59,385 bases of DNA from Akkermansiaceae bacterium. GTDB lineage: Bacteria > Verrucomicrobiota > Verrucomicrobiia > Verrucomicrobiales > Akkermansiaceae. Numbering within the stretch: the stretch's first letter is position 1; each line of letters opens with the position of its first letter. Shown here piece by piece: positions 1 through 59,385 of this stretch. The stretch lies in the NCBI GenBank assembly GCA_025354565.1, contig JANXMQ010000082.1, forward strand, positions 1 through 59,385, written 5' to 3'. The translations under genes and the position numbers were made by a program. A model generated the notes under the pieces. That model was given only the letters and a program-made list of their open reading frames with translations, was not told the DNA's origin and did not search any database.

Positions 1-143
1 CCTCAACCTGCGGATCAACCTGTGTATGAGAAAAGCCTACGGTTACCGCAGTTTCCATCTGCTACAAACCTCTCTCTATCACACACTTGGAGATCTACCC
101 GAGCCAAAGTTCACCCACAGATTTTGCTGAAGAGCCAAAAATT

Positions 144-509
144 ATGAAAAGAAGCCGAAAGATACTACTGCTAGTCGTAACTGTGGTTATAGGCTGCCTC
201 ATACTTGGTTATTATGTGTTGACAAGTAGAACAAGTTACGGAGTCCCGTCATATCATTACGATGAGTCGAAATCCAACACCCTTCAACGCTGGCAGCATG
301 TTGACTACACGATGCGAACAACCGGGACGGTCGTGAAATTCAGTGAATTGCTATCGAAGTTCGGACAACCTTCCGAAATGGTAGAAGGGGAAGAGGTTTC
401 CGTGGCGACATTTAAATTTCCATCGGAAGAAACCAAGGGCACTCGCACCGTTAGTGTATTTTTCAAAGGAGACATAGTGTCCCGCATCGGCTTCAATTTG
501 GAGGATTAG
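144..509 (+). CDS. Small membrane-anchored protein of unknown function
   Basis: I do not recognise this protein. From the ATG at 144 it has 121 residues. It opens with basic residues (MKRSRK), then a strongly hydrophobic helix at about residues 7-26, which predicts one N-terminal membrane anchor with the rest outside the cytoplasm. The soluble part has no cysteines and no motif I can name. A TTG start at 87 would add 19 residues, but it places charged residues before the helix, so I prefer the ATG. The gene is AT-richer than most of the window and sits next to a transposase remnant, which fits an accessory segment. Confidence 0.55.
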   Translation: MKRSRKILLLVVTVVIGCLILGYYVLTSRTSYGVPSYHYDESKSNTLQRWQHVDYTMRTTGTVVKFSELLSKFGQPSEMVEGEEVSVATFKFPSEETKGTRTVSVFFKGDIVSRIGFNLED

Positions 510-540
510 AGAAAGTGCGTAACAGTTTAGCTGATTACTC

Positions 541-843
541 TCACGATTTATCAGGGAAAATTTGTGCGTGAGCCTGACTCACTGAGCCTGCGAACAAGGC
601 CTGAAAAAGGTCGATGGCGTTGCCCTCTTGGAGCTTCATGGTCTCGGCGAGGCTGCTGAAGATCATGATGTTTTCCGATCCTGTAAGGCTGCGCGATCCA
701 AGGCAGACTTTGCGGAAAATCACCAGCGGTCGCAACGCTCGTTCCGCATGATTGTCTCTGGGGTCCCCGGTACGAACCATGCGACAGTCACGGTTGACTA
801 AGGCATTTAGGTGAATTTCAACACCGGCCCATTCGGAGCGTGA
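541..843 (-). pseudogene. IS66-family transposase remnant (C-terminal end)
   Basis: The minus-strand reading frame encodes the C-terminal end of an IS66-type (DDE_Tnp_IS66) transposase. The diagnostic part is NHAERALRPLVIFRK, where the IS66 family has D-N-x-A-E-R-A-L-R-P with the last catalytic Glu, followed by the usual segment ending ETMKLQEGNAIDLFQAL. The frame stays open upstream to position 843 (reading EWAGVEIHLNALV) and is then cut by a stop. No N-terminal or catalytic DDE core is present and I see no terminal inverted repeats, so this is a decayed insertion. The ATG at 780 is internal to the homology and is not a real start. Confidence 0.75.
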
Positions 844-1673
844 CTAATTCACGCGGTGGAACGCATTTTTCCGCTGTGTCCGATGCCGTTTCCCTCAACC
901 ACCGCTTTGGCGGGATCGCGCGGCTTTATGGGCAGGAGGCACTGGCGCGGTTCCACACCTCGCGGGTCGCGGTGATCGGCGTGGGCGGTGTGGGTTCCTG
1001 GGCGGTTGAGGCGCTGGCCCGCTCCGGCATCGGCCACCTGACGCTGGTGGATCTGGATGAAATCTGCATCACCAATGTGAACCGCCAGCTTCACGCGATG
1101 GACGGGCAGATCGGTCGTCAGAAAACCGAGGCCATGGCCGACCGTGCGCTGGCCATCCATCCCGACTGCGAAGTGGTGATTGTGCCGAAGTTTTTCAACG
1201 AGAAATCCGCTGGGGAAATCCTGGATGCTGGGTTCGATGCCGTGATCGACGCGATCGACTACGCCCGCCACAAGTCCTTGCTCGCCGCCGAGTGTCATCG
1301 GCGGGAAATTTATGCCGTCACTTGCGGCGGTGCGGGCGGGCGGCGCGACCCCACGCGCATCCGCGTGACGGATCTTGCCTACAGCGGCATGGACCCGCTG
1401 CTGCTCCAACTCCGCCGGGGACTGCGCAACGACTATGGCTTTCCAAAGACCCCGCGTGGACAGGAGCCCATCCTTTTCGGCATCGACGCGGTCTATTCCG
1501 ACGAAGCGCCGTGGTATTCCCAGTGCGACGGGACCGTTTCCAAAAACCAGCCGGAGGAAATTTCCCAGCGTCTCAACTGCGCGTCCGGCTTCGGCAGTGC
1601 CGCCCACTTGATTGCCAGCTTTGGCCTGATCGCCGCCGGTAGGGTGCTAGATCGTCTCGCGGTAATGCCATGA
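840..1673 (+). CDS. tcdA: tRNA threonylcarbamoyladenosine dehydratase TcdA (CsdL/YgdL)
   Basis: This is a ThiF/MoeB/E1-like protein of 277 residues. TcdA uses ATP to cyclise t6A at position 37 of ANN-decoding tRNAs to ct6A. The nucleotide-binding motif GVGGVGS is at residues 47-53 after the family opening RFGGIARLYG. The stretch TNVNRQ, the VIDAID segment and the CGGAGGRRDPTRI segment match the TcdA subgroup rather than MoeB or ThiF. The start is a GTG at 840, immediately at the edge of the transposase remnant, so the extreme N-terminus (about 20 residues before RFGG) may not be native. The stop codon overlaps a hairpin terminator shared with the convergent rpmJ. Confidence 0.9.
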   Translation: MTNSRGGTHFSAVSDAVSLNHRFGGIARLYGQEALARFHTSRVAVIGVGGVGSWAVEALARSGIGHLTLVDLDEICITNVNRQLHAMDGQIGRQKTEAMADRALAIHPDCEVVIVPKFFNEKSAGEILDAGFDAVIDAIDYARHKSLLAAECHRREIYAVTCGGAGGRRDPTRIRVTDLAYSGMDPLLLQLRRGLRNDYGFPKTPRGQEPILFGIDAVYSDEAPWYSQCDGTVSKNQPEEISQRLNCASGFGSAAHLIASFGLIAAGRVLDRLAVMP

Positions 1674-1700
1674 AAAAAGCGACCCGCAGGCCGCTTTTTT
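1673..1700. terminator. Bidirectional intrinsic terminator between tcdA and rpmJ
   Basis: AAAAAAGCG and CGCTTTTTT arms flank a short GC-rich loop, giving a U-tract on either strand. It overlaps the tcdA stop codon and lies 28 bases from the rpmJ stop, so it can end transcription from both convergent genes. Confidence 0.75.
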
Positions 1701-1727
1701 AAAAAATGAGAAGTCCGGGAAGGTTTC

Positions 1728-1889
1728 TTACAGTCCCTTCTTCGAGAGCCGGGTGCCAGCGGTCGCGCCTTGGCGGGCCTTGAACTTCGGATTCGATTTG
1801 CAGATCACGTAAACCGTGCCCTTGCGTTTCACAACCTGGCAATCGGCGTGACGGCGTTTTGCGGAAGCGAGCGAGGAAAGAACTTTCAT
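1728..1889 (-). CDS. rpmJ: Ribosomal protein bL36, zinc-free (YkgO-like) type
   Basis: This is a 53-residue large-subunit protein starting MKVLSSL and containing [20 protein letters not shown], the hallmark of the bL36 family. The zinc-binding CxxC...C...H set of the common C-plus form is missing, since only two isolated cysteines remain. It is therefore the C-minus type that E. coli keeps as the zinc-starvation paralogue YkgO. It has a basic tail of about 12 residues beyond the usual end. The start is the ATG at 1889 and not the longer frame from 1928, because homology begins exactly at MKVL. It stands alone here, away from rpsM, whereas many bacteria carry rpmJ just upstream of rpsM. Confidence 0.93.
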
Positions 1890-2046
1890 GGTGTCGGTTG
1901 GGTAAAAATGAAAAGTGGCACTAGCCACCGGGGCGCGAAAACTAGCCAGCCACCCAGCCTTGTAAAGCCATTTTTCAACGGAATTTCGTTAAAGCTCATG
2001 AAACGGGCCGCGCAGATTTGATCCGCCCGGGCAGTCTTCCCACTTG

Positions 2047-2052
2047 TATAAT
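2047..2052 (+). promoter_or_regulatory. Candidate -10 box upstream of the DUF1844-kdsA-lptB operon
   Basis: A perfect TATAAT lies 25 bases before the DUF1844 start codon in an otherwise GC-rich spacer. I see no good -35 box at 16-18 bases upstream (TTGATC is 23 bases away), so support rests on the -10 box and its position. Confidence 0.35.
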
Positions 2053-2077
2053 CCTTCCAGAACCCGGACTCTAGCCC

Positions 2078-2350
2078 ATGCCCACAGCGCCTGAAGCCGA
2101 TCCCCGGTTCAATGAATTCATCATCCTCCAAGCCCAGAACGCCGGACTTTTCCTCGGCCAAATCCCCAATCCCCACTCCGGCGAAAAGCAAATCAACCTG
2201 CGTGCTGCCAGATCGGTGATCGACTCGTTGGAAATGCTCGCCGCCAAAACCCACGGCAATCTGACCGCCAGCGAGGCCAAGCTACTGGCCACCGCCCTCG
2301 ACAATCTCCGCCCGCTTTACCAAGCCGCGCTTGCGTCCGCCGGGCATTGA
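2078..2350 (+). CDS. DUF1844 domain-containing protein
   Basis: This 90-residue protein is nearly all DUF1844. It shows the family features FNEFIILQAQNAGLFLGQIP, a following N-L-x-A-A-R-x-x-I-D-x-L segment and an LTASEAKLL segment near the end. The function is unknown. DUF1844 proteins are small, acidic to neutral and common in PVC and deltaproteobacterial genomes, often beside envelope or translation genes. It is the first gene of a run that continues with kdsA. Its stop lies 15 bases before the ATG I choose for kdsA, so co-transcription is likely. Confidence 0.8.
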   Translation: MPTAPEADPRFNEFIILQAQNAGLFLGQIPNPHSGEKQINLRAARSVIDSLEMLAAKTHGNLTASEAKLLATALDNLRPLYQAALASAGH

Positions 2351-2364
2351 CGCATTCTCTTCCC

Positions 2365-3183
2365 ATGAATTTCGACCCCTTCAACATCGGCAACGTCCCT
2401 GTCGGCGGCCCCGTGCCTTTTTTCATCCTCGGTCCCTGCGCCCTAGAGAGCGAGGCGTTCGCCTGGGAAATGGCCCGCTCGCTCAAGGAAATCGCCGACC
2501 GCACCGGCATTCATTTCATTTTCAAAGCCTCCTTCGACAAGGCCAACCGCACCTCGATCGGTGCCTTCCGCGGGCCGGGCGTGAAGGACGGTTGCCGTAT
2601 CCTCGGGGAAATCGGTAAGGAACTCGGCGTCCCCGTCACCACCGACATCCACACCGCCGAGCAGGCCGAGATCGCCGCCGAAAACATCGATCTTCTGCAA
2701 ATCCCCGCCTTCCTCTGCCGCCAGACAGACCTGCTAGAAGCCGCCGCGAAAACCGGTCGCGCCGTGAATGTGAAAAAAGGCCAGTTTCTCGCCCCCCTCG
2801 ACACCGTGAACATCGCCGGAAAAATGCGGGCCTTTGGCTGTGACCGCTTTCTCATCACCGAGCGCGGCACCACCTTCGGCTATAACAATCTGGTCGTGGA
2901 CATGCGCTCGCTTTACTGGATGCGGAAAGAGGGCCTGCCGGTGATTTTCGATGCCACCCACTCCGTCCAACGCCCCGGCGGCCTCGGCGGGGCGACCGGC
3001 GGCGATGGTGAACTGGCCCCGGTCCTCGCCCGCGCTGCCGTCGCGACTGGCCTCGAAGGCTTGTTCATGGAAGTCCACTCGGACCCGGTGAATGCGATGT
3101 CGGACGGCCCGAATCAAATCCCGTTGGAGTTCATCGAGGATTTGTTAGTCCGGCTGATTTCCATCCACCACGCGTCCCACTGA
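2365..3183 (+). CDS. kdsA: 3-deoxy-8-phosphooctulonate synthase (KDO-8-P synthase), metal-dependent class
   Basis: This 272-residue TIM-barrel enzyme condenses phosphoenolpyruvate and arabinose 5-phosphate to KDO-8-phosphate in the cytoplasm, the first committed step to the LPS inner core. Family signatures are GPCALES (residues 23-29), FKASFDKANRTS and FDATHSVQ. Cys25 sits where metal-dependent enzymes (Aquifex type) have their Cys ligand and E. coli has Asn. The further ligands are visible as His in THSVQ, Glu in MEVHSDP and Asp in SDGPNQ. I choose the ATG at 2365. A TTG at 2347 overlaps the preceding stop but adds residues with no homology. The next two genes serve LPS export, which fits an envelope operon. 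Confidence 0.93.
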   Translation: MNFDPFNIGNVPVGGPVPFFILGPCALESEAFAWEMARSLKEIADRTGIHFIFKASFDKANRTSIGAFRGPGVKDGCRILGEIGKELGVPVTTDIHTAEQAEIAAENIDLLQIPAFLCRQTDLLEAAAKTGRAVNVKKGQFLAPLDTVNIAGKMRAFGCDRFLITERGTTFGYNNLVVDMRSLYWMRKEGLPVIFDATHSVQRPGGLGGATGGDGELAPVLARAAVATGLEGLFMEVHSDPVNAMSDGPNQIPLEFIEDLLVRLISIHHASH

Positions 3184-3205
3184 GGAAATTTTTCCCCCGA
3201 CCTTC

Positions 3206-4501
3206 TTGCGCCACCTCGTCACAGCCCTTGCCTTTATTACTCCCTCCCTCTGCATGGCGGGCGCGGCGGACAATGGTCCGGCTCCGGGAAAAATCCCCGC
3301 CCTTGGGATGCTTCCCGATGGCAGCAAACTCAAGCGGGTGATGTTGCCTCGCTACGATGACAATCACCAGTTGGTTGGCTCGCTCAAGGCGGATGTCGTC
3401 ACCCTCGTCAACGCCAGCCAGATCGCTGGCCAGACCGTGGCCATCGAGTTTTTCAATCCCGACCAGTCCGGGCGGGGCCGCATCGACATGGAAAACGCGA
3501 CCTACTATCAGGACCAGGGACTCGTCACGACCAAGAACCCTGTGGCCATCATTACCGATCGAGTGACCGCCCATGGCAGCGGCCTTTACTACTCGTTCAA
3601 CCAAACCGAGGGCTTTCTAGCAGGCCCGGCCACCACCATCATTCTAGCCCCTGCCGAGACCACCATGAACCCGTCTAACAAAACTCTCCGCGCCACCGCG
3701 CTGGTCGGCACCGCACTGCTCACCCAGCCTCTCGCCGCCGCCCCGCCGCCTGCGGTCACGCCTGCGGAAATCGCCGCGATCCAGGCGGATGCGGTGTCCA
3801 AGGCTCCGGCCGCTGCGACCGCCGCTAACGCCGCCCGCACCGCGCTTGATGCCGACCTCGCCAAGGCCGCCGCCGCAGGGGAAGCTGCCACGAAATTCAC
3901 CGCCCAGTCGGGTCTTCCCGCAGTTGCCACCGACGAAGTGCCGCCCCCGTCCCAGCCGCTCGTGGTCAAGCCCGGCGCGGGCGATACCGTCATCACCTGC
4001 ACCGGCGGCATCTACTTCGATCCCGACGAAGGCGTGCTGGTCTATCTGAAAAACGTCACCGTCAAAGATCCCCGCTTCGATCTATCAGGCGCGAACGAAC
4101 TAAAGGTTTTCTTCGGCAAGAAACCCGAACTGGCAGGCAAGAAAGACGCCCCAAAACCACCAAAGCCAGCCGACGATGCCAAGCCCAAGCTTGGCGGCAA
4201 CATCGGGGCCAATTTCAATGAGGTCGAGCGCATCGTCGCCACCGGCGCGGTCCTGCTAGACCAGAAAAATTCCCAGCCCGGCAAAGAACCGATCAAGGCC
4301 AGCGGGTCCATTTTCACCTACAACATCAAGGCTGATCAAGTGACCATCAAGGGTGGCTACCCATGGGTCCTTCAAGGCAAGACCTACATGCGGGCGAAGG
4401 AGCCGAACCTCATTCTCCGCATTTCCCCCAATGCCGGGAGTTTCATCACCGAGGGCAATTGGGAAATGGGCGGGAACATCGAGCAGAAAAAAAAGCCCTG
4501 A
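3206..4501 (+). CDS. Secreted LptC/LptA-like (OstA-fold) protein, probable LPS transport component
   Basis: This 431-residue protein lies directly upstream of lptB. A signal peptide covers about residues 1-19 (hydrophobic, ending CMAGA). Two beta-rich segments follow: residues about 45-150 (KADVVTLVNAS, IDMENATYY, LYYSFNQTEGF) and about 250-425 (ITCTGGIYFDPDEGVLVYL, DQVTIKGGYPWV). They are joined by an alanine-rich and probably coiled linker at about 155-230. The second segment resembles the OstA/LptA repeat in which each strand describes a state of the lipid. I infer an LptC plus LptA-like bridge. Similarity is weak at sequence level and the role rests on context. The start is TTG at 3206, the only one that leaves a full signal peptide. 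Confidence 0.6.
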   Translation: MRHLVTALAFITPSLCMAGAADNGPAPGKIPALGMLPDGSKLKRVMLPRYDDNHQLVGSLKADVVTLVNASQIAGQTVAIEFFNPDQSGRGRIDMENATYYQDQGLVTTKNPVAIITDRVTAHGSGLYYSFNQTEGFLAGPATTIILAPAETTMNPSNKTLRATALVGTALLTQPLAAAPPPAVTPAEIAAIQADAVSKAPAAATAANAARTALDADLAKAAAAGEAATKFTAQSGLPAVATDEVPPPSQPLVVKPGAGDTVITCTGGIYFDPDEGVLVYLKNVTVKDPRFDLSGANELKVFFGKKPELAGKKDAPKPPKPADDAKPKLGGNIGANFNEVERIVATGAVLLDQKNSQPGKEPIKASGSIFTYNIKADQVTIKGGYPWVLQGKTYMRAKEPNLILRISPNAGSFITEGNWEMGGNIEQKKKP

Positions 4502-4513
4502 GCCACCACCGCC

Positions 4514-5296
4514 ATGCCCACTCCTGCCCCGACCCACTCTCCCGGTTCCACCTGTTCCCACACGGAATCCGCCGTCCTCTTCGCCAACGGCCTGCGCAAG
4601 ACCTACAGCGGTCGCGCGGTCGTGGATGGCGTCTCAATCACTGTCCAGCCTCGGGAAATCGTCGGGCTGTTAGGTCCTAACGGCGCGGGCAAGACGACGT
4701 CCTTTTACATGATCGCCGGCCTCATCCCTGCCGATGCCGGATCGGTTTGTTTCAATGGCCATGATATATCGAAGATGCCCATGCACCGCCGCGCCCGCCT
4801 CGGCTTGGGCTACCTGCCACAGGAGGAATCCATTTTCCGCAAGCTCTCGGTCCTCGACAACCTGCTCGCGATTCTCGAAACCCGCCCGAATCTCAACCGC
4901 GCCGCCCGCTTGGACCGTGCGCACGATTTGCTCGACCGCTTCGGCATCTCCCGCCTCGCCAAGTCGCTCGCCATCACCTTGTCCGGAGGGGAAAAACGCC
5001 GCCTCGCCATCGCCCGCTCGCTTTGTTCGGACCCGACGCTGCTGATGTTAGATGAGCCCTTCGCCGGCATCGACCCCATTGCCGTCGAGGACATCCAGCG
5101 CATCGTCCGCGAACTTCGTGACCGTGACAACCTCGCGATTCTCATCACCGACCACTCGGTCCGCGAGACACTCAGCATCACCGATCGCGCCTTTCTCATC
5201 CACGATGGCCGCGTCATTTTGGAAGGAAATTCCGACGAACTCGTGGATGACCCCATCGCTCGAAAGTATTATCTCGGCGAGGATTTCCGTTTGTGA
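4514..5296 (+). CDS. lptB: LPS export ABC transporter ATPase LptB
   Basis: LptB is the cytoplasmic ATPase that, with LptF and LptG, extracts LPS from the inner membrane. It has 260 residues: Walker A GPNGAGKTT (about 54-62), signature LSGGEKRRLAIA, Walker B LLMLDEPFAGIDP and the switch His in ITDHSVRET. The phrase LSGGEKRR and the H-loop sequence SVRETLSITDRAFLI are typical of LptB rather than of amino-acid ABC ATPases. An extension of about 20 residues precedes the normal start, and a later start near the VLFANGLRKTY stretch is possible but no ATG is there. The start is 12 bases after the stop of the Lpt-like gene. No lptF or lptG is in the window. Confidence 0.92.
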   Translation: MPTPAPTHSPGSTCSHTESAVLFANGLRKTYSGRAVVDGVSITVQPREIVGLLGPNGAGKTTSFYMIAGLIPADAGSVCFNGHDISKMPMHRRARLGLGYLPQEESIFRKLSVLDNLLAILETRPNLNRAARLDRAHDLLDRFGISRLAKSLAITLSGGEKRRLAIARSLCSDPTLLMLDEPFAGIDPIAVEDIQRIVRELRDRDNLAILITDHSVRETLSITDRAFLIHDGRVILEGNSDELVDDPIARKYYLGEDFRL

Positions 5297-5344
5297 GATT
5301 GGCCTGTGGTCCGTATAGCTCAGATTGCCAAATGGCCGTGCCGG

Positions 5345-5371
5345 GTTGTTGTTGTGGTTGTGGTTGTGGTG
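5345..5371 (+). repeat. Short GTT/TGTGGT low-complexity repeat
   Basis: Three GTT units pass into three TGTGGT-type units in the 145-base gap between the convergent lptB and oppB genes. It is strand-asymmetric (G and T only) and has no visible hairpin. No gene is predicted across it. Confidence 0.6.
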
Positions 5372-5441
5372 TCCCGCCGCAGCCATGTCCCCACACGCTC
5401 TCCGTCACATTGAATTTTACACAACTCCAGCCACTTTCCGA

Positions 5442-6359
5442 TCACCGCCGCAGCCGCGGGTTGAGGGCGATCTGCGCTAGGTCTGCTAGAAGATTCGCGC
5501 CGACGATGAGGAATCCGTAAAACAAGACCAGTCCTTGAATGAGGAAAAACTCGCGATCGGTCGCGGCGTTGACGAAGTGTTGGCCCATGCCGGGGACTTG
5601 GAAAATAGTCTCAATGACAAACGAGCCGGAAATCATCCCCGCAAAGGCGGGGCCGACGAAGGCGACCGCCGGAATCAGACCGCCGCGCAGGGCATGGCGG
5701 ATGACGATGCGCGACGGCGGTGCGCCCTTGGCCCGTGCGGTGCGGATGTAGTCCTGCGAGAGGACGTCCAGCATCCCGCCGCGCGCAAGGCGGGCGAGGT
5801 AAGCGGCATTGATGAGACCGAGGGTGACAGCCGGGAGAATCCAGTCAGTGGGGGAGGACCAACCGGCGACGTTCAGCCATTGCAAACCGAGCCCCGCCGT
5901 CACCGCCAGCAGCGGGCCGATGACGAAGCTGGGCAGACAAATCCCCACCATCGCGGCGGCGAGACAGGAGAAATCGACCACCGTGTTTTTCCTAACAGCA
6001 GCGATCACTCCGGCGGGTATGCCGACGATCAACGCGATGCCGATAGACATCACACCCAGTCCGAGCGACACCGGGAACGACTCACCGATGATTTCGGAAA
6101 CCTTCACCCCGTCCTTTTTGATCAGGTCGCCAAGGTCCTGATAGACAATTAGATTTTTCAGATAGCGGAAATATTGGACCGTCACCGGCTGATCGAGGCC
6201 GGTGTATTCCTTCATGCGCTTGAGGGCGTGCTCAGGGATCGCTTTTTCCTCCACGTAGGGACTGCCCGGCATCGCGCGGACGAGGAAAAAGGTGAGCGTG
6301 ATGAGCACGAACAAGGTAATGATTCCCTGACCGAGGCGGCTGATGATGAGGCGGATCAT
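5442..6359 (-). CDS. OppB/DppB-type oligopeptide ABC transporter permease
   Basis: This 305-residue inner-membrane protein belongs to the BPD_transp_1 family. An opening helix (IITLFVLITLTFFLV) is followed by the conserved MPGSP, a periplasmic loop and five more hydrophobic segments. The cytoplasmic coupling (EAA-like) loop reads YIRTARAKGAPPSRIVIRHA, with the key A-x-x-x-G core. The end NPRLRR is typical of OppB. It lies 10 bases downstream of the binding-protein gene on the minus strand, so the two are co-transcribed. The second permease (OppC) and ATPases (OppD/F) are not downstream, because the next gene is the convergent lptB. They must be encoded elsewhere or this half-transporter is orphaned. 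Confidence 0.9.
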   Translation of the reverse strand: MIRLIISRLGQGIITLFVLITLTFFLVRAMPGSPYVEEKAIPEHALKRMKEYTGLDQPVTVQYFRYLKNLIVYQDLGDLIKKDGVKVSEIIGESFPVSLGLGVMSIGIALIVGIPAGVIAAVRKNTVVDFSCLAAAMVGICLPSFVIGPLLAVTAGLGLQWLNVAGWSSPTDWILPAVTLGLINAAYLARLARGGMLDVLSQDYIRTARAKGAPPSRIVIRHALRGGLIPAVAFVGPAFAGMISGSFVIETIFQVPGMGQHFVNAATDREFFLIQGLVLFYGFLIVGANLLADLAQIALNPRLRR

Positions 6360-6369
6360 GACGGGAAAA

Positions 6370-8292
6370 TCAGGGAACGGGAACCAGTTGGAGATACTGA
6401 TAGGGATTATCTGCTAACAGCAGCGGATGCCAACCCCGGACTGACGGATGGACCAGATAGTTTCGTGCTTGCCAGGCAACGGCCAGCACCGGCGCGTCTT
6501 CTAGCAGCACGGTTTCCGACTGATGCAGCAGGTCCAAGCGACGGGCGGCATCCGCTTCTTGCAGCGATTGTTGGAGGAGTTTTACAAATGCGGGATTCGC
6601 CCAGCCGGTGTTGTTATTGCCATTTCCCGGCGTCCACATTTCGAGAAATGTTAGAGGATCGCGGTAATCGCCGACCCACCCGGCATTGGCAATGTCGTAG
6701 TCGAGATCCTGCTGGGCGACGAGGTAGGCGTTCCATTCCTTATTGTCGATTTCCACCTCGATACCGAGCGTCTCGCGGAACATCGCCTGCACGGCTTGGG
6801 CCAGTGTGGGGGCGGCACCGCTGCTGCTGGCGATGAGCAATTTGAGGCGGGGAAAATTTTTCCCGTTAGGAAATCCGGCCTCCGCGAGCAGGCGCTTGGC
6901 CTTGTCCTGATCGAAGCTGGCGATGTGCGGCGGATCGTAATTTCCCATCGGCGGCGTCATCGCATAGGCCGGGGTGTAGCCGCGCAAGACATGGTCGCAA
7001 AGCGCTTTGCGGTCGATGGCGTAGCTGAGCGCCTGGCGCACCCTAACATCATCTAACGGCTTTCGCGTGGTGTTGAAACGATAGTATGCGTTGCCGACGT
7101 AGGGTTCCTGCCGGAGTTCCTCGGGGTGGGTCTTTTTCATCAGATCCACCACCTCGGGTGCGGCGGTGTAGGTCATGTGGAGTTGGCCGTCGCGAAACAT
7201 GCGGGCCTCGGTGTAAAAGTTCGTGATCGGCAGGAAGCGCACGCCATTGAGCGTGACGTGCTTGGCGTCCCAGTAGTAAGGATTTCGCTCGACCTCGATG
7301 TGGTCGGTGCGGCGCCAAGATTTTAGCTTGTAGGGGCCGTTGCCAACGATGTTTTCCGGGCGGGTCCAGGAGGTCCCGCGTTGGCCGATTTTCCCGAATT
7401 TCAACACCACATGACGCGGAACGGCGGTCCAAGTGAAGTGTTTGAGAATTTCCCGGAAATACGGAGTCGGGCCGCGCAGAGTGAGGCGCAGGGTTTCGTC
7501 ATCCACGACTTCCACGCCGACTTTGGCAAGTTCCCACAAATTGGTTCCCACCGCGTCCGACATTTTGGTCAGCACATGTCGCGCTACTTCATCGTTCATG
7601 GAGGCGGGCCAAGCGAAATGTTTGAGAGGCGCTTCGCCAATCCAAGCGATTGGTTCTTTGGCCAGCTTGTCGAGTCCCTGCGATCGTACGAACCTCCCAC
7701 GTGCGCCGTCGCCGGTGAGCCGTTGCCACACCGGACTTTCTCCGAGGTCCTTGATATCGACATTTGGATCGCCACGAAAATTGATTTGTTTGGCGAGGTC
7801 GGCGGTGACCTGTGAATCCGGGTTCACCACGAACAGGATCTCACCCCGCTTGTCCTGATTGAACGCTTCCGCGCCTTTGAGGAAATAGAGCATCTCCGCA
7901 TACTTTGCGCCGAGTTCCGGGGTGAGGATCCGCTCATAGGAAAATGCGAAATCGCGGGCCGTGACTGGCATCCCGTCCGACCATTTTCCATCCGGCCGCA
8001 GCTTGGCGGTCCAGACCGTGGCGGTGGCGTCCGGCGTGACTTCCAATGCCGCGCCACCGGGGGTGGCAGTGTCGTGCTCCGGGTCGCTAGTGATGAGGCC
8101 CTCGAACAAGGTGCGAAGGATGTTCGCCTCACCCACGCCCGAGACGATGTGGGGATCGAGGCCCTTCGGTTCGATCGCGTTGCCGACTAACAGAATTCCG
8201 GCGCGGGTGGCCTGATCCACCTGCGATTCCTTCTGGCAGGAAACTAGCAGCACACAAAGCGGGGCCGATATCAACAACAGGCGGTGGATCAT
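6370..8292 (-). CDS. Peptide-binding lipoprotein of an ABC transporter (OppA-like, SBP_bac_5)
   Basis: This extracytoplasmic solute-binding protein of family 5 has 640 residues from the ATG at 8292. I choose that start because it opens a classical lipoprotein signal: a hydrophobic stretch ending LLVSC, so Cys17 would be lipidated. The longer frame to 8403 lacks a leader. Family landmarks are PKGLDPHIVSG near the start, WTAKLRPDGKWSDGMPV, NGPYKL, and DVRVRQALSYAIDRKALCD. It is about 100 residues longer than E. coli OppA, with an insertion near residues 150-220. pyrE lies upstream on the same strand and oppB downstream. It should deliver peptides to the OppB-type permease. Confidence 0.9.
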   Translation of the reverse strand: MIHRLLLISAPLCVLLVSCQKESQVDQATRAGILLVGNAIEPKGLDPHIVSGVGEANILRTLFEGLITSDPEHDTATPGGAALEVTPDATATVWTAKLRPDGKWSDGMPVTARDFAFSYERILTPELGAKYAEMLYFLKGAEAFNQDKRGEILFVVNPDSQVTADLAKQINFRGDPNVDIKDLGESPVWQRLTGDGARGRFVRSQGLDKLAKEPIAWIGEAPLKHFAWPASMNDEVARHVLTKMSDAVGTNLWELAKVGVEVVDDETLRLTLRGPTPYFREILKHFTWTAVPRHVVLKFGKIGQRGTSWTRPENIVGNGPYKLKSWRRTDHIEVERNPYYWDAKHVTLNGVRFLPITNFYTEARMFRDGQLHMTYTAAPEVVDLMKKTHPEELRQEPYVGNAYYRFNTTRKPLDDVRVRQALSYAIDRKALCDHVLRGYTPAYAMTPPMGNYDPPHIASFDQDKAKRLLAEAGFPNGKNFPRLKLLIASSSGAAPTLAQAVQAMFRETLGIEVEIDNKEWNAYLVAQQDLDYDIANAGWVGDYRDPLTFLEMWTPGNGNNNTGWANPAFVKLLQQSLQEADAARRLDLLHQSETVLLEDAPVLAVAWQARNYLVHPSVRGWHPLLLADNPYQYLQLVPVP

Positions 8293-8399
8293 CACGCCGC
8301 GAAGCATGACGGCAGCGATTGGGAATGCAGTGGAAATTTTCGCGAAAAACAGATTTTCCAAGCCTCCACCGCGTTTCCTCAGATGAATCCGCCTCACGC

Positions 8400-8966
8400 T
8401 CATTCCAGTAAAGAGCTGCGGGTAAACAGCGAGATGACATGCACGCCCCGCGCTTCGATGGCCTGTCTGCCGCCTTCCTCACGATCTACGAGGACGAGTG
8501 CGAAAGCCACTTTTCCGCCCTCGCGTTCGATGGCATCGATGGCTTTGAGGGTGGAGCCGCCGGTGGTGATCACGTCATCGACGACGATGACGGTATCGCC
8601 GGATTTGAAATTTCCCTCGATCTGTTTGCCCGCGCCATGGCCCTTGGGTTCCTTGCGGACGGTGAAAACTTGGAGGGTTTCCTTCGGGTGGCGGGTGGCG
8701 GAGGTCATGCCGACCGCGAGCGAAATGGGATCCGCGCCAAGGGTCATGCCGCCGATGGCATCGATCTTGAGATGCTCGGAATGGATTTTTGAGCGGACGG
8801 CGTGCCAGCCGAGATCGCCGATGAGATTGGCACCGATTGGATCGAGGGCCGTCATCCTGCAGTCGATGTAGAGATCGCTCTGTTTTCCCGAGGCCAGCGT
8901 GAACGAGCCGGTGCGGACGGATTTTTTGAGAAGCAGCTCTTTGAGCGCGGAGGTGATGTGAAGCAT
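8400..8966 (-). CDS. pyrE: Orotate phosphoribosyltransferase
   Basis: This 188-residue enzyme transfers phosphoribose from PRPP to orotate, giving OMP in de novo pyrimidine synthesis. It shows GSFTLASGKQSDLYID near the N-terminus (orotate site), FTVRKEPKGHGAGKQIEG (the flexible catalytic loop, with Lys and His) and the PRPP motif VIVVDDVITTGGST. Its length is slightly below the E. coli protein (213) but typical of bacterial short forms. The ATG start at 8966 is directly before conserved sequence. The 107-base gap to the oppA start suggests pyrE may read into the transporter genes, although no functional link is obvious. Confidence 0.93.
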   Translation of the reverse strand: MLHITSALKELLLKKSVRTGSFTLASGKQSDLYIDCRMTALDPIGANLIGDLGWHAVRSKIHSEHLKIDAIGGMTLGADPISLAVGMTSATRHPKETLQVFTVRKEPKGHGAGKQIEGNFKSGDTVIVVDDVITTGGSTLKAIDAIEREGGKVAFALVLVDREEGGRQAIEARGVHVISLFTRSSLLE

Positions 8967-9143
8967 GGCGGGATGGTGGAAAACGCAGAGTGCCGGGGCA
9001 AGTGTGAAGAAGTTGAGAGTGGAAGGTTGAGAGTTGAGCGAGAGAAGTGCCGTAGCGCAGCGCCGGGCTCACGCTGCCGCTGGGCTTCGGTCAGGATGGT
9101 TGGCAGGAACTCCCACGAGGCAGTACAGCCATTGATTGATCGT

Positions 9144-10454
9144 TCATGGAGTAAGGGAGAATGAGATTTGCGTGAGAGTCTTCACTGGAATACCTACAGA
9201 AAAATTTTGCTTATCGATGCGAGTAGCGGCCCCGGTTTTTGAACCTGTCGCAGTCCATTGTGTGTAAACGACTTTATCGGCGATGGATTGTGTAGCGAGT
9301 CGAAATTTACAGGGTGCATAAACCGCGTTACTATTATTAATTACCCAGAGGGTGATGTCCTGGCTCTTGCGGAATCCACGCGTTACAAGATGGCCTGGAA
9401 CGATAATCGAACGACCATCCAAATCATCCATATCAATGGGACGGCTATGGAGAGTGGAAAGGGTCAGGCGATGGTTCAAACTGCCAGCAAGGTCATCCTC
9501 GGTGCGTTTATACGACCACCACACAAAGCCTGTCATGCCCGCGTCGATACAGTCGAACAATGTGTCCATCGACTTTTCTGCGTTCTCGATGACATCATTG
9601 CCTTGGTAACGTTTTCCCCAGTGGAGTTCTGTATTCCATTTGGGTCGGTTCCCGGCCTCGTGACAAAAATCCTCAAGGGAACTCCGAGGACGCCAAGAAT
9701 CCCCGTGGTAGTAGTGCGTGCCAACCATGTCAAGACAGCTTCGATTGCCCGTATCCTTGAGGTCTTTGATGAATTGAGCACCCTTGGCGTTACCCTGGGC
9801 GAAGCCATAGCCGCAGGTGATGGTATCCGGTCCAATGATGTGCGGAGGCATGATAAATGAGAATTCCGGGCTTTTGGACAAGCGGCGCAATTCATCAATG
9901 GTTGCCTTATGTTTCGCGGCCGTAAACATGCTTTCATTTGCTTCGGGTTCACAATTGATACCAAGAATGTCAATTGAGAAGCTGTGCATTTTCATGAATT
10001 GAAGATAGTCGGCGAGCATACGCGCGTAGGCCAATGGAAGGATTCCATCGGAATTTTTACACCAATGAGGGAAGGTTGTAGTGCCATCCAAAATTTTATT
10101 TGCGAAAAATAGAATGTTACTTTTGGCATTGCGAGAGTTTGTCATCGCCGAGAGTTGGTCTGCGTAATAGCTCTCGACAACGACCCCGGGGCTGGGATGA
10201 GCCTGATGTTTATCGTCGCCGTAAATAGCCACACGCAGGCAGGTCATTTGGTCGGTCACGAAAAGTTCTTTCGCCAACTTCGGCGTAAGCCTCTTGGCTT
10301 TCATCGGCTGATGGATGTCATAGCCCCAATCCGTAATTTTGGCTCCTTGAGTATCGGGATATATGATGGCATCACTGTCAGCACCATCACTTTTGGATAC
10401 AAAAGGAAGAAGGAGGAGTGCTGTAATTGAAATAATAATTCGGCTAAAATTCAT
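9144..10454 (-). CDS. Secreted clan GH-A glycoside hydrolase, GH30-like
   Basis: This 436-residue secreted protein has a signal peptide at about residues 1-24 and a (beta/alpha)8 hydrolase body. The two catalytic acids of a retaining clan GH-A enzyme are visible: Glu169 in GINCEPEANES (acid/base, in the usual N-E-P place) and Glu276 in WNTELHWG (nucleophile). The C-terminal 100 residues form a beta-rich domain like the side domain of GH30 xylanases and galactanases. The substrate cannot be read from the sequence, and a beta-linked plant or algal polysaccharide is likely. The gene and its flanks are clearly AT-richer than the neighbours and lack the GTTAG/CTAAC words seen elsewhere, which suggests recent acquisition. 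It is monocistronic, with no SusC/D or other CAZyme nearby. Confidence 0.7.
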   Translation of the reverse strand: MNFSRIIISITALLLLPFVSKSDGADSDAIIYPDTQGAKITDWGYDIHQPMKAKRLTPKLAKELFVTDQMTCLRVAIYGDDKHQAHPSPGVVVESYYADQLSAMTNSRNAKSNILFFANKILDGTTTFPHWCKNSDGILPLAYARMLADYLQFMKMHSFSIDILGINCEPEANESMFTAAKHKATIDELRRLSKSPEFSFIMPPHIIGPDTITCGYGFAQGNAKGAQFIKDLKDTGNRSCLDMVGTHYYHGDSWRPRSSLEDFCHEAGNRPKWNTELHWGKRYQGNDVIENAEKSMDTLFDCIDAGMTGFVWWSYKRTEDDLAGSLNHRLTLSTLHSRPIDMDDLDGRSIIVPGHLVTRGFRKSQDITLWVINNSNAVYAPCKFRLATQSIADKVVYTQWTATGSKTGAATRIDKQNFSVGIPVKTLTQISFSLTP

Positions 10455-10802
10455 ACAGATTAATACGTCTTATCCCACCGGGGCGTCAACAAATGAATAC
10501 TATTTCCAGACAAATTATAGAGATTTTTCCTGCCAACAGGATTGCGGTGAAAATTTCGCACGATGAATGGGAACTGTGATCGGTACCAGTCCCAACTGAC
10601 AAGCATTCGCTCGGCTCACAAGAACCCATGGCGAGCTAGGCGTGTTTCCATTTCGTGAGGTGGAGCACGGGGGATGATGGCTGCAAAAAGCAGCAAAGAA
10701 CGTTAGTCCGTTCTGACGCGAAACCCGTGCAGAGCGGGCTGAGGCCCCCCGCCTGCTTTTGTTGCTCGCCAGCGGTTTGCTCGGTGGCATAGTTTCGGCC
10801 AG
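10455..10802. other. Intergenic region between the divergent GH30-like and exbB-like genes
   Basis: This gap of 348 bases holds no convincing gene. Its left half (to about 10560) is AT-rich and should contain the promoter of the glycosidase. The right half is GC-rich. An imperfect GC hairpin followed by TTTTG lies near 10729-10761 (arms GCAGAGCGG and CCGCCTGC) and could be a weak terminator or leader hairpin before exbB. A small CTGC-AAAAA-GCAG hairpin lies at about 10681-10693. Confidence 0.4.
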
Positions 10803-11513
10803 ATGATTGCAGGATTGATGGAACCTTCCGGCCTGATCGAGCGGGGCGGCCCGCTGGTGTGGGTTTTGCTGGGCTTGGGCTTTATTGGCACGGTCTGCGT
10901 GGTGGAGCGCTTGTTTTTCTTCCACCGGGCGCGGATCAATGTGGGAAATTTACTCGTCGGACTTTCACAGCACATCCGGCGGCGGGCATTTGCGGAGGCG
11001 CTGCACGAGGCGGCTCGCGCACCCGGCCCGGTGGCGCGGGTGGCCCATGCGGCTTTGTTGCGCTACTATTTGCCCCGGGTGGATCTGCGCGACGTGGTGC
11101 AGGAGGCGGGGCAAATGGAGGTGCCACGGATCGAGAAAAACATCCGGGCCATCCTCGGTGCGGCCTTGTTGGCACCGCTGGTGGGAATGCTCGGCACGTT
11201 GTTAGGAATGTTGGATACTTTTCAAAAAGTCAGCGAGCAAGGCGGCTTCACCAGCCCGGCGGAACTCTCGGCCGGCGTCTTCATGGCGCTAATCACTTCG
11301 GTCATCGGCCTCACGGTAGCAGTGCCGCTCTATCTGTTTTACCTGTATTTCCTGGGCCGGGCGAAACGCTTGGTCCACCGCATCGAGCGGGCGGGGATCG
11401 AGATGGTCCACCTCATCGCGGATGCCCGTGAGGAGGAGGAATTTGCGCCTTTCCGGGGTGAGGTGACCGGCCACAAGAAGCCGGTGAAAGCCAATCGGGA
11501 GACGACGAAATGA
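10803..11513 (+). CDS. MotA/TolQ/ExbB-family membrane protein, conserved Glu replaced
   Basis: This 236-residue inner-membrane protein has the ExbB/TolQ layout: one helix near the N-terminus (about 17-38), a cytoplasmic domain, then two long helices (about 117-137 and 157-185) with GMLGTLLGML and the ALITSVIGLTVAVP stretch. In ExbB and TolQ the last helix starts with a G-x-x-E-A-L motif whose Glu (E176 in E. coli ExbB) is strongly conserved. Here the aligned residue is Met161 in GVFMAL, and the position of Thr181 is Ser166. The stop overlaps the start of the ExbD-like gene by 4 bases. I infer an energising-motor homologue whose proton path is altered or lost. Confidence 0.85.
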   Translation: MIAGLMEPSGLIERGGPLVWVLLGLGFIGTVCVVERLFFFHRARINVGNLLVGLSQHIRRRAFAEALHEAARAPGPVARVAHAALLRYYLPRVDLRDVVQEAGQMEVPRIEKNIRAILGAALLAPLVGMLGTLLGMLDTFQKVSEQGGFTSPAELSAGVFMALITSVIGLTVAVPLYLFYLYFLGRAKRLVHRIERAGIEMVHLIADAREEEEFAPFRGEVTGHKKPVKANRETTK

Positions 11514-11956
11514 AGCTGGAAATGACCTTGCCGGAGACTCCGGGGTTCATGCACGCGGTGCCGGTCCTGAATATTTTCGCGTTGCTGCTGTTGTTTTTCC
11601 TGCTGGGGCCGTCCTTGGTGCTGCAATCCGGCGTAGCGGTGGATTTGCCGCCGTCACGCTTTCAAATGGAGCGCTATCAGAACACGCTGGTGGTCACGCT
11701 GGGGCCGGGCGAGCCGACACCGCGGATTCACTTCGGGCGGGATGCGGTGTCGCTGGCCGAACTCGCCGAGCGCCTCGAAAAACTCCGGGCAGATGGCATG
11801 AAATCTAAGGCAATCGTCCTGCTTCAGACCAATACCGATACCCCGGTCGGTGTCGAGCGTGAGGTGACGGAACTGGTGCTTTCCAAGGGCTTCCGCATTG
11901 CGCTCGTCGGGAAAATCCCACCCGCCGCCCCAGTGCCGCAACCGACTAACAAGTGA
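11510..11956 (+). CDS. ExbD/TolR-family protein with Asn in place of the essential Asp
   Basis: This 148-residue protein has one N-terminal helix (about 17-38) and a periplasmic ExbD/TolR domain. The family core is P-F-I-D-V-M, with an Asp (D25 in ExbD, D23 in TolR) needed for proton-driven function. The aligned stretch here is PVLNIF, so residue 21 is Asn (codon AAT, one transition away from GAT). The remaining helix pattern and the following VAVDLP match the family well. The start overlaps the stop of the ExbB-like gene (ATGA), and the stop overlaps the next start. The C-terminus is proline-rich. I keep the family call and leave the motor function open. Confidence 0.85.
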   Translation: MKLEMTLPETPGFMHAVPVLNIFALLLLFFLLGPSLVLQSGVAVDLPPSRFQMERYQNTLVVTLGPGEPTPRIHFGRDAVSLAELAERLEKLRADGMKSKAIVLLQTNTDTPVGVEREVTELVLSKGFRIALVGKIPPAAPVPQPTNK

Positions 11957-12747
11957 TGGCTGGCCCCGCGATCAAGCCCCGAAAGCCGATGAACACACCG
12001 GAATGGATTTTCCGTTGGCGGGGCAGTAATTCGTCATTTTTCCCGATGCTGCTAGCCGTCACCTTCGCTCTGATCGCGTTCGCTCTGCTCGTGACCACCG
12101 TCCGCATCCGGGTGGTCATGCCGGGGAAATCCACCCCGCGCAGCGCTGCGGTGATCCATCTGCGCGATGATGTCGAGGGCCGGGCGCTCGGCCAACTCGC
12201 TCAGGAGGGCGGACCGTTTCCTTCTCGCTTCGAGCCGTCCCAGTGGGAGGGGCTCGCCGGATTGGAAAAAGCCGCGATGAATGCCACCCGCTATCAGCCG
12301 CAAGCGTATGCGCCGAAGTTGAGGGATCTGCCAGAGGAAAACCAACTCCGCCCGCTTGATCTTGCGACGAAGGGTGAGTCATTTTTCCCGAAGCCCCCGG
12401 TTCAGGTAGGTGAAATCCCAAACTCCGCCGCGCTCAAGCTGGTCCCGGTTCTTTACCCGCTGTCGGGTGATTCCAGCGCGATGCCGACGGGCGAACTGCC
12501 ACCCTTTCCCGCCCCGATCGATGGTGCGATGACCTCCGCTTTCTGGCGATTCCTTGTGCGCCTGGGGCCGGATGGCAACGTGGCGGAGGGAGTGTCGCTG
12601 GAAAAAGGCGGCGAGGCAGGGGCACTCGAATTGGAGTCTTGGCTGCATCAAGTATCATTCAAACCTGCCCCTGGAAAATCTGCCCGCTGGCTCGCCGTGG
12701 GCATCGACTTCACCAACCAACCCAGCCATGGACCTAACGCTCACTGA
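11956..12747 (+). CDS. Membrane-anchored TonB-like protein, third gene of the ExbB/D operon
   Basis: This 263-residue protein has a short basic N-terminus, one membrane helix (about residues 30-50), a long proline-containing periplasmic stretch and a C-terminal domain from about 190. That domain reads FWRFLVRLGPDGNVAEG and later SWLHQVSFKPAP, which follows the TonB C-terminal pattern (strand, D-G-x-V, helix, F-K-P). Similarity to TonB is at the level of layout only. The start ATG at 11956 overlaps the preceding TGA (TGATG); a GTG at 11953 would add one residue. Gene order ExbB-ExbD-TonB-like supports a role as the periplasm-spanning arm of the complex. Confidence 0.55.
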   Translation: MAGPAIKPRKPMNTPEWIFRWRGSNSSFFPMLLAVTFALIAFALLVTTVRIRVVMPGKSTPRSAAVIHLRDDVEGRALGQLAQEGGPFPSRFEPSQWEGLAGLEKAAMNATRYQPQAYAPKLRDLPEENQLRPLDLATKGESFFPKPPVQVGEIPNSAALKLVPVLYPLSGDSSAMPTGELPPFPAPIDGAMTSAFWRFLVRLGPDGNVAEGVSLEKGGEAGALELESWLHQVSFKPAPGKSARWLAVGIDFTNQPSHGPNAH

Positions 12748-12967
12748 GTTTGTCCGCGATGTTTTGCTAGGTTCCTTCGTCTTGGTCCCGCTGTTGGCCG
12801 TGATTTCGCGGACCCTCCACGCCCGGGTGGAAAAGCGCGCGCTTGCCAACCGCGTCATCTGCCGCCTGTGCCTGCATGCGTTCGAGGACAGCAGCCACGT
12901 CCAAGCCGTCATCTGCCCGATCTGTGGCGCGGCCAATGAAAAAGGCCGCAGCCGCCGACTGGGGTGA
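12728..12967 (+). CDS. Small membrane protein with a zinc-ribbon tail
   Basis: This 79-residue protein overlaps the end of the TonB-like gene by 20 bases in another frame. One hydrophobic helix lies at about residues 12-27. A cytosolic-type zinc ribbon follows, with CRLC and CPIC pairs about 20 residues apart (about 45-48 and 64-67), then a basic tail. I know no named family for it. Its overlap and conserved-looking Cys pairs argue that it is real and belongs to the ExbB/D-like operon, perhaps as an assembly or sensing subunit. Confidence 0.6.
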   Translation: MDLTLTEFVRDVLLGSFVLVPLLAVISRTLHARVEKRALANRVICRLCLHAFEDSSHVQAVICPICGAANEKGRSRRLG

Positions 12968-13065
12968 GGGTAAAACCATGTGAACATTTCCACTTTCGGC
13001 AATGCCAGGGTGCGCAGTGACTGCGAGAGACATGCGCATTGTCCACTTGAAATCCGCCTCATCCC

Positions 13066-13356
13066 TCAATGCGTGGGCGCGGCTGCGGCCTGATGCTGGC
13101 GCCTCCAAGCGTCCTGCTTTGCCCTCAGTGCTGAGAGTTCTTTACGGTCGAGTTGACCATCTTTGTTAGTGTCGGCGGCATCGAATATCTTCTTTGCATG
13201 GTCCGGGTCCTTGTGGCCTGCGATGAACTCCGCCTCTGAAATCAGGCCATCACCGTTGGTGTCGAGTTTCATGTGAGAATGCGGCTTCGCACCCGTCGCA
13301 CATGCGGACAGACCAAGGGCGGAACATAAAGCGAGGGCAGATTTGGTTTTTATCAT
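13066..13356 (-). CDS. EF-hand calcium-binding lipoprotein
   Basis: This 96-residue protein begins at the ATG at 13356 with a lipoprotein-type leader ending LSAC (Cys near residue 18). Two canonical EF-hand loops follow: DTNGDGLISEAEF and DTNKDGQLDRKEL, each with the Asp-x-Asn/Lys-x-Asp-Gly and closing Glu ligands. It probably binds calcium on the periplasmic side. Small EF-hand lipoproteins of this kind are common in PVC bacteria and their role is unknown. The upstream part of the frame (to 13410) gives no leader, so I reject it. It is convergent with the zinc-ribbon gene and divergent from trpB. Confidence 0.75.
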   Translation of the reverse strand: MIKTKSALALCSALGLSACATGAKPHSHMKLDTNGDGLISEAEFIAGHKDPDHAKKIFDAADTNKDGQLDRKELSALRAKQDAWRRQHQAAAAPTH

Positions 13357-13491
13357 TTCTGTGAGTGGATGGTAGTGAGATGGTATGCACTGGGTTGAAC
13401 TCCCGCGCAACGGCGGAGTTTCATCCGAATCTTAAAAATACCGGGTCTGGCCTTGAAACCCGCCTTATCCCGCCGGACACTCCCGCCGTCC

Positions 13492-14697
13492 ATGGCCATC
13501 GCAACTTCTCCCATTCCCACGCTTCCCGACGCCACCGGCCACTTCGGCCACTTCGGCGGGATGTTCGTCCCGGAAACCCTGATGGCTCCGTTGCAGGAGC
13601 TTTCGACCGCCTACGCCGCCGCCAAAGCGGACCCAGCCTTCCAAGCGGAACTCGACGATTTGCTGCACAACTATTGCGGTCGCCCGACGCCGCTTTATTT
13701 CGCCGAGCGCTGGACGGAAATGCTCGGCGGCGCGAAAATTTACCTCAAGCGTGAAGACCTGCTCCACACCGGAGCCCACAAGATCAACAACGCCATCGGC
13801 CAGATTCTGTTAGCGAAACGCCTCGGCAAAAAGCGCATCATCGCGGAAACCGGTGCCGGCCAGCACGGCGTCGCCACCGCCACCGTCTGCGCCCGCTTCG
13901 GCATGGAATGCGTGGTGTACATGGGAAAAGTCGATATGGAACGGCAGGCGCTCAACGTCGCCCGGATGAGGTTGATGGGGGCGGAAGTCCGCGCTGTCAC
14001 CGCCGGGCAGGCCACGCTCAAGGAAGCCGTGAATGAAGCGATGCGTGACTGGGTGGCCACGGTGGACCACACGCATTACATTCTCGGCTCCGCGCTCGGT
14101 TCGCATCCGTTTCCGATGATTGTGAGGGATTTCCACCGCGTGATCGGGGTGGAGGCACGACGGCAGATTTTGGAAAAAGAAGGCCGTCTGCCCGACTTGT
14201 TAGTCGCTTGCGTTGGCGGCGGCTCAAACGCGATCGGCCTGTTCCATCCATTTCTCGACGATGAAAATGTCCGCATGGTCGGCGTGGAGGCCGGGGGCGA
14301 CGGGATCATCCCGGAACGCCATGCCGCCCGTTTCCAAGGCGGAAAACTCGGCGTCCTCCAAGGCACTAAAACCTGGTTGCTGGCGAATGCCGATGGCCAG
14401 ATCGAGCTGACCCACTCGGTTTCCGCTGGTCTCGATTATGCCGCCGTCGGCCCGGAACACGCGTATCTTCAAGACATCGGACGAGTCGAATACACCTACG
14501 CGACCGACAACGAGGCGCTCGCCGCTTTCAAGGAACTCGCCCATCACGAGGGCATCATCCCTGCGCTGGAAAGTGCGCACGCCATGGCCTATGTCTCGAA
14601 AATCGCCGGTAGCTTGCCAAAGGATTGTATCCTCATCGCGAACCTATCAGGCCGCGGCGACAAGGACGTGGAGCAGGCATCGAAGTTTTTGCTTTGA
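13492..14697 (+). CDS. trpB: Tryptophan synthase beta chain
   Basis: TrpB is the PLP enzyme that joins indole and serine to make tryptophan, normally as an alpha2-beta2 complex with TrpA. This copy has 401 residues from the ATG at 13492. It shows GGMFVPETL near the start, the PLP Lys in [30 protein letters not shown], the glycine loop [10 protein letters not shown] and the C-terminal NLSGRGDKD. This is the TrpB1 type that partners TrpA. No trpA or other trp gene is adjacent, so the pathway is split. A longer start at 13453 adds 13 residues without homology. Confidence 0.95.
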
Positions 14698-14806
14698 ACG
14701 TAGCGATGGCGGCATGCCGCAGTCCTCGTCATGATCGGATTGAGCATTTTGAAAAGACAACACGCTTGGATTCCGACCGGTTTGCCGTTAGCATGTTCGG
14801 CATTCC

Positions 14807-17686
14807 ATGTCCGAGCTCGCAAAATCCCTTCAAGCCTTCGTCACCTACGTCCAGACCCACCTGAGCGGCGACGAAAAAGGCGAAGCCGCCGAGTTTCTCG
14901 ATCATCTGTTCCGCGCGCTCGGCCATGACGGCATCAAGGAAGCAGGAGCCTCCCGGGAAAACCGCATCCTCAAGAAGGGCCGCGCCAAGGGCAAAAACTT
15001 CGGCGATCTGCTCCTGCCGGACTGCGTGCTGATGGAGATGAAATCACGCGGAAAAAAACTCGAACGCCACTACGACCAGATCTTCGACTACTGGACGCAC
15101 ATTGTCCCCCACCGCCCGCCCTACGTCATCCTCTGCAACTTCGACGAATTCTGGATCTACGATTTCAACATCCAGCTTTTCGATCCCGTCGAAAAAATCA
15201 AACTCGTCGATCTTCCCCAACGTGCCGAGGCGCTTTCCTTCCTCCTGCCAAAACCGCGCAAGCCGCTCTTCAACAACAACCGCGTCGAAGTGACCCGCAA
15301 GGCTGCCGACGAACTCGCCCAGCTCTTCCGCGCTCTGGTGAAACGCGGCGAGGATCGCACCCGCGCCCAGCGCTTCATCCTGCAAATCCTCGTCACCCTC
15401 GTTTCCGAGGACATGAACCTGCTCCCGCGCCAGATTTTCGCACGGCTCGTGGACGATTGCCGCGTGAAGGGCGAAAGCTCTTATGATCTCATCGGCGGGC
15501 TCTTCCTCCAGATGAACAACCAGACTCCGGCGCGTGGCGGACGCTATACCGAAGTGCCGTATTTCAATGGGGGGCTCTTCTCGGTCATCGACCCCATCGA
15601 ATTTGAACCTGCCGAACTCGATCTCCTCGCCATCGTTGCGGAAAGGAAATGGAACCGCGTGAAACCCGAAATCTTCGGCACCCTCTTCCAGTCCAGTATG
15701 GATGCCGACGAGCGCCACGCCTTCGGTGCCCACTTCACCAGCGAGTTCGACATCCAGAAAGTCGTCGGCCCCACCATTGTCCGCCCGTGGCGGGCACGCA
15801 TGGAAGCGGCGTGGAACAGCATCGACAAGCTCATGGAAGTACTCCACGCGCTGCGAGCCTTCCGCATACTCGATCCGGCCTGTGGCTCCGGAAACTTCCT
15901 CGCCGTAGCCTATCGGGAGATGAAACGAATGGAGCAGGAAATCCTCGTCCAACTGCGGAACTTGAGCCCTGTCATCCGTCTCAAGGAGAACAAAGCGGAA
16001 AGGTCAGTGCCTCCGGAAGCACTTATGAATTCCGTTTCCATCCAGCAATTTTACGGCTTGGACGTGCTGCCCTTCGCCACCGAACTCGCGAAGGTCACCC
16101 TCATGGTCGCCAAGGAAATGTGGATCATCGAAAACAGCCACGCCGGAGATGCCGAAAGTCTCTTCGCCCGCGAAACGCCCCTACCACTCGACAACCTCGA
16201 TCAAAACATTCTTTGCACCGATGCACTTTTTGCCGAATGGCCAAAAGCAGATGCCATCATTGGAAACCCGCCGTATCTCGGCTCCCGCTACATCGCGCAG
16301 GAACTCGGCTACGACTATGCAAGGCGCGTGCACGACCGTTTCCCGGACATTCCGAAAATGGCCGACTTCTGCACCCATTGGTTCCGCATCGCCCATGACG
16401 CCCTACCGGAAAACGGACGCGCGGGACTTGTTGCCACCAACACCATCCGCCAAAACGAAGGCCGCGTGGCCAGTCTTGATTATGTTGTAGGAAACGGCGG
16501 CACCATAATCGACGCGGTTTCCACCCAAGTCTGGTCGGGTGATGCAGCGGTGCATGTCTCCATCGTCAACTGGATCAAGGGGGATGAAACCGGCACAAAA
16601 ACACTAACCACCCAGAAAGGCGACCGCGTCAGCGATCCTTGGAAGATCGAGCAGGTGGAATACATCGAGCCAACGTTAGCCACCTCTTTGAATGTCTCGA
16701 CTGCCGCCGAGCTGAAAGCGAACCAGAATCCTAAGCGTGTTTACCAAGGGCAAAAGCCCAACCAACCCGGCTTCCTTCTGAATGAATCCGAGGCGCGTGA
16801 ATGGATCAAAGGAGACCCCGCGCTCAAAGAGATCGTGTTTCCATATCTGATCGGGCGTGATCTCGTTGAGAACGGCGGGCCGTCGCGCTGGATCATCGAC
16901 TTCGCCCAACGCGACCAATTTGAAGCCCGCCAATTCCCCCGCGCTTTCAAGAGGATTCAGGAAAAGGTGATGGAACCGATTCAGAAGAAAGCAAGGGAGG
17001 AACTAGTCAAGACAGGCAAAGCGGGTGTGTGGGCGCGTATGGCGGAGAAGTGGTGGCTCTTTGAAAGGTCACGTCCCGAGTGCATCGCTGAAATAACTGT
17101 CCTGCCGCGCTACATCGCTGTCTCGCGTGTCACCAAGAGGCCGATTTTCGAATTTGTCTCTCCGGCGATACATCCTGACACGGCAATCGTCGCATTCATT
17201 TTCCCGGACGATTACAGCTTCGGCATCATCCAAAGTTCCATCCACTTCGAGTGGTTCAAAGCCCGCTGCTCCACGCTCGAAAGCCGTTTCCGCTACACCA
17301 GCGACACCGTCTTCGACAGTTTCCCCTGGCCGCAATCGCCGACGCGCAAGCAAATCGAAGCCGTGGCCAAGAAAGCCGTAGCCCTGCGCCAGCTCCGCCG
17401 CGAGGTCATGGCCAAGATGAACTGGTCCCTGCGTGATCTCTACCGCACACTCGATGCACCCGGCTCTAACCCCCTGCGCGATGCTCAAGCCAAACTCGAT
17501 GCCGCCGTCCGCGCCGCCTACGGCATGCCCAAGACCGCCGACATCCTAACATTCCTGCTCGCCCTGAACCAAACCTGCGCCGCCAAGGAGGCAGCCGGAG
17601 AAAAGATCACTCCGCCGGGATTGCCCTTGCCGGTGGAGGAGCATTCAAGGTTTGTGACGAGCGATTGTATTCAAGTTGCAGATTAA
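14807..17686 (+). CDS. Type IIL (MmeI-like) single-chain restriction-modification enzyme
   Basis: This 959-residue protein carries nuclease, methylase and specificity parts in one chain. The N-terminal domain has a PD-(D/E)xK site in the MmeI arrangement: Asp67, then Glu77-Met-Lys79 (segment GDLLLPDCVLMEMK). A helical linker follows to about 340. The gamma-type N6-adenine methylase has motif I LDPACGSGNF (about 355-364) and motif IV NPPY (about 486). The rest, to about 930, fits an MmeI-type target-recognition domain. Enzymes of this class methylate one strand and cut about 20 bases away. Because all nuclease residues are present, I expect active restriction as well as modification. The recognition site cannot be read by eye. 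It is a solitary gene with its own terminator-like palindrome. Confidence 0.88.
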   Translation: MSELAKSLQAFVTYVQTHLSGDEKGEAAEFLDHLFRALGHDGIKEAGASRENRILKKGRAKGKNFGDLLLPDCVLMEMKSRGKKLERHYDQIFDYWTHIVPHRPPYVILCNFDEFWIYDFNIQLFDPVEKIKLVDLPQRAEALSFLLPKPRKPLFNNNRVEVTRKAADELAQLFRALVKRGEDRTRAQRFILQILVTLVSEDMNLLPRQIFARLVDDCRVKGESSYDLIGGLFLQMNNQTPARGGRYTEVPYFNGGLFSVIDPIEFEPAELDLLAIVAERKWNRVKPEIFGTLFQSSMDADERHAFGAHFTSEFDIQKVVGPTIVRPWRARMEAAWNSIDKLMEVLHALRAFRILDPACGSGNFLAVAYREMKRMEQEILVQLRNLSPVIRLKENKAERSVPPEALMNSVSIQQFYGLDVLPFATELAKVTLMVAKEMWIIENSHAGDAESLFARETPLPLDNLDQNILCTDALFAEWPKADAIIGNPPYLGSRYIAQELGYDYARRVHDRFPDIPKMADFCTHWFRIAHDALPENGRAGLVATNTIRQNEGRVASLDYVVGNGGTIIDAVSTQVWSGDAAVHVSIVNWIKGDETGTKTLTTQKGDRVSDPWKIEQVEYIEPTLATSLNVSTAAELKANQNPKRVYQGQKPNQPGFLLNESEAREWIKGDPALKEIVFPYLIGRDLVENGGPSRWIIDFAQRDQFEARQFPRAFKRIQEKVMEPIQKKAREELVKTGKAGVWARMAEKWWLFERSRPECIAEITVLPRYIAVSRVTKRPIFEFVSPAIHPDTAIVAFIFPDDYSFGIIQSSIHFEWFKARCSTLESRFRYTSDTVFDSFPWPQSPTRKQIEAVAKKAVALRQLRREVMAKMNWSLRDLYRTLDAPGSNPLRDAQAKLDAAVRAAYGMPKTADILTFLLALNQTCAAKEAAGEKITPPGLPLPVEEHSRFVTSDCIQVAD

Positions 17687-17710
17687 TCGTTCATGTGAAC
17701 GATTCGTTTT
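17685..17710 (+). terminator. Palindromic hairpin after the Type IIL enzyme gene
   Basis: Perfect 9-base arms, AATCGTTCA and TGAACGATT, are separated by TG and followed by CGTTTT. The left arm overlaps the stop codon of the restriction enzyme. It reads as an intrinsic terminator, although a perfect 20-base palindrome just upstream of the next operon could also be an operator. Confidence 0.55.
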
Positions 17711-17722
17711 AAATATCGTCGC

Positions 17723-17753
17723 TTGACATCAACCTAACAAATTCCACAAGATA
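17723..17753 (+). promoter_or_regulatory. Possible promoter of the 17.7-19.7 kb operon
   Basis: A consensus TTGACA at 17723 is followed after 19 bases by AAGATA. The -10 match is weak and the start codon follows within 8 bases, so the transcript would be nearly leaderless. Confidence 0.25.
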
Positions 17754-17760
17754 AACGCTT

Positions 17761-18468
17761 ATGATTTTAACACCACTTGCGCTTCGAAGTGAACTGCTAC
17801 GGCTTCCTGAATATGGGATGGGCTATCAAAAAGCACTTGTCAGATTGAATAGAGGAGGCACAGAAATTGGATTCATCCTCAATACGGAACTTTTTGTAAA
17901 GATCGGCGAATGGACTAGTCCATTCCTATTTGATTGGGATGCAGCCATCGCAGAAGCCCGCAAGACCTCACTGGTAATTACGGAATTTAACCTCATCCCA
18001 CGTTCTTTGGATTCGATGAAAGGAGTTCGCCGTGTGATTGCGTTGAACGCCAACGCCACCTATCAAACCGAGAGTCGATCGTTTTCTTCCGGAAAAAACG
18101 CTGGAGCGGCTATCGATGCGCCCATTGAACTAACTTCAAATGGAGAGGTGTTTAATCGCTTTTCGGCATACTCCAACGATCGAAGAATCACATTGAATAA
18201 TGGAATATTAGCTGGCACATTCGCAACAACCAAAGAAGACGCTGAAGCCAATATTAGAACGGGTGCCGATGCCGTTTCTCGCTATGCACTCGAAAACAAG
18301 ACGCCCGCAAGCTATAAATACACAATCAGTCCACCCGGGGGAACTGCACTTCAAAGAGGTGTGGCCCAGCCTGCATACGGCGAGCTGGGAGGCGGTGTTG
18401 AGGTGCTTTTTGTCAACGCTAGTCCCGATAATATAGTCACTGGCCCGATCAAAATCCCCGATAAATAA
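17761..18468 (+). CDS. Toxin-like protein with an LPE-GMG N-terminal domain
   Basis: This 235-residue protein matches no named family that I can assign with certainty. The first 45 residues hold LPEYGMGYQKALVRLNRGG and a later LNTELF; the same pattern begins the next gene. The C-terminal 110 residues (AGTFATT, AVSRYALENKTPASY, SPPGGT, QPAYGELGGGVEVLF, IPD) follow the signature I associate with polymorphic-toxin C-terminal domains, roughly A-L-P-x-N-x-A then P-x-G-T-x-x-Q-x-G and P-x-F-G-Q-P-G-G-G. There is no signal peptide. The gene is AT-richer than its neighbours. The stop overlaps the next start by one base (TAATG). A toxin role is inference from this signature and context. Confidence 0.5.
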   Translation: MILTPLALRSELLRLPEYGMGYQKALVRLNRGGTEIGFILNTELFVKIGEWTSPFLFDWDAAIAEARKTSLVITEFNLIPRSLDSMKGVRRVIALNANATYQTESRSFSSGKNAGAAIDAPIELTSNGEVFNRFSAYSNDRRITLNNGILAGTFATTKEDAEANIRTGADAVSRYALENKTPASYKYTISPPGGTALQRGVAQPAYGELGGGVEVLFVNASPDNIVTGPIKIPDK

Positions 18469-18674
18469 TGACTACGAAACTACCAGAAAAGTGGATTGCC
18501 GTGCTGGCCAAATTGCCCGAAAGCGGTATGGGTTCACACCATGTGGACATCCACATGAAATCCGGCCAGATCATTCGGGACGTGCCGGTCTTCAACTCTG
18601 AGGATTGCCAGTCTGACACCGAATTCGATCCTCAAGAGATCGAGGAAATTCGAGAGTCTCATCCGAAAAAATAG
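18468..18674 (+). CDS. Small LPE-GMG domain protein, possible immunity or partner protein
   Basis: This 68-residue acidic protein is translationally coupled to the preceding gene (TAATG overlap). Its segment KLPESGMGSHHVDIHMKSG lines up with residues near 14-33 of the upstream protein. The following VFNSED parallels LNTELF there, so the two share one short domain. The C-terminus is Glu-rich (EIEEIRES). I do not know a function for this domain. Its size, acidity and coupling to a toxin-like gene make an immunity or chaperone role plausible, but nothing in the sequence proves it. Confidence 0.55.
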   Translation: MTTKLPEKWIAVLAKLPESGMGSHHVDIHMKSGQIIRDVPVFNSEDCQSDTEFDPQEIEEIRESHPKK

Positions 18675-18681
18675 GTTACGC

Positions 18682-19671
18682 ATGGTCAGGCCATGGAAAC
18701 TGCCCGATGGTTGCGACGCCATTCTTCCGCCATTCACTGTCGGAGAGGATGGCGCGGTCACTTGGCGCGGTGAACCGCTACGATTCAAACATCTCATGGC
18801 GATCGTCTATGCGGTGAGAGCTACCATGGGCCTCGGTTGGAACGAACCTGTCGATTCGGCAAAACCGCGCTGGCACCTGGTGAAAAAATTAGTGTCTGCG
18901 GTTATCTTGAGGCTTCCATCCGATAAGGTCTTGGATCAAGCCATTGAAACGCTCCCGCCCCCTCCAAGTCCGCCTGAGAAACCCATGCAGAAAAATTTCT
19001 TGAAGGTGGACTGGAATCCAAAGTCTCTGGATGTGAATGCCTATGAGCGCGCAATGGTCAATTGGAAGAAGGACATGGAGACATTCCAAATCATGACCAT
19101 GCTTCATGAGGCTCACTTGGGAGAAATGCAGGAAAGGGTCAAGGACTGGAAGCGATTCGGTGGATACTGGGGTATCGAAAGGATTCGACGCGATCGGGAT
19201 TTGCTTTCCCGCCTTCTTGAAACCATTGAGCAGCGTCTCGATCATCCGGAGTTGTTGCACGATGTCCTTCCATTTGAGTTATTGCCTCCCGGCCTTTGGA
19301 ACTTTGAACGTCTCATGGTTCATCTGGGAGGAAGGAACTGGCGTATTCAACAGATTGTCCCGGAACGAGTGGAACACCTTTTCGCACTGAGTCCACTAAA
19401 GGTCTATGAGGGGAACATGCACAGGGATTACCGTGAGTATTTCATTTTCATTTTTAACGATGACGGTTCTGCTGTTCTGGAGTCGCCGTTTCACGGGAAT
19501 GCAACCTATCTGCTAAGATCCGACTGGTTTTCACTTTGTCAGAAGACAAAATGCGAGCTTTTCAGGGACAGTCGAGCGACGAGAATCATCCATCACGACA
19601 TGACAAGCTGGCGTTGGGAGATGTGCCGCTTACTCAAGAAGAGAATGCCGCAACAATCAAACGACTATTGA
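18682..19671 (+). CDS. Protein of unknown function, third gene of the toxin-like operon
   Basis: This 329-residue protein starts 7 bases after the small LPE-GMG gene. I do not recognise it. It has no signal peptide or membrane helix. Residues about 95-105 are proline-rich (LPPPPSPPEKP). A charged helical stretch lies at about 115-190, and an aromatic-rich C-terminal part (REYFIFIFNDDGSAV, LLRSDWFSL) looks like mixed alpha/beta. Codon use is AT-richer than the housekeeping genes and matches the two genes before it, so the three probably arrived together. It may be the effector or a regulator of the cluster. Confidence 0.55.
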   Translation: MVRPWKLPDGCDAILPPFTVGEDGAVTWRGEPLRFKHLMAIVYAVRATMGLGWNEPVDSAKPRWHLVKKLVSAVILRLPSDKVLDQAIETLPPPPSPPEKPMQKNFLKVDWNPKSLDVNAYERAMVNWKKDMETFQIMTMLHEAHLGEMQERVKDWKRFGGYWGIERIRRDRDLLSRLLETIEQRLDHPELLHDVLPFELLPPGLWNFERLMVHLGGRNWRIQQIVPERVEHLFALSPLKVYEGNMHRDYREYFIFIFNDDGSAVLESPFHGNATYLLRSDWFSLCQKTKCELFRDSRATRIIHHDMTSWRWEMCRLLKKRMPQQSNDY

Positions 19672-19714
19672 AGTTCCTAATTTAGTGCCAAAAGCGCTAA
19701 TACAAGCGCTTCAT

Positions 19715-20281
19715 TCACTTCCCCCGCGACATCCCCGGCGGCAGGCCGGCGTCCTTGCCGCTGCGTTGCGGCTGGGTGACAGGCAGTCCCGGACCAGGGG
19801 TGAAGAATTTCAGTTGGAAGCTTTCACATGCGGTCCATGCGCCGTTCTTCCATTCGAAATAGATGCCCGCCGGGAAAGTCAAGTTGCCGATGGGCAGCCA
19901 TTCGCCCCATGCGTTCTTCTTGGTGTCCCAAGTCCGGTGCGCGTCGCAGCCGAAACCGACCAAGTAGCGTTTGGTGATGCCGTTGAGGCGGTCCGCCTCG
20001 GTGATGGCTTGCGGGACGAGTTGGCACACCACAAATCCTTTCCACTCGACAGGCTGCCGCGTGGATTGGGTGTAGTAGGCGGAGGCGGTTCCATCCGCTC
20101 TGAAAGTGAGGTGTTTGGCGAGCAAGTCCGCCGTGGCTTTGAGGACCTCGGTTTTGTCTGCTTCGGGAACCGGCGACAGGCCTGCCACCGCCTGCTTCAA
20201 TCCCCGTTCGAGCAGATGAGTCCCACTCTCTTGGGCCGAGGCGGACGCGAGAATGATGAACAACCAGGGAAGCAATTTCAT
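19715..20281 (-). CDS. Secreted protein of unknown function
   Basis: This 188-residue protein begins at the ATG at 20281 with a clear signal peptide (MKLLPWLFIILASASAQES, cleavage near ASA-QE). The mature part contains TFRADGTASAYYT, a central CDAHRTWDTKKN and the tryptophan-rich GIYFEWKNGAWTACESF. It has no transmembrane helix and I recognise no domain. The GC content is normal for this chromosome, so it probably marks the right border of the low-GC operon at 17.7-19.7 kb. The long frame continuing to 20401 has no leader and is not used. Confidence 0.6.
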   Translation of the reverse strand: MKLLPWLFIILASASAQESGTHLLERGLKQAVAGLSPVPEADKTEVLKATADLLAKHLTFRADGTASAYYTQSTRQPVEWKGFVVCQLVPQAITEADRLNGITKRYLVGFGCDAHRTWDTKKNAWGEWLPIGNLTFPAGIYFEWKNGAWTACESFQLKFFTPGPGLPVTQPQRSGKDAGLPPGMSRGK

Positions 20282-20756
20282 GCAACGAGTGGAACAGGTT
20301 TGGTTCAGTAAGGCAATGCGCGTAATCATGCGGCAATTCGATTGTATACAACGATCTTGCCATTGTGCCGCAGGGTGCCATGATGGCCCTCCTGATAGCA
20401 CCCATCCTGCCGAAACTGATACAGCCGGATGTGTAGATTGTGGCAGTGGCCATGTTCATCTGTCTTGAGTCCGGCATCCTGTGCCGGGCAATTTTATTTT
20501 CCGGCAAAAATACTTTCTTGTCCCTTTTAGCCATTGATTTGACGGGATTTTGCAGACGAATCAAAGACGCCCATTCTCCACTTCCGACATGGTAGGAATG
20601 GCGTGTGTAGATCGGGAAGGATTGGGGTAGTTAATCAACGCCACATTCTGGAAAAATGTGGCGTTGGTTAATTCTCGAAAAGTCGGAGAACTCATGGATT
20701 GAACAGTCCCGATGGGATGGGAATAGACGCGAGGATTAAATTACACGCTCCTTGAA
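20282..20756. other. Gene-poor region between a secreted protein gene and parE
   Basis: This stretch of 475 bases has open frames on both strands, but none shows a family motif, leader or start signal I trust. Its only clear structure is the long hairpin at 20631-20671. Confidence 0.4.
20631..20671. repeat. 17-bp-stem inverted repeat (long hairpin) downstream of parE
   Basis: The arms TTAATCAACGCCACATT and AATGTGGCGTTGGTTAA pair over 17 bases with a single G-T wobble around a 7-base loop. There is no T-run on either side, so it is not a textbook intrinsic terminator. It lies 86 bases past the parE stop. Confidence 0.8.
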
Positions 20757-22616
20757 TCATGCCACCGCCACTTGCACCTGCTTGTCCACGTCATCTCGCA
20801 GGTTCTCGATGATGTAGTCCTGACGATCCGGGGTGTTCTTGCCCATGTAGAAGGCTAACAATTCTTTCACGCCCTTGCCTTCTTCGTATTCGACATGGTC
20901 GAGGCGCATATCGGGGCCGATCATGAAGCTGAATTCGTCCGGCGAGATTTCGCCGAGGCCCTTGAAGCGGGTGATCTCGGCGGCTTTGCCGAGTTTCGCC
21001 ATGGCTTTTTTGCGTTCCTCGTCGTCGTAGCAATAGATGGTTTCCTTTTTGTTGCGGACGCGGAACAACGGGGTTTGCAAGATATACAAATGGCCGTCGC
21101 GGATCATCTCAGGGAAGAACTGGAGGAAAAATGTTAGAAGCAATAGGCGAATGTGCATGCCGTCCACGTCGGCATCGGTGGCGATAACGACTTTGTTATA
21201 TCTCAGGTATTCGATGCCGTCCTCGATGTTGAGCGCTGCCTGGAGCAAGGCGAACTCCTCGTTTTCATATACAATCTTGCGCGGCAGGCTGTAGGTGTTG
21301 AGCGGCTTGCCACGGAGCGAGAAAACCGCCTGAGTTTCCACGTCGCGGCTCTTGGTGATGGAACCGGAGGCGGAGTCGCCCTCGGTGATGAAGAGGGTGG
21401 ATTCCTCGCGGCGCTTGTGTTTGCTGTCATATCGGACGCGGCAGTCGCGGAGCTTTTTGTTGTGTACCTTCGCCTGCTTCGAGCGCTCTCTCGCGAGTTT
21501 CTGAATTCCCTTTAGATCCTTGCGCTCGCGCTCGGCGGAAAGGATGCGTTTCTGGATCGCCTCCGCCGTTTGAGGGTGTTTGTGGAGATAGTTGTCGAGA
21601 TTGGTCTTGAGGAAATTCCCGATGAAAGTGCGTAGCGATTCGCCATCCGGCGCGATGCCAGCGGACCCGAGTTTCGTTTTCGTTTGTGATTCGAACACCG
21701 GCTCCATGATTCTAACACACACAGCGGCCTCGATGCCGGCGCGAATGTCGGAGGGTTCATATTGCTTTTTATAGAAACCACGAATGACGGTGACGAGCGC
21801 CTCCCGAAACGCGGCAAGGTGGGTGCCGCCTTGGGAGGTGTTCTGGCCGTTGACGAAGGTATAGTATTCTTCGCCGCTCTCAGGCGTGTGGGTGAAGGCG
21901 ATTTCTATATCTTTTCCCACAAGATGGATCGGCGGATAGAGTGCCTCGTTCTCCATTTCTTCGCGCAGCAGGTCCAACAATCCATCCTTTGAGCGGAACT
22001 TCTTGCCGTTGAAATTGATGGTCAGTGCTGGATTCAGATAAGAATAGTAGCGGCACATCTTTTCGACGAACGCTTCCTTGAATTTCGCCTTGGCGGGGAA
22101 AATCGTGCGGTCGAGTTCGAAGGCGAGGCGGGTGCCGTTCACGCCATCGTCACGGCGCGGGTTTTTCATGTCCAGGGTGAGCTGGCCTTTGGAAAATTCC
22201 AGCGCCTTCGTTTCGCCATCGCGCCAGGCTTGGATTTCGAAAAAATTCGATAGTGCGTTCACGGCCTTGATGCCGACTCCGTTGAGCCCCACGGATTTTT
22301 TGAACGCCTCACTGTCATACTTGGCACCCGTATTGATCATCGCCGCGCAGTCGAACAGTTTTCCTAACGGAATCCCGCGCCCGAAATCGCGCACCTCCAC
22401 CCGGCCCTCCTCGTCGATATCAATGCGCACTTCCTTGCCGTGGCCCATGATGTGCTCGTCGATGGAGTTATCGACGGCTTCCTTGAGCAGGATGTAGAGG
22501 CCGTCGTCCGGCGAGGTGCCGTCGCCGAGTTTGCCAATATACATGCCGGGCCTCATGCGGATGTGTTCGCGCCAGTCCAGGGATTTGATGTCGTCTTCGG
22601 TGTAATTTGCGGCCAT
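20757..22616 (-). CDS. parE: DNA topoisomerase IV subunit B (ParE-type)
   Basis: This 619-residue type IIA topoisomerase ATPase subunit works with ParC/GyrA-type cutters to decatenate or relax DNA. The GHKL ATPase has RMRPGMYIG, the Mg-binding Asn in [16 protein letters not shown] and [14 protein letters not shown]. The transducer loop carries QNTSQGGTH. The TOPRIM domain shows EGDSASGS (GyrB usually has EGDSAGG) and [10 protein letters not shown]. The length, the SASG variant and [18 protein letters not shown] match the short ParE forms of Bacteroidetes and Chlamydiae rather than the 800-residue GyrB. No parC is adjacent in this window. Confidence 0.9.
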
Positions 22617-22714
22617 GGGGAAAATTTATTTCGGAAATCCTAAACGCTTGGCTGGGCGGGCGCAAGGGTTGTGACGAAGTCGGAATAAATCTCAATACGA
22701 TCACTCACACCGCC

Positions 22715-23575
22715 ATGAAGCAAATCCTCCACCTCACGCTCACGTCCACGTTGCTGGCCATTTCAAGTGCTCGCTGCCAACAACCGCAGCCCGCAACGTC
22801 AAATCCGGTCGCGGTTGGAACGGTGGCGTGGGGCCGGGATTACGATGCCGCGCTGGCTTCGGCGAAAACGACGGGCAAGCCGGTTTTCCTGTTGTTCCAA
22901 GAGGTCCCCGGCTGTGCGGGCTGTCAACAATTCGGGCGCGACGTGTTGAGTGACCCGGCCGTGGTGAAGACGATTCGGGACAATTTCATCCCGCTGCTGA
23001 TTCCTAACAACGCGGTGGGCCGTGACGCTGAAGTGCTCGCCAAGTTCAACGAACCGGCTTGGAACTATCAGGTCGTGCGTTTTCTTGATGCGGAGGGCCA
23101 CGATCTCATTCCGCGCAAGGATCACGTGTGGGAAGCTCCGGAATTGCAGCAACGCATGGCGATGGCCCTGAAGAAATCCGGTCCGCCGAAAGCGACGGCG
23201 GGTCGTGTAGAGCGCGTCGCCATTGCTCAATACTGTTTCTGGGAGGGCGAGAAAACCCTCGGTGGTATAGACGGCGTACTGCGCACGGAAGCGGGATACA
23301 TCCAAGGCCGTGAAGTGACTCTCGTGGACTACGATCCGGCGAAACTCCCGCTCGCGGAACTCACCCGCAAGGCTCAAGCCGCCGGTGTGGCGACGCAGGT
23401 TTTCGCGACACTGGATGGCTATGAGAAAGCCCCCGACTCGGACCAAAAACGCCAAATCCAAAGCACGCCCTTCGCGCGGATGAAGCTAAGTCCAGAGCAG
23501 GCGACCAAAGTGAACGCCTTCGCCCGCACGGACCCGAAACGTGCGGCGGCTTTTCTAGCTGAAAAGCAGCAGTAG
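22715..23575 (+). CDS. Secreted thioredoxin-fold protein fused to an MsrA-like segment
   Basis: This 286-residue protein has a signal peptide at about residues 1-20. A thioredoxin-like domain follows, with WGRDYDAALASAKTTGKPV and the redox pair in VPGCAGCQQF (about residues 68-71). Residues about 165-230 read AIAQYCFWEGEKTLGGIDGV, then GYIQG, EVTLVDYDP, which is the core pattern of peptide methionine sulfoxide reductase A (G-C-F-W-G, GVxxTxxGYxGG, V-x-Y-D-P). The catalytic Cys is kept but the flanking glycines differ (YCFWE). I infer a periplasmic redox-repair protein. The ATG at 22715 is chosen because it opens the leader; the longer frame to 22607 overlaps the parE start region. Confidence 0.65.
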   Translation: MKQILHLTLTSTLLAISSARCQQPQPATSNPVAVGTVAWGRDYDAALASAKTTGKPVFLLFQEVPGCAGCQQFGRDVLSDPAVVKTIRDNFIPLLIPNNAVGRDAEVLAKFNEPAWNYQVVRFLDAEGHDLIPRKDHVWEAPELQQRMAMALKKSGPPKATAGRVERVAIAQYCFWEGEKTLGGIDGVLRTEAGYIQGREVTLVDYDPAKLPLAELTRKAQAAGVATQVFATLDGYEKAPDSDQKRQIQSTPFARMKLSPEQATKVNAFARTDPKRAAAFLAEKQQ

Positions 23576-23597
23576 CAACATTCGGAGTGATACGCCA

Positions 23598-24407
23598 TCA
23601 CCGTTTCAAAAGCTTCTTAAACGGCCAAACCAAAGCACCAATGACCCAGCCGGAGATCTTCGCATAAAGGACCATCGGCACATTCGCCACATGGAACAGC
23701 GGTTTGCACACCTTTCGCAGGGCGGCGTTCCGCGAATACCAGATCGACAGGGCCATGATGATCACGATGCCGTTAAATTTATACACCGGCCCGATGTCGA
23801 GCTTCGTATGGAAAGCATATTCCGCCGTCATTTCTACTAGCAGGATAAATCCCACATAGCCGATTAACAAAAACGCCGTGTGCTGTAAAATCGGAAATTT
23901 CTCCACCATCTTCAAACTCACCGTAGCAAACATCCAAAGGGCGAGTAATCCTAGGCAAACTCCCGTTACCACCACCCAGATTTTCGGACTCATCGCCACC
24001 GCCGCTACCACATTGTCCACGCTCAAGCTCAAATCCATCAACTGGATCGCGATCACGGTGGACCAGAAAGTCCGCGCCTTGTGCGGTATCTTCTCAGGAT
24101 CATCGTCATTTGCTGCGGAAAAGTCGCTGAAATGCTCCGCCATCAGATGAATCAGATAAAAGGCACCGAGAAACTTGATCCATTCGTTCGCCCTGATGAA
24201 ACCCACGAAAAACAATGCGACTCCACGAAATACATAAGCTCCAGCCAGGCCGGTCCGCAAGGCGATCTTCTTTTGATTTTCGGGCAACTGGGCGGCCAGC
24301 GTCGCGATTGCCAGCATGTTATCTACCGAGAGTAAGCCCTCGATGATGATGAGCGAAATGATGACGGGGGCCGCCTCGCGGAGAAGGGGGGGAATTTCAG
24401 CAAGCAT
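23598..24407 (-). CDS. TerC-family integral membrane protein
   Basis: This 269-residue protein has seven or so hydrophobic helices. The two family motifs are present: IEGLLSVDNMLAIA (about 22-35) and MDLSLSVDNVVAAVA (about 124-138), each with the acidic residue and S-x-D-N that bind the transported ion. TerC proteins export manganese or act as metal exporters at the membrane. This one is close in length to YkoY/Alx-type members. I looked upstream for a yybP-ykoY manganese riboswitch, which often controls the family, and saw none. The gene stands alone, convergent with the thioredoxin/MsrA-like gene. Confidence 0.88.
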   Translation of the reverse strand: MLAEIPPLLREAAPVIISLIIIEGLLSVDNMLAIATLAAQLPENQKKIALRTGLAGAYVFRGVALFFVGFIRANEWIKFLGAFYLIHLMAEHFSDFSAANDDDPEKIPHKARTFWSTVIAIQLMDLSLSVDNVVAAVAMSPKIWVVVTGVCLGLLALWMFATVSLKMVEKFPILQHTAFLLIGYVGFILLVEMTAEYAFHTKLDIGPVYKFNGIVIIMALSIWYSRNAALRKVCKPLFHVANVPMVLYAKISGWVIGALVWPFKKLLKR

Positions 24408-24541
24408 GTTTTAACGTCCGGGAAGATGCTGCCGAGAGTCCGCCTTGGCAAGTAAAGTTCAATTCGCTAAGCCTCTCATGCGCTGCGCAGAATGTCGCCC
24501 GCCGTTATCTTTTTGCCAAGTGCCGCATTAAGCTTCACGAA

Positions 24542-25324
24542 TCACCTGGCCAGCGCCGTCGCATCGGCCATCGCTTGTTTGCGTAGCTTTTGGCGGGAAG
24601 CCTTCATTTTTTTCCACAGTCCGGGGACGAAACGGCTGGTAAAGCCATGCTCCTCCAACCAAGTGGAAAGCGTGGCAAGGTCATTTTCATCGCCTAACAA
24701 CTCGGCCAATCCCGCCATTTCCGGCTGCGGGGCGGCGGCTTCCTCCGGCAGAAATCCGAGGGCGCCGAGGTAGGCTTTGAGGGATTTGCGAGTGTCGTGG
24801 AAATCCTCCTCACTGGGATCGTTGAGTTTTCGGCAGCGCTTGACGACCTGCTTGCCGAGTTTCTGGATTCCTGCTGTCAGATGCGCGGCCAAATTTTCCG
24901 GCGGCACGGCGAGCAGGTTTTCGCGGGCGGCAACGACTCGTTCGTGGCACCAGGCGATGGTTTCCGGTGGCGGGCGGCGGGCGGCCGAGTGGGTTTGTTG
25001 GTCGAGCAGGCCGCAAATGGCGGACACTGCGGCGGCATCCTCATCCCAGCCGATTTTCTGCCAAGTGCCGAGGCGTGAAACCGCGTCACGTGGGCCGGAG
25101 AGCAAGCGCCCGATCGCCTGGATTTCCTGGGCGGAACTTTTGCGCAGGCCGAAGAGTGAGAACCCTCCGCGCAGGGATTTTCCGAGTTTGCGGATGGCGT
25201 GGACTTCCTCCGCGACCCGGCCTTTTGAATCCAGCAGCCCGGCCAGCAATCGTTCCATCGTGTCGCAACCTTGGGTCAGTTGGGCTTTGGCGAAATTGGC
25301 ATCCGCTTCATTGATCGGGTTCAT
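24542..25324 (-). CDS. CHAD domain protein
   Basis: This 260-residue protein is a complete CHAD domain: two four-helix bundles rich in His, Lys and Arg that bind polyphosphate. The marks are EEVHAIRKLGKSLRGGFSLF (about 37-56), HDTRKSLKAYLGALGFL (about 175-191) and LGDENDLATLSTWLEE (about 210-225), with the invariant H-x-x-R-K in the first two. CHAD proteins often lie near ppk or CYTH genes. Here the polyphosphate genes are about 18 kb away, so a direct operon is excluded but a shared role in polyphosphate granules is plausible. There is no CYTH domain in the same chain. Confidence 0.85.
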   Translation of the reverse strand: MNPINEADANFAKAQLTQGCDTMERLLAGLLDSKGRVAEEVHAIRKLGKSLRGGFSLFGLRKSSAQEIQAIGRLLSGPRDAVSRLGTWQKIGWDEDAAAVSAICGLLDQQTHSAARRPPPETIAWCHERVVAARENLLAVPPENLAAHLTAGIQKLGKQVVKRCRKLNDPSEEDFHDTRKSLKAYLGALGFLPEEAAAPQPEMAGLAELLGDENDLATLSTWLEEHGFTSRFVPGLWKKMKASRQKLRKQAMADATALAR

Positions 25325-25406
25325 CCGGGCGATCCAAGCCGGAACCCCATGGCTTGTCAGTGACGTTTTTGTGACAATTTCAAGCGTGCGATCAAACCAA
25401 GCGGCC

Positions 25407-26642
25407 TCACTCCGCCGCTTTCACTCGTCGGAAAATCCACAGACTCATCATGCTCACGCCAATGGCCAGCAAGCCGAGTCGTTCGAAATTCAACAGTCTG
25501 CCATCCGCGCCCAGAGCCACGACATGGCCCCCGATTGCTGCCGTCAGACCGGAGGCGAGATCCCGCGAGCATGCCACCAGACTCATGTAAGCTCCACGTC
25601 GGTTAGACGGCACAGCCATGGAAATTACTGCCTGCCCCGGCACGAAACGTCCGCTGGCAAAAGCGAAGAAAAACGCAGCTAACAGCAAGGTCTGCCAGAC
25701 GGGGAGGGGACCGCTGGTGGTGAGCAGGCGGATCACCGCGCAGGCTCCTGCCACGAGGATGAAATAGACCCGGAAGCGACCATGACGGTCGGCCAATTTC
25801 CCGACCAATGGACCCGTGAAAATTGTCACCACGCCGCCGGTTAGATAAATGAGGAACAGGCTTTTTTCCGGCAGGCCGACGTTGTGGACCAGGTACGGCG
25901 AGAGGAAGGGGATGATGGTGAAATGGCCGAATACCATCGCCATCATCAGCGCCAAGCCGATCCATGCGTTGCCGTTTTTCAACAACTCCAGAAAATCACT
26001 AACGGATTTCACCTTGCCTTCAGTCAAATGGCCGCGCACCGGCGGCAGGATGCGGTAAAGCCCCGCCCAGACCCCTGCGGCGATGGTGGCCACGACTAAA
26101 AACGGAGCCTCCCATTTCCACCATTGCGCGATTTTCAACCCGAACGGCACACCCAACGCCGCCGCCGCCGAGAAGGCCGTCATGATGATGCCCATCCCGC
26201 GTGCCCGGCGTTCCGCAGGCACGACATCGGCGACGATGGCCATGATCGTGGCCCCGCTCACGCCGCCGAATGCCCCGCAGATCGCACGGGCCCAGAACAG
26301 GCTGGCCCCGCTGTTAGATAGTCCGCAGGCCAAAGTGGCCATGGCAAATCCTGCATAACACAACAGCAGCAGTTTCCGCCGGTCGAAGCGATCCATGAAA
26401 GGTGCCGCTGCCAGTCCCACCAGGCCGGCGGTGATGGCGAATGAGGAGATCAGCCCGCCGAATTCCCGTGTGCCGATACCAAGCTCGCGCATCAATTGCG
26501 GCCCGAGCGGCATCATAATCATGAAATCCATAATCTGCGTGAACTGCACCGCCGCGAGTAGCAGTAAGAGGTTACGCTCCGAGAGCACCGGCCGCCCCAT
26601 GGCCACCGAGCTGTCATTTTCCCCGCCCGTCATCTCAGCCAT
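25407..26642 (-). CDS. Major facilitator superfamily transporter
   Basis: This 411-residue inner-membrane transporter has 12 predicted helices. The MFS loop 2-3 motif is present as DRFDRRKLLL (G-x-x-x-D-R-x-x-R-R/K), and the half-way repeat as GKLADRHGRFRV after helix 8. The subgroup resembles arabinose/sugar efflux and drug:H+ antiporters (AraJ-like), but the substrate cannot be read. Its start overlaps the end of the upstream methyltransferase gene by 13 bases, so the two are translationally coupled. An internal ATG at 26600 (MGRPVL) is an alternative start that would remove the overlap. Confidence 0.88.
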   Translation of the reverse strand: MAEMTGGENDSSVAMGRPVLSERNLLLLLAAVQFTQIMDFMIMMPLGPQLMRELGIGTREFGGLISSFAITAGLVGLAAAPFMDRFDRRKLLLLCYAGFAMATLACGLSNSGASLFWARAICGAFGGVSGATIMAIVADVVPAERRARGMGIIMTAFSAAAALGVPFGLKIAQWWKWEAPFLVVATIAAGVWAGLYRILPPVRGHLTEGKVKSVSDFLELLKNGNAWIGLALMMAMVFGHFTIIPFLSPYLVHNVGLPEKSLFLIYLTGGVVTIFTGPLVGKLADRHGRFRVYFILVAGACAVIRLLTTSGPLPVWQTLLLAAFFFAFASGRFVPGQAVISMAVPSNRRGAYMSLVACSRDLASGLTAAIGGHVVALGADGRLLNFERLGLLAIGVSMMSLWIFRRVKAAE

Positions 26643-27520
26643 ACGGATTTAAGATAGGATTCGTCCGTGAAATCCGCAGGCATATCCGCGTGCCGCGCGC
26701 TCATTGGGCGGCGGATGGCATTGCGAAGCTGGCATTGGAAATCATTGAGCGGGAGGTGGCGGCAATTGGTCGAGCAAAGCAGCCAGCCATCGGGTGTTAG
26801 CAGGTCGGCGGCGAGCGCGGCGAGTTCGCCGAAATTTTCCTCCACCCGGAAGACCTTGCCTTTTTCATCGCGCGAGAAGGTCGGTGGATCGAGGACGATG
26901 CCGTCGAAGGTGCGGCCCTGTTTCGCAAAGCGGCGGACCCAGTGGAAGGTGTCACCCTTGCAGAAATGGTGGGCGGCGGGAGTTATGTCATTGTGTGTTA
27001 GATTGCGCTTTGCCCAGTCGAGATAGGGTTGTGATAGATCGAGCGTCGTCGTTTCCGCGCCCGCCATGGCGGCGGCGACGGAGAAGGCGCCGGAGTAGGC
27101 GAAGGTGTTGAGCAGGCGTTTCCCCGGAGCCATGAGTTTCCGGACCGCCGCGCGGTTGTCGCGTTGGTCGAGGAAGATGCCTTGTGAGTAGCCGGACTGG
27201 AATGAAATCTCAAACGCGATGCCGTTTTCCCGGATGAGAAACGGCGCGGTCACTTCCGGTCCTGATAGATGGCTGGGCGACTCTTTCTGGTGCCGGTTCA
27301 GGCGCTTCCAATAACAGGAAACGCCTTGGTCGCGGAGCCATTCGCGGATTTGCGGTTCGATACGATCCGCCGTGGTCGAGACCAGCCAGCGACCGCCGTA
27401 GGTCTCCAGAATCAAGCCGGGCAAGCCATCGCCCGCGCCATCGACGAGGCGGACGGCGTCGGTTTCTGGGGTGAGTAAAGGGGTGCGCCGGGCGAGGGCG
27501 TTTTGAAGCAAATGATGCAT
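26630..27520 (-). CDS. RlmI-like class I SAM-dependent methyltransferase
   Basis: This 296-residue enzyme belongs to the YccW/RlmI group of rRNA cytosine-C5 methyltransferases. The central region has FLDQRDNRAAV, the SAM motif LLNTFAYSGAFSVAAAMAGA, DLSQPYLDWAKRN and the catalytic motif VLDPPTFSRDEKG. The N-terminal PUA domain of E. coli RlmI is missing, as in many short forms, so the exact target is uncertain. The C-terminal CSTNCRHLP contains the usual Cys. The ATG at 27520 is directly before the first homologous residues; the frame up to 27685 is not used. It is followed by the overlapping MFS gene. Confidence 0.85.
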   Translation of the reverse strand: MHHLLQNALARRTPLLTPETDAVRLVDGAGDGLPGLILETYGGRWLVSTTADRIEPQIREWLRDQGVSCYWKRLNRHQKESPSHLSGPEVTAPFLIRENGIAFEISFQSGYSQGIFLDQRDNRAAVRKLMAPGKRLLNTFAYSGAFSVAAAMAGAETTTLDLSQPYLDWAKRNLTHNDITPAAHHFCKGDTFHWVRRFAKQGRTFDGIVLDPPTFSRDEKGKVFRVEENFGELAALAADLLTPDGWLLCSTNCRHLPLNDFQCQLRNAIRRPMSARHADMPADFTDESYLKSVWLR

Positions 27521-27533
27521 GACAGCGGGCGGC

Positions 27534-28373
27534 TCACGGCAAGGTGAATCTGCCCCAAACGGTCTCGGTGTAACCGGAGATAGTTGACACGCTTTGGTAA
27601 TATCCAGATTTTGGGTATAGGAAATACAGATTGATGGTGGCCTGATCGTTAGAGTTGCCGTAGTCGATGAAGGTTTTCCCGCCACTGACTGTCTTGTTAT
27701 TCACCACGCTGCTTTTGACGTTGTAGGTATAAACGCCGGCTCTTGTGCCGGCCGAATTGGTGACATTTACATGGGGCTTCACGAGGATGGCGACGGAAAA
27801 TTTATCCTGTGAGCCGGTGGGGAAAAGGTTCAGTTGATCCGTCGCTTTTTCGGTTAGGTTGATGATTTGCCCCTCACCGAGGGTGGCGGGTGGGGCGATC
27901 ACCGTGCCGGTCGGGAACACCCATTTCAACTGATCGGAAAAATTTCCAGCAATGAGATTTTTCGTGCCGACGCCGGGGATGAGGAGGACGTTTCTCCAGC
28001 CAGCAGCGGTGTATTCCACGATGGCGATGGTGAAATAGTAATTGCCCGAAATGCCTGGGATATAGGAATGCGTCCGCACGGAGAAATCATGGAACTCGCT
28101 GCCACCGTTGATCTGGCCAAGGGTGTATTCGCCGACATCGTAGGCGGTGCTGGTGGTGGGCGCGGTGGGCGGATAGGGATAGGGCGAGGCCCAGAGCACC
28201 ATTTTGATCGTCCCGGAGGTGCCTGGGGAGTGGTTCACGAGTCCGCCAGCGAGCGTGAAGGTGAGCCGCGGTTCGGTGATTTTCCACGATAAACTGCCCG
28301 TTAGCTCAAAGACTGAGGCATCCGCCTTGGCCAGTCCGAGCATCATAGCGAGCAGGCAAAAAAGAGTTTTCAT
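27534..28373 (-). CDS. Secreted beta-rich protein of unknown function
   Basis: This 279-residue protein has a signal peptide at about residues 1-19 (MKTLFCLLAMMLGLAKADAS). The rest is rich in Thr, Ser, Gly, Tyr and Asn and looks all-beta, for example LTFTLAGGLVNHSPG, YYFTIAIVEYTAAGW and VYTYNVKSSVVN. It has no cysteine in the mature region, no anchor and no PEP-CTERM tail. I do not recognise a family. It lies 13 bases upstream of the methyltransferase start on the same strand, so it could share a transcript with it. Confidence 0.6.
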   Translation of the reverse strand: MKTLFCLLAMMLGLAKADASVFELTGSLSWKITEPRLTFTLAGGLVNHSPGTSGTIKMVLWASPYPYPPTAPTTSTAYDVGEYTLGQINGGSEFHDFSVRTHSYIPGISGNYYFTIAIVEYTAAGWRNVLLIPGVGTKNLIAGNFSDQLKWVFPTGTVIAPPATLGEGQIINLTEKATDQLNLFPTGSQDKFSVAILVKPHVNVTNSAGTRAGVYTYNVKSSVVNNKTVSGGKTFIDYGNSNDQATINLYFLYPKSGYYQSVSTISGYTETVWGRFTLP

Positions 28374-28559
28374 GGGGCTATCTCGATTCCGCAGGGCTGA
28401 AAGTCAAGCGGAGAAGGAATTTTTTCAGGTGGCGTGGGATAGCGGCTCGGGTAGGCGGGGCACTCTGGGTTTGCCTTCGAGTCAGTTTCACAGCACGCCG
28501 GTGAATCGTGATCTATTGTGGTCTCATTGCCAGAGGAGTTGCTTAAAGAATCTGCGGTC

Positions 28560-28595
28560 AGTGCAAAAAAAGTTGCTTTTCGGGTAGTTTGCACT
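28560..28595. promoter_or_regulatory. Dyad upstream of the cysJIH operon
   Basis: Perfect 8-base arms AGTGCAAA and TTTGCACT with a 20-base spacer lie 47 bases before the cysJ start, in an AT-richer stretch. This could be an operator or a leader hairpin for sulfur control. I know no matching consensus. Confidence 0.35.
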
Positions 28596-28642
28596 CACTT
28601 TTTGGCCGAAACCTCATAAAACAAGGTAATTAACTAAGGATT

Positions 28643-30406
28643 ATGCTTCCCGAGCACGCCCCATTCACTTCCGACCAGCGCCAGGCGTTGGATTCGCTCC
28701 TCGCCGGTCTCGATCCCGTCCAACGCGGCTGGTTGAGCGGCTTCCTCGCCGCATCGGGATCTCACGCGCCTGCCACGCCCGCGCCGGTCGCCGCTGGCAA
28801 ACTCACGGTCCTCTACGGCACGGAGTCGGGAAATTCCGAGGTCCTTGCAGATCGCACGGTGAAGGCCGCCAAGAAGCGCGGCTTTCAGGCGGCGATGAAA
28901 AACATGTCCGAGATTTCTCCCCTGGATCTGGCGAAGGTGACGAATCTGTTAGTCATCGTTTCGACCTGGGGCGACGGCGAGCCGCCGGAATCCGCCGTCA
29001 CTTTTTACAAGGATTTCATGGCTGCGGATATCGCGCTGTCTAACGTCCGTTATTCCGTCTGCGCCTTGGGTGACACGTCTTACGAGAAATTCTGCCAGAT
29101 CGGCAAGGACATGGACGCCCACTTGGAAGGCCTCGGCGCGACCCGGATTTCCGCCCGCGAAGATTGCGATGTTGATTACGAAGACGCCTACGCCTCGTGG
29201 TTAGAAAATTCTCTTTCCGCGCTCGCCCCCACCTCGGCGGCTCCGGTGGTTGTCGCGGCTCCGGCGGTGATTTCAACCGTCGAGTATGGGAAGAAAAATC
29301 CATTTCCTGCGGAGGTGATCGACTCGGTGGTTCTCAATGGCGAGGGCACGTCCAAGGAGACTCTGCACTTGGAATTTTCTCTAGCAGCATCTGGGCTTAC
29401 CTACGAGCCCGGTGACGCGCTGGCGGTGCTGCCTGTCAACGCGCCGGACATGGTGAAGGCGATGCTCCAAGCCGCCAAGCTGACCGGAAATGAAGAGGTC
29501 GAGGTGAAAAACGTCGGCCGCAAGCTGCTCGCGGACGCCCTGCGCGAGGACTACGATATCACCGCCATTTCGCGTGTCGTCCTGACAAAACTCGCCGAAG
29601 CAGCCGACTCGGCCCTGCTGCGTGAGCTGCTGGCCGATGACGCGAAGGAACGCTTGAAGGAATTCAACACCGGCCGCGAGATCATCGACGCGGTGTTGAA
29701 ATTCGCTCCTAACGGTCTATCCGCCGATGCGCTCACGGGGATTTTCCGCAAGCTGCCACCACGCCTTTATTCGATCGCTTCCAGCCCACTCGCCCACCCC
29801 GACGAGGTCCATCTAACGGTCGCCGCCGTCCGCTATGAAAGCCATGGCCGGGCGCGGAAAGGCGTCTGCTCGACCTATCTGGCGGACCTCGTGAAAGCGG
29901 GCGATCCGGTTCAGATTTTCGTCCAGCCGAACAAGAATTTCCGGTTGCCTGCGGATGGCTCCACACCGATCATCATGGTCGGCCCCGGCACCGGCGTCGC
30001 GCCGTTCCGCGCATTCGTCGAGCACCGCGCGGCGCTTGGCAGCAGTGGGAAAAACTGGCTGTTCTTCGGCGACCAGCATTATACCTACGACTTCCTCTAT
30101 CAGCTCGAATGGCAGGACTTTCTCAAGGACGGCGTTCTCTCCCGTCTCGCCGTGGCGTTTTCCCGCGACCAACCGGAAAAAGTCTATGTCCAAGACCGCA
30201 TGATCCAACAGGCGGCGGAGTTATATCAATGGCTTGAGGAAGGCGCTCATTTCTATGTCTGTGGCGATGCCAACCGCATGGCCCACGATGTTCACGAGGC
30301 GCTGATTTCCGTCGTCGAAAACCAAGCGGGCATCTCCCGCACCGCCGCCGAGGTTTATGTCGAAGATCTCAAGAAAAGCAAACGCTATCAACGCGACGTT
30401 TACTAA
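28643..30406 (+). CDS. cysJ: Assimilatory sulfite reductase (NADPH) flavoprotein subunit
   Basis: CysJ passes electrons from NADPH through FAD and FMN to the CysI hemoprotein, reducing sulfite to sulfide in the cytoplasm. This copy has 587 residues. The flavodoxin domain starts LTVLYGTESGNSE (about 53-65) with STWGDGEPP. The FAD domain has RLYSIASSP. The NADPH domain has VGPGTGVAPFRAF, FFGDQHYTYDFLY and YVCGDANRMAHDVH. The end YQRDVY is typical of CysJ. Near-perfect spacing to cysI (27 bases) and then cysH indicates one operon. A purine-rich AAGG lies ahead of the ATG. Confidence 0.94.
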   Translation: MLPEHAPFTSDQRQALDSLLAGLDPVQRGWLSGFLAASGSHAPATPAPVAAGKLTVLYGTESGNSEVLADRTVKAAKKRGFQAAMKNMSEISPLDLAKVTNLLVIVSTWGDGEPPESAVTFYKDFMAADIALSNVRYSVCALGDTSYEKFCQIGKDMDAHLEGLGATRISAREDCDVDYEDAYASWLENSLSALAPTSAAPVVVAAPAVISTVEYGKKNPFPAEVIDSVVLNGEGTSKETLHLEFSLAASGLTYEPGDALAVLPVNAPDMVKAMLQAAKLTGNEEVEVKNVGRKLLADALREDYDITAISRVVLTKLAEAADSALLRELLADDAKERLKEFNTGREIIDAVLKFAPNGLSADALTGIFRKLPPRLYSIASSPLAHPDEVHLTVAAVRYESHGRARKGVCSTYLADLVKAGDPVQIFVQPNKNFRLPADGSTPIIMVGPGTGVAPFRAFVEHRAALGSSGKNWLFFGDQHYTYDFLYQLEWQDFLKDGVLSRLAVAFSRDQPEKVYVQDRMIQQAAELYQWLEEGAHFYVCGDANRMAHDVHEALISVVENQAGISRTAAEVYVEDLKKSKRYQRDVY

Positions 30407-30433
30407 GTTTCAAACATATAAATTTCTACCATC

Positions 30434-32155
30434 ATGAGTGACAAGAAACTCTCCGCCAACGAATATATCAAGATCGACAGCAACTATCTCCGCGGCACCA
30501 TCGCCGAGGGGCTTGCGGATCTGTCCACCGGAGCGATGTGCGAGGATGACCAACAGCTTCTCAAGTTCCACGGCACTTATCAGCAGGACGACCGCGACAT
30601 CCGTGCGAACCGTCGCAAACACAAGCTGGAAAAGGCCTACTCATTCATGATCCGCATCCGCGTGCCGGGCGGGGTTGCAACCTCACAGCAGTGGTTAGAA
30701 ACCGACCGTCTCGCCACCCAGTTCGCGAACGGCACGATCAAGCTCACCACCCGCCAGGCCTTCCAGTTTCATGGAATTATCAAAACCAATCTCAAGCGCA
30801 CCATCGCCGAGATCAACCAAGCCGCCATGGATACCATCGCCGCTTGCGGTGATGTGAACCGGAATGTGATGTGCAATCCGAATCCGTATCTCTCGGAAAT
30901 CCATGCCCAAGCCCTGAAGGCGGCTGAAGATATTTCCACCCATCTAACGCCACAAACCCGCGCCTATCATGAGATCTGGCTGGATGGTGAAATCATCAAG
31001 TCGTGCGAGGAGGATGTTGAGCCGATTTATGGCAAAACCTATCTGCCACGGAAGTTCAAGATCACCGTCGCCGTGCCACCGTCGAATGATGTAGATATTT
31101 ATGCGAATTGCCTGTCCTTCATTGCCATCGTCGAAGCTGGAAAACTCGTCGGCTATAACGTCGCCGTCGGTGGCGGCATGGGGTCCACCCATGGCAATGA
31201 AGCGACCTATCCACGGATCGCGGATGTGATCGGATTTTGCACGCCGGAGCAGGTCGTGGATGTCGCGGAAAAAGTCGTGCTGGTGCAGCGGGATTTCGGC
31301 GACCGCACGGACCGCAAGCACTCGCGTTTCAAATACACCGTGGACGATCACGGCCCGGCGTGGATTCTCGCGAAAATTAATGAATATCTCGGCTACGAAC
31401 TCGGCCCGGTGCGCGATTTCAAATTCGAGGACAACGGCGACCGCTACGGCTGGGTGGAGGATGCGAATGGCAATTCCCACCTCACGCTATTCATCGCCGG
31501 TGGCCGCGTGCTCGACACCCCGAGCTATCCGATGAGAAGCGGACTCCGCGAGATTGCGAAAATCCACGATGGCGACTTCCGCCTGACTGCGAACCAAAAT
31601 CTAATCATCGCTAACATATCCCCGGCCAAGCGTCCGGAAATCGAAAAGTTGCTAGAACAATACGGCATCAAGGACAGTCACTTGAAGAGCGCCCTGCGGT
31701 TGAATTCATTGGCCTGCGTTGCCCTCCCCACCTGCGCCCTCGCTCTCACGGAAGCCGAGCGTTTTCTGCCGGATTTGCTAACAGAGTTAGAGGATTCGCT
31801 GGAGGAAAACGGCTTGCGGCACGATGCTATCACCATCCGCATGACCGGTTGCCCGAACGGTTGCGCCCGTCCGTTCATCTCCGAGATCGGCTTCGTCGGT
31901 CGCGGCCCCGACAGTTACAACGTCTATCTCGGCGGCGGTTTCGCTGGCCAGCGGCTGTCGAAACTCTATCGGGAAAATGTCATTTCGTCAGCGATCAAGC
32001 CCTTGCTCGCACCGATCTTCGCGCATTACGCGAAGGCGCGGAACGAGGGCGAACGCTTTGGCGATTTCTGCATCCGCACGGGCTACGTCGCGGCCACCAT
32101 CCAAGGCCCGGACTTCCATAAGAATATCAAAACCGAGGCACTCGCTCCGGCCTGA
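30434..32155 (+). CDS. cysI: Assimilatory sulfite reductase hemoprotein subunit
   Basis: This 573-residue siroheme and [4Fe-4S] protein makes the six-electron reduction of sulfite to sulfide. The four cluster cysteines are visible as the pair in LACVALPTC (about residues 426-432) and the pair in TGCPNGC (about 472-476), one bridging to siroheme. Siroheme-contact arginines lie in [10 protein letters not shown]. The two-fold nitrite/sulfite reductase ferredoxin-like repeats are both complete. It sits between cysJ and cysH. It resembles the NADPH-dependent CysI rather than the plant or cyanobacterial ferredoxin type, in line with the adjacent cysJ. Confidence 0.95.
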
Positions 32156-32181
32156 CTTCCAAATTTTTTTCCCGCTCCACC

Positions 32182-32928
32182 ATGGAAGCTTTGAAGTTCG
32201 AACTACCCGCCACCTTGTTTCCCGACATCGATGCCGTCGCATTGTCCGTTGCTCTCGCACCGTTGCGCGCGGGGCAGCGACTGCGCTTGCTTCACGAACA
32301 GTTAGGCGACCGCCTCGTCGCCACCACCAGCTTTGGTTTGCAGGCGGCGGTGATGCTGCATCTCATCCACGAACACGCGCCGAAGATCCCGGTGGTGTTT
32401 ATCGATACGGGTTTCCTATTTCCTGAAACCTATCAGTATGCGGATGAACTCACCGCGAAGTTCGATCTCGACCTCCGCATCTATCAGCCCACCGTTTCCG
32501 CCGCGCGGTTGCAGGCCTTGTGGGGGAATCTTTGGGAAAATGGCAAGGACGGCGCGGACCGCTACGGCCTCATCACCAAGATCGAGCCGATGAACCGTGC
32601 GCTGCGAGAAACCGGGGCCGATGTCTGGCTCAGTGGACTGCGCCGCTCGCAATCCGAAACCCGCGTTGACCGACCCTTCGTCGAGCAGCAGAAGAAGACC
32701 GTGAAAGCCTATCCGATTCTCGATTGGGCGGACGCGCAGGTGGACCTTTATTTCCACGAGCATGGATTGCCCCGCCATCCGCTGGCCGCACAAGGTTACG
32801 TCACCATGGGCGACTGGCACAGCACGCGACCGGTCGAGAACGGCGACATCAACGCCACCCGCTTTAATGGCGAGAAATTCGAATGCGGACTCCATCTCGA
32901 CTCTGGATCACCCGATTTCCAGATTTGA
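32182..32928 (+). CDS. cysH: Phosphoadenylyl-sulfate (PAPS) reductase
   Basis: This 248-residue enzyme reduces PAPS to sulfite with thioredoxin as donor. The N-type ATP-PPase fold shows ATTSFGLQAAVMLHL and FIDTGFLFPETY, then WLSGLRRSQSETR. The catalytic Cys is in the C-terminal ECGLH. The paired CC...C-x-x-C cysteines that hold the iron-sulfur cluster of APS reductases are absent (KIEPMNRAL has no Cys), so PAPS and not APS is the expected substrate. It is the last gene of cysJIH, and sulfate activation genes (cysD/N/C) are not in this window. Confidence 0.93.
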   Translation: MEALKFELPATLFPDIDAVALSVALAPLRAGQRLRLLHEQLGDRLVATTSFGLQAAVMLHLIHEHAPKIPVVFIDTGFLFPETYQYADELTAKFDLDLRIYQPTVSAARLQALWGNLWENGKDGADRYGLITKIEPMNRALRETGADVWLSGLRRSQSETRVDRPFVEQQKKTVKAYPILDWADAQVDLYFHEHGLPRHPLAAQGYVTMGDWHSTRPVENGDINATRFNGEKFECGLHLDSGSPDFQI

Positions 32929-32948
32929 GGGCTTGGGTTGGCTGCTTG

Positions 32949-33917
32949 TTAGCCCGGCCAGATGGCTTTGAGCAATGCGGCGAGGCGGTATCCAGCTTTG
33001 GCGAGTTCCAACTCCACGAGGTCGCGAGATTTCTCCGCGTAACCGTGTGGCAGGGTGATCACCCACTCGAAATGTTCATCGAGTTTTTCGTTCTTTGGGA
33101 CGAGAAAGCGGTCATGCGGAACGATGCCTTCAAAGCATTGCCGTGCGTTGCCGAGGGTGTCCGTGGCCCATTGCTCGGGCCAAGTGCTGACAGAACCGAC
33201 GCCGTCCCATTCGTGAGCAGGGGGGGAGTGGGCAATGAGAAAGCTCGCAAAATCGGTGGCTCCGGCATGATCATGGGCGAGTTTGACGGCTAATGTGTCC
33301 CAGTGTCTGTGCAAGGGAGAGCCGGTGTGACTCTTGATGTGGAAATCATTGGCCCCGCCGTCAGGTTGACCCTTGGCCCCGGTTTCCGGATTGATGAAAT
33401 GGTCGCTGGTATCGACGTAACTGCATCCGATGTGGAGCGGTTGGTGGAGATCGCCGAGGTAGTGGGCGATCAGCATGAGGGCGACCCGTTTGTTGATCTT
33501 GAGCGGATTTTCCGCGTTGTCGTTAGGGCTTTGTAAGACCCCGATGCAGATGCGCAGGGTGTGGACGATGTCGTGTGGATTGGTGCCGGTGATGCCCTCA
33601 CGATAAGCTTTTTCCTGAAACGGGATGTCGCAATAATGGAAGCTGTGGTGGTTAGGATTGTTGGTGACGAATTCCAACATCTCAGCGGTGAGGTATTTTT
33701 CGGGCAATTTGGCCCGGTCCGCCCAAGTGGCGGCGCGGTCGAGGCCATCCTTTATCAGCAGCGCGTGGACCTCTTTTTCCGCGCGGGTCCCTTCAAGGTA
33801 GTGAGCCGCGATGGTGCCAATCACTTGGTGGCCAGTATTGCCGTAGGCATGGGCTTGGACGGCAAGGGCGAGACTAATAGAAGCGAGGAGAAGAAATGTT
33901 TTGATCATCTGGGGCAA
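32949..33917 (-). CDS. Secreted S1/P1-type nuclease
   Basis: This 322-residue zinc nuclease of the S1/P1 (phospholipase C-like) fold has a signal peptide ending AHA. Zinc ligands expected for the family are visible: GNTGHQ near the mature N-terminus, TWADRAK, HHSFHYCDIP, IAHYLGDLHQPLHIG (H-x3-D and H) and PLHRHWDT. In P1-type enzymes the mature chain starts with Trp, whose amino group binds zinc; here the aligned residue is Tyr (AYGNTGH). It probably degrades single-stranded DNA or RNA outside the cytoplasm to release nucleotides. ATGs at 33917 and 33908 are both possible starts. It is convergent with cysH. Confidence 0.85.
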   Translation of the reverse strand: MPQMIKTFLLLASISLALAVQAHAYGNTGHQVIGTIAAHYLEGTRAEKEVHALLIKDGLDRAATWADRAKLPEKYLTAEMLEFVTNNPNHHSFHYCDIPFQEKAYREGITGTNPHDIVHTLRICIGVLQSPNDNAENPLKINKRVALMLIAHYLGDLHQPLHIGCSYVDTSDHFINPETGAKGQPDGGANDFHIKSHTGSPLHRHWDTLAVKLAHDHAGATDFASFLIAHSPPAHEWDGVGSVSTWPEQWATDTLGNARQCFEGIVPHDRFLVPKNEKLDEHFEWVITLPHGYAEKSRDLVELELAKAGYRLAALLKAIWPG

Positions 33918-34115
33918 GACTGGCTGATACGATCAATCTGAGGGTGAAATTGGGGAGAATTTTCGTTTTCCCAATTTGCCATAACCCGGGGAATCTGCGA
34001 CGAGAGAGGCGGACTGTCAAATCGGGATGCGGCTGGATGAAGGCGCTCTCCGGCATCTCAGAAAAATCGCATTTCAAAAATCCCGCGTAAAATTTCCATT
34101 TACGGCTTGCCAGCC

Positions 34116-34149
34116 CCCCGCGGTCTGCTAAATCACCCGCCCCGCGGGG
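34116..34149 (+). promoter_or_regulatory. GC-rich leader hairpin upstream of rpsM
   Basis: Arms CCCCGCGG and CCGCGGGG, with an 18-base loop, lie 53 bases before the rpsM start. Ribosomal operons that contain rpsD are often self-regulated by S4 on the leader, so this hairpin is a candidate. I cannot show an S4 site. Confidence 0.35.
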
Positions 34150-34201
34150 TTGCCAGAGTCGTTTGGCGGCCCTTCTGTTTTCACGCGAAATCACGCATAT
34201 C

Positions 34202-34570
34202 ATGGCACGTATCCTCGGCATTGAAATTCCTAATGAGAAGCGCATCGAAGCTTCTCTGCCCTACATGTTTGGCATCGGTCGCCCTACGGCGGCCAAGATT
34301 CTTGAGCACGCAGGGATCGACCCTAACATCCGCACCGGCCAGCTCAGTGAGGATCAGCTTGTCCGCATTTCGCAGGTGATCCAGTCGGAATCCATCATGG
34401 TCGAGGGCGATCTCCGCCGTGAGCGCCAGTCGCAACTCAAGCGTCTCACGTCCATCAATTGCTATCGTGGCATCCGTCACAAGCGGGGCTTGCCCGTCCG
34501 TGGCCAGCGCACCCGCACCAACGCCCGTACTCGTAAGGGCAAGAAGAAGACGGTCGGCGTTAAGAAATAA
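34202..34570 (+). CDS. rpsM: Small-subunit ribosomal protein uS13
   Basis: This 122-residue protein of the 30S head contacts the P-site tRNA and 50S bridge B1. It starts [11 protein letters not shown] and has the helix-two-turn-helix [14 protein letters not shown], then [11 protein letters not shown] and the conserved basic C-terminal [19 protein letters not shown]. The ATG at 34202 is chosen; the longer frame to 34163 is upstream of homology. It is the first gene of a three-gene ribosomal block with rpsK (12 bases later) and rpsD. Confidence 0.96.
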
Positions 34571-34582
34571 TTTTCCGTAATC

Positions 34583-35134
34583 ATGTCTGAAGAAACCAAC
34601 CAAGATGCTGCCGTAGAGTCGGCAGTTGAGCCAATAGCAGCTCCAGCACCCGCCACCCCATCCGCTCCAGCACCTGAAGCGGCCGCCTTTGAAGGCGCGC
34701 CGAAAAAGGAAGCCAAGCGCGACATCTTCGCCGAAATCGGCGGCGGTGAAGAGGAAATCAAGATTCACAAGGCCAAAGGCTCGAAGAATATCACCCGCGG
34801 CATCGTCCATGTGACCGCGACATTCAACAACACCCTCGTTAGCGTGACGGATCCCAGCGGCAATGCCATTGGTTGGTCAAGCGCCGGTAAGATGGGCTTC
34901 AAGGGTTCCCGCAAGAGCACGGCTTACGCCGCTCAGGTGGTTTCGCAAGACGCCTGCCGTCAAGCGATGGGCCACGGCCTCAAGGAGGTTGATGTCCGCG
35001 TCAAGGGACCAGGTTCCGGTCGTGAATCTGCCGTGCGCGCCGTCCAAGGTCTCGGTCTTGAAATCCTCTCGATCCGCGACGTGACTCCGATCCCTCACAA
35101 CGGTTGCCGTCCGAAGAAGGCCCGCCGCGTTTAA
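34583..35134 (+). CDS. rpsK: Small-subunit ribosomal protein uS11 with N-terminal extension
   Basis: This is a 183-residue protein, whereas uS11 is usually about 129. The conserved part starts near residue 60 ([17 protein letters not shown]) and runs through [20 protein letters not shown] to [10 protein letters not shown], all standard for this platform protein that contacts S7, S18 and the Shine-Dalgarno helix. The first 55 residues are low-complexity, rich in Ala, Glu and Pro, and acidic, which is unusual for a ribosomal protein. No internal ATG sits at the normal start, so the extension is likely translated. Confidence 0.95.
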
Positions 35135-35159
35135 TCTAACTTTTTCCAGAAAATTTACT

Positions 35160-35771
35160 ATGGCTCGTTATACAGGTCCACGCGCAAAGATCAGCCGCCG
35201 TTTTGGTGTCTCCCTCTTTGGCCCATCAAAGGCATTTGAACGCCGCAATTTTCCACCCGGTCAGCACGGTGTCCGTGCCGGTCGCAAGAAGAAGAGCGAA
35301 TACTCGGTCGCCCTTGGCGAAAAGCAGAAGCTTCGTTTCCAATACGGCGTGCTCGAAAAGCAGTTCCGCGGTTACTACGAAGAAGCCGCCCGTCGCCGTG
35401 GGGTGACCGGTGTGATCTTGCTTCAGTTGCTAGAATGCCGTCTCGACAACGTGGTTTACCGCGCTGGCTTCGGCAACAGCCGCCAAGCGGCCCGCCAATC
35501 CGTCAACCACGGCCACATTCTGGTGAATGGCCGCACCGTTGACATCGCAAGCTTCCAAGTGAAGCCGGGCGATGTGATCAAAGTCGGTGGCAAGCCTTCT
35601 TCCCAACAACTCATCAGCCGCATGACCGATCTCACGCAGGCAATGCCGATCAAGGATTGGCTCAGTGTGGACAAGGACAAACTGGAAGCCACCGTTTCCC
35701 GCATCCCGGACCGCGCCGACATCGACCCGCTCGTCAACGAGCAGCTCATCGTCGAGCTTTACTCCCGCTAA
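35160..35771 (+). CDS. rpsD: Small-subunit ribosomal protein uS4, zinc-free type
   Basis: This 203-residue 16S primary binding protein nucleates 30S body assembly. It opens MARYTGPRAKISRRFG and carries the S4 RNA-binding domain in the middle (CRLDNVVYRAGFGNSRQAARQ and HGHILVNGRTVD). The N-terminal zinc-finger cysteines of C-plus S4 are absent. In many bacteria rpoA and rplQ follow rpsD; here a strong terminator follows directly and the next gene is on the other strand. Confidence 0.96.
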   Translation: MARYTGPRAKISRRFGVSLFGPSKAFERRNFPPGQHGVRAGRKKKSEYSVALGEKQKLRFQYGVLEKQFRGYYEEAARRRGVTGVILLQLLECRLDNVVYRAGFGNSRQAARQSVNHGHILVNGRTVDIASFQVKPGDVIKVGGKPSSQQLISRMTDLTQAMPIKDWLSVDKDKLEATVSRIPDRADIDPLVNEQLIVELYSR

Positions 35772-35798
35772 TTCCGGTTCACTCTAGACGAAGTTTTC

Positions 35799-35831
35799 AA
35801 AAACGCCCGGATGCAAGTCCGGGCGTTTTTT
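35799..35831 (+). terminator. Intrinsic terminator of the rpsM-rpsK-rpsD operon
   Basis: A perfect 10-base stem (AACGCCCGGA and TCCGGGCGTT) with a 6-base loop is followed by a run of T. An A-run on the other side could serve the convergent peptidase gene as well. Confidence 0.9.
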
Positions 35832-35866
35832 CGTCAGGAACCGATCCGAGTATCTGATAGGAACAT

Positions 35867-37927
35867 TCACCAGACTTTCACCCGCGACTCCGGCGCGCGC
35901 CACATCGGTGAGCCAGGTTTGATGCTGAAGGCTTCTTGGAACTCGGGGATATTCGAGAGCGGGGCGTTGACGCGCCATTTGGGTGGCGCATGCACATCGC
36001 TGAGGAGCTTGGTGCGCAGGCTTTCCGCACGGTCCTGATAGGTCCAAGCGAAGGCGTAGCTGAGGAAAAAGCGCTGGATGGGGGTGAACCCGGCAATCGC
36101 TTTCCCGTTGCGAAACTGCTCAGTCTTCTTGAACGCGTCGAGCGCGAGGAGCACGCCGCCATAGTCCGCTAGATTTTCACCAAGACTGGCCTCGCCGTTG
36201 ATGCGCAATCCGGGCAGTGGCTGGAAAGCGTTGAATTGCTTGACCATCACCGCCGCCCGTTTCTGAAAGCGCGCCGCGTCCTCAGCCGTCCACCAATCCT
36301 TGAGGTTGCCTTGGGCATCGAACATCCGGCCCTCGTCGTCGAAGCCGTGAGTGATTTCGTGACCGATGGTCGAGGCAGCGGCGTAACCAAAGACCACCGC
36401 GTCGTCCAGATCCTCATCGCGCATTCCGGGCACGGTGAAAATGGCGGCGGGCAATACGATCTCGTTGTTGGAGGGCTGATAGTAGGCGTTATAAGTCTGC
36501 GGCGTCATCTCCCACTCGCTCCGGTCCACCGGTTTGCCGAATTTCCCGATCATGTCGGCGAACTTCCAGCGGGCCGCGTGCATCATATTCTCGCCATACG
36601 AATCCCTGCCCACAACCAATGCCGAATAGTCCTTCCATCGGTCCGGATAGCCCACCTTCACCGTGAGCTTGTCGAGCTTCTCGCGTGCCTTCGCCTTGGT
36701 CGCGTCGCTCATCCAATCCAGCCGGTCGATGCGCTCGCGGTAGGAAACTCGAATCACTTCCACCAGATTCGCATAGCGCTGTTTCACCCGTTCCGGGAAA
36801 TACTCCTGCACGAAAATTTTCCCCATCACCATGCCCATCGCGGCCTCCTGCGAATCCAGCACCCGCTTCCAGCGGGGCCGTTGTTCCTTCTGCCCGGACA
36901 GCACTTTCCCATTAAATGCGAAGTCCTCGTCCGCCCATGCCTTGCCCAGAAATCCCGCGTAGGCGGATACCAATTGCAGCCGCAGGTAGTCCTTCAGCAC
37001 CGGCACCGGCGTTTTCGTTAGCAGCCGATTGAGCGCCGTGAAAAACTCCGGCTGGCCCACGATCACCACCTCGGGCCGCAACGACATTGCGGCGAGCCTG
37101 CTGTTCCAATCAATCAGCGGCGTGTGGCTGCCGGTTAAATTCGCCGGCGTCATCTTGTGATAGTTCTTCTCCGGGTCGCGCAGATCCTCCAGTTTCCGCG
37201 ATGCCTTGGCCAGCGCGGTCTCGAACTCCATCACCGTCTCCGCCGCCTTGCCAGCCGCTTTGCTAGAGCGCCCTAGCAGTTTCAGCAACCGCGTCAAGTG
37301 GGCCACATACTCTCGGCGGATCTTCGCCGTTCCTTTCTCCGGGTTGAAATAGAAATCCCGCTCAGGCAATCCCAGCCCGCCTTGCCCGATGTGGACCGAC
37401 ATCAGATCGCTCTGCTTCTCATCCTGCGCCACCGACACGCCGCAAAAAGCCTCCACTCCTATCGGGCCTAGCGCGAACGTCACATCCAGCACATCCCCTG
37501 TCGTTTGGATGGCATCGATCCGCACCAGCTCCTTCCCTAACGGCCCCAAGCCCACCGCATCGGCCTTCGCCTCATCCATCGCCGTCGTCCAGAAATCACC
37601 CATCATCCGCAGGTCGCCGCCCGCAGGGGCATCCGCCTTCGCCGCCTCCTCGCTGATCTTGCGGAGCTTCCCATACAGTTCGTCCCCCACCAGATTGCCC
37701 ATGCCCCAGCCCGCTTCCGATGCCGGAATCGGATGCCGCGCCAGCCAACCGCCATCCGCGTAAGTGAAAAAATCCTTCGCCGGGTCCACGGTGCGATCCT
37801 GATTGGCCGCGAGCATATCCTCACGCTCGGCGGTCTGCGCCGGTGCCGTCGCCCCCACGCACCAACAGCCAACAAGCAAACGGACAGCCCTCGACGGCGA
37901 AAAGGGAAAGACAGCTTTTAAATTCAT
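35867..37927 (-). CDS. M13-family zinc metallopeptidase (neprilysin/PepO-like)
   Basis: This 686-residue extracytoplasmic peptidase begins at the ATG at 37927 with a leader (VRLLVGCWCVGATAPAQ) that could be lipidated at a Cys. The peptidase_M13_N domain covers about 45-420. The catalytic domain has the zinc motif TIGHEITHGFDDEGR, with HExxH, and GENLADYGGVLLALDAF, which supplies the third ligand Glu and the conserved Asp. The family's NAYY motif is present as NAYYQPSNNEIVLPA. It most likely degrades peptides in the periplasm. The long upstream frame to 38020 is rejected because it has no leader. Confidence 0.9.
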   Translation of the reverse strand: MNLKAVFPFSPSRAVRLLVGCWCVGATAPAQTAEREDMLAANQDRTVDPAKDFFTYADGGWLARHPIPASEAGWGMGNLVGDELYGKLRKISEEAAKADAPAGGDLRMMGDFWTTAMDEAKADAVGLGPLGKELVRIDAIQTTGDVLDVTFALGPIGVEAFCGVSVAQDEKQSDLMSVHIGQGGLGLPERDFYFNPEKGTAKIRREYVAHLTRLLKLLGRSSKAAGKAAETVMEFETALAKASRKLEDLRDPEKNYHKMTPANLTGSHTPLIDWNSRLAAMSLRPEVVIVGQPEFFTALNRLLTKTPVPVLKDYLRLQLVSAYAGFLGKAWADEDFAFNGKVLSGQKEQRPRWKRVLDSQEAAMGMVMGKIFVQEYFPERVKQRYANLVEVIRVSYRERIDRLDWMSDATKAKAREKLDKLTVKVGYPDRWKDYSALVVGRDSYGENMMHAARWKFADMIGKFGKPVDRSEWEMTPQTYNAYYQPSNNEIVLPAAIFTVPGMRDEDLDDAVVFGYAAASTIGHEITHGFDDEGRMFDAQGNLKDWWTAEDAARFQKRAAVMVKQFNAFQPLPGLRINGEASLGENLADYGGVLLALDAFKKTEQFRNGKAIAGFTPIQRFFLSYAFAWTYQDRAESLRTKLLSDVHAPPKWRVNAPLSNIPEFQEAFSIKPGSPMWRAPESRVKVW

Positions 37928-38278
37928 CGCTGCGACAGGCATAGTTTCTGCCGCAGTGCTAGGCAAGGGATCAACGCAACCGCGTTCACAAATCTTGAAA
38001 TTGCGGCTTTGTTTTTTCAATTTCCTGCTGCGAAGCCAGCAAACGCCCGGACATCATGAAAGTCCTTTCCCCTTGTCATGCTACTTTAGCCGCTTCCACG
38101 TCAGTTCGTATGCCAAAGCCTGCGAACGTGATCGAATCTCAGGAGACCAAAACCGAACTGCATGTGAAGAGCATACCGGTGAATTGGGCGGGTTATCTCG
38201 GTGCGTATGACCGTGGGCTTGGTGTATTCTTTCCGGGAACCACCCACTTAACCTGTTACCATTTATAGGGTGATGGGT
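37928..38278. other. Intergenic region between the PVC-type dehydrogenase and the M13 peptidase genes
   Basis: These 351 bases probably hold the peptidase promoter. One short plus-strand frame (ATG at 38110, 52 residues) has no recognisable motif and I do not annotate it as a gene. No hairpin stands out. Confidence 0.35.
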
Positions 38279-40894
38279 TTAGTGAACGGCGGGTTTGGCG
38301 GCATAGAGTTGTAGCTCGCACACGGACCACGGCTTGTCCTTTTGCGCGCCGACAACCGTGAGTTTGACGAACTTTGCTTGAACCGAAGTGAAATAGACCT
38401 CGCTGGCGCCGGCCAGGCCGTTGGCATCGGCGGCTTTGGTCCACTTCACCCCGTCCATGGAAACCTCCACCCTGAAGGATTTCGGGTTATCAGTCGCCGC
38501 CTTAGACTGGTCGAGTCGCACCCCGCTGATGGCGCTCACGGTGGGGAGTTCGACCTGAAGCCATTGGCCGGTCTTCTGATTGACTTTGGTGCTCCAGAGC
38601 GTCTTCGACTGGTTATCGATGGCGAGCGCCGCCTTATCCGCTGCCTCACTTGCCGTTGCTTTCCAGGCACCGGAATTCAGCGGTTGCGGAAGCGTAGCGT
38701 GCAAGCTCTCGGCGGTCCATGGCTCCTTGCGGTCTTTGGTTTCCTCCCGGATGCGCTTCACGTCCGCCGCTTTGAGCACCGCTCCGTGATTGCCGAAACT
38801 GTTCCGGACATACGAACCGACAGCCGCGATCCATTCGTCGTTATTCGAGTTCATGGAAACCATCTGCGCGTCGTAGGTCTTGCCACCGATGGGGCCGGTG
38901 ATGCCGTTCAGCAGGATGTAGGCGATGGCATCGCGGTGGGAAGCGATGTCAAGTGAACCGGCGAGCGCGGGGGCGATGGTGGTGCCCGGACGCAGCCCAT
39001 CCATCTGCATGCCTTTGCCATCGAAACCATGGCAGGCAAAGCAGACCTCTTGATAGATGGTGTGGCCTTTTTCCAGTAGATCATTTTCTTCGGAACTGAA
39101 CTCCTTGCCGCCCACCTTGTCAGCACCGGTCAGTAGGAATGTGCCCAAGGTTTTCACCCCCGCAGAAGCGGCGAATAGCATGGTTTGTTGAGAAAACTTC
39201 GAGTAGTCCGGCCATAGTTTGGCATTCGTCGAGCTGAGTAATTTCCCGGTCATCAAAGTTTGCAACACCACGCCGGGGTCCTTGTCTTTGCCCATCGCCT
39301 GCATGTCCGTGATGAATGAGGTGTCGCCCTTGAGAATGAGGCGTTCCGCAAGGCGGATACCTTGGGTGCGGACTTGCGGGTCGGTATCAGTTAGGGACCT
39401 GCGGACGAGTCCGGCATCGAGCGCGTCCAGGCCTTCAAGCGTCCACAACGCGTGGATGCGGGCGAGTGGGCTTTTGCTTTCCTTCGCGAGCTTCGCCACC
39501 ACGGGGACGACGGATTTGTCGCCTTTCAATACCAGTAGCTTCTGCGCGGTGTCGCGCCACCAACCGTTGGGATGCTCCAGATGCGTTACCAGTTGCGTGG
39601 TGGATTCCGCGAGCATTTTTGGCTGGGGTCCGGGGGGGAAATCCTTGTGCCGCAGGCGCCAGATGCGACCATGGCCCACCACTTTATCCATCCCGTATTG
39701 CAGGATCACCTGCCGCAAATAGGAACCCGGTTTCGTCCAGTTGCCCTCCTGAATGATACCCCGATACATATCGACCAGATAGATGCAGCCATCGGGACCG
39801 TTCGCCATGTTCACAATGCGGAAGTTCGGGTCCGTCGAGCGGATGAACTCGCTCTGACCGTATGGATTCGTGAGTGTCGTGACGCCGTCCTTCATTTCCA
39901 CATGCGCGAGCCGCACGAGGCGACCGACCGGCTCGGAGATTAACACATCACCGCGCACCTCTTGCGGCAGGCGATCCACGCGGATCACTTCTTGGCCGCA
40001 TGAGGCGCTGAAGTGGTTGAGCGTCTTGTCCGTTGGCCGCACCCGTCCCGGCCCGCTTTGAAAATCCGCCAGTCCCACCAGCGGCCAGACCGCCATGAAG
40101 TCCGGTGTGAACTGGTTGGGCGCGTCATAGCCACCGTAGAGGATCGGCGTTTGGAAATGGAACAAGCCTTTTTCCCCACCTGCATTGCTCAACCAAATCT
40201 TGCCGTAATCATCCTGCGCAAGGCCCCACTGACCGCCGCCACCGGGACATTTTTCGGAAATCATCGGGCCGCCATGGTTCCAGCGCAGGCGAAAGGCCGC
40301 GGTGCTTTGATAGATCCAGTTGTCCAAGGCCCAGATCAGACCGCTTTGCTGGTGCTCCAGATTTCCGCCGCGCGGCCCACCGGCGAATACTACCTCTTTC
40401 TTGTCCGCCACCCCGTCGCGATCGGTGTCCTGATAGCAAACGATGTCCGTGGTGTCGGTCTCATTGATCAGAACCCGGTCGTCCAATGGCAGCACCTCAC
40501 GCGGCAACATCAGCTTGTCAGCGAAGATCGTGTGCTTGTCGAAATGGCCGTCGCCTTGCGTGCTTTCATGACGGGAAACCACGCCGACCGCTTGATGCTC
40601 ACCGGTGGCATCGATGTCCTGCATGTAGTTCCGCATTTCTGCCACATACATCCGGCCATTGCCGTCGAAGGTCAGGTTGACTGGCTCGCGGATGCCATCA
40701 CGTTCGCTGAGCACGAGTTCCAGCGAATATCCCGGCGGCAGTTGAATCGTCTTCAACTCCGCTTCCGGTGAGAGCGTGGGGACCGGCGGCTGCGGGGTGA
40801 AATCCGGCACATACACGGGTGCGTCGGCAGCGAGGGACTTGGTAAAACAAGCGAGGGCGAGTAAGGCGAAATGGGGTTTTGAAAGTATAGTCAT
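38279..40894 (-). CDS. PVC-type membrane-bound dehydrogenase with cytochrome c and discoidin-like domains
   Basis: This 871-residue secreted protein has a signal peptide to about residue 22. A beta-propeller dehydrogenase domain follows (GYSLELVLSERDGIREPVNL; MYVAEMRNY; MANGPDGCIYLVDMYRG), about 45-400. Alpha-helical HEAT-like repeats lie at about 425-590. The cytochrome c segment has the heme motif CFACHG (about 634-639) in EVCFACHGFDGKGM. The C-terminal F5/8 type C-like domain is at about 735-865 (SGVRLDQSKAATDNPKSF). This architecture is characteristic of Planctomycetes and Verrucomicrobia and is thought to oxidise sugars or bind polysaccharides at the envelope. The substrate is unknown and the gene stands alone. 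Confidence 0.88.
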   Translation of the reverse strand: MTILSKPHFALLALACFTKSLAADAPVYVPDFTPQPPVPTLSPEAELKTIQLPPGYSLELVLSERDGIREPVNLTFDGNGRMYVAEMRNYMQDIDATGEHQAVGVVSRHESTQGDGHFDKHTIFADKLMLPREVLPLDDRVLINETDTTDIVCYQDTDRDGVADKKEVVFAGGPRGGNLEHQQSGLIWALDNWIYQSTAAFRLRWNHGGPMISEKCPGGGGQWGLAQDDYGKIWLSNAGGEKGLFHFQTPILYGGYDAPNQFTPDFMAVWPLVGLADFQSGPGRVRPTDKTLNHFSASCGQEVIRVDRLPQEVRGDVLISEPVGRLVRLAHVEMKDGVTTLTNPYGQSEFIRSTDPNFRIVNMANGPDGCIYLVDMYRGIIQEGNWTKPGSYLRQVILQYGMDKVVGHGRIWRLRHKDFPPGPQPKMLAESTTQLVTHLEHPNGWWRDTAQKLLVLKGDKSVVPVVAKLAKESKSPLARIHALWTLEGLDALDAGLVRRSLTDTDPQVRTQGIRLAERLILKGDTSFITDMQAMGKDKDPGVVLQTLMTGKLLSSTNAKLWPDYSKFSQQTMLFAASAGVKTLGTFLLTGADKVGGKEFSSEENDLLEKGHTIYQEVCFACHGFDGKGMQMDGLRPGTTIAPALAGSLDIASHRDAIAYILLNGITGPIGGKTYDAQMVSMNSNNDEWIAAVGSYVRNSFGNHGAVLKAADVKRIREETKDRKEPWTAESLHATLPQPLNSGAWKATASEAADKAALAIDNQSKTLWSTKVNQKTGQWLQVELPTVSAISGVRLDQSKAATDNPKSFRVEVSMDGVKWTKAADANGLAGASEVYFTSVQAKFVKLTVVGAQKDKPWSVCELQLYAAKPAVH

Positions 40895-41029
40895 GAAGTG
40901 AACCGTTGGCTAGTGCGGTGCAACTCCTACGGCGGCAAGCCCGCATCCTTTTCGCTGTTATCTTGGAAATGGTGCCAATCGCTCAAGGATTGACCTTTGA
41001 CTGCTTGGCGTTGTTCATTCGCGCACGCA

Positions 41030-43156
41030 ATGTCTGCTGCCCGTCCCGCCACCAAACCGCTCGTCATGACGCCCCATGAAGCGCTGCAACGGTATTTCGG
41101 GTTTTCCGGGTTTCTCGAAGGCCAGGAGGAGGTCATTACGGAAATCACCTCGGGCCGCGATGGATTGGTGGTGATGCCCACAGGCGGTGGGAAATCCTTG
41201 TGTTTCCAAATCCCCGCCCTCTGCTTTCCCGGTGTGACGCTGGTCATTTCCCCGCTCATAGCGCTGATGAAAGATCAGGTGGATGCCCTCGTCGCCCGTG
41301 GCATCGCCGCCACAGTTATCAACTCCACCCTCTCCTGGCCCGAGCAGAAGGAGCGGCTCGACGGCATGCGGAGCGGAAAATGGAAACTCGTCTATGTCGC
41401 CCCCGAACGCTTCCGTGCGGAGAGTTTCCTCAATGCGCTAACAGGTATTGAAATCTCGCTCTTCGCCGTGGATGAGGCGCACTGCTTGAGCCAGTGGGGC
41501 CATGATTTCCGCCCAGACTATCTGCGGCTCGGGCGGTCGTTGGAAAAAATCGGACGCCCCCAGTGCGTGGCTCTCACCGCCACCGCGACCCCGATTGTTA
41601 GGGATGACATCACAACAGTGCTGGCCCTGCGCGAACCCTTCGAGCGCGTCAGCGGATTTTCCCGCCCGAATCTATCACTCAACATTTCCGCCGTGGACAA
41701 GACGGCGCAAAAGGATGAGCGCGTGAAGGCGATCGTCGCCGCACACAAGACCGGCATCATCTACTGCGCCACCCGCAAAAAAGTGGATGCCGTGTCCGAA
41801 ACGCTGGCAAGCTGGGGCGTGAAATGCGTGGCCTATCACGGTGGCATGGGCGACCAGGAGCGCGAGCGGGCGCAGGACATTTTCATCACTCGCAAAGCCG
41901 ATGTCGCCGTGGCCACCAATGCGTTCGGTATGGGCATCGACCGTGCGGATGTGAGATTTGTCATTCATTATGAAATCCCCGGCAGCATCGAAGCTTACTA
42001 TCAGGAAGCGGGCCGCGCCGGACGCGATGGAGAAACCGCCGTCTGCGAGCTGCTTTTCAACTACGCCGACACCCGCACCCAAGAGTTTTTCATCGATGGT
42101 GCCAACCCCAGTGCCGCCATCGTCCGTTCGATCTATCAGTATTTCTTGAGCGAGGCCGACAAGGACTACGAGGTTCATCGGACGTTGGAAGAGATCGCCG
42201 AGAACTCCGACGTGAAAAACTCGATGTCTGTCGGCAGCGCCATGGGCATCCTCATCCGCGGCGGATACATCGAGCGCTTCGACATCCCCAAAAAGCGGAT
42301 GCGCGGCACGCGCTTGCTCAAGCCGGACGTGCTCGCCGCCGCTCTCAAGCTCGACGAGGTGGCGATGGAGGAAAAGGACCGCCGCGATCGCGAGAAACTC
42401 AAGGCGATGGTCGAGATGTGCTACGCCCGCGCCTGCCGCCAGCAGTGGATTCTATCCTACTTCGGCGAGGACGAGGCCGGCGTCTGTGGCACCTGCGATG
42501 TCTGCCGCGACGAGGGTTCCGGCGTGGCTCGGCCCCCGACGCCCGAGGAGGAAATCATCGTTCGCAAGGCTCTCAGCGGCGTTGCCCGCATGTCCCGCCG
42601 CACCGCCGCAGGCTGGGAAGCGCGTTTCGGACGTGGCCGCATCGTCCAGATGTTAGCAGGCAGTCGCTCGCAGGAAATTATCAGCGCCAAACTCGATCAA
42701 CTCACCACCTATGGCATCCTCAAGGACAAGGGGGCGGGTTATCTGAACGCTCTCATGCGTTCTCTAGCAGATGCCGGACTCGTCCTAACAGTGGCCGGCG
42801 AATATCCGCTGATGACCCTGACCACGCGTGGCGAGAAGGTCATGCATGGCGAGGGGAAATTCCAACTCGTCTGGCCGGACCCCGAGGCCGGGCGTAAGGA
42901 GGTTGCGCTCAAGGACCACGGCTTCGATGGCCAGCTCTACTCGATGCTCCGCGACATTCGCGAACGCCTCGCCAAGCGCGAGGACGTGGCGGCGTATGTT
43001 ATTTTCAGCAACAAAACACTGGAAGCCTTGGCGCGCTATCAACCGGTCAATGAAGCGGAAGCCCTCCACGTCCCCGGCATAGGTGCGACCAAGGTCCAAC
43101 GCTACGCCAAGCCGTTTCTCGATACGATCCAAGCGTGGAAAAAGTCGCGGCGGTAG
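41030..43156 (+). CDS. recQ: ATP-dependent DNA helicase RecQ
   Basis: This 708-residue 3'-5' helicase works in recombination and fork repair. It has Walker [13 protein letters not shown], the DEAH box [18 protein letters not shown] (with the aromatic-rich loop), TATATP and [10 protein letters not shown] (motif VI). The RQC zinc site is [10 protein letters not shown] followed by CGTCDVC. A winged-helix segment follows, then an HRDC domain at the C-terminus (about 630-705, with [13 protein letters not shown]). The start is the ATG at 41030 (MSAARP); another ATG at 41066 (MTPHEAL) is just before the homology and also possible. It ends 15 bases from the convergent ppk1. Confidence 0.95.
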
Positions 43157-43171
43157 CTGTTAGTGAACCGC

Positions 43172-45268
43172 TCACTCCGCTGGCACGTGCGGTTCGAAGG
43201 TCATCGCGCGTTCGTGTTCGCGGGCTTTGGCGGCTTTGCGCGCTTGCTGATAGAAATGGTCCTGCACGCGGAACGCCTTCTGGCCCTTGACGCGGAGAAT
43301 GCGCTGCGAGGTGCCGTCCGGCAGCAGGCGGGAGGCCTGGGTGTTGTCCTGGAAATAGGCTTCGAGGATTCTCACCAACCTGCGTTTGAGTGCGGGTTCC
43401 TCGATGGGGATCATGAGTTCGACGCGCTTTTCAAGATTGCGCGTCATCCAGTCCGCCGAGGCGATGTAAACCTCCGAGTCGCCGCCCTGATGGAAATAGA
43501 ACAGCCGGGCGTGTTCGAGAAAACGGTCGATCACGGAGACGACCTCGATGTTTTTCGAGTGTTTCGGATCGCCGGGTTTCAGGCAGCAGATGCCACGGAT
43601 GTTGAGGCGGATGTCCACGCCAGCCTGCGAGGCGCGGTAGAGGGCGTTGATGATGTCCGGGTCTTGCAACGAGTTCACCTTGCCGATGATGCGGGCGGGG
43701 AGTCCTTGTTTGGCCCGCTCGGCCTCGCCGGCGATGAGGTCTAGCAAGGCGGGCTTCATCGCGGTGGGGGCGGGGACGAGGCGTTGGAAGCGCAGGAGCT
43801 TGGAGCGACCGGTCACGGCGTTGAAGAAGAGCGAGGCGTCATTGCCATATTCCGGCTTGCATGTTAGATATGAGAGATCGGTGTAGAGGCGCGACGTGGT
43901 TTCGTTGTAGTTGCCGGTGCCAAGGTGGACGTAGCGGCGCAGGTGGCCGGACTCGCGACGGACGATCAGGCAGATTTTCGCGTGGGTCTTGAGGTTTTTT
44001 ACGCCATAGACGATCTGGGCACCGGCGCGCTGGAGTTCGTCGGCACGGTCGAGATTGCGGGCCTCGTCGAAGCGGGCCTTGAGCTCGACCAGGGCGGTGA
44101 CGTGCTTGCCGTTTTCCGCGGCCTTGATCAGGGCGTCGATGATCCGGGATTTTCTAGCAGTCCGATAGAGCACCTGTTTGATCGCGATGACGTCCGGGTC
44201 CTCGGCGGCTTCCTCGATCAGGCGGAGCACCGGCTCGAAGGATTCGTAGGGGTGGAACAGCAGGACGTCGTTGGCGGCGATGGTCTCGAACATCGAGGCT
44301 CCCGGAGCGATGGCGGGCGAGTTCTGGGCAGGCCAATCGACATCGCGGAGGTGATCGAAACCGGATAGAAACGCGAGTTCCATGAACGAGGCCAACCCGG
44401 GAGGCCCATCCACGCGATAGATTTCCTGCGGTGATGCGGCGGTGACTTGCTTGATTACGCGGACTAGATCGCGCGGGGCGTCCGAGCGCAGTTCCAAGCG
44501 GACCGTATCGGCGAAGCGGCGGGCAGTTAGAACATCCTCCATTTCCCCGGCGAGATCCACGGCATCCTCGTCCTGGACCACGATGTCGCCATTGCGCGTG
44601 ACCCGGAAGGCGGTGGTGGCGGTGACGGTTTCACCCGGAAAAAGCTGGCCAGCATGGGTGGCGACGAGATCCTCGATGAGCACAAACGCGTGGCCATTGC
44701 CCTCGACCGTGACATTCACGCGGCGGCCGAGAATCTCCGGGATGGGAATGAGCGCGTGGCGGGTGGCCAGCGTTTCCGGGTCCAGCAGGCGGCAGGCGAC
44801 CGTGATCTGAAGTGCGGGAACAATCGGCGGCGCGCCATCGGGATCGACCGCCAGCGGGGTGAGCAGCGGGAAAATCGAATCCTCAAACGCGGCGCCCATT
44901 TGCGCGGCCTGTAGGACCGTGAGCGCGTCCGGTCGCAACGGTTTGATGCCGGCTTTTTCCAAGGCCGGGACGATCGTGTGGACCAGCAGGCTGTATTGGT
45001 CCGCGCTCATCTTGAGGATGCGCTGGCGGAGGGCGGTTAGATTTCGGGCAGGCGTCAGGCCCGAGGCGTCCGGCGTCTTGCGGCCGCTCCGGCGCATGAG
45101 CATCAGGCCACCGATGCGGACTTGGAAAAACTCGTCGAGATTGGACGCGGTGATCGCCAGAAATTTCACCCGCTCCAACAAGGGCAGATCGTCGCGCAGG
45201 GCTTCGTTGAGGACGCGTTGGTTGAACTCCAGCCAGGAGAGTTCGCGGTTGAGGTAGGGGGCGGACAT
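43172..45268 (-). CDS. ppk1: Polyphosphate kinase 1
   Basis: PPK1 makes inorganic polyphosphate from ATP at the inner membrane. This copy has 698 residues and all four domains: N-terminal YLNRELSWLEFNQRVL, head domain, then two phospholipase D-like catalytic halves. The phosphorylated His is in the segment KTHAKICLIVRRESG, and ELKARFDEARNLD and MTRNLEKRVEL complete the site. It lies 37 bases downstream of the ppx-like gene on the same strand, so both are probably on one transcript. Its leader consists almost entirely of a heptamer tandem repeat and has no obvious Shine-Dalgarno sequence. Confidence 0.95.
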   Translation of the reverse strand: MSAPYLNRELSWLEFNQRVLNEALRDDLPLLERVKFLAITASNLDEFFQVRIGGLMLMRRSGRKTPDASGLTPARNLTALRQRILKMSADQYSLLVHTIVPALEKAGIKPLRPDALTVLQAAQMGAAFEDSIFPLLTPLAVDPDGAPPIVPALQITVACRLLDPETLATRHALIPIPEILGRRVNVTVEGNGHAFVLIEDLVATHAGQLFPGETVTATTAFRVTRNGDIVVQDEDAVDLAGEMEDVLTARRFADTVRLELRSDAPRDLVRVIKQVTAASPQEIYRVDGPPGLASFMELAFLSGFDHLRDVDWPAQNSPAIAPGASMFETIAANDVLLFHPYESFEPVLRLIEEAAEDPDVIAIKQVLYRTARKSRIIDALIKAAENGKHVTALVELKARFDEARNLDRADELQRAGAQIVYGVKNLKTHAKICLIVRRESGHLRRYVHLGTGNYNETTSRLYTDLSYLTCKPEYGNDASLFFNAVTGRSKLLRFQRLVPAPTAMKPALLDLIAGEAERAKQGLPARIIGKVNSLQDPDIINALYRASQAGVDIRLNIRGICCLKPGDPKHSKNIEVVSVIDRFLEHARLFYFHQGGDSEVYIASADWMTRNLEKRVELMIPIEEPALKRRLVRILEAYFQDNTQASRLLPDGTSQRILRVKGQKAFRVQDHFYQQARKAAKAREHERAMTFEPHVPAE

Positions 45269-45274
45269 GGCGGG

Positions 45275-45302
45275 GATTTGAGATTTCAGATTTCAGATTT
45301 GA
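45275..45302 (-). repeat. Four tandem heptamers in the ppk1 leader
   Basis: Four copies of GATTTSA (plus strand; S is G or C) fill 28 of the 37 bases between the ppx-like stop and the ppk1 start. On the coding strand the unit is TSAAATC. A copy-number change would alter the spacing ahead of ppk1. Confidence 0.8.
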
Positions 45303-45305
45303 AAT

Positions 45306-46865
45306 TCAGTTATCCTCCTCGATCACGACGGCGAGGCCGAAGACTTGCTCGAAGAGGTCGGCTTTGCTGGCCATGGCGAGGCGCTCGACGGCGGCATCGG
45401 CGAGGCCGGGGAGGCGGATGCGGAGCTTGCCGGACTCGCGGCGGATTTCGAGTTGGGCGACGCGCTGGGCGTGGGTGCGTTCGAGGGCGTCGGCCACGCG
45501 GAGGAGGGCTGCCAATTTGCAGACCCGGATGCGGTCGTCGGTGCTGAGGGCGGCATAGCTCGGGTGATCGAGCCGCGGGCCGGAGTGGCGGTGGTAGCGG
45601 GCGACGAGGGCGACGATGGTGACATCCAGGCGGTCCAGTCCGAAGACTTCCGAGTTTAAAATGAGATACTCCGAGTGCTTGTGGTGGGCGCGCGGGCTGA
45701 CGTAGGTGCCGACCTCGTGCAGGATGGCGGCAACCTGGAGGAGCAGTGCGTCATGCGCTGTTAGCTGATGGAGATCGGTGAGGGCCGCGAAGAAGCGGGT
45801 ACACAAATTTCCGACATGTTCGCCATGGCTGGGGTCCGATTGATAGCGTTCCGCTAGAATCCGGGCGGAGCGCAGGACTTCCTCGGCGAAGGCACCCGTG
45901 AGTTCCTGCGAGACTAACAGATCGTGAAGGAGGCCTTGTTCGTATTCGCTGATGGGGATGTGGACCTCGGCGAGCTTGAGGGTTTCCGCCACGGCGAGAT
46001 TGATTTCAAGCGCGGGGATCAGGGCCTCGGCGGTCTGATAGTCGAGTTGGAAGCGTTTCACCACCTCCACATCGGTCATGTTCGCGGCGTCGGCGGTGAA
46101 CTGGCGCAGGGTTTTGATGGAGCAGACCTGGCTGGATTGGGTGAGGGGGATGGCGACCGATTGGATCTCGTAGCCGATCAATACCAGTCCGTCCACGGTG
46201 ACGTCCGAGAAGTCGAAACAGATCTGGGCGAGATTGCCATAGGCGTGTTCACGGATCACGCGGAGCATGGCCGAACCTTCGGTGTGGGAGCCTTCCACCG
46301 CCTCGCGGGTGCGGTGGGTGCCCATGCGGTAGCTGGTGTAACGGGTGATGAGGCCGTTTTGAAATAACAGCGCACGGGTGTTGCCGGGACCAACGTGGAG
46401 GACCAGCGTGGTGTCCTTGCGCATGGCGGGTAGATTGAGCAGGCGGCGGCGGGTTTTTAGATAGATGAGGCGCGTCATTTCGCCGTCGTCGATGGTGCCG
46501 ATGCGCAGGCCGCAGGCGATGCGGATGCGGTTCATGACGGTCTCGTGATTGGTGGCCTCGCTCAGGATATTGGTGGCCACCGCGCGGGTGATGGAGTGGG
46601 GGTCGAGGCCGAGTTCCGCGAGAGATTTCTGATAGCCCTTGATGATCGAGACTACACGCTCGGTGGTCGAGGCGCTGACCACGCCGTTGCGGAAAATATC
46701 GCGGGCGACGGGTGCTGGCTGTTCGAGGAAATCGACCGGGATGATCGTCCCGTCATCCGCTCGTTCCGCGACGATCATGGAAACCGAACTCGCGCCGATG
46801 TGCAGGGCGGTGAAGAGCTTTTCAGCAACCAGTGGTTTTTTCACGGACTTGCGGGCGTTCGGCAT
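45306..46865 (-). CDS. Ppx/GppA-family protein with degenerate active site and HD-like C-terminus
   Basis: This 519-residue protein starts at the ATG at 46865. It follows the exopolyphosphatase layout: an actin-like N-terminal half and a C-terminal HD-like helical domain (about 350-500, with ILHEVGTYVSPRAHHKHSEYL). Catalytic loops are changed. The family's A-I-D-I-G-S-N-S is ALHIGASSVS (Asp to His), and D-I-G-G-G-S-T-E is HVGPGNTR, which loses Asp and Glu. The loop around the catalytic Glu is partly kept (TIDDGEM). It is directly upstream of ppk1. I infer a polyphosphate-sensing or regulatory role, or a much altered phosphatase. The extra 69 residues of the longer frame overlap the divergent ppk2 gene and are not used. 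Confidence 0.75.
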   Translation of the reverse strand: MPNARKSVKKPLVAEKLFTALHIGASSVSMIVAERADDGTIIPVDFLEQPAPVARDIFRNGVVSASTTERVVSIIKGYQKSLAELGLDPHSITRAVATNILSEATNHETVMNRIRIACGLRIGTIDDGEMTRLIYLKTRRRLLNLPAMRKDTTLVLHVGPGNTRALLFQNGLITRYTSYRMGTHRTREAVEGSHTEGSAMLRVIREHAYGNLAQICFDFSDVTVDGLVLIGYEIQSVAIPLTQSSQVCSIKTLRQFTADAANMTDVEVVKRFQLDYQTAEALIPALEINLAVAETLKLAEVHIPISEYEQGLLHDLLVSQELTGAFAEEVLRSARILAERYQSDPSHGEHVGNLCTRFFAALTDLHQLTAHDALLLQVAAILHEVGTYVSPRAHHKHSEYLILNSEVFGLDRLDVTIVALVARYHRHSGPRLDHPSYAALSTDDRIRVCKLAALLRVADALERTHAQRVAQLEIRRESGKLRIRLPGLADAAVERLAMASKADLFEQVFGLAVVIEEDN

Positions 46866-46976
46866 CGCGCAAGCACAACGCGCAATCGGCTTTCGTTCAA
46901 TCCCCAATGTGTGACAAGGCGCGGTTGTTGGCGGATGGGGCTTGTCATGCGGGTGGCGGCCCGCGATAAGAGGCTC

Positions 46977-47801
46977 ATGCCAGTCAATGGAGCGTTGGAA
47001 CGATATTGGGTAAAGCCTGGTGCCAAAGTGGACATGGGGAAAATCGACAGCGGCGAGAAGACCCTGTACCAAGGCGCGAAGGATGAATTCGAGATGCAGT
47101 TCGATGTTTTACAGGAGCAACTCCAGGACTTGCAGAAACGGCTCTACGCGCAGAACAAGCACCGCGTTTTGGTGGTGATGCAGGCGATGGACACCGGCGG
47201 TAAGGACGGCTGCATCAAGCACGTTTTCTCGCACATCGACCCACAGGGCATCCACGTCCGGTCTTTCAAGAAACCCAGCGAGGAGGAACTCGCCCATGAT
47301 TTCCTATGGCGGGTGCATTCCAAGGTGCCGTCCACCGGGCAACTGGTTATTTTCAATCGCAGCCATTACGAGGACATCATCGCCGTTAGGGTGAAGAAGA
47401 TATTTCCCGAAGAGGTCTGGAAACGCCGGCAGCGGCACGTCGTCGAGTTCGAGCGGATGCTGGCGGAAGAAGGCACGACGATTGTGAAAATTTTCCTGCA
47501 CATTTCCAAAGATGAGCAGAAGCGGCGGCTGGAATCTCGATTGGAAAATCCTGAGAAACATTGGAAAATCAACCCGGACGACCTCGTGGATCGCGCCCGT
47601 TGGAGTGAGTTCATGACCGCTTACGAGGAGGTGATCGGCAAGACCTCCACCGAACATGCGCCGTGGTATATCGTGCCCGCCGACCGCAAGTGGTATCGGA
47701 ATCTCTGTGTCGCCCGGATCATGTTAGACACGCTGAAAAAGCTGAAAATGGAATTTCCGCCGATCCACTGGGATCCGAAAACGATCAGGATCGAGGACTG
47801 A
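46977..47801 (+). CDS. PPK2-family polyphosphate:nucleotide phosphotransferase
   Basis: This 274-residue kinase-fold enzyme transfers phosphate between polyphosphate and AMP, ADP or GDP. The P-loop is QAMDTGGKDG (Walker A), followed by HVFSHIDPQGIHVRSFKKP, the Walker B-type segment FNRSHYEDIIAVRV and a lid with RQRHVVEFERML. It is a single-domain PPK2. It is divergent from the ppx-like gene, with only 111 bases between starts, so regulation may be shared. The ATG at 46977 is the best start, with ATGs at 46947 and 46935 as alternatives. Confidence 0.9.
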   Translation: MPVNGALERYWVKPGAKVDMGKIDSGEKTLYQGAKDEFEMQFDVLQEQLQDLQKRLYAQNKHRVLVVMQAMDTGGKDGCIKHVFSHIDPQGIHVRSFKKPSEEELAHDFLWRVHSKVPSTGQLVIFNRSHYEDIIAVRVKKIFPEEVWKRRQRHVVEFERMLAEEGTTIVKIFLHISKDEQKRRLESRLENPEKHWKINPDDLVDRARWSEFMTAYEEVIGKTSTEHAPWYIVPADRKWYRNLCVARIMLDTLKKLKMEFPPIHWDPKTIRIED

Positions 47802-47844
47802 GCTTTAGACTGGAAATTCGCCGCTCCGCACGCATGGTCCGCGC

Positions 47845-48864
47845 ATGGGGATGACGCGCTTTCAAAAACTGGCCGCTGCGGCCTTGGTTTCCGTGCTCTG
47901 CCTGATGTTCGTAGGGGCCATCGTGCGGGTGACCGGGGCGGGGATGGGTTGCCCGGATTGGCCGACGTGCTGGGGTTGTCTTATTCCGCCGACCCACGTC
48001 GAGCAGGTGGATTTCGCCAAACTGCCGATTGAGAAATTCCGCCAGAAGGCGACGCGGATGGGTCGTGATCCGGCTACGATCACCGTCGAGAGCTTGCGTC
48101 AGGAATTCAACCCACGCCACGTCTGGACCGAGTTTCTCAACCGCATGGCCAGCATGCCGGTTGCGATTTTTTCGCTGGCCACCTTCATCGCCGCTTTCTG
48201 GCAGCGCGAAAAGCGGCCGCTCGTCTTCTGGCTGGCCTTTGCGGCGGTCGTCACCGTGATGGTGAACGCATGGATGGGCGCGCGACTGGTTTATAGCAAT
48301 CTAGCATCCAGCAATATCACGCTTCATCTCGCGCTGGCGATGAGTCTGTTAGGTATGTTGGTGTATTGCGCTTGGCGGGGGACTGACCACCCGTGGCGAA
48401 TCGGCATGGCACCCGCGCCGCTGGCGAAACTGCGATTGATTGTGACCCTGCTGTTAGTCGGGGTCGTGGCGGAGGGCATTCTCGGTTCGCAAGTGCGGGA
48501 AATGACCGACGAACTCGCAAAATCCCACGCCAACACCGCCCGCGCAACATGGGCGAACGAGCTGGAGGGATCATGGAAATACCTCGTCCACCGCAGTTTC
48601 TCATGGGCGGTGTTAGGACTCACTGTTTGGTCTTGGATCATGACCAAACGCCACCGGGCGGGAGGCATTGGCAAGGTCGAGCGGGTCGTGTTGGGAATCG
48701 TGCTGGCGCAAATGGTGTTAGGCATCGTGATGGCGCAGATCCACATTTATTCGTGGGTGCAGGTGCTGCACGTTGGTCTCGCTGCGATCCTGCTGACCTT
48801 CGTTTGGTTGTGGTGCTTCGGGCTATCGCCAGTAGGGAAAACCTCGTCGGTGAAAATTTTGTAA
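47845..48864 (+). CDS. ctaA: Heme A synthase (CtaA/COX15)
   Basis: This 339-residue inner-membrane protein with eight predicted helices oxidises the C8 methyl of heme O to make heme A for cytochrome aa3 oxidases. It has VGAIVRVTGAGMGCPDWPTCWG near the N-terminus: the R-x-T-x-S/A-G-x-x-M-x-C-P-D-W-P signature. Heme-ligand histidines are visible in the helices (SNITLHLALAM, YLVHRSFSWA, QVLHVGLAAI). It begins ATGGGGATG, so the start could be 47845 or 47851. No ctaB or oxidase subunit follows in this window. It lies 43 bases after ppk2. Confidence 0.9.
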   Translation: MGMTRFQKLAAAALVSVLCLMFVGAIVRVTGAGMGCPDWPTCWGCLIPPTHVEQVDFAKLPIEKFRQKATRMGRDPATITVESLRQEFNPRHVWTEFLNRMASMPVAIFSLATFIAAFWQREKRPLVFWLAFAAVVTVMVNAWMGARLVYSNLASSNITLHLALAMSLLGMLVYCAWRGTDHPWRIGMAPAPLAKLRLIVTLLLVGVVAEGILGSQVREMTDELAKSHANTARATWANELEGSWKYLVHRSFSWAVLGLTVWSWIMTKRHRAGGIGKVERVVLGIVLAQMVLGIVMAQIHIYSWVQVLHVGLAAILLTFVWLWCFGLSPVGKTSSVKIL

Positions 48865-48946
48865 CCGCGATGCCGTCGCTGTCATTTCCTTATGCAGAGG
48901 CGAGTCACCCGATTCGCTGAAACATAGAATCCAACCAATTACAAAA

Positions 48947-49444
48947 ATGAAAAAGTTCCTGCTCATCGCCTCAGCCGCCACGGCGGTCGCCTTCGCTGCC
49001 ACCATCCACGCCGCCCCATCGCCCGCTGGCGCTGCCGGTGACGGGCACACTAACCTCCGCAGCGGCATCCGCTCGCTGATGTCCAACATCGCCAACGAAC
49101 TGGCCACCCTGCGTGAAAAAGCCCCGCTCAGTGATGCGCAAAAATCCGAAATGAAAGGCGTCATGATATCGCACAAGTCAGAAATCGTTGCCCAGTTCCA
49201 AAAAGGCAAGGATGCCCGCCGCGCGATGATGGATGCCGTCGAGCAGAAAGGCCCGGCCTCTGCCGAAGCGCTCAAAGCAGCAGATGCCGTTGCCGACAGC
49301 GCCCGCAGCCGGGCCTTGCTGACTGGCAAGATCATGGCGGAAATCGGCCCAATGCTTACGCCCGAGCAAAAGACGCTCGCCAAAGCTGCCCGCGAGCGGA
49401 TTGAAGATGCGGTCGATCAGCGACTCTCAGACTTCGCGAAATAA
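48947..49444 (+). CDS. Periplasmic Spy/CpxP-like helical protein
   Basis: This 165-residue protein has a signal peptide (about 1-22, ending IHAAP). The mature protein is a charged, all-helical chain with ATLREKAPLSDAQKSEMKGVM and MLTPEQKTLAKAARERIED, matching the L-T-x-x-Q repeat pattern of Spy/CpxP-type periplasmic chaperones. It has no cysteine. It lies 71 bases before the ECF sigma gene, on the same strand. I infer an envelope-stress or metal-stress protein under that sigma factor. Confidence 0.6.
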   Translation: MKKFLLIASAATAVAFAATIHAAPSPAGAAGDGHTNLRSGIRSLMSNIANELATLREKAPLSDAQKSEMKGVMISHKSEIVAQFQKGKDARRAMMDAVEQKGPASAEALKAADAVADSARSRALLTGKIMAEIGPMLTPEQKTLAKAARERIEDAVDQRLSDFAK

Positions 49445-49515
49445 GCACGCCATGTTAGAATGATGCCGGGGTGTCACATCGCCCCGGTATTTCCTGCAAT
49501 ATTTTCCAAGTCCCG

Positions 49516-50088
49516 ATGCCTGCCCCGCCTACGCCTGATCCGCCACCCGATGAGGATCTGCCGCTCGTGCAAGCCAGCCAAGCGGGCGATCTGGATGCCT
49601 TCGACCGCCTTGTGATGAAACACCAACCCGCCATCGCCGCCGTGCTTTTCCGCTTCTCCGGACAACCGGCGGACCTTGAGGACATGACGCAGGAAACCTT
49701 CATCCGCGCTTGGCGGGCCCTGGCCCAATGGCAGCCGCGAAAGCCCTTCAGCCACTGGTTGAAACGCATCGCTGTGAACGTGGCCAGAGAGTTCTGCCGG
49801 AAAAACCAACGCAGTCCGCTGTCCCGCCTAGCAGCTAACAGCCCTGAATTGCTCAACACGATTCCCGGCGAAACAACCACTCCCGCCACCGACGAGGCCC
49901 GCCACATTCTCTCCCATCTACCACCCGACCAACGCACCTTGCTCACCCTGCTCTATTTGGAACAAATGCCGCTATCAGAAATCGCCGGACACCTCGGCAT
50001 CGGCTTGGCCAATGCCAAAATCAAAGCCTTCCGCGCCCGCAACCAACTCCGCTCCATCCTCAAATCCCATGGCCACACCGAACTCTGA
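49516..50088 (+). CDS. ECF-family RNA polymerase sigma factor
   Basis: This 190-residue sigma-70 family protein has only regions 2 and 4. Region 2 includes DLEDMTQETFIRAWRAL and the -10 recognition segment FSHWLKRIAVNVAREF (about 50-100). Region 4 includes LPPDQRTLLTLLYLEQMPLS, then EIAGHLGIGLANAKIKAFRAR (helix-turn-helix, about 140-180). The proline-rich first 15 residues are nonconserved. The next gene starts inside its end (20-base overlap), which marks a coupled anti-sigma factor. The ATG at 49516 is preferred over 49471, which adds residues without homology. Confidence 0.9.
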   Translation: MPAPPTPDPPPDEDLPLVQASQAGDLDAFDRLVMKHQPAIAAVLFRFSGQPADLEDMTQETFIRAWRALAQWQPRKPFSHWLKRIAVNVAREFCRKNQRSPLSRLAANSPELLNTIPGETTTPATDEARHILSHLPPDQRTLLTLLYLEQMPLSEIAGHLGIGLANAKIKAFRARNQLRSILKSHGHTEL

Positions 50089-50386
50089 CAAATCCTGGCA
50101 AGCGCTCGCCGCCCAAGCCGCCGACGAAGCACCACCGTCAGGCATCGACGTGGTTTTTTCCGTCCGCAGACAGATCGAAGCCGAGCTCGCCGGGCAAAAA
50201 AATCAGTCGTCAACTGCGCCCCGGGCCTTGGATGAAATCGCCACCCTCATGCGCGGCCTTTGGGGAACTCCAGCCCTCGGCGCGGCGGCGGTGGCCACGT
50301 TGTTGCTAGGCTGGCAGCTCGCACCCGCCGTGCGTGAGGTCGCCATCGCCCTCGAATTTCAAAGCCAGCTTCTCATCGGACTCTAA
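50069..50386 (+). CDS. Single-helix membrane protein, probable anti-sigma factor
   Basis: This 105-residue protein overlaps the sigma gene by 20 bases in another frame. A helical cytoplasmic segment (about 1-65) precedes one membrane helix at about 70-86 (LGAAAVATLLLGWQLAPAV), with a short periplasmic tail. It has no zinc-binding H-x3-C-x2-C motif, so it is not a ZAS-type anti-sigma. The position directly between an ECF sigma and a Spy/CnrX-like membrane protein resembles the CnrY/NccY type of anti-sigma in metal-response systems. The call rests on context and topology. Confidence 0.5.
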   Translation: MATPNSDKSWQALAAQAADEAPPSGIDVVFSVRRQIEAELAGQKNQSSTAPRALDEIATLMRGLWGTPALGAAAVATLLLGWQLAPAVREVAIALEFQSQLLIGL

Positions 50387-50401
50387 CCAAGCCATTGCAA
50401 T

Positions 50402-50812
50402 ATGAATCCCAATCCACCCGCCTCACGCTGGAAAGCCATCAGTCTGATCGTGCTCGTTTTTTTCCTCGGCCTGATCGTCGGCATCGGCGGCGGTGCGCTC
50501 GTCGTCCGCCGGACCTTGCAAAAACAACTCACCTCGGGCAACGGCGGCACCCCGTTGATCGATCACCTCGAACGTGAAATGACCGCCAAGCTGAAACTCA
50601 CCCCGAGCGAACAAGCTGCGGTCAAGACCGAGCTCGATGTCACCCGCCATGCAGTCAGCGAGCATCGCCGCCAGATGTTAGAAAATCTCCGCGCCACTTG
50701 CGAGGACACGCTGGCCCGCCTCAAGGCGATACTGCCGCCGGAAAAACAAACCCAGCTCGAAGAACAAGCCCGCAAACGCTTCGCCCCGTGGGGTTTGCTT
50801 ATCGCGAAATAA
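50402..50812 (+). CDS. Membrane-anchored Spy/CnrX-like periplasmic sensor
   Basis: This 136-residue protein has one N-terminal membrane helix (about 11-35, LIVLVFFLGLIVGIGGGALV) and a periplasmic four-helix part with LKLTPSEQAAVKTELDV, RRQMLENLRATCEDTLARL and a following LPPEKQTQLEEQARK. That is the periplasmic heavy-metal sensor (CnrX, PF13801-type) and Spy L-T-x-x-Q pattern. A single Cys and a few His are present, so metal binding is possible but not shown. It lies 15 bases after the anti-sigma-like gene. Confidence 0.6.
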   Translation: MNPNPPASRWKAISLIVLVFFLGLIVGIGGGALVVRRTLQKQLTSGNGGTPLIDHLEREMTAKLKLTPSEQAAVKTELDVTRHAVSEHRRQMLENLRATCEDTLARLKAILPPEKQTQLEEQARKRFAPWGLLIAK

Positions 50813-50856
50813 TGGCGAATTTATGAAATTAGACGGATCGGTCATCGGCGCTGGCG

Positions 50857-51213
50857 TCAGTATGCGGCCGCCCGGAACGGCTGGGGCGCGGTGGCCGGAA
50901 CAGCGAGGGCCATTACGGCGCAAAGTCCGGTCAGCGCGAGGATGAGCCAGCGGGCCGGGTCCTGATTGAGAATTTGAGCGAAGTAGTAATACGCCTGCTG
51001 TTGCGGGGATTGAAACAGCATCGCGGGAAACGTTAGCATCGCGCAAAAGAGTAGCGGCGGCGTGCAAAGCAGAATCATGAGCGAGGCTTTTTTGGCGCTG
51101 AGGCGGGAGGTTAGCAATAACCAAGGACCGCTGATGAAGGTGAGGCGTATTAGTCGGGCGAGACTTTTGATGGTGAAAAGTCCGGGGCTGGTGGAGATTT
51201 TTGCGTGGGACAT
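50857..51213 (-). CDS. Two-helix membrane protein of unknown function
   Basis: This 118-residue protein starts at the ATG at 51213. Hydrophobic helices lie at about 47-66 (SLMILLCTPPLLFCAMLTF) and about 90-108 (WLILALTGLCAVMALAV), with a basic linker. I recognise no family. The upstream DNA (about 51214-51300) is AT-rich and fits a promoter. The long upstream extension of this frame (to 51606) is low in hydrophobic content and overlaps the start of the RNA methyltransferase gene, so I do not use it. Confidence 0.5.
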   Translation of the reverse strand: MSHAKISTSPGLFTIKSLARLIRLTFISGPWLLLTSRLSAKKASLMILLCTPPLLFCAMLTFPAMLFQSPQQQAYYYFAQILNQDPARWLILALTGLCAVMALAVPATAPQPFRAAAY

Positions 51214-51530
51214 GTTCTCGATATACAGGTCATCGCGTAGGTTGACAATAATATTAATAAATCCGTAGTAAATTAGTCTCGGGCGGGCTGATTTTTTAAA
51301 AATTCCCAGAAGAGTGCCTAACTGAAGCACCTGCGCGGGCGTACTAGAACGTCCCCGCCGAGTAGGTCGCACCGGCATCGTGCCAGAACTCCATAATTTG
51401 CTGGCTGACCCCGATCTGCTAGAACTTGCCCTTAATGGTTTCCAAACCGACCCCGAGTAGCTTGCGGGCCTTGGCTGACGCCAAATTCGATTGCCGCCCT
51501 TCGCGCACGGCGGCAAGCTCCGGCCCGACC
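51214..51530. other. Intergenic region upstream of the RNA methyltransferase
   Basis: This 317-base spacer lies between divergent genes. The left 90 bases are AT-rich and probably hold the promoter of the 118-residue membrane protein. A short minus-strand frame ending near 51419 (SAKARKLLGVGLETIKGKF) looks protein-like, but no full gene can be built from it. Confidence 0.35.
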
Positions 51531-52748
51531 ATGCAGCGCCCGCCGAAAAAATTTGTCCCCACGCCATTTGCGTATCATCAGGAAATCGAGTTACGGATCG
51601 ATGCACTCACCAATCTCGGCGCGGGTGTGGGGCGGATCGATGGCTGGGTGGTGTTCGTGCCGTTCGCATTGCCGGGGGAACGGGTAAAGGCCCGGGTTTT
51701 TCGGAATGATAAAAGTTTTTCCCAAGCGGATCTCGTCGCGGTCTTGGAGCCATCGCCGGACCGAGTGGTCGCGGGCTGCCCCTTGTTTGGTGAGTGCGGT
51801 GGCTGCCAATACCAGCACCTCGCCTACGCGAAACAGCTCGCATGGAAAACGCGGCAGGTGGGTGAGCTGATGCAACACATGGCCGCCATCACGTTCCCGG
51901 TGAACGACTGCCTCGCGACGGAGCAAATTTGGAACTACCGCTCGAAGATCACGCCGCACTTCGAGAAGGGGAAAGATGGCGATCTCGGGCCGATTGGATT
52001 TCTCTCCTTTGGTCGGCGCTCGCAATTGGTCGATGTGCCGCAATGTCCGATCGCGATGGCGGTGATCAACCGCGAGCTGCCGATGATCCGTGAGGAACTG
52101 CGCGCTAACGCCAGTCGCTACAAGCGCGGGGCCACCGTCCTGCTGCGGGCCACTGAAGATCGCGTGGAAACCGACTTCCGGGCGACGGCGACCGAGCGGG
52201 TGGGGGATTTGAAATTCCAATTTCTCGCCGGGGATTTTTTCCAGAACAATCCCTTTATCCTGCCGCTTTTCACGGGCTATGTGGCAGCGCGGGCGGCGGC
52301 GAGTGGAGTGAAATTTTTGGTCGATGCGTATTGCGGCTCCGGGCTGTTTTCCCTGACTTTGGCGAGGAAATTTGAGCAAGTTGCCGGCGTCGAGGTGTCC
52401 GAAACCTCCTGCGAGTGGGCGCGCAAGAATGCGCGGGACAATGCGATCACCAACGCCACGTTTCTCACCGCCTCCGCCGAGGCCATCTTCGATCAAATCA
52501 GTTTCCCCGCGGGCGAAACCGCTGTCGTGATCGACCCGCCGCGCAAGGGCTGCACGCCGGAGTTCATCGAGCAGCTCTTGAAATTCGGCCCCGCGCGGGT
52601 GGTCTATGTTTCCTGCGATCCGGCGACTCAGGTGCGTGATCTCAAGCAACTCAGCGCGGGTGGCTATCGCTTGGAGGACGTGCAGCCCTTCGACCTTTTT
52701 CCCCACACGAGGCATTTGGAGTGCGTGATGACCTTGGTGAAATTCTGA
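51531..52748 (+). CDS. TrmA/RlmD-family RNA 5-methyluridine methyltransferase
   Basis: This 405-residue SAM enzyme methylates C5 of a uridine in rRNA or tRNA. An N-terminal TRAM-like domain (about 15-70) includes GVGRIDGWVVFVPFALPGE. The iron-sulfur ligands are in CPLFGECGGCQYQH (C-x5-C-x2-C) plus a later CPIA. The methylase domain has DAYCGSGLFSLTLA (motif I), VIDPPRKG (motif IV) and the catalytic Cys in YVSCDPATQ. Without a full alignment I cannot say whether U747, U1939 or tRNA U54 is the target. The ATG at 51531 is chosen because homology starts within 15 residues. Confidence 0.9.
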   Translation: MQRPPKKFVPTPFAYHQEIELRIDALTNLGAGVGRIDGWVVFVPFALPGERVKARVFRNDKSFSQADLVAVLEPSPDRVVAGCPLFGECGGCQYQHLAYAKQLAWKTRQVGELMQHMAAITFPVNDCLATEQIWNYRSKITPHFEKGKDGDLGPIGFLSFGRRSQLVDVPQCPIAMAVINRELPMIREELRANASRYKRGATVLLRATEDRVETDFRATATERVGDLKFQFLAGDFFQNNPFILPLFTGYVAARAAASGVKFLVDAYCGSGLFSLTLARKFEQVAGVEVSETSCEWARKNARDNAITNATFLTASAEAIFDQISFPAGETAVVIDPPRKGCTPEFIEQLLKFGPARVVYVSCDPATQVRDLKQLSAGGYRLEDVQPFDLFPHTRHLECVMTLVKF

Positions 52749-52763
52749 AGCCGTGTGTGGGTG

Positions 52764-53057
52764 TTACCTCAAGCGGTCGTGCCAAAATCCGGGATTCCGG
52801 CTGCCATGTGCCACCGCTACGACGACCACGCACTCCTCCCGAATTACGTAGGCGATGTAGTAGGGGAACACCGGACAGTTCACACGTCGGTATCCGGCTT
52901 CGCGTTCGCGCCATAGGCACGGGGCACTTGCTACCGTTTTAAGCACCTCTGCCACCTCGTCACGCAATCGCTTACCCAAGTCAACTTCGCGATCCTCATA
53001 GTATTCGGCGGCCTCAAACAGATCTCGTTTGGCTTCAGTCGTGAACTCGACAATCAT
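52764..53057 (-). CDS. RelE/ParE-family toxin
   Basis: This 97-residue toxin of a type II toxin-antitoxin pair has the family's beta-alpha-alpha-beta-beta-beta layout. It shows VEFTTEAKRDLFEAAEYYED near the N-terminus, then RRVNCPVFPYYIAYVIREE and VVVAVAHGSRNPGFW at the end. The last motif (A-V-x-H-x-x-R-x-P-x-x-W) is typical of ParE-like members that act on gyrase, as opposed to ribosomal RelE. Its start overlaps the antitoxin stop by 4 bases (ATGA), so the antitoxin is made first. Confidence 0.88.
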   Translation of the reverse strand: MIVEFTTEAKRDLFEAAEYYEDREVDLGKRLRDEVAEVLKTVASAPCLWREREAGYRRVNCPVFPYYIAYVIREECVVVVAVAHGSRNPGFWHDRLR

Positions 53058-53287
53058 GGCCCAAGTTGCTGGTCGAGTTCGGCAAACACATCAGATGCAC
53101 GGTGCCGCTTGGTGGCTCCCGCATCGAGCAACTCGATCCGGTGCGCAATTTCGGCTTCCCACCTCGCATCTACGGATGGATCGCTCGGCGGTTCCGCGCT
53201 GCGCATGAGACGATGGGCAAGTGTCATCCGCTGATCTTCCGGCAGGCTCATGACTACTTTTTCAAGGGTTTCCAATGTCGTAGCCAT
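53054..53287 (-). CDS. Antitoxin of the ParE/RelE-type pair (addiction-module component)
   Basis: This 77-residue protein belongs to the putative addiction module component family. An N-terminal helix pair (LEKVVMSLPEDQRMTLAHRLM) is followed by VDARWEAEIAHRIELLDAGA. In this family the W-x-x-E-I-x-x-R segment is the conserved core, and the C-terminal tail (ASDVFAELDQQL) covers the toxin. It is immediately upstream of the toxin with an ATGA overlap. No extra DNA-binding domain is seen. Confidence 0.85.
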   Translation of the reverse strand: MATTLETLEKVVMSLPEDQRMTLAHRLMRSAEPPSDPSVDARWEAEIAHRIELLDAGATKRHRASDVFAELDQQLGP

Positions 53288-53457
53288 GCGCGTAGCATAC
53301 CTACTTCAGGTTGCGATTCAAGTCTTCGATTTTTTGGATGACTGGTTTTGAGTGAGAACTCTCAATCGTACGGCGGCAATGTTGATGATCCCGACATCCC
53401 CCCGTCAGTTTTCCCATGCTGGACAAATCCTGCGGCCTCTGGCATCCATCCGCGCCC

Positions 53458-56145
<2,688 letters not shown>

Positions 56146-56197
56146 GGGCTTGCCAAGCTTGGTATCATCCTTAAAGTGGCACGATCATAAGAAACCC

Positions 56198-57235
56198 ATG
56201 AGCGCCCTTGAAAGCATTCCCGGCATCGGCAAGGCATCACTCGAACTGCTCGAGGCCGCCGGATTTGCCAATGTCGAGGCACTGGCCCGAGCCGGTGTGG
56301 ATGAATTGGCCAAGGAATTGGAACGGGCGAACACCATTCTACAGATCTCCAAGCGGCCACCTGCGCGGGGCAATGTCGAGAAATGGATTTCCTCGGCCCG
56401 TAAGCTCGCCGGGCTGGGGCCGGACCGATCGGCAGATGTGGCGATGCCGGTTAATTACGAACTGGCCTCGCAGGTGATGTCGATGTTGGCCAGTGCACCT
56501 TACGCCATTCCCTTGCCCGCACGTTTTCTCGTGGAACAGCAATTGGCGGTCGGAGACATTCCGGCGGCGATTCTGCTAAACCGTTATTCCGGCGATCTTG
56601 AGGTCAGAGTTGAGAACCGCATCCCAGCGCCGAAGCCGTTGCGTGCCTCGACGGCGTCCGGTAATGTGAAGATTGCCGAGAGTATCGGACCCCGGATGGA
56701 AATCGACCAACTGCGGCTCAAGCCTATCGCCAGCCTGGTCAATGGGGCTGTGCCGCCGGCGGATGGTGATGACAGCCAGGCCGCGTTCCGCAGTCCTGCA
56801 GTGGGCACTAACAATGACACCGACGGCTTGCCCCGTCGCGTGATTCGGGGGGTGATGCACCATCATCCGGTCATGTTAGGGTTTGGTGCGCTGCTGACCT
56901 TGGCGTTAGCTGCCCTGCTGCCGATAGCGATCGTTTCTGGCGGGCTGCTCTTGCTCTCACGCGAATACGCCGATCGTTTTGGTTGGGTTCCCGAGTGGTT
57001 GTTGGCATTTCCCATCAGCCTGCCGGTGTTCGGGTTGGCCTATCTATTTTGGGCCATTCCCGGGGGCTGCCGGATTTGCGGGCAGAAATTATTATACCCC
57101 CGGATGTGCATGAAAAACAGCCGGGCGCACCATGTTCCTTGGCTTGGTTATATCATCCCGCTTTGTGTGCATATACTGTTATTCAAATGGTTCCGCTGCA
57201 CCTATTGCGGGACTCCGGTGAGGTTGAAAAAATGA
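56198..57235 (+). CDS. Membrane protein with helix-hairpin-helix head and zinc-ribbon tail
   Basis: This 345-residue protein has an N-terminal helix-hairpin-helix region like DUF4332 (SIPGIGKASLELLEAAGFANV, about 5-70), which normally binds nucleic acid or protein. A linker with LPLPARFLVEQQLAVGDIP follows, then three or so membrane helices at about 228-250, 268-285 and 315-330. Cys pairs CRIC and CTYC (about 290-293 and 333-336) would form a zinc ribbon around the last helix. I know no named function. Its stop overlaps the next start (ATGA), so the next lipoprotein is its partner in one operon. Confidence 0.6.
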   Translation: MSALESIPGIGKASLELLEAAGFANVEALARAGVDELAKELERANTILQISKRPPARGNVEKWISSARKLAGLGPDRSADVAMPVNYELASQVMSMLASAPYAIPLPARFLVEQQLAVGDIPAAILLNRYSGDLEVRVENRIPAPKPLRASTASGNVKIAESIGPRMEIDQLRLKPIASLVNGAVPPADGDDSQAAFRSPAVGTNNDTDGLPRRVIRGVMHHHPVMLGFGALLTLALAALLPIAIVSGGLLLLSREYADRFGWVPEWLLAFPISLPVFGLAYLFWAIPGGCRICGQKLLYPRMCMKNSRAHHVPWLGYIIPLCVHILLFKWFRCTYCGTPVRLKK

Positions 57236-58191
57236 AGTCGCTAATTTTCAGGATGTTCCGAAGCCTGCCATGGATCTTGGTTTTTGCCATGACTTTCAGT
57301 TCATGCGCACGACTTGGACTCGGTAGTCGGACAGCAAAAAAGAAAGAACCAAGCCCTTTTGGCGCGACTGGAATTCCGCCTCAAATGCGCACCAGCAGCG
57401 CGAGCGGAGGAACGCCTGTCACCCCCGGCGGCAACGTCCCCGCGAAAACGTCGCCGCTGAACGCCACCCCGGAAAGTGACATCGTTTATACCAATCCCGA
57501 CGACCCCGATGCCACGCTGCCGGAGTTGGCAACGGTGCTATCCAACACCAAGCGCGGGCCGTGGGAGGAGAGCGAGACCATCGCCAAACAACGGTCGATG
57601 CGCGAGGGTAAGCCACTGTTGATCTGGTTCACGGATTCTGCCAGAAGTCCGATGTGCAAGGCGGTAAGTCAGGAGCTTTTTTCAACCAATGACTTCGGCA
57701 ATTGGGCCACGGAAAAACTGATCCGCCTGCGGGTGGATGCGGACGTAAAGGTCAATGATCCTGATCTTGATCTGGGTGCTTCCGAAGATCGTCGAGTGCG
57801 CATCATCGACTACGCCGCCGAGTTGAAAAAGCGCTACAAGGTTCTAGGTTTCCCGACTCTGGTCATGCTCAGTCCGAATGGTGAGGTCGTCGGGAAATTT
57901 CGAGGTTACAAGCGCGGTGACGCCGCCTTCCTTTGGGGGCAGATCAAACACGGTGAAGCGGTGTCCGCGGAGTCCACCAAAGGCTGGCGATCCGGACTTG
58001 AAAAAAAGGGCTACCGCGAGTGGGAGGACCGCAAGGGGCGCAAAATTTTCGCCAGACTGACGGCCTATTCAAAAGGCACCCTTACCTTCATCGAACCGGA
58101 TGGCACCCGTTCCCGCACACAAGAGGATAATCTATCCGATAAGGACCGGGCGTGGATCGCGGAGCAGAAGAAAACCCGTAATATCCCGTGA
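57232..58191 (+). CDS. Thioredoxin-fold lipoprotein with C-terminal SHD1-like domain
   Basis: This 319-residue protein has a lipoprotein leader ending FSSC (about residues 21-24). A low-complexity linker is followed by a thioredoxin-like domain (about 110-235): KPLLIWFTDSARSPMCKAVS, then KKRYKVLGFPTLVMLSPNGEVVGKFRGY. Only one of the two redox cysteines remains (SPMC in place of C-x-x-C). The last 65 residues (YREWEDRKGRKIFARL, LTFIEPDGTRSRTQEDNLSDKD) have the SHD1 pattern common in Planctomycetes and Verrucomicrobia. It overlaps the upstream gene by 4 bases. I infer an outer-envelope protein, function unknown. Confidence 0.6.
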   Translation: MKSLIFRMFRSLPWILVFAMTFSSCARLGLGSRTAKKKEPSPFGATGIPPQMRTSSASGGTPVTPGGNVPAKTSPLNATPESDIVYTNPDDPDATLPELATVLSNTKRGPWEESETIAKQRSMREGKPLLIWFTDSARSPMCKAVSQELFSTNDFGNWATEKLIRLRVDADVKVNDPDLDLGASEDRRVRIIDYAAELKKRYKVLGFPTLVMLSPNGEVVGKFRGYKRGDAAFLWGQIKHGEAVSAESTKGWRSGLEKKGYREWEDRKGRKIFARLTAYSKGTLTFIEPDGTRSRTQEDNLSDKDRAWIAEQKKTRNIP

Positions 58192-58227
58192 TGATCATCC
58201 GGTCTAACACCACCGAACCGGCTGCCG

Positions 58228-59139
58228 TCACCGATCCAGATGGATGTTTTGAACGCGAGCGATCGCTTCGATCAACCGTGACCTGAGCGCTGCGGCAGCG
58301 ATCGCCAACCGCCTTTGCTCAACTTCATAGTCCCGTCGCCCTGCCGCCGTCTCAATGCGGATCGGCTCGCAGCACCAGGCGGTCAAATCATACGGACTTG
58401 CCCGCATGTCCAGATCCCGCAACCGGGTGGCCAGTTCGAAGCAATCTAGCAGCAAGTCAGATCCCACCCACGGCATCGACTTCGCCGCCCATTTGTAGAG
58501 ATCCATATTTGCATGAACACAACCCGGTTGCTCCATCGCGATCCGGTCCGCCAACGACGGCTGCAGGCGATTCAGCGGGCGTGCTTCAGCGGCGAAAAAC
58601 CGGAACGCGTCGTGATGCGAGCAACAGATCGCCCGCGACTCCACCAGCGCGTCGATGGCCGTTTGCGGCAGACGCAGTGGGGTAGTTCTCTCGTGTCGCA
58701 CTTCCTTGCCTCGATAAACCATCGCCCACTCATGCAGCCCGTGACAGGCGAAATTAGGCGACCGGTCACGCGTCGCCACCAGCAGTTCCCGGATCCACGT
58801 CAAGCGCGTGAGCTCCGCTTCTGACAAGCGCCCCGCATCCGCAAAGAGGCATCCATCCACCAAGGCATAGCAGCGCGCGGAAAAAGGCGCAGGCGGGGTA
58901 GGGGACTCCGCCGTCGCCGTCCATTCCAAAGCCACCCCGCAGCCCGGCTGCCAATGTTCTAACAACGCGAACGGATAGGGATAATACTGGAACAGGAAAT
59001 CCGCCACCGGATGCGGCACCCCGGCCTCCCGCCGCCGCCGGGCAGGCAAGGTGTGCTGCTCCGCCCGCGCCCGATGCGTGACCGCGCGTTCCTGCCATTC
59101 GTTAGTCGCAAGGACGGTTAGTGGCGGACAGGAAATCAT
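58228..59139 (-). CDS. Protein of a family often labelled 3-methyladenine DNA glycosylase
   Basis: This 303-residue protein belongs to a family common in Actinobacteria. Its marks are HPVADFLFQYYPYPFALLEHWQPG (family H-P-x-x-D-F-L-F), GLHEWAMVYRG, CSHHDAFRFF, EQPGCVHANMDLYKWA and RDLDMRASPYDL. The family is often annotated as 3-methyladenine DNA glycosylase, but I see no helix-hairpin-helix or Gly/Pro-Asp site of AlkA or Tag, so that name is doubtful. The conserved His, Asp and Cys suggest a metal or hydrolase site. It is a single minus-strand gene next to the initiator tRNA. Confidence 0.7.
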   Translation of the reverse strand: MISCPPLTVLATNEWQERAVTHRARAEQHTLPARRRREAGVPHPVADFLFQYYPYPFALLEHWQPGCGVALEWTATAESPTPPAPFSARCYALVDGCLFADAGRLSEAELTRLTWIRELLVATRDRSPNFACHGLHEWAMVYRGKEVRHERTTPLRLPQTAIDALVESRAICCSHHDAFRFFAAEARPLNRLQPSLADRIAMEQPGCVHANMDLYKWAAKSMPWVGSDLLLDCFELATRLRDLDMRASPYDLTAWCCEPIRIETAAGRRDYEVEQRRLAIAAAALRSRLIEAIARVQNIHLDR

Positions 59140-59248
59140 CGCGCAGCCAGCAAAGCATGAACTTCCGCCGATGGCAAAATTTCCCTTGCATCATCAGCCC
59201 GCCGCCCCTAATCATCCCGCCCCGCGCCGAAAGGCGCATGGTTAAAAT

Positions 59249-59325
<77 letters not shown>

Positions 59326-59327
59326 AT

Positions 59328-59367
59328 GAAAGCCGTTGAATTCCAAGGAGTTCAGCGGCTTTCGCCT
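59328..59367 (+). terminator. Terminator-like hairpin after tRNA-fMet
   Basis: Arms GAAAGCCGTTGAA and TTCAGCGGCTTTC pair over 13 bases with one G-T wobble and a 10-base loop, beginning 3 bases after the tRNA end. It is followed by a short pyrimidine stretch, not a long T-run. Confidence 0.6.
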
Positions 59368-59385
59368 TTCTGGGAGGGAGGTTTG

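Follow-up and report, generated by a model that had tools for sequence, protein, structure and literature searches.

A conserved ExbB/ExbD operon of Verrucomicrobiota in which the residue at the ExbD proton-binding aspartate site switches repeatedly

Results

A four-gene operon related to the Ton and Tol systems

The stretch of Akkermansiaceae DNA that we analysed (the window, 59,385 nucleotides) carries at positions 10803-12967 four forward-strand genes in the order exbB, exbD, tonB-like, zinc-ribbon. Its ExbD-like protein has Asn in place of the protonatable Asp of the ExbD/TolR/MotB helix, and among related operons this position has switched repeatedly while the genes remained under purifying selection. 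We propose that the operon encodes a Ton/Tol-like trans-envelope complex for which proton coupling is optional, a function predicted from sequence, with a probability of roughly one half.

The first gene (10803..11513, + strand) encodes an ExbB/TolQ-like protein of 236 residues that is conserved across relatives and belongs to PF01618 (79.9 bits against a cut-off of 22.9; 1.7e-22). Phmmer matched it to TolQ/ExbB structures, TolQ being the first solved structure and ExbB nearly tied. The second gene (11510..11956, +) overlaps the first by 4 bases and encodes a 148-residue ExbD/TolR-like protein with one predicted transmembrane (TM) helix, assigned to PF02472 (41.2 bits against a cut-off of 25.4; 2.2e-10). 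The top five PDB matches of its model (pLDDT 84) were all ExbD/TolR periplasmic domains, led by 8vgc, 8vgd, 5by4 and 8p9r (probability 1.00, E 0.002-0.004), with TM-scores on the target of 0.84-0.85 for ExbD chains (8vgc 0.84). As modelled, the protein carries an ExbD-type periplasmic domain.

The third gene (11956..12747, +) encodes a 263-residue TonB/TolA-like protein, T. Its ATG at 11956 overlaps the ExbD stop by 1 base, the mechanical ORF starting at a GTG at 11953. Alignment A3 gives T an FxW box followed by one TM segment; E. coli TonB has FPW. The top 13 Foldseek matches of the T model were all TonB, TolA, HasB or FusB (best E 0.028, probability 0.99), none of them at E 0.001. A second structural comparison returned the same families in its first 24 rows (Z 4.0-6.2), the last tying with an unrelated row; TolA domain III (1tol) came first, sharing its Z of 6.2 with TonB rows. 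The match is consistent in identity and weak in strength, and suggests a C-terminal TonB/TolA-type domain at about residues 159-262. T matched no Pfam family at E up to 1, TonB_C (PF03544) included. PF03544 does match at two other places in the same genome. The fourth gene (12728..12967, +), which overlaps T by 20 bases, encodes a 79-residue protein, Z, with one TM segment and a CxxC...CxxC motif that would bind zinc; profile searches found no family for Z above its own cut-off.

Gene order is retained in relatives. Among 140 loci, 123 have a recognisable TonB-like ORF following exbD and 126 carry the zinc-ribbon gene, with CxxC...CxxC in 126/126. The initial annotation had raised the possibility of a distinct subfamily, and this part of its interpretation is supported.

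The operon shares with TonB-ExbB-ExbD the ExbB and ExbD Pfam families, the ExbD periplasmic fold, the TonB/TolA-type C-terminal domain, the polar Thr/Ser ring, the Pro kinks and the FxW box before the TM segment. Unlike that system, it lacks the ExbD-helix Asp, the Glu of ExbB TM3, the SxxxH of the arm and an equivalent of ExbB Ser34; it is also a fixed operon of four genes, one of them for a zinc-ribbon membrane protein, and T falls outside Pfam TonB_C. As with Tol, most genomes of the host genus have a single clear copy. In contrast to Tol-Pal, the window ExbD-like protein lacks TolR Asp23, and TolB_N (PF04052) was found in 0/20 relatives' genomes, that of the window included, a search that a diverged TolB could escape. 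Non-standard transducers beside ExbB/TolQ-like genes also occur in the vWA force transducers, reported next to tolQ-like genes in Verrucomicrobia among others (PMC12204202); T, however, matches no vWA family.

The ExbD aspartate and the ExbB glutamate

Asn21 of the ExbD-like protein (AAT, 11570..11572, +) lies without gaps in the column of the essential proton-binding Asp, TolR Asp23 (query VPVLNIFALLLLFF, TolR VPLLDVLLVLLLIF). Met161 of the ExbB-like protein (ATG, 11283..11285, +) occupies, also ungapped, the TolQ/ExbB Glu column, Glu176 in E. coli ExbB (query GVFMALITSVIGL, TolQ GIAEALIATAIGL). Both conserved acids are thus replaced in the window, as the initial annotation had noted. Since phmmer matched the ExbD-like protein to solved structures only weakly (E 0.57), the Asn21 column rests on the gapless motif, alignment A2 and the Asp-carrying orthologues.

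The Asn is not fixed. In the host genus, 59 operons had Asn (33) or Asp (26) at the ExbD site and nothing else, which does not fit a conserved Asn; many, though not all, adjacent TM positions in these operons vary among three to seven residues. Asn and Asp codons differ by one G/A transition (GAT/GAC versus AAT/AAC). In 227 sampled operons, among the matches listed, 117 had Asp and 110 another residue (Asn 90, Ser 7, Gly 6, Thr 4, Gln 1, Cys 1, Ala 1); outside the class, Asp stood in 14 of 21 counted operons, again among the matches listed. That only Asn is tolerated besides Asp holds in the genus sample and was rejected by the Ser, Gly, Thr, Gln, Cys and Ala of the phylum. Asn21 is more than chance or a sequencing error because Asn recurs at the site in orthologues, including those of three single-contig genomes (L182, L184, L187).

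Other ExbDs keep the acid. The genome of the window encodes six more, and all six have Asp; a tandem ExbD pair lies at G000:C204 58830-59683. Asp is also present in 34/34 other ExbDs sampled in the phylum (five encoded here and, for 29 of the 39 phylum genomes searched, the top Pfam match), a sample biased to strong matches in which at least one (L234) is an Asp-form member of the operon family. Of 20 low-scoring ExbDs, 18 had Asp, and the two without it (L319 Ser, L330 Gly) both belong to the operon family.

Met161 is atypical even within its own operon family. Column 161 held Thr in 45, Gln in 28, Glu in 26, Lys in 17 and Met in 5 of the 140 loci. The TM3 Glu is a poor mark of membership because, of five further ExbBs found in the genome, two also lack it (Lys or Ser). 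Other pore features are retained. The polar ring (E. coli Thr148, Thr181) is present in the window as Thr132 and Ser166, and Thr/Ser is kept at the first position in 140/140 and at the second in 137/140 loci; in Asn forms, the TM2 ring residue was Thr in 61/61 and the TM3 one Ser/Thr in 58/61. The Pro kinks are equally stable (P125 140/140, P175 137/140).

We wondered whether the two acids are lost together, as the initial annotation had held. In the 227 sampled operons, among the matches listed, Asp stood alone in 78 and with Glu in 39; 12 had Glu but no Asp, and 98 lacked both. The raw counts lean to joint loss, with Asp in 39/51 operons with Glu versus 78/176 without. Of 19 independent pairs, an average of 3.6 had Glu changing along with Asp, 0.5 showed the opposite and 14.9 no difference (sign test, a weak one: median p 0.25, range 0.03-1). 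With 78 Asp operons and paralogous ExbBs lacking the Glu, simultaneous loss is unsupported.

The arm motif and its ExbB partner

T has Ala38 and Phe42 (12079..12081, +) in place of SxxxH, Phe42 lying in the column of the histidine (TonB His20). Gly26 of the ExbB-like protein (10878..10880, +) aligns to the column that we take to be that of E. coli Ser34. E. coli ExbB Ser34 is reported to contact the TonB SxxxH motif (PMC12215075). In 123 scored loci the His column held His in 33 and Phe in 65; a Ser stood at -4 in 27 of the 33, and thus SxxxH in 27/123, and we saw the motif by eye in further class and phylum operons. The ExbB column had Ser in 33/33 operons with the T His versus 2/90 without it. 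Loss of the T His thus goes with loss of the partner Ser in ExbB; the count is clean and rests on few events (three changes of His, four of Ser34, with one concordant pair on starred branches and three on all).

In this order-level set, His occurred in 30 Asp, 2 Asn and 1 Gly forms, a pattern that follows clades, being shown by 0-1 of six independent pairs. At the class level the TonB-type His, as judged by eye, is still present in many non-Asp operons, so coupling is not fully lost in all of them. A triple loss of Asp, Glu and TonB His, hinted at by the first relatives, was not borne out on the same ground.

Repeated switching under purifying selection

The ExbD profile matched 68/73 host-genus genomes, and the operon recurs across the class and phylum. 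At 1e-14 the profile was unmatched in 58/189 class genomes, four of an Akkermansia-like genus included, and in 18/59 phylum genomes, where a match may also be a paralogue. With so many genomes unmatched, absence or strong divergence of the operon is frequent outside the host genus. The loci from the class and phylum levels were a subset of the matches listed, mainly those with better scores, and the 227 operons are thus no even draw. Left out were other paralogues (L069, L070; L115, L117, L119 and L120, with DMTPLIDV), loci with an unreadable site (L033, L106), L051, L068 and 3/81 class loci where no ExbB-ExbD pair was found, a misaligned locus (L298), one without the zinc-ribbon gene (L356), and duplicates.

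A quick tree of the 227 operons required at least 19 Asp/non-Asp switches on starred branches and 30 by parsimony; this tree and those of the order-level loci and ExbB paralogues had SH-aLRT support only. A bootstrapped tree of 53 rows forced at least three. Rooting was at the midpoint, so we claim no direction of change. In two-state fits with an Asp root, lnL was -51.1 with Asn-to-Asp changes allowed and -58.6 without. Because the fits prefer reversals, Asp seems to have been regained as well as lost, not an obvious outcome for a purely dead motor. Constraining 59 family rows to one clade against other ExbBs was not rejected (AU p 0.685), and the constrained tree was better by 9.7 log units, which is no proof of a clade.

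Asn lineages are under strong purifying selection. In 11 pairs, dN/dS was 0.02-0.21 for ExbB, 0.03-0.16 for ExbD and 0.12-0.33 for T, computed on open frames with the upstream extension trimmed only in part. Together with the presence of the ExbD profile throughout most of the genus, this sustains the earlier view that the replacements are not random damage. A scan of the 59 genus operons, with helix limits set by eye, found no compensating charge inside the helices that separates Asn from Asp forms. With no charged residue gained in Asn-form helices, the idea of a different ion finds no support. The known sodium-driven relatives retain the ExbD/TolR/MotB Asp. A complex that is not proton driven, the other option raised by the initial annotation, would fit.

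Discussion

The Asp of ExbD, TolR and MotB has been called essential or predicted to be so (PMC11658791, PMC12215075), and MotB D22N serves as a mimic of protonation (PMC9389320). The vWA family that brings a pore helix of its own is described as retaining the proton-binding Asp (PMC12204202). Titles and abstract openings, with subscription journals mostly outside their scope, showed no recognisable report of a natural ExbD/TolR without it.

In our proposal, the four proteins would assemble in the inner membrane as Ton and Tol do, with five ExbB subunits surrounding two of ExbD, as homology suggests, plus a short arm resembling TonB/TolA and a small partner bearing the zinc ribbon. The complex, widespread in Verrucomicrobiota, would be old, with proton cycling via the ExbD Asp having become optional. 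In the Asn form the ExbD helix would still lie within the ExbB pore, facing the conserved Thr/Ser ring; the Asn side chain would be locked neutral, like the protonated state, so that the protonation cycle could not complete and proton flux would presumably cease. Its anatomy suggests an unpowered trans-envelope tether or scaffold, or a complex moved passively by envelope forces, with the ExbD periplasmic domain near peptidoglycan and T directed at the outer membrane. In species with the Asp, the complex may still serve as a motor. More tentatively, single-base Asp/Asn changes might toggle a phylum-wide machine between proton-driven and unpowered states, making it the first known natural 5:2 motor fold to do selected work without its ion-binding acid.

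The complex might instead still be proton driven, Asn21 lining a path through water, the acid at ExbB 137, ExbD His15 or a Glu161. We consider this unlikely, although the genes are conserved and selected as in a working complex, ExbB 137 is Asp or Glu in 59/61 Asn forms, and His15, which sits at the cytoplasmic end of the ExbD helix, is kept in 58/59 genus operons. The 137 acid is also found in 63/77 Asp forms and His15 in both genus forms, so neither looks compensating; residue 161 is not Glu in 98/110 non-Asp operons (among the matches listed), and E. coli ExbD(D25N) is reported inactive (PMC11658791).

An Asp-bearing ExbD encoded elsewhere could pair with the Asn form and supply one acid per pore. 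Such partners exist in the six paralogues, a tandem ExbD pair occurs at G000:C204, and the PVC group is reported to contain pairs of dissimilar TolR-like proteins next to a tolQ-like gene (PMC12204202). We nevertheless think it improbable. The paralogues are strongly divergent and have their own ExbBs, and no second ExbD appeared in any Asn-form locus among the 140 (a few kb each, searched with a family profile that can miss distant ExbDs). The sole locus with two ExbD ORFs (L196) is an Asp form in which a single gene seems to be divided between two frames. The layout is unchanged in orthologues with Asp, and hence no partner change accompanies the Asp/Asn switch.

Nor does it seem probable that, throughout this phylum, the Asp never served proton transfer in the complex and the site needs just a small polar residue to hydrogen-bond with the Thr ring. 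The range of residues accepted there and the constancy of the ring in the 140 loci would fit. Yet Asp is the commonest state, also outside the class, and the SxxxH of force-transducing TonB/TolA persists in part of the family, signs that the ancestral motor worked. An allele that is decaying or mis-sequenced, suggested by three functional residues lost in one copy, is very improbable given the same changes in many genomes, single-contig ones included, the low dN/dS, and the intact frames, gene order and overlaps.

Returning to the optionally coupled complex, an acid switched many times in intact genes under selection offers a natural experiment on what an unpowered motor can do, in which the structural and motor jobs of ExbBD are separable. 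One genus supplies matched Asp/Asn orthologue pairs for direct comparison. For annotation, not every ExbBD operon should be taken for a proton-driven transporter. The operon family reaches Akkermansiaceae and is testable, since strains with names from Haloferula, Rubritalea and Persicirhabdus carry it, in each case as an Asp form.

Architecture of the operon

The four genes of the operon all overlap on the + strand: an exbB-like gene (10803-11513) and an exbD-like gene (11510-11956), whose products score above the Pfam cut-offs of MotA_ExbB and ExbD, respectively; a tonB-like gene (11956-12747), whose product, T, is without any Pfam family match; and a gene assigned from sequence to a zinc-ribbon protein with one transmembrane segment (Z, 12728-12967). 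T gave a predicted model with a mean pLDDT of 80. The top Foldseek matches of its C-terminal domain were TonB C-terminal domains (E 0.028, probability 0.99; none at E 0.001), and rows 1-24 of a second structure comparison held only TonB, TolA, HasB and FusB (Z scores 4.0-6.2). An FxW box stands immediately before the transmembrane segment of T (Trp in 109/109 and Phe in 107/109 aligned sequences), where E. coli TonB has FPW. The ExbD model has a single long helix that includes residue 21, and over its periplasmic domain it matches E. coli ExbD with a TM-score of 0.84-0.85 on the target.

The initial annotation reported that both acids of the proton path are missing. Ungapped alignments to TolQ/ExbB and TolR confirm this: ExbB Met161 occupies the Glu column (Glu176 in E. 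coli) and ExbD Asn21 the Asp column. All six other ExbDs detected in this genome have Asp (L004 by eye), which marks the loss of Asp as the unusual one; the five other ExbBs have Glu, Lys, Ser, Glu and Glu at the Glu column, which makes Glu an unreliable mark. Another cluster in the genome (G000:C204 58281-62686; loci L001, L005, L006, L009 and L012) encodes three ExbDs, two of them in tandem and all three with Asp, together with two ExbBs.

A widespread family with kept gene order

Within the host genus the ExbD profile matched 68 of 73 genomes (48/48 of the high-quality ones); 66 are clear orthologues, the matches in G008 and G073 being weak or partial. Named records (Haloferula rosea, Rubritalea marina, Persicirhabdus sediminis, Prosthecobacter and Candidatus Udaeobacter MAGs, Chthoniobacterales) extend the group across Akkermansiaceae and the wider Verrucomicrobiota. 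Across the class, the profile matched 131 of 189 genomes at 1e-14; of 81 loci drawn from these, 78 contained the ExbB-ExbD pair, and among these 78, a few duplicates included, a T-like ORF was present in 77 and Z was recognised in 64. A phylum-level search matched 41 of 59 genomes, paralogues possibly among them, and the 22 loci from outside the class had ExbB in 22 and Z in 21. Among 140 distinct loci, 123 had a recognised T and 126 a recognised Z, which supports the proposal of a distinct subfamily with retained gene order.

In 66 of the 140 loci a member of one large cluster of downstream genes lies 3' of the operon on the same strand, and this cluster reads as beta-ketoacyl-ACP synthase; the two downstream genes checked, in L048 and L067, are both fabF. 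A ketosynthase after Z in many lineages links the operon by neighbourhood to fatty acid synthesis.

Asp and Asn alternate at ExbD position 21

Position 21 is Asp in 77, Asn in 61 and Gly in 2 of the 140 loci (codons GAT/GAC, AAT/AAC and GGC). The 59 distinct host-genus operons divide into 33 Asn and 26 Asp, with no other residue. In an uneven draw of genomes, 227 operons (the 140 plus the class and phylum loci) had Asp in 117, Asn in 90, Ser in 7, Gly in 6, Thr in 4, and Gln, Cys and Ala in one each; other ExbDs sampled in the phylum had Asp in 34/34, and only 2 of 20 low-scoring ExbDs lacked it, both belonging to this operon family. Parsimony on a quick, non-bootstrapped tree of the 227 operons, built from an alignment that omitted the trait columns, requires at least 30 changes, 19 of them forced by starred branches. 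A bootstrapped tree of 53 rows has 7 changes, 3 forced. In the host genus, reversals fitted better than one-way loss of Asp in a model comparison. Genus g18, which belongs to the host's family, has Asp in three loci and Asn in two (L256-L260); four further g18 genomes had no match at 1e-14.

The two acids had been proposed to go together. The raw association inclines that way, with Asp in 39/51 operons with Glu versus 78/176 without it (78 operons have only Asp, 12 only Glu, 39 both and 98 neither). Among 19 independent pairs, Glu followed Asp in 3.6 on average, went the opposite way in 0.5 and did not differ in 14.9 (sign test, median p 0.25, range 0.03-1); simultaneous double loss is unsupported.

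Decay of the Asn forms is contradicted by low dN/dS in 11 close pairs (ExbB 0.02-0.21, ExbD 0.03-0.16, T 0.12-0.33), occurrence in single-contig genomes (L182, L184, L187) and a kept polar ring (Thr132 in 61/61, Ser/Thr166 in 58/61). Eight Asp-form pairs gave similar dN/dS where dS was measurable.

Three side observations concern these proteins. ExbD His15 (11552-11554), six residues N-terminal of Asn21 at the cytoplasmic helix end, is present in 58 of 59 host-genus operons of both forms. Lys, a positive charge replacing the family's acid, fills the ExbB Glu176 column in 17/140 operons (L141-L162, Chthoniobacterales and relatives, and a few others); 14 of the 17 have ExbD Asp, and 11 of those also the TonB-type His. 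In L196, a host-genus member, ExbD appears as a pair of ORFs in different frames, which may be a single gene with a frameshift or an assembly error.

T as a probable partner of ExbB

Many relatives carry an SxxxH motif in the transmembrane segment of T, at the position of TonB Ser16/His20, where the T studied here has Ala and Phe. The His occurs in 33 of 123 scored loci. The ExbB column that we align with E. coli Ser34 is Ser in 33/33 loci with the His versus 2/90 without it, an association that stems from few evolutionary events. E. coli TonB Ser16/His20 are described as contacting ExbB Ser34 and Trp38 (PMC12215075). The co-occurrence agrees with this contact and supports T as the partner of ExbB. 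Asn forms bearing the His occur (L141, L143, and more by eye in class loci). Four Asn-form pairs (L049, L052, L053, L066) have no T or Z recognised adjacent, and their ExbB still has the Ser34 equivalent; their T may be elsewhere.

A putative unpowered function

E. coli ExbD D25N and TonB H20A are both reported as inactive (PMC11658791), and MotB D22N is described as mimicking the protonated state (PMC9389320). The Asn-form complex would assemble normally but would not cycle protons on ExbD. That it is under selection shows that it does something useful in the non-cycling state. Taken together, our analysis makes a putative unpowered function of the Asn form likely, the simplest being a passive trans-envelope link through the ExbD domain and a T arm that would reach the outer membrane.

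Among 20 relatives, none gave a TolB_N match and all 20 had TonB-dependent receptor plugs; two further TonB_C matches occur in this genome. Receptor uptake thus has other candidate drivers, and a Tol-like envelope role of this operon is plausible as a prediction. Since Asp and Asn alternate and reversals are favored, the Asp forms may still be powered; the two forms would then be powered and unpowered versions of one machine.

Positions 14807-17686 encode an MmeI-type restriction-modification enzyme in a single chain, with Pfam matches to all four of the MmeI_N, helicase spacer, methyltransferase and TRD domains.
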